Source: a virus. From it: a DNA stretch of 20,099 nucleotides. The position numbers and the translations under genes are program-made. The stretch is from the IMG/VR virus record IMGVR_UViG_3300022934_000261, positions 1 through 20,099 of that record; one strand, 5' to 3'. Positions 1 through 20,099 of the stretch are shown in pieces. Position 1 is the stretch's first letter; each line of letters begins with the position of its first letter. Under the pieces are notes generated by a model. That model was not told the DNA's origin and searched no databases. It saw nothing but the letters and a program-made list of their open reading frames with translations.

Positions 1-797
1 GGTATTATGCGCACCCGAAACTCCGTCTTGGTCTCTTGAAGGGCCCCGCGATATCCTGTGCGGCGAACCTCAACGCTACCAGATTTTGTGTCCACGCTGT
101 CCCAAAGCAAACCCTGCAATTCGTTTGCTGCAAGCCCTGTGAGGGCCGCAAAGCTGAAAAGGGCCCTACTATAGGTTGGCATATCCAAAGCCAGTATGCG
201 GCGAACCTCGTCAGCCGTATAGCCGTCCCGGTTGCCCACCCCGCCTTTGATGTTGCGGCGGCTTTCCCTTGCGCATGGATTGGAGAACACGATGCCTTTG
301 TCGATGGCATATTTGAAAACCATGTTCAGCGAGTGGAGGATGCTGCGCTGAGTCTTGGGCGCATAATTGTCAAGCATCAGCTTGTCTATGAACATATTGA
401 TGTCACCGACCGTAATCTTGTGGATTTGGTGGTTGCCAAGCTCCGGCAATATATGGAGCTTTAGGTGACGCACATCGTTCTGGTGGCTTTGAGGGCGGAT
501 GCCCTGCGCCTTACCGACAAACCGTTCACGATATCTCAAAGCATCCATTGCCACCGAATTGAGGCTGGCCTTGTTTGCGTTTTGGATGCCAGCCGCAAGC
601 TCGTCCCGCAGTTGCATCCAGCGCTTGTGCCAAGCCTCTGGCGTGGGATCGCAGAGGACACGTTTGCGTTTGCCCGCAAGATCTAAGTACCAAATGATAC
701 CTCGCACCTCATCCTTGTTGCGCTTTTTGGTGATCGTTTTGAAAGCACCCTCTTTGTCGAGGGTGATCTCCACATCATTAACCTTGATGGTTTCCAT
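1..797 (-). CDS. int: Tyrosine-recombinase integrase, 3' end outside window
   Basis: The first 265 residues are visible, and the frame is still open at base 1. Residues about 1-75 form a small N-terminal domain, as expected for an arm-binding domain. Residues about 78-185 look like the helical core-binding domain. The catalytic domain begins near residue 195 with a typical GYTADEVRRIL helix. Box I is recognisable as ALTGLAANELQGLLWDSVD, but the position normally held by the first catalytic Arg is Ala (residue 223, bases 129-131). A beta-hairpin motif ETKTEFRVR near the edge could supply the active-site Lys. The HxxR and Tyr boxes would lie beyond the window. The ATG at 797 overlaps the upstream stop codon by one base (TAATG), so translation is probably coupled. 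The gene is third in a leftward operon that starts beside attP, and its substrate is presumably the tRNA-fMet core at 1659-1710. The family call is firm; activity is unknown. Confidence 0.9.
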   Translation of the reverse strand, partial: METIKVNDVEITLDKEGAFKTITKKRNKDEVRGIIWYLDLAGKRKRVLCDPTPEAWHKRWMQLRDELAAGIQNANKASLNSVAMDALRYRERFVGKAQGIRPQSHQNDVRHLKLHILPELGNHQIHKITVGDINMFIDKLMLDNYAPKTQRSILHSLNMVFKYAIDKGIVFSNPCARESRRNIKGGVGNRDGYTADEVRRILALDMPTYSRALFSFAALTGLAANELQGLLWDSVDTKSGSVEVRRTGYRGALQETKTEFRVRII

Positions 798-1129
798 TAT
801 TTGGCCTCCCGATAACGCTGGGTGACCGTTTCCATATTGATCGGAACCGCCACGATCCAATCCCACTCCCAATGCTCTTTGTCATCACCCTCGATGCTCC
901 AGCAATGTTCGTCATGCAAATATGTGGTCAGCGGTTCGATCTCCGCAAAGGCCTTATAAGCCATCAGCCCCTCTAGGCGGTTGTCGAAATACATGAACGT
1001 CCACTCTTCTGGGTGGTCGGTCTGATCCATCAGGTGCTTGCCATTCAACACGAAAGCATCTGTCTCAAACCCTCTGCAAATCGTGTTTGCTAAATCGTAG
1101 CCGTCTTGGGCTGTAAAATTGATCATCAT
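797..1129 (-). CDS. Hypothetical protein, 110 aa, in the integrase operon
   Basis: I do not recognise this family. The product is small and soluble-looking, with no signal peptide or membrane segment. It is acidic and aromatic-rich, with a Trp/Glu/His cluster around HEWEWDW-like residues near positions 83-90. The start ATG overlaps the stop of the upstream gene (ATGA), and its own stop overlaps the integrase start (TAATG). The three genes therefore form a tight co-translated set. Its place directly before int suggests an integration accessory or regulatory role, but nothing in the sequence shows a DNA-binding helix-turn-helix. There are two ATG codons in tandem, and either could be used. Confidence 0.7.
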   Translation of the reverse strand: MMINFTAQDGYDLANTICRGFETDAFVLNGKHLMDQTDHPEEWTFMYFDNRLEGLMAYKAFAEIEPLTTYLHDEHCWSIEGDDKEHWEWDWIVAVPINMETVTQRYREAK

Positions 1130-1458
1130 GACTGCGCCTCTTTTCTAGGTTTTTTCGATGCAATATTTCTGTGCATTTCTTGCAACTCTAAAATCCACTC
1201 AAAGTCCCCAGTCCAATATTTGTTGGCCTCAAAAATGGGGCGGAACTCCTCGCCAACATCCAAATAGCTATTTGGGATTTTATCCCAATCAGTGTTGGTG
1301 TCTCTTAGGCTCCCCATTGTGATGCGGTTTTTAAGACGAATATAAACGTCTTGCATCGCATCAAATGCGGCTTGCTGTTCTTCTGGCTTAAGATAGACCC
1401 GCTTGTTTAATTTTTCAGCGAGCCTTCTTGATTTCACTAATGGGCTTAATTTTCTCAT
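1126..1458 (-). CDS. Hypothetical protein, 110 aa, first gene of the integrase operon
   Basis: The family is not recognised. The frame stays open from a GTG at 1479, but the ATG at 1458 is preferred because AGGGAG lies six bases upstream (1465-1470), the best ribosome binding site in this region. The N-terminus is basic (MRKLSPLVKSRRLAEKLNKR), followed by a mixed helical stretch and a Trp-containing C-terminal half, and the last residues are Lys/Arg rich. A basic small protein as first gene of an int operon could be an excisionase or recombination directionality factor, but no winged-helix or MerR-like pattern can be pointed out, so this is only a positional guess. Its stop overlaps the next start by four bases. 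Confidence 0.65.
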   Translation of the reverse strand: MRKLSPLVKSRRLAEKLNKRVYLKPEEQQAAFDAMQDVYIRLKNRITMGSLRDTNTDWDKIPNSYLDVGEEFRPIFEANKYWTGDFEWILELQEMHRNIASKKPRKEAQS

Positions 1459-1492
1459 TTTGATCTCCCTTCTGATCACTCTTTATATGACC

Positions 1493-1538
1493 AGTATGCT
1501 CATAATTTACTTATATGCAACCATAATATGCGCATATT
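1493..1538 (-). promoter_or_regulatory. AT-rich candidate promoter/operator of the integrase operon
   Basis: The stretch upstream of the first integrase-operon gene is much richer in A and T than the flanking DNA. It contains a perfect 14-bp palindrome AATATGCGCATATT at 1525-1538. A weak minus-strand promoter candidate has TTGCAT at 1515-1520, a 16-bp spacer and CATACT at 1493-1498 (four of six matches to TATAAT). Several CATAT elements recur nearby. The palindrome lies just upstream of the -35-like hexamer, where an operator could sit. The promoter call is tentative. Confidence 0.35.
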
Positions 1539-1543
1539 GTTGG

Positions 1544-1555
1544 ATGAGCCTGACG
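1544..1555 (+). repeat. Copy of the att core half, ATGAGCCTGACG, left arm
   Basis: This is a perfect 12-bp copy of the anticodon-side part of the core (1699-1710), in the same orientation, three bases before the left pair of TGGCGACA sites. It may be an extra core-type integrase site or a remnant of an earlier rearrangement at this locus. Confidence 0.75.
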
Positions 1556-1558
1556 GTA

Positions 1559-1577
1559 TGGCGACAGAATGGCGACA
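1559..1577 (+). repeat. Left pair of TGGCGACA arm-type repeats
   Basis: Two perfect TGGCGACA copies start 11 bp apart, at 1559 and 1570, so they face about the same side of the helix. The same spacing is seen in the right pair. They are probably binding sites for the integrase N-terminal domain; the identity of the binder is inferred. Confidence 0.75.
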
Positions 1578-1597
1578 CAAAGGAGGGTGCCAAACAC

Positions 1598-1630
1598 AAA
1601 AAAAGGCCGCAACTCCGAAGAGTTGCGACC
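1598..1630 (-). terminator. Intrinsic terminator with TTCG loop between att core and integrase operon
   Basis: Read on the minus strand, an 11-bp stem (bases 1620-1630 with 1605-1615, one G-U pair) closes a TTCG tetraloop and is followed by seven T. It lies 28 bp after the CCA end of the tRNA half. It would end a tRNA-fMet transcript rebuilt by integration and keep it out of the integrase operon. In the free phage it would also stop late transcripts, for which no other terminator is visible after the holin gene. Confidence 0.92.
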
Positions 1631-1657
1631 TGGTAAATATCTGATTTGTTTAACTAT

Positions 1658-1710
<53 letters not shown>

Positions 1711-1742
1711 AAACTGGCGGTTTTCTGCGGGTCGACTCGACG

Positions 1743-1761
1743 TGGCGACAAGGTGGCGACA
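1743..1761 (+). repeat. Right pair of TGGCGACA arm-type repeats
   Basis: Two perfect copies start at 1743 and 1754 with the same 11-bp spacing and the same orientation as the left pair. They lie on the late-gene side of the core. Confidence 0.75.
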
Positions 1762-1768
1762 GATGCCC

Positions 1769-1780
1769 ATGAGCCTGACG
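1769..1780 (+). repeat. Copy of the att core half, ATGAGCCTGACG, right arm
   Basis: This is the third perfect copy of the 12-mer, placed just after the right TGGCGACA pair. The left copy precedes its pair, so each pair has a core-half copy on its outer side. Confidence 0.75.
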
Positions 1781-1794
1781 AGTGAGCGAAACTG

Positions 1795-1802
1795 TGGCGA
1801 CA
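1795..1802 (+). repeat. Distal single TGGCGACA arm-type repeat
   Basis: A fifth perfect copy starts 41 bp from the start of the preceding one and 16 bp short of the holin stop codon. It makes the two arms unequal, three sites against two, as in several lambda-like attP sites. Confidence 0.65.
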
Positions 1803-1818
1803 ATTGCCCTCCGAGTCG

Positions 1819-2157
1819 CTATTTGCGCCGAAACTTGTCGAGTCCTTTCAAACCCAGCCCGGCTAAAATTGTGACGTACAAGATATTCTGGTACCAATCC
1901 GGCAGGGTGGCTATGACGTCAAAGCCTCGCCTTGCAAGGTCAGGATCTATCCAAGCGAGTACACAGGGGGCCAATACAACCACCGTTATAATTTCATCTT
2001 TCCACGATCCCTTCGTGGACTCAGCCATGATCAGTTCCCACTTTGAGTCGTGCTGGGCGGCAGTCTTCATGATTTCGCTTTTGGCTTTCTCCTTTTCGAC
2101 CTTGCCCTCCAGAAAGGTCTGGGCAAGGCTCCCGACAACACCAAGAAGCTGGATCAT
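1819..2157 (-). CDS. Holin, three-TM gene-transfer-agent type
   Basis: This 112-residue protein resembles the Holin_3TM family described for release of alphaproteobacterial gene transfer agents. An amphipathic N-terminal half contains a charged helix (about residues 18-32). It is followed by SWKDEI, a hydrophobic segment at about 56-70, the family-like LPDWYQ at 85-90 and a second hydrophobic segment at about 89-106, with a basic tail. Only two segments are strongly hydrophobic; the N-terminal stretch MIQLLGVVGSLAQ may be the third. The frame is open from a TTG at 2181, but the ATG at 2157 overlaps the preceding stop (ATGA) and is preferred. Its role would be to form the membrane lesion for the endolysin encoded two genes earlier. 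It is the last late gene before attP. Confidence 0.8.
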   Translation of the reverse strand: MIQLLGVVGSLAQTFLEGKVEKEKAKSEIMKTAAQHDSKWELIMAESTKGSWKDEIITVVVLAPCVLAWIDPDLARRGFDVIATLPDWYQNILYVTILAGLGLKGLDKFRRK

Positions 2158-2366
2158 TGCGGTTTCTCGCTTTGAAGCCAAACAGCCAGCGATCCGGTCA
2201 TGGCACCAGTGACAACGCTAATCAGGCTGGCTTGCTGCGTTGATAAGTCCGGCATCGCAAGGGCCCACTCAATGCAGCGAATGTAAACCAGAGTCATGGT
2301 CACCATCATAAATCGCGGCAAGATGCGAAGCTCAAGCATCTTGCGGGCTACGCTCTCTATACTCAT
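2154..2366 (-). CDS. Small two-TM membrane protein, candidate holin or antiholin
   Basis: The product has 70 residues, with hydrophobic segments at about 15-36 and 46-64 separated by a short polar turn (MPDLSTQQ), and a polar C-terminus. This size and topology suit a class II holin. The chosen ATG overlaps the endolysin stop by four bases and has GGAG upstream. A longer in-frame start at 2432 would add a non-hydrophobic extension inside the endolysin gene and is less likely. With the GTA-type holin immediately downstream, it may be a second holin or a timing partner. The family name is not known to me, and the function rests on topology and neighbours. Confidence 0.65.
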   Translation of the reverse strand: MSIESVARKMLELRILPRFMMVTMTLVYIRCIEWALAMPDLSTQQASLISVVTGAMTGSLAVWLQSEKPQ

Positions 2367-2785
2367 TTCCACACTCCTGTCCGCATCATTTGAGAAAGCT
2401 CGTTTGCACGATGCCCGACCTGTGTCGCCCATCTTGAATTGAGCATTTCATTCGCCGCCAGATTGTAGTCACCTACCAAAAGAGCCGCCTGCATATTTTG
2501 AAACTTGTCGAAGTTGGGCTTACCCAAATTAAAAAGCATTGAAATGATGACCGCCTTACGCGCCTCATCCATTTTTGCATAGAAGGGATAGGTGACCGCT
2601 TCGTTTTCGCATCGCTGCACATCGTTGGCTAGGAGGTAGTCTATCTCGTCATCAGATAAGCCCCCGCCCAGCCGTTCATCGATCAGGCGACCGCAGCCGA
2701 TAGTCCAATATGACCGGGTGTCCTGATAAGCGTGTTTTACAACGCCCTCATGCAATTTTATCAGTTCTATCAGTTTGCTCATCAT
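2363..2785 (-). CDS. Endolysin, GH24 (T4-type) lysozyme
   Basis: This 140-residue muramidase would cut the peptidoglycan glycan chain at lysis. With the ATG at 2785, the catalytic triad pattern E-8-D-5-T is exact: Glu13 in LHEG, Asp22 in YQDT and Thr28 in WTIGCGR. The conserved GxxxGR-like glycine turn follows directly. The later helices, including the AVISMLFNLG segment typical of this family, are present, and the length is close to small GH24 endolysins. There is no signal peptide or signal-anchor, so export should depend on a holin. AAGGA lies five bases before the ATG. A second ATG at 2782 or a TTG at 2788 is possible. The gene starts inside the end of the upstream 80-aa gene. Confidence 0.92.
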   Translation of the reverse strand: MMSKLIELIKLHEGVVKHAYQDTRSYWTIGCGRLIDERLGGGLSDDEIDYLLANDVQRCENEAVTYPFYAKMDEARKAVIISMLFNLGKPNFDKFQNMQAALLVGDYNLAANEMLNSRWATQVGHRANELSQMMRTGVWK

Positions 2786-2990
2786 CAAAATCCTTTTGGA
2801 TAAGTTTACTGGCTGTGACGCCCAGCTTATAGAGCGCGGATGTCATCGGATTGTCACTGGCCTTGTATCCCCTGCCTGTGAGAAAAACCTCGACAGGTTC
2901 ATTCGTTTGCGGGTGATAGCTGACCGTTACAACCATGCCCTCGCCAATCTCTTCAGATATGCATGGTCTCCGATTTGGTAGTGCGCTCAT
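2748..2990 (-). CDS. Conserved-looking small protein, 80 aa, in the lysis cassette
   Basis: The middle of this protein (about residues 18-63) has alternating strands and a turn, MVVTVSYHPQTNEPVEVFL then GRGYKASDNP. After this comes a helix YKLGVTASKLI. That order recalls small TSCPD-like proteins found in alphaproteobacteria and their phages, but I cannot confirm the match. There are no membrane segments. GGAG lies six bases before the ATG (GGAGATTTTGAATG), which supports the start. The start lies within the end of the upstream putative nuclease gene, and its own end overlaps the endolysin start; both overlaps are 38 bp. The function is unknown. Confidence 0.6.
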   Translation of the reverse strand: MSALPNRRPCISEEIGEGMVVTVSYHPQTNEPVEVFLTGRGYKASDNPMTSALYKLGVTASKLIQKDFDDEQTDRTDKIA

Positions 2991-3378
2991 TCAAAATCTC
3001 CATTGTCTCTTGAAGGGTTCTCGACTCCAGTTTGGGGTCATCAAAAAAGTCGCCGTTACGCGACATCGTCGTTTGATTTAAGTTTTCGATGGGAATGAAA
3101 AATACTCTGCGGTGGGGAATACTCACGCAGGCTACAAAGTCGTAGTCAGCAATCGTGGGTAAACGTTTGTTGCCTCCCATGCCGAAGTGCCATTGCATCC
3201 GGTTAGGGCGGTCGGTGTGATATGATGAAGCCTTCGCCTGACAGCGCCACATCTTCTGGCCTCTGGTGGCGATGATGTCAAAGCCAGCTTGTTGGCAGAT
3301 GACCGTTTGATATTGGTGCATTTCAAGCACCGCAGCAGCGATATACTCACCGATGCGACCAACAACGATGGCGCTCAT
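2953..3378 (-). CDS. Putative PD-(D/E)XK-fold nuclease, 141 aa
   Basis: The order of motifs matches small PD-(D/E)XK-like enzymes. An N-terminal helix GRIGEYIAAAVLEM contains Glu11. A strand then carries Asp34 (GFDIIA), and a strand carries RCQAK with Gln47 and Lys49, the Q-x-K variant of the E-x-K motif. The strand YDFVACVS and a second strand RVFFIPIENL complete a compact alpha/beta core, and a charged helical tail follows. The closest general resemblance is to PDDEXK_5-type endonucleases. The frame is open from 3501, but the ATG at 3378 follows the upstream stop by one base and gives a product starting exactly at the domain. Its place among lysis genes does not explain it. Host DNA breakdown, packaging or exclusion of other phages are all possible, and none is shown. 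Confidence 0.65.
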   Translation of the reverse strand: MSAIVVGRIGEYIAAAVLEMHQYQTVICQQAGFDIIATRGQKMWRCQAKASSYHTDRPNRMQWHFGMGGNKRLPTIADYDFVACVSIPHRRVFFIPIENLNQTTMSRNGDFFDDPKLESRTLQETMEILNERTTKSETMHI

Positions 3379-3379
3379 G

Positions 3380-3595
3380 TTATCTGGGCAGGAAACCCAC
3401 CACCATTGCGATCTTTGCGCCAATAGCACCAACAAGGCCCGCGAAGCCTGCAACCAGCATGAGGGTCTTCCAGCCGCCCTTTGCTTGCAATGCAAGCTCA
3501 TGCAACTGCTTTAGGGTTTCCCTCGTCTCAGACATCTCGCGCTCAAGTGTGCGCAAGCGGCTGGACATTTCACCAAGTTCTCTCTCAACGCTCAT
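3380..3595 (-). CDS. Coiled-coil/TM small protein, possible XhlA-like lysis accessory
   Basis: The product has 71 residues. Positions 2-37 are highly charged with Leu/Met at heptad-like spacing (LGEMSSRLRTLEREM). Positions 44-68 are one hydrophobic, Gly-rich segment, and the last residue is Arg. This is a C-tail-anchored, cytoplasmic coiled-coil topology. Phage XhlA-like lysis-associated proteins have a similar size and layout, as do some i-spanin-like proteins, but no diagnostic motif separates these. The ATG follows the upstream stop by two bases. A lysis role is inferred from topology and from the endolysin and holins downstream. Confidence 0.6.
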   Translation of the reverse strand: MSVERELGEMSSRLRTLEREMSETRETLKQLHELALQAKGGWKTLMLVAGFAGLVGAIGAKIAMVVGFLPR

Positions 3596-3597
3596 GC

Positions 3598-4092
3598 TTA
3601 ATATCTCACTGCTAATGCAAACATGAAAACAATCAGTCCGACTCCGATGGCAACCGCAAGGGCGATGAATAACGCCGTCTTGATCGCCTGCTCAATCTCG
3701 TGCTGTTTTCGTTGCGCTTCAATTTTCGCTTTGCGTTGCGCCTCTTTAGCCTCACGCAGTTTCTGATTATGATGGTCAAGTATTTCCTGCCATGTTGACT
3801 TTTGACTCGCTGGCTTGGGCCAACGCATATTGATCATTGTGGCGATCTGTTGCATTTCCTCTTGTAGCCGCTTTGACTCAAGCACGACGTCAATGCTGGA
3901 TCGAATGTTTATGTCACCGACGCCGGCTTGTTTATTGCGCTCATCGTTGAGTTTTTTTTGGGCTGAAAAAAGCGTGGCAATCTGGTCGCCTATTTCAGCG
4001 ACAGACTGCACATCGTTAATGCGAGATTTTATGAAGCCAATGGCGTTTGACGCCGCAGTCACTGCGGCGATGGCGGTGGTGATTGGCTCCAT
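3598..4092 (-). CDS. Hypothetical protein with central coiled coil and C-terminal membrane anchor
   Basis: This 164-residue protein has an Ala/Ile-rich amphipathic N-terminus (MEPITTAIAAVTAASNAI). A polar middle follows, then a long basic helix at about 107-138 (repeated KxxxAQRK-type residues) and a strongly hydrophobic segment at about 140-161. The last three residues are VRY. Similar proteins occur between tail-fibre and lysis genes in marine phages, with no agreed function. It may be a virion-associated membrane protein or part of the lysis set. No clear Shine-Dalgarno sequence precedes the ATG, which lies five bases after the upstream stop. Confidence 0.6.
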   Translation of the reverse strand: MEPITTAIAAVTAASNAIGFIKSRINDVQSVAEIGDQIATLFSAQKKLNDERNKQAGVGDINIRSSIDVVLESKRLQEEMQQIATMINMRWPKPASQKSTWQEILDHHNQKLREAKEAQRKAKIEAQRKQHEIEQAIKTALFIALAVAIGVGLIVFMFALAVRY

Positions 4093-4097
4093 AAGTT

Positions 4098-4640
4098 TTA
4101 AGCATCAGGCCAGTCGTTTATAGGTGCGTTGCCAGATGGCTCGCCATCGACCACAGGCACGTCATACAGCGCCATAAACGCCGCGTGGGTAGTGGCACCG
4201 CTGATGGCGGCTTCGATGTCGTTAGACGCCTTTCTGACGGCGGCGCGATAGGCCAACGTGTCAGCATCAATGTCAGTGCCGTTTTCGGCAGAGCGCACGA
4301 CCATCCAATCGGTCGGTGCCAGCAAGCCAGCCGCAGTTTCCTTGACCTGCGCGATTGCGTTGCTCTTCAAGCCCTTTGTGACAACTTGGTTTCCATCAAT
4401 GTCGAGCATCGCTGTGCCGTCCTCGTTGGTTTCGTTGACGTCTTCCAGAGCGCGTTCAATACCAGCCGCCCAATAAAAACGATCATCGAAACTTGCAACT
4501 ACAGGGTCAGCCTCATAGACCAGACCGATTTCGGTTTTTTTCTCGTCGCTCAAAAGCATCCAGTTAGCAGGATGATGCCCTGCTTCTGATGACCACGCCC
4601 GACCAGCGCGGATGACTTTACCATTATATTTGTATGCCAT
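4098..4640 (-). CDS. Tail-fibre assembly-like protein
   Basis: The product has 180 residues. The C-terminal half carries the LLAPTDWMVVRSAE pattern followed by a helix TLAYRAAVRKASNDIEAAI. This resembles the L-TDW ... YR-LR arrangement of phage tail-fibre assembly chaperones (Caudo_TAP/DUF4376-type). The N-terminus is a short beta-rich part (MAYKYNGKVIRAGRAW). It lies directly after the large fibre gene, where fibre chaperones usually are, with AGGAG before its ATG. It may assist trimerisation of the fibre or be a minor fibre component; the first is more likely. Confidence 0.7.
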   Translation of the reverse strand: MAYKYNGKVIRAGRAWSSEAGHHPANWMLLSDEKKTEIGLVYEADPVVASFDDRFYWAAGIERALEDVNETNEDGTAMLDIDGNQVVTKGLKSNAIAQVKETAAGLLAPTDWMVVRSAENGTDIDADTLAYRAAVRKASNDIEAAISGATTHAAFMALYDVPVVDGEPSGNAPINDWPDA

Positions 4641-4650
4641 TGGTTATCTC

Positions 4651-7215
4651 CTATCTGGCGTTGGCGTATTTGAATGGGGCTTCGGCAAACGACAGCACGA
4701 TTATCCTATTGCCAGAACCATTCCATTCTGCGGCACTGCTTCTAATCTTGAAGCCGTTAGATGTAAAATCGCAAAAATCAAGGTTGCCTTCAGCGTTGGC
4801 TAAATTAGGCCGCAGATAATTATCCATTGCGTTGTATGTGTTTCTCTTTACATCAAATATATACCAAGCACCGGATGCGCTGGCGTTTTTCAGCATAATC
4901 CAAGCGGGGCGGTGGCCTAAAAAGCAGAAGGTGCCATTTGTGGAAGCGTTGCCGACATAGCTGGTGACGCGGCTGTAGCCTTCAACGCTGTGAAAACAGT
5001 AGGCTATATAATTATCTGCCCTTCCATTCGTCCTGTATCTTACGCTTGTTGCAAATGCAGACGCTGAATATGTACTAAATACATCGTCTGTTGGTGCTGT
5101 GTTAAAAAATCTATCCCATTGCGTTGTAGAAGCGGCGGCATCATCGTCTAACAGAATGCCTTGTGGTGTAGATAAAAACGGCAACCCAACTTCCCATCCG
5201 CCGTCTCCGCCAGAAGCCCAGTCTCTGTTCTTTACGATAATAAGTTCGGGTGCGCTGTTTAAGCCGTGTCCAATCGTTCTAACAGTGTCATCACCTGTGA
5301 CACCCGTATAGGACACAATGCTAAACCCCGCATCGGGTGCAGCCGATACGCTTGACGTAATACTGCCATCGGTGTTGCTGACTGCTGTGCCGCCAGCTTT
5401 CCAAGACCACCCAACATAAGTGTGACCGCTTGCATTTGTGCCTTGATATGGTGCGTCTGCATTAGCTGTATTAGAACCAGCCCCAATAGTAAAGCCAGTG
5501 CTATCAAATGACGCTATGCCGCTATCACTAGAGTTTGTGCTTTCGACGTTAGTAAGGTTTGATGACAATATGCCAACATTCCCTGTGCCGCCATTGTCTG
5601 ATGTGCCACGCACACTGTCTGCAAGAACGTGGCTTTGTACTGTTGTACCACGTTTTTTAATCCAAACAAGGTCAGTTGCGTGGTCTGTTGTAATGCTTCT
5701 ATTGTTTGTTGAATTGCCAGACCACAGAACCGTATTAAAGTAATCGTCAGCCTGTTCCGCGCTGTTCGGGCCGATGGTTGGCTCTGGTAGGTTGGCTGTG
5801 CAAAGGGCTAAGTGGTCTGCGGGTGGCGCATAGAAAAAATCGCCAATGCCGTTAGCATCTGCATTGCCGCCAGCGGTTTTGTTCCCAGCAAATGTACTAT
5901 CTTGACCAAAGTTAACTACTGAATGAGTTGCACCTGTTGCGCTTGCTGAAACGATTGGATAAAACTCATTTCCTGTTATTGAGCTGACAGTATATACTAA
6001 AGTGCTGTTTTTATAAAACTTGACAGTCCCTGCATCAATATCAAGTGCCAAGCCCATTACGTCACCTGCGGTAAACGATGTTCCTGTATTTACCGTTGTG
6101 CCATCTTGTATAATTGTCCCGCTACTAATTCCATTATAGTTGACTGAATAATTAGCGCCCGGATTAGCATCGGTGGTTAATAGTTCATTTCCAATGCCGT
6201 ACATAAATCCACCTGCACCAGACACAGACGTATAAACAGTTTCCCAGTACCATTGCCCGCTGGTAAGGCGCATACCTGCTCTTGCATTGCGCCACGTTCC
6301 AGAATTGTGGGTGCATCTAAGATTGCCTTCAGAAAACGTATGTGCGCTAGGATAAGAATCTAAAGGACTAAGTGTCGCAAAATTATTAGTCGGGCTGTCC
6401 GGCACTTGGTCGTGTGCGCTAAAGTTGCTGACTACTGCGCTTCTTGTGCCGCTTGTAAAGTGATGCCCCTCGCCGCTGACATCTTTGCCCAAATCGCTAC
6501 TGTCGGCAAAGTCCAAATAGAAACCGTTGTTGCCAAAGGTAATTGACTGCGCTGAAATGTCTAGCGGTGTCCAGATGCCATTCTTATATTCACCAAACTT
6601 ATCTGCATCATACTTGGTGCCATCTACATATACCATTTCTGCAATATAAAAACTGCCGTAGTAAGAAGCACTGTCTGGGTTGTGAAACAAAAAGTTCTGA
6701 CCGGGACTTTCGTTGATTTCCATATTATAATTTAGTGGAATATCGTTTCCAGAACCGCCAGAACGAGCATTTGTATTTACGCCGTTGACCCAGATAGTGA
6801 ACCTGTCGGTGGCAGTAGACTGTGTGCTGTCAACCGCATAAACCACATGCATCCACGCGCCCACATCCCTAAAAATAATGGCACCATCAGTTGAAGAAGC
6901 TGTGTTAAAGTTGTAATCAACAAAACCAGAACGGTTATCGCAGATGTAGCAATATAGATAATCACCCGAAAAATACATATTCACAAAGTTTGACGCACCA
7001 TTCCAGCTTGACATAATAGTGCCAGCATCACTCAACTCTGTGCGTTTAATCCAGCATGACATTGTGAATTTTTGCGCGTCACCAGCGACAGTGTTGTGAT
7101 ACATACGCTGGCTTGCCGCGTCATCAACACGCAGAGACTGGTCAATGCTGTAGGGGTAAAACGATCCGCTGGCACCCACATTGCCGCCGCCGCCGATACC
7201 GAATAAACTGCTCAT
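4651..7215 (-). CDS. Large tail fibre with LamG-like and SPRY-like domains and a triplicated C-terminal module
   Basis: This 854-residue protein probably contacts the host surface. Residues about 20-225 look like a concanavalin/LamG fold (FTMSCWIKR, WMHVVYAVD, FTIWVNG, FYIAEMVYVDG). Residues about 300-435 look like a SPRY domain (GQWYWETVY, YGIGN, VMGLALDIDAGTVKFYKN, FYPIVSASATG). From 491 to the end there are three diverged copies of a module of roughly 105-120 residues. Each opens with a Y-x-G/W-S-G strand and a hydrophobic-Ile/Leu-Lys strand (DLVWIKKR, ELIIVKNR, AWIMLKN) and closes with an aromatic-rich strand. The protein ends in PFKYANAR, an ending seen in related marine phage fibres. 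A Gly-rich N-terminus may attach it to the tail. The DNA is visibly richer in A and T than the ejection-protein genes, which fits exchange of fibre genes between phages. AAAGGA precedes the ATG. Confidence 0.85.
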   Translation of the reverse strand: MSSLFGIGGGGNVGASGSFYPYSIDQSLRVDDAASQRMYHNTVAGDAQKFTMSCWIKRTELSDAGTIMSSWNGASNFVNMYFSGDYLYCYICDNRSGFVDYNFNTASSTDGAIIFRDVGAWMHVVYAVDSTQSTATDRFTIWVNGVNTNARSGGSGNDIPLNYNMEINESPGQNFLFHNPDSASYYGSFYIAEMVYVDGTKYDADKFGEYKNGIWTPLDISAQSITFGNNGFYLDFADSSDLGKDVSGEGHHFTSGTRSAVVSNFSAHDQVPDSPTNNFATLSPLDSYPSAHTFSEGNLRCTHNSGTWRNARAGMRLTSGQWYWETVYTSVSGAGGFMYGIGNELLTTDANPGANYSVNYNGISSGTIIQDGTTVNTGTSFTAGDVMGLALDIDAGTVKFYKNSTLVYTVSSITGNEFYPIVSASATGATHSVVNFGQDSTFAGNKTAGGNADANGIGDFFYAPPADHLALCTANLPEPTIGPNSAEQADDYFNTVLWSGNSTNNRSITTDHATDLVWIKKRGTTVQSHVLADSVRGTSDNGGTGNVGILSSNLTNVESTNSSDSGIASFDSTGFTIGAGSNTANADAPYQGTNASGHTYVGWSWKAGGTAVSNTDGSITSSVSAAPDAGFSIVSYTGVTGDDTVRTIGHGLNSAPELIIVKNRDWASGGDGGWEVGLPFLSTPQGILLDDDAAASTTQWDRFFNTAPTDDVFSTYSASAFATSVRYRTNGRADNYIAYCFHSVEGYSRVTSYVGNASTNGTFCFLGHRPAWIMLKNASASGAWYIFDVKRNTYNAMDNYLRPNLANAEGNLDFCDFTSNGFKIRSSAAEWNGSGNRIIVLSFAEAPFKYANAR

Positions 7216-7225
7216 AGCTAATCCT

Positions 7226-7867
7226 TTAAGATACGTTCAGACTGCGACCGATTTCGTACATATTTGTGCCATCGCTCATGAACACCAGCGTGTCTCTGGC
7301 AGACGCCGTTGTGGTCAGCGTTGGCGCTGTGCCAGCCGCAAACTTAAAGACTGCGTTCCAAGTGCTAATCAGGCGGGTGCCAGTGCCATCCTGAATTAAC
7401 GTCAGGACATAAACTGCGCCATCTTTCATGTTTGTAGGCGCGGCAAACGTGCGGTCGCCAGCCAGCGTTACGCTAGTCACCTGATTGGCTGACGCGTCCC
7501 AGTTGATGGTCGCGCCATCTGTCAGCGTGGTGGCATCAAAGTTCTGCGTTGCGCTAAACTCTTGCGCGATTGACAGGCCAGCGATTGTGGCGTCGGCGTC
7601 CGGCGCTGTAAGGACGCGAGTGTTGCCTGTGGTGATGCTGCCCGCGTCAATGCGCACCTGTTTGGTGTCATCGCTGGGGTCGCTCAGAGTGAACGTGTCT
7701 TGAATAGCGCTTGACCCGGCGTTCATGTCAGCAAGCTGCTTTAGCAATTCTCGCGCAAAATTGTTCACATCGGAGGGCACCATCGTCCCTTCGCCTAGAT
7801 CTATGCTATTAAGATCGGTGTTTGAACTCGCCGTTTGCGAATATTGACTGATTTTTGTGTTACCCAT
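7226..7867 (-). CDS. Tail-fibre/tip-like structural protein, 213 aa
   Basis: The N-terminal 50 residues (NSIDLGEGTMVPSDVNNFAR then ELLKQLADMN) match the start of many podoviral fibre or tip proteins, which attach to the particle through this segment. The rest is beta-rich and low in charge. It includes a module at about 117-213 (GATINWDAS ... TLAGDRTFAAPTNM ... YVLTLIQDGTGTRLI ... FMSDGTNMYEIGRSLNV) that is frequent in phage fibre proteins. AAAAGGA lies before the ATG. Standing upstream of the large fibre, it may be the adaptor or a second short fibre. Confidence 0.7.
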   Translation of the reverse strand: MGNTKISQYSQTASSNTDLNSIDLGEGTMVPSDVNNFARELLKQLADMNAGSSAIQDTFTLSDPSDDTKQVRIDAGSITTGNTRVLTAPDADATIAGLSIAQEFSATQNFDATTLTDGATINWDASANQVTSVTLAGDRTFAAPTNMKDGAVYVLTLIQDGTGTRLISTWNAVFKFAAGTAPTLTTTASARDTLVFMSDGTNMYEIGRSLNVS

Positions 7868-7879
7868 GATTGCGTCCTT

Positions 7880-10156
7880 TTAGTCTGTGAGTAGGCCAGA
7901 AACTGCACCAGCACGACCGCCAACTCTTGCGGCGCGTTGTGCGCTTTGTCTGAGGCGTTGTTTCTCGCCTCTGCGCAGTTGACTTAGCCTGCGCAAGATT
8001 TCGCGTTGATTACCAAGATTTGTGTCAAACAAGTCACTCGCCACTCTTGTGCCGACCTTTGCGCCCAGCCCACCGCCGCGTGTAACGACATCTCGTCCAA
8101 CCGCGCCGATGTTGCCTGATAGCAGGTTTGTGAATAGTTCCGCATCACGAACCACATCTTTTGCATCTTCCTGCGCAAATGCTGTCTTTGAACCGCCGGA
8201 TGGCTTTGTGCGGCTGCGGGTGACTTCCTGATTGATCCGGGCAGTCATGCGTTTCTCAAAGTCAGAAAACGACCTGGCGTCAGGGAAGGCCTCACGAAGC
8301 AAGCCTCTGAACCTATCTTTGCCAAACAAGTCCTGTGCGCTATTTGCAAGGTCGCGCTGATTTGAAACGCGGTCGCGGATTGCCTGCGCTACGCCGATGC
8401 GGAATGCCTCACGCTCTGACTCGCTCATGTTCTTGACGATTGGCTTTAGATCATCGGCGGTGCCTTTGAAAATACTCTTGCCGACATCGATGGCGTCCCG
8501 AAGTGCGGCATCGCCAGCAAATCTCTGGGTTGCTATTTCATAATCTTTGTTCTCATCAAAGAGGCGCTGTCTGAAACCTTGACGCATATTTGTGAGTTTG
8601 CCTTGCTCAACATTCGACAAGGAGCCTTTACGCTTGCCTGTGTCAATTGCGGCATCCATACCCATTTTTAGATAGTGAGCCTGTTGCATGGTTAGGTCTG
8701 GAGACACTACTTTGCCCTGCTTTAATGACGCCTCTTTAAGCATCTCCATCGGGGCTTCGTCAGTTTTGAACCCTGCCTCTTTGCCAAACTTGGTCATTGA
8801 TAAAGTTGACACAGAGTTTGATGGCACCAGCTTTTGGGTCGCTCTTGGGGTCATGCCATCCATCACTATATCGTCGACATAGTATCCGCCAACGTCATCA
8901 CTCCCAAACCGCCTTAACAAGGCGGCGGCTTCGTCTGAGTTTGAGGCTGGAAACTTCTCGCCAGCTTTATTTATGAAAACCAACTTGCCATTTTCTGCGT
9001 CTACAAACTTAAGCCTTTTCATAGGGTTTTGGATAACCTCAAGAGGCGGTAAATCCACACCGTCATATGACGCGAGTTTCTTTGCTTTTTTGTAGGCCTG
9101 CGCAAATCCATCATTACCAGCAAATTCGGCAATCTTGTCTATTGAAATAGTCCGGTCGGCACCATCTGCTTTGAAGGCTTTATTATAATCACCAGCCGCA
9201 TTTGCTGACTGGCGCTCAATGATCTCTTCAGTTGCCTGCGTTGCAGATTTGCCCGATGCCAAGTTGCCCATAACATCGTCAGCGATCTCAAAGCCTGATT
9301 TAGCCTGCCGGGTGTCAAGGGCTTCTTCCGCCAACGTTCTCGCCTTGCCTGAAACGGCAGTTGCACCTTGCACCAATCCTCTCACGCTCTCGCCGCCCAC
9401 ATCAGCAATCATGGTGTCGCTGACGCCATCGCGCTGTGCCTGCTTCAAACGAGCTAATGCCTGCGTTGGGGTCATGCCTTCCTGTTGCAGTTTTTGCAGA
9501 ATTTTAAGATCAGCCGTGCGTTGCACTCCGGCATCGCTCAATGTGTCCGTAGCGGCTCTCAGACGGTTTACACCGCTTTTTATCGCTCCGCCTGCGGCTG
9601 GCAGTGCAGCGCCAAGTACACCGCCTGCCCCTGCGCCGATAGCAGCGTTTGTGAGTCTGTTTTCCAAAGTGTCCCGGCCCGATCCAAAGCCAGCCACCCC
9701 ACCGATGCCCGCACCTGTGAGTGCGCCGGATTTAATAGCACCCATCGCGCCTCTTGCGGCTGCACCAGCCGCCGCACGGCCAGCGCCGATGCCTCCTGTC
9801 AACAATCCGCCGCCTAGCTCCATTGCCAGCGCTTTGCCAGCGTTATCTTTGCGGTAGGCGTCCATTTCGCCTCTGATCCGGTTCACAGCGTCACTGTAGG
9901 ACTCGTCAGTGAATGCGGACGTCAGGCCAGCTTCAATTTCATCACCAAACCCAAGCGCCAAACCCTGCCCCAGAGCAAAGCGTCCAACGTCTTTGAGCGT
10001 TGTGCCTTTTTCTTCTCTCTTTGCTGAGTTTCTTGATGAGACCCCAAGATCGCGCTCAATGCGGCGGATCACCTTTTGCTGACCAGCCGCATCCAGATCA
10101 TTGAAGCTATCGTCAACTTTGACCTTTTTGCCACCGATGTTGAGAGTGGTTGCCAT
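7880..10156 (-). CDS. Large internal virion/DNA-ejection protein with Gly/Ala-rich membrane-active region
   Basis: This 758-residue protein is the third and largest of a run of likely ejection proteins. After a charged N-terminus there is a GFGDEIEA motif (69-76), and a Gly/Ala-rich segment at about 105-195 with GxxxG spacing. This is the kind of sequence that can insert into or span a membrane when ejected. The remaining 550 residues are helical and charged, with no enzyme motif that I can see. A basic, Arg-rich C-terminus (about 715-750) could bind DNA. The ATG overlaps the preceding stop (TAATG). P22 gp16/gp20 and T7 gp15/gp16 are functional counterparts by position only. Confidence 0.75.
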   Translation of the reverse strand: MATTLNIGGKKVKVDDSFNDLDAAGQQKVIRRIERDLGVSSRNSAKREEKGTTLKDVGRFALGQGLALGFGDEIEAGLTSAFTDESYSDAVNRIRGEMDAYRKDNAGKALAMELGGGLLTGGIGAGRAAAGAAARGAMGAIKSGALTGAGIGGVAGFGSGRDTLENRLTNAAIGAGAGGVLGAALPAAGGAIKSGVNRLRAATDTLSDAGVQRTADLKILQKLQQEGMTPTQALARLKQAQRDGVSDTMIADVGGESVRGLVQGATAVSGKARTLAEEALDTRQAKSGFEIADDVMGNLASGKSATQATEEIIERQSANAAGDYNKAFKADGADRTISIDKIAEFAGNDGFAQAYKKAKKLASYDGVDLPPLEVIQNPMKRLKFVDAENGKLVFINKAGEKFPASNSDEAAALLRRFGSDDVGGYYVDDIVMDGMTPRATQKLVPSNSVSTLSMTKFGKEAGFKTDEAPMEMLKEASLKQGKVVSPDLTMQQAHYLKMGMDAAIDTGKRKGSLSNVEQGKLTNMRQGFRQRLFDENKDYEIATQRFAGDAALRDAIDVGKSIFKGTADDLKPIVKNMSESEREAFRIGVAQAIRDRVSNQRDLANSAQDLFGKDRFRGLLREAFPDARSFSDFEKRMTARINQEVTRSRTKPSGGSKTAFAQEDAKDVVRDAELFTNLLSGNIGAVGRDVVTRGGGLGAKVGTRVASDLFDTNLGNQREILRRLSQLRRGEKQRLRQSAQRAARVGGRAGAVSGLLTD

Positions 10157-11355
10157 TAGTCATCATCCTCCACAACAGAGTAACTAACGCCGTCAGCCGA
10201 AGCCTCATTGCCGAAGTCATACTCATCGAGGCCTTTTGCTTTGCGGCGGTTTTGCACTTTTTCCCGATAACGCTTAATTGTGCGCTGTTGGACTTTTCTC
10301 AGATCTTCCAAAGCCTGCTTGACAGCCTCAGTGTCGCGTGACTCTGTTGCACTAACAATTTCATCAATTGCACGTTGCGCATCGCCATCGGTTTGGACGC
10401 CCTTTGCCATCCGAAGTAACTCATTGCGGAGTCTGCTTATGTATCTGTCAAAGGCCGCACTGTTTCTGGCCTCTTGAGTATCGCCAAGACCAGTCGACAG
10501 GGCGATTGCATCACCCATCCTGTCAAATGCGCCAAACTCAAGCATTCCGCCATCAATTAAGTCTAGGAAGCCATCAGTATCAGCGAGCAAATCATTAGTC
10601 GCGGTGATGTTATCTAAATCTTCTGTCTGCGACTCAATTTGCTTGTCGGTCAAATTTATGTTTTTAGTCTGTTTCCTGACGGCTTGCTCTTTTAGGAATT
10701 CAGTGACGTCAGTGTTTTCGACAATCTTTGTTTCGCCGGTGACCGGATCGGTTACGCGAGTAAATGCACCGCCAGCATAATCAGTCATGATCGGGCGCTT
10801 TGCCGCCGCTTCCATTTGAGCCGCTTGTGCTGTCTTATAACGGTCGGTGATCGCTTGGCTTGCCTTTGCATCCTCTGCCGCCTTTTGCGCATCAAACGCG
10901 CCCATGCCCGCTGAGTATGCTCTGCCAAGAGCCTGCCCTAACGATGGAGCAGGCATACCCTTGACTGGCCCACCTGAGTCCAAAAGCGAAGCTGCAGCAG
11001 ACATGATACCGCGCCCTTTGGCGCTGTTTAAATCAGATGCGAGTAAGTTGCCAAGCAGACCGCCTTGTGGAGCCATTTGCGCTGGTGCCGCCGGAGTGTT
11101 GTTCATTTGTGGTATTGTTAACTCGTCTGGCAAAACCAGTTGTGGTGCTGGCTGTGGGCCCTGCATTGCGGGACGCGGCTTTGGCAACGCCATCGCAGGC
11201 GTAGGCATTTCAATAGGCACAAAAGGGGTCTGGAATGGATTAACGCCAGTGAATTGAGTGCGGCTAGGTGTTGGCCTACGGCGTGGAATGACTCTTGGCT
11301 GGTAGGTTTGTGCCTGTGCTGGCAAACCAGTGAATGCTGATATATCTAATGCCAT
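10156..11355 (-). CDS. Probable internal virion/ejection protein, 399 aa
   Basis: The N-terminal 100 residues are Pro/Gln/Ala-rich and probably disordered. A Gly/Ala/Ser segment follows at about 110-160, then a long alpha-helical part with many Ala, Gln and charged residues. The C-terminal part has NELLRMAKGVQTDGDAQRAI at about 310-330. This recalls a helical motif seen in podoviral ejection proteins. The last residues are acidic (VVEDDD). AGGGGG precedes the ATG. With the neighbours on both sides it fits the three-protein ejection set of short-tailed phages. There is no catalytic motif and no transglycosylase signature. Confidence 0.65.
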   Translation of the reverse strand: MALDISAFTGLPAQAQTYQPRVIPRRRPTPSRTQFTGVNPFQTPFVPIEMPTPAMALPKPRPAMQGPQPAPQLVLPDELTIPQMNNTPAAPAQMAPQGGLLGNLLASDLNSAKGRGIMSAAASLLDSGGPVKGMPAPSLGQALGRAYSAGMGAFDAQKAAEDAKASQAITDRYKTAQAAQMEAAAKRPIMTDYAGGAFTRVTDPVTGETKIVENTDVTEFLKEQAVRKQTKNINLTDKQIESQTEDLDNITATNDLLADTDGFLDLIDGGMLEFGAFDRMGDAIALSTGLGDTQEARNSAAFDRYISRLRNELLRMAKGVQTDGDAQRAIDEIVSATESRDTEAVKQALEDLRKVQQRTIKRYREKVQNRRKAKGLDEYDFGNEASADGVSYSVVEDDD

Positions 11356-11365
11356 TTTCGCCCCC

Positions 11366-12106
11366 TTACAGTAAACCTAAAAGACCGCCGCCGATTGCAC
11401 CGAACATCGGGTCAAACCCAGCGCCTTGCGCAAGTTGAGCGCCACCAAGAGCGCCACCCAATGCAGATGAAGCTGTGTTGCGGCTGACTGGCTCAATCGT
11501 ATTGCTTCCAACTGTCCCGCCAGAAACCAAAGCCATATAATCTTTGAGGTTTTGCATTGGCTGATTTTGCTCAAAATTAAATCGGTTTATGTTGTCCTGC
11601 AGTTCAGCTTGGGCAAGCCCCTCTCTGGCCTCTCCAACACCTGTCAGGAGTTTTTCATCCATCAATGCTGCTTGTGGCGCTTGTGCCAATGCGTCCTGCT
11701 GCGCTTGATATGCGATTGGTGCCAACGCGCTTGCTAACGCCTGTTGGTTTGCACCAGAGCCGTACCGACCTGATTTGGCAAACTGGCTTGTCACCTGATC
11801 AATCGCTGGCTTGAAAGCCGCCGACAGCAGAGGGTTTGTCCCCATCAGGTTTTGTTGCACGATGTTCTGCGCCTGCGCAGTCATGCTATTTGGATCAGTG
11901 GCCTCATCCCTGATACCTGTCAGTGCCATTTCTGTTTCCGGCGAAAACCCAACAACAGTGGTGCCCGGAAAATAGTTTGGATTGCCTGACGTATACTGAT
12001 CTTTTGCCTCACTTAACCCAAACTCTAAGAATGGGAGTGCATAAGAAGGGGGTTGCACCTGTGTGTTTACAGTTTGCTGACCTCCGCCGCCGCCACCTTT
12101 ACTCAT
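11366..12106 (-). CDS. Probable internal virion/ejection protein, 246 aa
   Basis: The protein starts with a Gly-rich tract (MSKGGGGGGQQ). It continues with a Pro/Tyr segment (PPSYALPFLEFGL, NPNYFPGTTVVGFSPE) and a helical Ala/Gln-rich middle containing KSGRYGSGANQQALASAL. It ends in a hydrophobic Gly/Ala/Leu tail (LGGALGGAQLAQG ... FGAIGGGLLGLL). Proteins with this order and an RYGSGA-like motif are found before large ejection proteins in many podovirus-like phages. The hydrophobic C-terminus may interact with membrane after ejection. AAAGGA precedes the ATG. Confidence 0.65.
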   Translation of the reverse strand: MSKGGGGGGQQTVNTQVQPPSYALPFLEFGLSEAKDQYTSGNPNYFPGTTVVGFSPETEMALTGIRDEATDPNSMTAQAQNIVQQNLMGTNPLLSAAFKPAIDQVTSQFAKSGRYGSGANQQALASALAPIAYQAQQDALAQAPQAALMDEKLLTGVGEAREGLAQAELQDNINRFNFEQNQPMQNLKDYMALVSGGTVGSNTIEPVSRNTASSALGGALGGAQLAQGAGFDPMFGAIGGGLLGLL

Positions 12107-12107
12107 A

Positions 12108-12503
12108 TCAAATGTCCTTTACCATGATGGTTGATGTTGGCTGATAGCCATTCAAGGCGCGAACCCAACCCTTGCGCCCAAAAATCTCAACACCCACACA
12201 GCCCCATTGCTTCGACCAAGCTATGACTTCGGCCTCCGCTTCGATGAGGGTGTCTAGGTTTCCGCCTGCCAGCCAAAAACGAAGCACCGTTTTTTGCGGG
12301 TAGCGTATAATTTCAGTGACGATTGCTGCATCTCGGTAAGCCCAAAACTGCGCTTCACCAGCAACAATCAGCTTTAGTACATCGTCCAAAGTGTGCGTCC
12401 CATGCGCGTGATCCAGCGCTGCCTCTATAAACTCAGAGCAACGCTTCCACTCATCCAATGACAATGTAGTCAAACTTCCGATCCGTTTGAGTGTTATTCG
12501 CAT
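12108..12503 (-). CDS. GNAT-like conserved phage protein
   Basis: The C-terminal two thirds read like an acyltransferase-type fold: AIVTEIIRYPQKTVLRFWLA, then a helix ending AEVIAWSKQWGC, then VGVEIFGRKGWVRALNGYQP. The GC-x-(8)-GR-x-GW-x-x-x-L-x-x-GY pattern is shared with small phage proteins often described as GNAT-like. The glycine-rich acetyl-CoA loop (R/Q-x-x-G-x-G/A) is not evident, so activity is doubtful. The start is uncertain. The ATG at 12503 lies 53 bp inside the upstream gene and has no good ribosome binding site. A TTG start near the upstream stop is possible, and the frame is open to 12542. In the tail-gene block it may be a structural or assembly factor. Confidence 0.6.
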   Translation of the reverse strand: MRITLKRIGSLTTLSLDEWKRCSEFIEAALDHAHGTHTLDDVLKLIVAGEAQFWAYRDAAIVTEIIRYPQKTVLRFWLAGGNLDTLIEAEAEVIAWSKQWGCVGVEIFGRKGWVRALNGYQPTSTIMVKDI

Positions 12504-12774
12504 GAGTAATCGTGAAAGTCTGCTTGCCTCGACTCGATACATACATTCCCCCAGCCGCTTGCTCAGTCGCCGCGTTTGCTGTGGTCGGCATAAACAAAAT
12601 CACGCTTGTCGCCCCAGCCCGATCCTCTGTCACTGCTGTCGAGGCCGCGCTTGCAGTCAGAGTCACAGAGCCTGTGGCATTGATCTTACCGTCTAATATG
12701 TTGTTAACGACCAGAGCCACCTCTCTGGCATCATTGTCCAGAGGGCTCAAACGCCTAAAGTTTGTGTCCGGCAT
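12451..12774 (-). CDS. Small beta-rich structural protein, 107 aa
   Basis: The N-terminus (MPDTNFRRLSPLDNDAREVALVVNN-type residues) is a polar helix, followed by a Ser/Thr/Ala-rich beta domain. Motifs such as VTLTASAASTAVTEDRAG, VILFMPTTANAA and FTITHANN occur. This same domain style appears in phage tail or fibre accessory proteins. The start overlaps the stop of the stabilisation-protein gene by one base (TGATG). A virion location is likely from neighbours and composition, but the specific role is not known. Confidence 0.65.
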   Translation of the reverse strand: MPDTNFRRLSPLDNDAREVALVVNNILDGKINATGSVTLTASAASTAVTEDRAGATSVILFMPTTANAATEQAAGGMYVSSRGKQTFTITHANNTQTDRKFDYIVIG

Positions 12775-14240
12775 CAGCGTGTCCCAAGAGGCCTTTGCTC
12801 TATGTCAACACCCTGCGCAAACTTCCAGTTTCCTGTCAGGTTCATGCGCACCTTGTGAAAGCGACCTTGCGCCCGGTGTTCGCAAAAACCGTTTGTGTTT
12901 AAATTAGAAGCCGTGCTGAAGCTCTGCGCAGCGTTTTGCAAGTTGCGTGTTGAGATTTGAACGTTGACGTCACCATTTTCAAAAAACGGTACAGTGCGGG
13001 TTATTATTGAATGGCGTCCTTTGTTCAGCACCGCTTCGGGCGTTTCAATAATTGCTGACAATATAGAGCCAGTGAAGGTCTGTATTTTTTTGTCCTTGCC
13101 ACCACCGAAGAAAAACTCTCCGCCTTGCAAAGCCGGATCGTCTAGCTGAATGTTTAGCGCATCCAAAGTTGCGGAGATGTTGTCGAGATCATCCAGCGTG
13201 TAGCCGCCGGTATAAAGTGCAGCCAATATTTCGATGTCGCTAAACACCGCATACGACCAACGGTTCAAAGCATAATTATAAAATAGGACGTAGTCCGCAA
13301 GTCCGCCAACTGAGTCAACGCTGGTGAAAGCCCACGCCACGATTTGTCTGCGGGGGTCTATCGCCGCTGACATATTTTGCAAATATTGAGTGTCTGCGTG
13401 ATCCCAAAACCAGCGGTTTATTTTTTCCGCACCGATAGGCTGTGCCCGCCTGCCATCAAACATGTAAAAACCGTCATCTGACAAAAAGTATGTGTTCGGG
13501 CCCATTGAGACCACACTTTGCGGCACCGCGCATCCTCTTGATGTCTCCACCAAGTCAATCTGATAGATCAGCGGTGTGCCGACATATTGAGCGACAGCAA
13601 TCCCACGCTCCATCAAAATGGTGGCGAACTCTCCGCCAGCCAGCCCGGTGATTGCGCCTGAGTCACCGCCAAAGATGTCTTGAAAGTCAGCTTGGTCAGT
13701 CCCTACCGTCCAGCTTGTTTCATCATTGACGCCTGACCAACGTGTGCGAAAAGGTATCTTGCCCGACCCCTCATCAATAGATGCCAACCACACCTGATCC
13801 CGCACGACAGCAATATAGTCAGCTTTCGGAGGTGTGCCGCCTAAATCAGCAAAGCTGGTGTCGGTGCCAAGAGTGAACTTTTGCAAGGCCTCGCCGGTGC
13901 CGCCCGCAGCAATCATTGTCTCTCCAAATTGGACAAACCGCCAACGCTCACCATCTGTCAGCGAATGCGTAACAGCCGCTTGAGTCACGTCATCAAGAGC
14001 ACTGGTCGCCGCATTAAATTTATACAGATTTGTTGCGTCACCAGCAAATAGTGAGGTGTTGCCATCATTGTCTTTGCCCGCAACGATCCCGCGTAACTTG
14101 TCGGTGGCTGCACCTGACAATGGTGCAAGTTCTTTTATTGACCGGTAGCCATTTGCAGCGGGTATGCAGTTCTTTGCGACCGTCACGCCTTTGTTGATTG
14201 TCTCAGGCTGATCCGGCAACCATTCTCCAAATTGTATCAT
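12774..14240 (-). CDS. DNA stabilisation protein, P22 gp10-like
   Basis: This 488-residue protein resembles podoviral packaged-DNA stabilisation proteins, which plug the portal/adaptor and link it to the tail. It starts MIQFGEWLPDQP and has KNCIPAANGYRSIKEL near residue 25, a SLFAGDATNLYKF blade and a DQVWLAS segment. It also has NTYFLSDDGFYMFDGRRAQPIG and a WSYAVFSD strand. These are repeated beta blades, as expected of a propeller. The ATG at 14240 overlaps the preceding stop (ATGA); a start at 14252 is possible but lies inside the upstream gene. It sits after the adaptor gene and before the ejection genes, the usual order for short-tailed phages. Confidence 0.75.
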   Translation of the reverse strand: MIQFGEWLPDQPETINKGVTVAKNCIPAANGYRSIKELAPLSGAATDKLRGIVAGKDNDGNTSLFAGDATNLYKFNAATSALDDVTQAAVTHSLTDGERWRFVQFGETMIAAGGTGEALQKFTLGTDTSFADLGGTPPKADYIAVVRDQVWLASIDEGSGKIPFRTRWSGVNDETSWTVGTDQADFQDIFGGDSGAITGLAGGEFATILMERGIAVAQYVGTPLIYQIDLVETSRGCAVPQSVVSMGPNTYFLSDDGFYMFDGRRAQPIGAEKINRWFWDHADTQYLQNMSAAIDPRRQIVAWAFTSVDSVGGLADYVLFYNYALNRWSYAVFSDIEILAALYTGGYTLDDLDNISATLDALNIQLDDPALQGGEFFFGGGKDKKIQTFTGSILSAIIETPEAVLNKGRHSIITRTVPFFENGDVNVQISTRNLQNAAQSFSTASNLNTNGFCEHRAQGRFHKVRMNLTGNWKFAQGVDIEQRPLGTR

Positions 14241-14947
14241 TGAGAGGCCCACGTTGCGGTTGTTGATGTTTGTGTTGTCCAGACGCCGGGTGCATCAGAC
14301 TGGTCGCTCCAAACGCCAGGTTGATCCGCAATAGGCGTCCAGTCTTCACCTAAAATTTTCATGGTGACTGCTGGGGTGACCACGATAGCGCCGGTCGATG
14401 GCATACTGAATATACCGTTTGCATTTGCGGTGACGCTGAATTCAAAGTCAGCCGTGCCAGCCGCCAATGTCACAAAGTTAAGAGTTGCGGTGCTTGTCAC
14501 CTGAATTGAAGCCGACGCAGATGCGGTGCGGACTCTAGTGCCTGACGCCGTTGCTGTGCCAACAGCCGTGACCAAAGCCTCAAATGGGCGCACTCTTAAA
14601 AACGCACTGGTTTGTGTAACGAGTGCCGTTACCGCAGCAGCAAGGGGGCGAATGCGTGTTGACGCAGTCCCCGCAGTGAAAGCAACGCTGGCTGTCCCCG
14701 CCATGCCTTTCAGCTTTGAGGCAGACGCGGTTGCAGATATCGATGTCGAGGCGGTGGCCTCCGCCACCTTTACCTCAAGGTCAACATTGTCGAGAGGGCC
14801 GTAGTTCCAATTATCAAGTGCGCCCCAACTGTCCATATGGTCGAGGACGGTTGCAGTCCACGCGACCTTATCTCCAAGTGTGTCCAGCGTTAGGGTGTAG
14901 CTGTCAAGGCTCCCCGATAGCCGGTCGAGTGGCGCTGTGCTAGGCAT
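14237..14947 (-). CDS. Repeat-containing probable virion protein, 236 aa
   Basis: The protein is not a family I can name. Residues about 1-57 are polar, with WGALDNWNYG. Residues about 58-180 form tandem 20-residue units in which a short hydrophobic/basic motif recurs at exact spacing (VK60, KLK80, RIR100, RVR120, RVR140, then degenerate at 160 and 180). Between these motifs the sequence is almost all Ala, Ser, Thr and Val. The end has Trp-spaced repeats (PGVW at about 217 and 227, then TTATW). The regular period and beta-prone residues suggest a beta-solenoid or fibrous fold. Its place between the small beta-type protein and the stabilisation protein points to a tail or head-surface component. 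Confidence 0.7.
   Translation of the reverse strand: MPSTAPLDRLSGSLDSYTLTLDTLGDKVAWTATVLDHMDSWGALDNWNYGPLDNVDLEVKVAEATASTSISATASASKLKGMAGTASVAFTAGTASTRIRPLAAAVTALVTQTSAFLRVRPFEALVTAVGTATASGTRVRTASASASIQVTSTATLNFVTLAAGTADFEFSVTANANGIFSMPSTGAIVVTPAVTMKILGEDWTPIADQPGVWSDQSDAPGVWTTQTSTTATWASQ
14408..14776 (-). repeat. Coding tandem repeat with a 20-residue (60-bp) period
   Basis: About six units cover residues 58-180 of the 236-aa protein. The repeat is clear in protein, with x-(K/R)-(V/I/L)-(K/R) every 20 residues, and weaker in DNA. That indicates old duplication followed by drift under a structural constraint. Confidence 0.7.
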
Positions 14948-15333
14948 TACCCTGCGGTAATATCCATGTCGCCAACAGCGAGTTTGAGTATATCACCTGA
15001 CTCAATTACTTTGCTTGCGGTCAGCGCTCCATGAATAAGAAGGTTGCCACCGCTTGAAGCGTCAAAGAGACCAAAATGGCTCACTGTCCCCCAAGATCCA
15101 GTTGCGGCAGAAAACTCAACAGCCGCATCATTTGAAGCAGTGCCGGATGACGCCGCGCCGAAGCTGACTGATTGACGAGAGTAGTTGTTTCCGGTCAGTT
15201 CTGTGCCACTATTGTCATCATTAAAAGATCCGGTGGACAAGCCGACGTAAACCGTTGTTGGCATGGTGTAGGCACCTGTTCCAAGCAGATGGTCGAGTAG
15301 CTCGTTCTCTGCGTAATCACTGAGCGCGCTCAT
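14947..15333 (-). CDS. Small beta-type phage structural protein, 128 aa
   Basis: The sequence starts MSALSDYAENELLDHLLGTG and continues YTMPTTVYVGLSTG, then NYSRQSVSFGAAS, and GSWGTVSHFGLFDASSGGN, and ends SGDILKLAVGDMDIT. This order is widespread in phage structural proteins, often annotated as tail fibre or capsid-associated. All these pieces are beta-prone, and there is no membrane or enzyme motif. AGGAG lies before the ATG, three bases after the adaptor stop. The virion location is well supported by family resemblance and neighbours; the exact site in the particle is not. Confidence 0.7.
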   Translation of the reverse strand: MSALSDYAENELLDHLLGTGAYTMPTTVYVGLSTGSFNDDNSGTELTGNNYSRQSVSFGAASSGTASNDAAVEFSAATGSWGTVSHFGLFDASSGGNLLIHGALTASKVIESGDILKLAVGDMDITAG

Positions 15334-15336
15334 TAC

Positions 15337-15975
15337 TTATACTCCTGTGTTCTGGCGTTGATAAATTGACTGTATTTGAAGTGAACCGGTGCCGTAATGC
15401 GCACGGCTTTCATCTTTGCGGATTTCTTCGATGGCGCGGCTGAACTTGCGGTCGTACACTTGGGCCCGTTGTTCATCCATCAAAAATGTGTAGGCCTCTA
15501 CAAGAGCCCCGCTAAGATATGCGTCCGGGTGACGAGTCAATATTGTGTTGGTGGCGTTAGTTGCCGATAAGGGAGTGATCTCGCCAATATAAACGATCTC
15601 CACCTCATATATCGCATCAGGAACAGGACGCAGCCGTATTTCATCACCAATTATTGAATAAGACTTTGGCTTGCCTTGTCCGGTTGTCGAGTGGTCTGAG
15701 TCAATCGCTGTTGGGCTTTTATATTCAAGCACGGTCAAAGGTGAGGTGTTTAGTTTAACCTCACGCACCTCACGCAAGTCGGTCGGCAAGGCTATGTACT
15801 CATTGCCCGCAACCGTTGAGGCAGTCGCCCGCTTTTCCTGAGAACGTGACTCAAGCTCACGTGACATTCTGACCTCTGCCAGTTTGATAAAGTCTGGGAT
15901 TTGCGCGGTTAGGTCTGTTCTTGCTAAGAATGACTCAACGGTATTTTGCAAATCAGTGTACGTTGCGATTGCCAT
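15337..15975 (-). CDS. Head-tail adaptor (gp4-like tail accessory factor)
   Basis: This 212-residue protein has the features of podoviral adaptors that dock under the portal. The N-terminal helices are TYTDLQNTVESFLARTDLT and IPDFIKLAEVRMSRELESR. A beta part follows (IALPTDLREVREVKL; YSIIGDEIRLRPVPD), then a helical C-terminus with HPDAYLSGALVEAYTFL and a long charged helix. The ATG overlaps the preceding stop by one base (TAATG). Lying between the capsid gene and the stabilisation protein, it fits the portal-adaptor-stopper order. Confidence 0.78.
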   Translation of the reverse strand: MAIATYTDLQNTVESFLARTDLTAQIPDFIKLAEVRMSRELESRSQEKRATASTVAGNEYIALPTDLREVREVKLNTSPLTVLEYKSPTAIDSDHSTTGQGKPKSYSIIGDEIRLRPVPDAIYEVEIVYIGEITPLSATNATNTILTRHPDAYLSGALVEAYTFLMDEQRAQVYDRKFSRAIEEIRKDESRAHYGTGSLQIQSIYQRQNTGV

Positions 15976-16301
15976 TAAACGTGCCCACCACCTGTTCTAA
16001 AAAAACGGTTGTCATAATCATTGAGCCACTTGCGCCACGCCTTCGGGTTGTCCTTATAGTCCCCAAACTTTTCTTTTAGCTCCATAAACACGTTGGCTGG
16101 GATTTCAGCTACGTGCTGCCAGTGCTTTTGCGTGTTGCCGGTCAATTGACCTTTTTGCCACTCATCCCGCAGACGCTTATTATGCTCAAGAACGTGACCG
16201 ACGTGCTGCTTCTGTTCGATTGTCCAGCCGCCGTCCTCGTTCTCATGCACCCAAGTTTGACTGCGTTTCTGAGCGTCATTTCTAAGTAATCTTTTGCCCA
16301 T
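15975..16301 (-). CDS. Hypothetical protein after the capsid terminator, 108 aa
   Basis: This is a hydrophilic, strongly charged small protein rich in Lys, Trp, His and Gln (HENEDGGWTIEQKQHVGHVL; KAWRKWLNDYDNRFFRTGGG). It has no membrane segment and no motif that I recognise. The frame is open to 16427, but the ATG at 16301 has GAGGG just upstream and avoids reading back through the terminator. Its position as first gene after the terminator, coupled by TAATG to the adaptor gene, suggests a small virion or assembly protein expressed with the connector genes. Confidence 0.65.
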   Translation of the reverse strand: MGKRLLRNDAQKRSQTWVHENEDGGWTIEQKQHVGHVLEHNKRLRDEWQKGQLTGNTQKHWQHVAEIPANVFMELKEKFGDYKDNPKAWRKWLNDYDNRFFRTGGGHV

Positions 16302-16310
16302 GTTTCCCTC

Positions 16311-16340
16311 AAATAAGAAAAGGGGGCTAAAAGCCCCCTT
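16311..16340 (-). terminator. Intrinsic terminator after the major capsid gene
   Basis: Read on the minus strand, AAGGGGGCT (16332-16340) pairs perfectly with AGCCCCCTT (16320-16328) around a TTT loop, and TTCTTATTT follows. It begins 24 bp after the capsid stop. The T tract is interrupted, so termination may be partial, which would lower connector and tail transcripts relative to capsid. The plus-strand side has no good T run. Confidence 0.85.
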
Positions 16341-16363
16341 CTCAGGTTTGTTATGCAGAACGA

Positions 16364-17314
16364 TTATGAACCGTTGAGGTCCAAAATCATGCCATGTGCC
16401 TTTGGTGCCTTGACACACAAAGTCCACTCACAAATTAGCTGAATTTTCTCAGCGTCACCGGTTGCACCGATTTCGTTTTCTGAGAAGTTCCGGCCTGCAA
16501 GTGTGCCGATCTCAACGTAGTCAGGATCGATGACAAACAGACGGTCATTGCCCATAAATCTGGACGGCGTAATATTCAATTGACCGAAGTCATTTAAATA
16601 TACTGAGACCGATCCAATAAATGATGGCGCTGCGTTTGCAGTGGCATTCACTTGGTTTGTGACCAAGTTTGTGCCCGCCTGACTAAGATCACTGATGTTC
16701 GCACGATTGGTCGCGGAGCATACCAACAGTTCTGGAGAACCGCCGTCAGCCCATGCGTCCTGTGTGGCATCGTCTATCAATGCAAGGGTTAAGGCCCTGT
16801 CATCTCCGCCGGTAACCGTATCTGTGCCGTCACCGGTTGCAAATGCACCAGCCGTTGCACCAACAGAACCATTGGTTATCCAGCAAGTCAGAGATGCTGA
16901 TTTGCGTGGGCCAGATGCAGCGCGGGCCACATCGGTGTTGCCGATCATATGTTCTATGTCACGACGTAGCTCTAAGCCTTTTAAAACTTTTTGATACGCT
17001 ACCTCACGATCACGGCCCGCTTTCTCGACAGCGTCGAGGGTCTTAGAAATTATCACGCCTTTCTGAGAAATTTGTGCGTAATTTCCGAGTCTGGTTGTGG
17101 CAGTCACACCAGTGTCCGCCATATCCGCACCTTCATTCACATGGTTGGCGGCGGCACTCGCTAATTCTTGAACTTGCCACTCTGCAAAAACACCGTTGAT
17201 GGTGGTTTTTGCGGTTGAAGAGAAAATGGGAGTCTCATCGGAATCCACTTTATAAATCACATCAGCTAGGGTCTCTCTTTCCCCTACTGCTGTTGCGGTC
17301 GTTGCTGTAGCCAT
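16364..17314 (-). CDS. Major capsid protein, DUF5309/SU10-like (HK97 fold)
   Basis: This 316-residue protein forms the head shell. The N-terminus runs VGERETLADVIYKVDSDETP then FSSTAKTTINGVFAEWQVQ. This is the opening of the DUF5309/SU10 capsid family: a DLADVIY-like helix, a P-F-S-S segment and an EWQ strand. A helix with RDREVAYQKVLKGLELRRDIE follows, then the insertion and the P-domain strands (LLVCSATNRANISDL; VSVYLNDFGQLNITPSRFM). The C-terminal part is RLFVIDPDYVEIGTL and MILDLNGS. No separate cleaved delta domain is seen, which agrees with a separate scaffold gene directly upstream. The ATG has the strongest ribosome binding site of the window. Confidence 0.9.
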   Translation of the reverse strand: MATATTATAVGERETLADVIYKVDSDETPIFSSTAKTTINGVFAEWQVQELASAAANHVNEGADMADTGVTATTRLGNYAQISQKGVIISKTLDAVEKAGRDREVAYQKVLKGLELRRDIEHMIGNTDVARAASGPRKSASLTCWITNGSVGATAGAFATGDGTDTVTGGDDRALTLALIDDATQDAWADGGSPELLVCSATNRANISDLSQAGTNLVTNQVNATANAAPSFIGSVSVYLNDFGQLNITPSRFMGNDRLFVIDPDYVEIGTLAGRNFSENEIGATGDAEKIQLICEWTLCVKAPKAHGMILDLNGS

Positions 17315-17321
17315 CTCATGG

Positions 17322-17327
17322 CTCCTT
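17322..17327 (-). promoter_or_regulatory. Strong ribosome binding site of the capsid gene
   Basis: AAGGAG lies seven bases before the capsid ATG at 17314, inside the 15-bp gap after the scaffold stop. It is a six-base Shine-Dalgarno match, better than most late genes here. It also decides against the out-of-frame ATG at 17319. Confidence 0.75.
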
Positions 17328-17329
17328 TC

Positions 17330-18370
17330 CTATCCTAAGAGTAAATCAACGGCGGCATTTATGCTCCGTTCTTTCGTAAGGCGCTGGCTTAACTGCCGCT
17401 TGCGCCTTGTCTGACTTTCGCCCTTAGAGCGTGGAGTACCAGCTTTTGCCATCTTCGGTGCCTTCCGCACCTTCTTTTTTGCGGCGTCTGTCTGCTGCGT
17501 CAGCGTTGACAGTCGCCAAGAGTCATAGAGTGCTTTGACCGCCCGATGGTCGCTTGCGACTTGTATTTCTTCGGGGGTGTAGCCAAGAGTTTTAGCGTAA
17601 TTGATAACCTCCGCCCTTTCGCTGAGCATCGTTTTTTCATCACGCCACGCTGGGATTGCGTCCAGCATTCTCTCTTTTTCTTTGACCAAATGTTCCTGAA
17701 ATGCGACTTGGCGTTCAGCAGCTTGCTGTTGCTGAATATTGCGGTTCTGTTCGTCAACAGCCTGCAATGTTGCCTTGTTGTCATTCCAGATTTGAACGGC
17801 TCTGGTGTAGTCCTTCGCATCTAACTCGTCATACAATCTGTCCCAATCCGGCTCTTTTGCCGTCACGGACTGCAGATGGTTTTGGAGTAGCGTTAGTCCT
17901 TGCGAATACTCGTCACGCTGCTTGCGGGCTTCAGCAATCTCTGCGTCAGCTTGTTTGCTTTTTTCAGCGATCTCTTGCATACGCTTTGTGAACGTTCCCT
18001 GCATCATGAAGCCGCTTTTCAGCGTATCAAGGTCTACCTCCATTGTTTTACCGTCCACCTTGACGGTATACAATTCAGGCTCCTCTTCGGCTGCTTCGTC
18101 AGCTTCATCATCAGAGGCGTCTTCCTCGTCACCTTCTAAGACCTCAACGTCTTCTTCATCCGCTTCCTCGACCTCTTCGGTCTCAGCTTCGGCTTCGGTT
18201 TCTGTTTCGATCTCGTCAGTTTCAGAGGGTTGAGCCTGATTTTCTTCAGGCTCTGCCGCCGCACTCTCCTGATTATCCGCTTCTGGCGGGTCTGGAAGTA
18301 GTGAGGCTACTGCATCATTAAAACTTAAACTATCGGGGGCGCTGGTTTCCGGCGTGGAATTGTCAGCCAT
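17330..18370 (-). CDS. Scaffolding protein
   Basis: This 346-residue protein guides capsid assembly. Residues about 29-100 are extremely acidic, almost all Glu, Asp and Ala. A short conserved-looking strand-helix block follows at about 101-135 (LYTVKVDGKTMEVDLDTLKS then GTFTKRMQEIAEK), which matches the block found in many podoviral scaffolds. A long coiled-coil-prone region runs from about 135 to 240, with Gln-rich residues near 210. The C-terminus (about 295-330) is highly basic (KKKVRKAPKMAK), a usual capsid-binding end. The ATG at 18370 has AGGTGA seven bases or less upstream, overlapping the previous stop; an upstream GTG at 18379 is less likely. It directly precedes the capsid gene. Confidence 0.85.
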   Translation of the reverse strand: MADNSTPETSAPDSLSFNDAVASLLPDPPEADNQESAAAEPEENQAQPSETDEIETETEAEAETEEVEEADEEDVEVLEGDEEDASDDEADEAAEEEPELYTVKVDGKTMEVDLDTLKSGFMMQGTFTKRMQEIAEKSKQADAEIAEARKQRDEYSQGLTLLQNHLQSVTAKEPDWDRLYDELDAKDYTRAVQIWNDNKATLQAVDEQNRNIQQQQAAERQVAFQEHLVKEKERMLDAIPAWRDEKTMLSERAEVINYAKTLGYTPEEIQVASDHRAVKALYDSWRLSTLTQQTDAAKKKVRKAPKMAKAGTPRSKGESQTRRKRQLSQRLTKERSINAAVDLLLG

Positions 18371-18375
18371 TTTTA

Positions 18376-18645
18376 TCACCTATTTTTTTCAAGTTGCTCC
18401 AAGTTCATCTTTGCAATCTTGCCATCGACCACAACGCTTGCGATTTGCTGCTTTATGGCATCTAGGGCTGTGCAAAGATTGTAGATGCGCTCGCGGGCCT
18501 GTGTGTCATTCACATCGGTTTGCCGCCAAGTGCGCAAAAACTCATCATTCAACTTCTCAAACGCCTCTTGCAAAAGAGGGTCTTTCAGCAGCCGTTCAGC
18601 GTGTGCCGCACGTTCCTGCTGAGTGCGCAGCTTTGCCTCGCTCAT
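18376..18645 (-). CDS. Small conserved phage protein between structural genes, 89 aa
   Basis: This is an all-helical, charged protein with no membrane segment. The central part FLRTWRQTDVNDTQARERIY and the helix ALDAIKQQIASVVVDGKIA resemble small proteins found near portal and scaffold genes in several podoviruses and siphoviruses, whose role is unknown. Its ATG overlaps the upstream stop (ATGA). Its stop lies five bases before the scaffold ATG, so translation is probably coupled across these genes. It may be an assembly factor or minor head component. Confidence 0.7.
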   Translation of the reverse strand: MSEAKLRTQQERAAHAERLLKDPLLQEAFEKLNDEFLRTWRQTDVNDTQARERIYNLCTALDAIKQQIASVVVDGKIAKMNLEQLEKNR

Positions 18646-19808
18646 CCTAATAAGCCTGAGACAGGGGCAAAGCCGGTTAAATCCATTTGATTTTCGTAGT
18701 AGTCCGGGTTGTAGGCAAAGGACTCAACGAATTGTTTGTTTGCTTCTGCAAATCCATCGCCACCAAATGCCGGTGCCTGATCTAGCGCGGTCGGGCGATA
18801 CATCAAACCATCTGCTTTCAAATTTCCAAGCCCATCATCAGTTTGTGTCGAGCCTGTGTCTAAACGGCAGGCCTGCAAATCATCGTCAAAAATGTAACCT
18901 TCGGGGCATGTGCCAGTCATTGGGTTCGGCGGCACAACTTGTTCGATTTCTTCATTGCCGCCATCTGCAAAAGGATCAACCCATCCAGTTTCGGGCATCC
19001 CTTTGACAGCGTTGCCTGTATAAACTTGTCCACCGAATAGCCCCTTGCCAAAAGCACCAGCAAGGTTTCCATTTTCGTCAAAAACGGGGCGACCGCCAGC
19101 ATCCAAAACACTGCGAATTCGGTTGATTGTGAACTTACCAAGACCGCCAGTTACCGCGCCAGCAAAGCCGGGCAACCCATAACCTGCCTCCGCTTGCGCA
19201 TAGCGGTCATCAAGTTGGTCTTGCACACCAGCGTTTATCGCGCTCAAAACATCTGGGTCATTGAAATAATTTGAGTATGATTTGACACCAAGCACATTTG
19301 CCATTGTTCGGTTTGGGCTAAATAGATTGCGCAAGTTCCCGCCGATGCGCCTACTGCTAAAAACAGATGGTGCGAAAACCCCGCCGCCTGTAAGATAACT
19401 CTGAGCAATACGTTGCGCGGCTGTTGGCACGTTATTAAAAACGTTCATTTCGGCGGCAGTCATCTGGCTATTAGTCAGAGGGTTGCGCATAGTGCCGCCA
19501 CCATGATCAGCAATGCTTTTAGCTAAATCAGCTTTCGCTTGGTCAACTATAGCTTTTTCATATGAGTCCGCTCTATCACGATCATCTTTGTCATCACTCA
19601 TACTAGCCATATCATCGCCAGTTTGATCGCCGCCGGGACCACTATAGTCATCACCCTCATCGTAATAAGCTAAAACGCCATGCACTGGCTTTCCGGCACC
19701 ACCGAGTGCCATGAGCAGGCCTTGCTCTGCATCATTGATGTAGGCAAGCTCGTGTGGCTGGCCTTTGATGGTGGTCTTTTTAGGTGCGGTGATTTTGCTG
19801 TGTGGCAT
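18642..19808 (-). CDS. Uncharacterised 388-aa protein between portal and scaffold, with a short Cys motif
   Basis: No enzyme family is recognised. The N-terminal part has NDAEQGLLMALGGAGKPVHG and then an acidic Gly/Asp-rich stretch to about residue 80 that is probably flexible. The middle is Gly, Asn and Phe-rich with few charges. Residues 294-315 read PPNPMTGTCPEGY and then FDDDLQACR: two Cys spaced by 12 residues, like a miniature EGF/knottin-like loop. The final part (VESFAYNPDYYENQ ... APVSGLLG) is polar and aromatic. It starts two bases after the portal stop. Position and composition suggest a virion protein, perhaps a core or decoration component, but this is inference. Confidence 0.7.
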   Translation of the reverse strand: MPHSKITAPKKTTIKGQPHELAYINDAEQGLLMALGGAGKPVHGVLAYYDEGDDYSGPGGDQTGDDMASMSDDKDDRDRADSYEKAIVDQAKADLAKSIADHGGGTMRNPLTNSQMTAAEMNVFNNVPTAAQRIAQSYLTGGGVFAPSVFSSRRIGGNLRNLFSPNRTMANVLGVKSYSNYFNDPDVLSAINAGVQDQLDDRYAQAEAGYGLPGFAGAVTGGLGKFTINRIRSVLDAGGRPVFDENGNLAGAFGKGLFGGQVYTGNAVKGMPETGWVDPFADGGNEEIEQVVPPNPMTGTCPEGYIFDDDLQACRLDTGSTQTDDGLGNLKADGLMYRPTALDQAPAFGGDGFAEANKQFVESFAYNPDYYENQMDLTGFAPVSGLLG

Positions 19809-19810
19809 GA

Positions 19811-20099
19811 TTAAACTCTTGGCAAGTTGGTGCTGATTTCAGCATCAGTTATTGCTTTGGCAGCGCGAAGCTGGCTTTCCAGCGTTAGCTCCTCACGCCG
19901 CATCTCCAGTTCAGCCGCCTGCTTTTGCTCTGCAAGGCGAAGATCGGCTGCAGCCTTTTCGCGTTTGATTTGGATGTCGGCTTCGGCCTTTTGCTGGGCA
20001 ATCTGAATATCAGCCATCGCTTTCTGCTTTTCCAACTCCAGCATCTGTGCCTGCGGGTTCGGTTGCTGCGGCTGTTGGGCGGCTTGCGCTTTTTTCTGC
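19811..20099 (-). CDS. Portal protein, C-terminal end only
   Basis: The frame is open to the right edge, so only the last 95 residues are seen. They begin with a Gln/Pro/Ala-rich linker (AAQQPQQPNPQAQ). A long charged helix follows, in which an 11-residue unit starting KAxADxxI repeats five times (KAMADIQIAQQ, KAEADIQIKRE and so on), and the protein ends NLPRV. Such Gln-rich linkers and coiled-coil ends are typical of podoviral portals, where the C-terminus forms a helical barrel. The call rests on this tail and on the order portal, scaffold, capsid; the portal core itself is not visible. Confidence 0.6.
   Translation of the reverse strand, partial: QKKAQAAQQPQQPNPQAQMLELEKQKAMADIQIAQQKAEADIQIKREKAAADLRLAEQKQAAELEMRREELTLESQLRAAKAITDAEISTNLPRV

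Follow-up and report, generated by a model that had tools for sequence, protein, structure and literature searches.

The window analysed here, the whole stretch of 20,099 bases of a virus record, holds on its minus strand an unannotated gene for a protein built largely of 20-residue repeats, raising the question of what such a protein may do and what keeps its repeats at exactly that length. The features concerned are the following.

14237..14947, minus strand: gene of the repeat protein, 236 aa, in three parts with seven 20-residue repeats (from the ORF, the periodicity and the third-codon-position bias)
14774..14947, minus strand: N-terminal segment, residues 1–58, with the conserved LD-rich motif APLDRLSGSLDSY...WGALDNWNYG; putative anchor
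14354..14773, minus strand: repeat block, seven 20-residue units, residues 59–198; putative gp80 docking region
14240..14353, minus strand: C-terminal segment, residues 199–236, with Trp at 203, 213, 224 and 233
14947..15333, minus strand: gp80 homologue, fiber I bead protein, 128 aa (Pfam PF23140 Gp80, 3.5e-45; PDB 8JOU chain a, 6e-13)
15337..15975, minus strand: SU10-type adaptor protein of the neck (PF24175, 3.1e-38)
12774..14252, minus strand: virion structural protein in the nozzle position (phrog_3287, 3.1e-72)

The strict 20-residue repeats described in the earlier note proved to be real: in a substitution-matrix autocorrelation of residues 56–195 the main peak lay at lag 20 (z 6.9) and a second one at lag 40 (z 4.6), and 2000 shuffles that preserved the composition never reached the lag-20 value at any lag between 2 and 59. 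Arranged in rows of 20 from residue 59, the protein gives seven units ending at residue 198; the array reaches slightly beyond the extent proposed before (14408–14776). The basic-hydrophobic-basic motif said to recur along the array is complete in four copies (KLK at 78–80, RIR at 98–100, RVR at 118–120 and RVR at 138–140), while the first copy reads E-V-K (58–60) and the last two F-V-T and G-I-F. The seven units are on average 21% identical to each other (range 5–45%). In the C-terminal segment the Trp residues are spaced by approximately 10 residues, and similar Trp tails are present in the corresponding proteins of L184, Venkman (gp51), ctXG6705 and MW202462, with the number of Trp units differing from phage to phage.

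Neither PHROGs (E-values up to 0.1) nor Pfam (above the family cut-offs) gave a match to the protein; bMG10 (0.016) and Pilin_PilA (0.78) were rejected as lying under the curated Pfam cut-offs. Several sequence searches found no such sequence among the PDB chains: matches to histones and to MpAFP (0.19–1.9) were rejected as compositional, and 9LC0 (E 0.004) was rejected as well, its aligned stretch (VNTVAT...) being presumably a helical fibre repeat. Opposite the repeats, at 14526–14804 of the plus strand, lies a 92-aa ORF, which is probably an antisense shadow of the Ala/Thr/Arg codons.

The gene order was more informative. In the direction of transcription, an SU10-type major capsid gene (PF17236, 5.3e-74) is followed by a 150-aa ORF, the SU10-type adaptor, the gp80 homologue, the repeat protein and the nozzle-position protein, whose role as a nozzle is suggested by this order. 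The gp80 stop codon overlaps the start codon of the repeat protein by one base and a possible ATG of the nozzle-position gene at 14240 would overlap the stop codon of the repeat protein as ATGA, so the three genes appear to be translationally coupled. The gp80 family is labelled 'head protein' in PHROGs (PHROG 240), but the structural evidence identifies it as a bead of neck or tail fibres: the model of a close relative (L057) matched chain a of PDB entry 8JOU in Foldseek with a TMt of 0.80, and this entry, entitled 'Fiber I and fiber-tail-adaptor of phage GP4', contains ten gp80 chains.

The Ralstonia podophage GP4 reportedly carries five fibers I, each consisting of five gp80 dimers joined by an elongated rope protein. 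As the upstream neighbour of the repeat protein belongs to the gp80 family of this fiber, the rope was an obvious hypothesis, and we consider the repeat protein, with a probability of about 0.73, to be the rope of a bead-on-rope neck fibre with the architecture of GP4 fiber I, to which gp80 would bind. The window and GP4 share the gp80 bead family by Pfam, sequence and fold, and the partner chain in the window has seven repeated sites and no independent fold predicted for it. The kind of fibre, gp80 beads on a rope, is known from GP4, and the rope of the window would be a member of it.

In such a fibre the rope would be laid along the row of gp80 beads, each 20-residue unit serving as an extended, strand-like docking site for one bead (monomer or dimer) and the R-hydrophobic-R step marking the start of each site. 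An extended chain measures 0.33 nm per residue, and 20 extended residues would span about 6.6 nm, which is a plausible bead spacing. The distance from bead to bead would fix the length of the unit and the number of units would set the number of beads, while either the LD-rich N-terminus or the Trp-rich C-terminus would anchor the chain to the tail. Domains fused to the ropes of other phages would be payload, and extra domains of such appearance are present in L155, L156, L268 and the large protein of Slicko01. The ten gp80 chains of 8JOU against 10–11 units (counted by eye) in the rope of the Burkholderia phage CSP3 suggest one unit per gp80 monomer, and the seven units of the window do not pair into dimers; an arrangement by dimers would suit several ropes in which the lag-40 signal is at least as high as that at lag 20.

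The association of the two genes was examined in 95 loci obtained by rope searches, of which 87 were testable (rope N-terminus present with at least 420 nt upstream). In all 87 testable loci gp80 ended at most 80 nt from the rope start, whereby some of the linkage loci were one contig fetched twice, so that the distinct stretches number 57 and the distinct rope proteins 53. In the window, the gp80-family bead gene shares a tail operon with the rope. In Venkman and ctXG6705 the gene adjoining gp80 was without the repeat and a canonical 20-residue rope was located a few genes away.

Period-20 repeats were further sought around gp80 genes of other phages. The first set comprised 196 loci, 194 of them with a gp80 ORF, forming 34 clusters at 75% identity; the other ORFs of at least 100 aa were scored for any period from 12 to 30 with 250 shuffles. 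Among 259 ORFs 20 were repetitive, 11 of these at a period of exactly 20 (those in L181 and L223 being antisense to the likely rope gene, with sense-ORF lag-20 z values of 3.7 and 6.9), and the remaining periods were 17 (3), 12 (2), 22 (2), 13 and 24. One example within this count is MEP401 gp59, annotated as 'tail protein'; two further examples outside it are the CSP3 gene after gp80 (lag-20 z 7.5) and gene 31 of Vincenzo, a 'minor tail protein' (z 7.7). Counting against the proposed rope, no period-20 ORF passed the threshold within the available DNA in 23 of the 34 clusters. Among them, Venkman and ctXG6705 had the canonical rope farther off, and L176, L180, L182 and L216 stayed below the threshold, yet lag 20 or 40 was the best one in the adjacent gene (z 4.6–8.2); in the remaining clusters the rope may be absent, weaker or located outside the DNA.

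The second set, drawn from bacterial genomes of many phyla, comprised 48 gp80 loci; periods and threshold were those of the first set, with 200 shuffles. Of its 528 ORFs, 33 were repetitive and 24 had a period of exactly 20, spread over 24 loci, with the caveat that five of these 24 ORFs lie on the minus strand and the one in L258 resembles an antisense shadow of a rope; the other periods were 22 (4), 12, 16, 21, 23 and 26, and the other 24 loci gave no period-20 ORF. The gp80 profile found the gp80 ORF in 31 of the 48 loci, although all 48 were confirmed relatives at retrieval, so in the other 17 the 528 ORFs may include the gp80 ORF itself.

Seven control segments (lambda, SU10, T7, P22, Mu, Felix O1 and the first 50 kb of Slicko01) contained two repetitive ORFs among 221, with periods of 21 and 14 and none of 20. 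In 37 T7-like and Mu-like loci with 460 ORFs, a single repetitive ORF was detected; its period was 20, and its locus, L322, was alone among the control loci in having a gp80 match (9.8e-18). The Fisher value of 2.5e-8 serves as a guide only, since the loci are related and not independent. Altogether, repeats of exactly 20 residues are enriched in the vicinity of gp80 genes across unrelated phages and prophages, and the period of exactly 20 was found next to gp80 in podo-, sipho- and myo-type tails.

Two other repetitive proteins were observed in these loci. Venkman gp55 (L239:7365-9554), an 'FhaB-like adhesion protein', has a strong period-17 repeat and forms a separate repeat class. In the Psychrobacillus phage PVJ1 the product of the gene after gp80 (L106:5402-6427), annotated as 'putative portal protein', starts with about 100 rope-like repeat residues. 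The part that follows them we take to be a baseplate region (tail protein I-like).

An alternative explanation is that the chain forms a beta fibre or solenoid on its own, for instance as a trimer, in which 20 residues make up a rung or a strand pair and gp80 is a mere neighbour. Small and hydrophobic residues do alternate in the rope, other rope families look like beta repeats, and a low-confidence AlphaFold2 model of gp80 and rope in cis (L057) showed short strands at approximately every 10 residues of the rope. However, the rope predicted alone from a 20-row alignment had a mean pLDDT of 32 and no usable fold. In the cis model gp80 reached a pLDDT of 70–91 (10-residue block means) and the rope next to the single gp80 remained mostly below 50 (36–55 as 10-residue block means), with no confident docking; this speaks against the proposed rope, although a single gp80 copy is a weak test because the bead is a dimer. 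Past the gp80-like chains at ranks 1–7, which also included neck chains of Bas63 and Sf14 (9C39_K), the L057 model matched no PDB fold with E below 0.4. Furthermore, it is exactly 20, and not 18–24, that recurs near gp80, and the one control locus with this period also carries gp80. We therefore regard the self-standing beta fibre as unlikely; the findings favour a rope that acts as a scaffold chain and owes its 20-residue spacing to the size of its partner protein gp80.

The regularity itself was followed in an alignment of the window protein with 19 of 34 relatives (43–90% identical; near-duplicates and fragments excluded). No indel was present in residues 1–208 in any of the 19, and the gaps were confined to the C-terminal tail, where three rows end early. 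The spacing, noted earlier as exact in spite of drifted sequences, is thereby confirmed, and the periodicity, whose absence in homologues would have spoken against it, kept its register in 19 of 19 aligned relatives. Conservation was phased within the unit, with 0.94 at position 2 (R/K) and 0.84 at position 20 (R) against 0.48–0.80 at the others. The N-terminal segment was the best-conserved part, with a mean pairwise identity of 0.79 over the 20 aligned sequences, and the fourth unit (RVRPFEALV...) was the best-conserved one with 0.76. Compared to the close relative L002, 95 of 120 base differences fell on third codon positions, showing that the rope gene is under purifying selection.

These data bear on a second alternative, namely that the protein is a disordered Ala/Ser/Thr/Val linker whose period is a functionless relic of an old tandem duplication. 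The low-complexity composition, the mutual identity of the units of just 21% and the low pLDDT would fit such a linker, but a relic would lose its register, in contrast to the indel-free residues 1–208, the conservation in phase with the unit (positions 2 and 20) and the third-position bias of the base changes, making this explanation improbable. The earlier idea of a thin virion fibre selected for strict spacing stands on the same register and on the position of the rope gene, flanked by the gp80 fibre gene on one side and the gene of a virion structural protein on the other. Of its two further elements, a self-standing regular beta structure was not supported by the predictions described above, and a spike on the capsid surface was supported by no result.

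The rope family is fairly uniform in size. Among 82 distinct matches, fragments counted, 56 had 236–239 aa and 11 had 209 aa, and the longer members included two of 296 aa and two of 442 aa. A count by eye gave seven units for the 209-aa form too, whose N-terminus is shorter, and ten for the 296-aa form. In the ropes at L155:2240-3580 and L156:3448-4788 an additional N-terminal domain of some 200 residues precedes the LD motif. That the protein is a receptor-binding adhesin rather than a scaffold, as the 'serine-rich adhesin' annotation of similar proteins and the extra domains of L155 and L156 might imply, is very improbable, since the window-family chain consists of an anchor, repeats and a Trp tail and shows nothing resembling a globular domain, and the extra domains are restricted to some relatives, as payload.

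A possible origin of the rope N-terminus as a copy of a motif in the nozzle-position protein was considered and kept as a lead: the signal was strong in MW202462 only, with no shuffle of 500 as good, while it was weak in the window (11/500) and in C72C1 (18/500) and absent in ctXG6705 (200/500) and Venkman (384/500). In the phage with the strong signal (L099) the rope N-terminus (L099:4389-5216) has the sequence TLDSLDNLKASLDDLTLSLDS, resembling TLDELDSLSASIDALAISLDS in the adjacent 'stabilization' protein (L099:5220-6878).

Several known systems can be set beside the proposed fibre. CSP3 encodes a gp80 of 140 aa, the same length as the 8JOU chain, and directly after it the 20-residue-repeat protein, which differs from the rope of the window in its 10–11 units (by eye) instead of seven and in its N- and C-terminal segments. 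GP4 itself is called Bcep22-like in the title of one reference. The neck whiskers of the myophages Sf14 and Bas63 (PDB 9C39 and 9MT4) share a gp80-fold chain in the neck, but they are single short whiskers and not chains of beads. As described for Sf14, its whiskers are composed of gp30 and gp31 dimers, with one gp30 chain threading through both. The gp80-fold chain 9C39_K is probably gp31, because in Felix O1 the ORF at the place of gp31 resembles gp80 (phrog_240, 6.2e-29; 2e-6 in a two-sequence search); the whisker partner in Felix O1, ORF54, has no 20-residue repeat. With the Sf14 whisker there is thus one solved structure in which a protein of the gp80 fold is assembled with a partner threading through it.

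A further parallel is provided by the gp34–gp36 module of Alishewanella phages, described for LSH1. There, gp35 matches 8JOU_g by HHpred, gp34 has a lyase-like N-terminal domain, and the C-terminal region of gp34 and the spacers in its myoviral relatives gave poor models, for which the authors wondered about a repetitive motif (PMC13243795). The expectation drawn from this paper, a period-20 repeat near a gp80-like ORF, was borne out in both of the related phages Slicko01 and Slickus01. In the myovirus Slicko01, covered for 100 of 141 kb, a gp80-like ORF (8.7e-6) lies, with one gene in between, near a repeat protein of 1843 aa (L235:12138-17669) with z values of 8.6, 9.0 and 8.2 at lags 20, 40 and 60, and Slickus01 combines a gp80-like ORF (5.6e-6) with a period-20 protein of 2314 aa. 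Judging from their size, these large proteins are presumed to be the gp34 relatives of the LSH1 paper. The likeness of the LSH1 gp34–gp36 module thus runs through Slicko01 and Slickus01, which pair a gp80-like ORF with 20-residue repeats, and it differs from the window in that the repeats belong to very large proteins; it suggests that the module is a bead-on-rope fibre with a lyase-like payload. The Anabaena myophage A-1(L) has bead-chain-like fibres on a 15-fold neck ring and, in the portion of its description consulted, no rope chain; the likeness is one of description only, the 'gp80' of its gp80–gp82 being a coincidence of numbering.

A broader claim would be that the 20-residue repeat is a general stringing code, by which n units string gp80-family beads into a side fibre with its length encoded by n, in podo-, sipho- and myophages and in prophages of many phyla, and that many large repetitive proteins annotated as 'adhesins' or 'minor tail proteins' would be ropes with payload; we give this generalization an even chance. 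The literature found (PMC9698820, PMC10966104, PMC13243795, PMC11966396, PMC12810830, PMC11821841, PMC10925440 and PMC11784390), in its accessible parts, did not describe the 20-residue rule, although the GP4 tail paper may do so.

For the window, an unannotated virion protein gains a proposed function and mechanism, and a signature, the period of exactly 20, becomes tied to a bead protein listed by PHROGs as 'head protein'. The same signature offers an explanation of the region that the LSH1 authors could not interpret. If the proposal is true, a class of phage side fibres would be recognisable from sequence alone.
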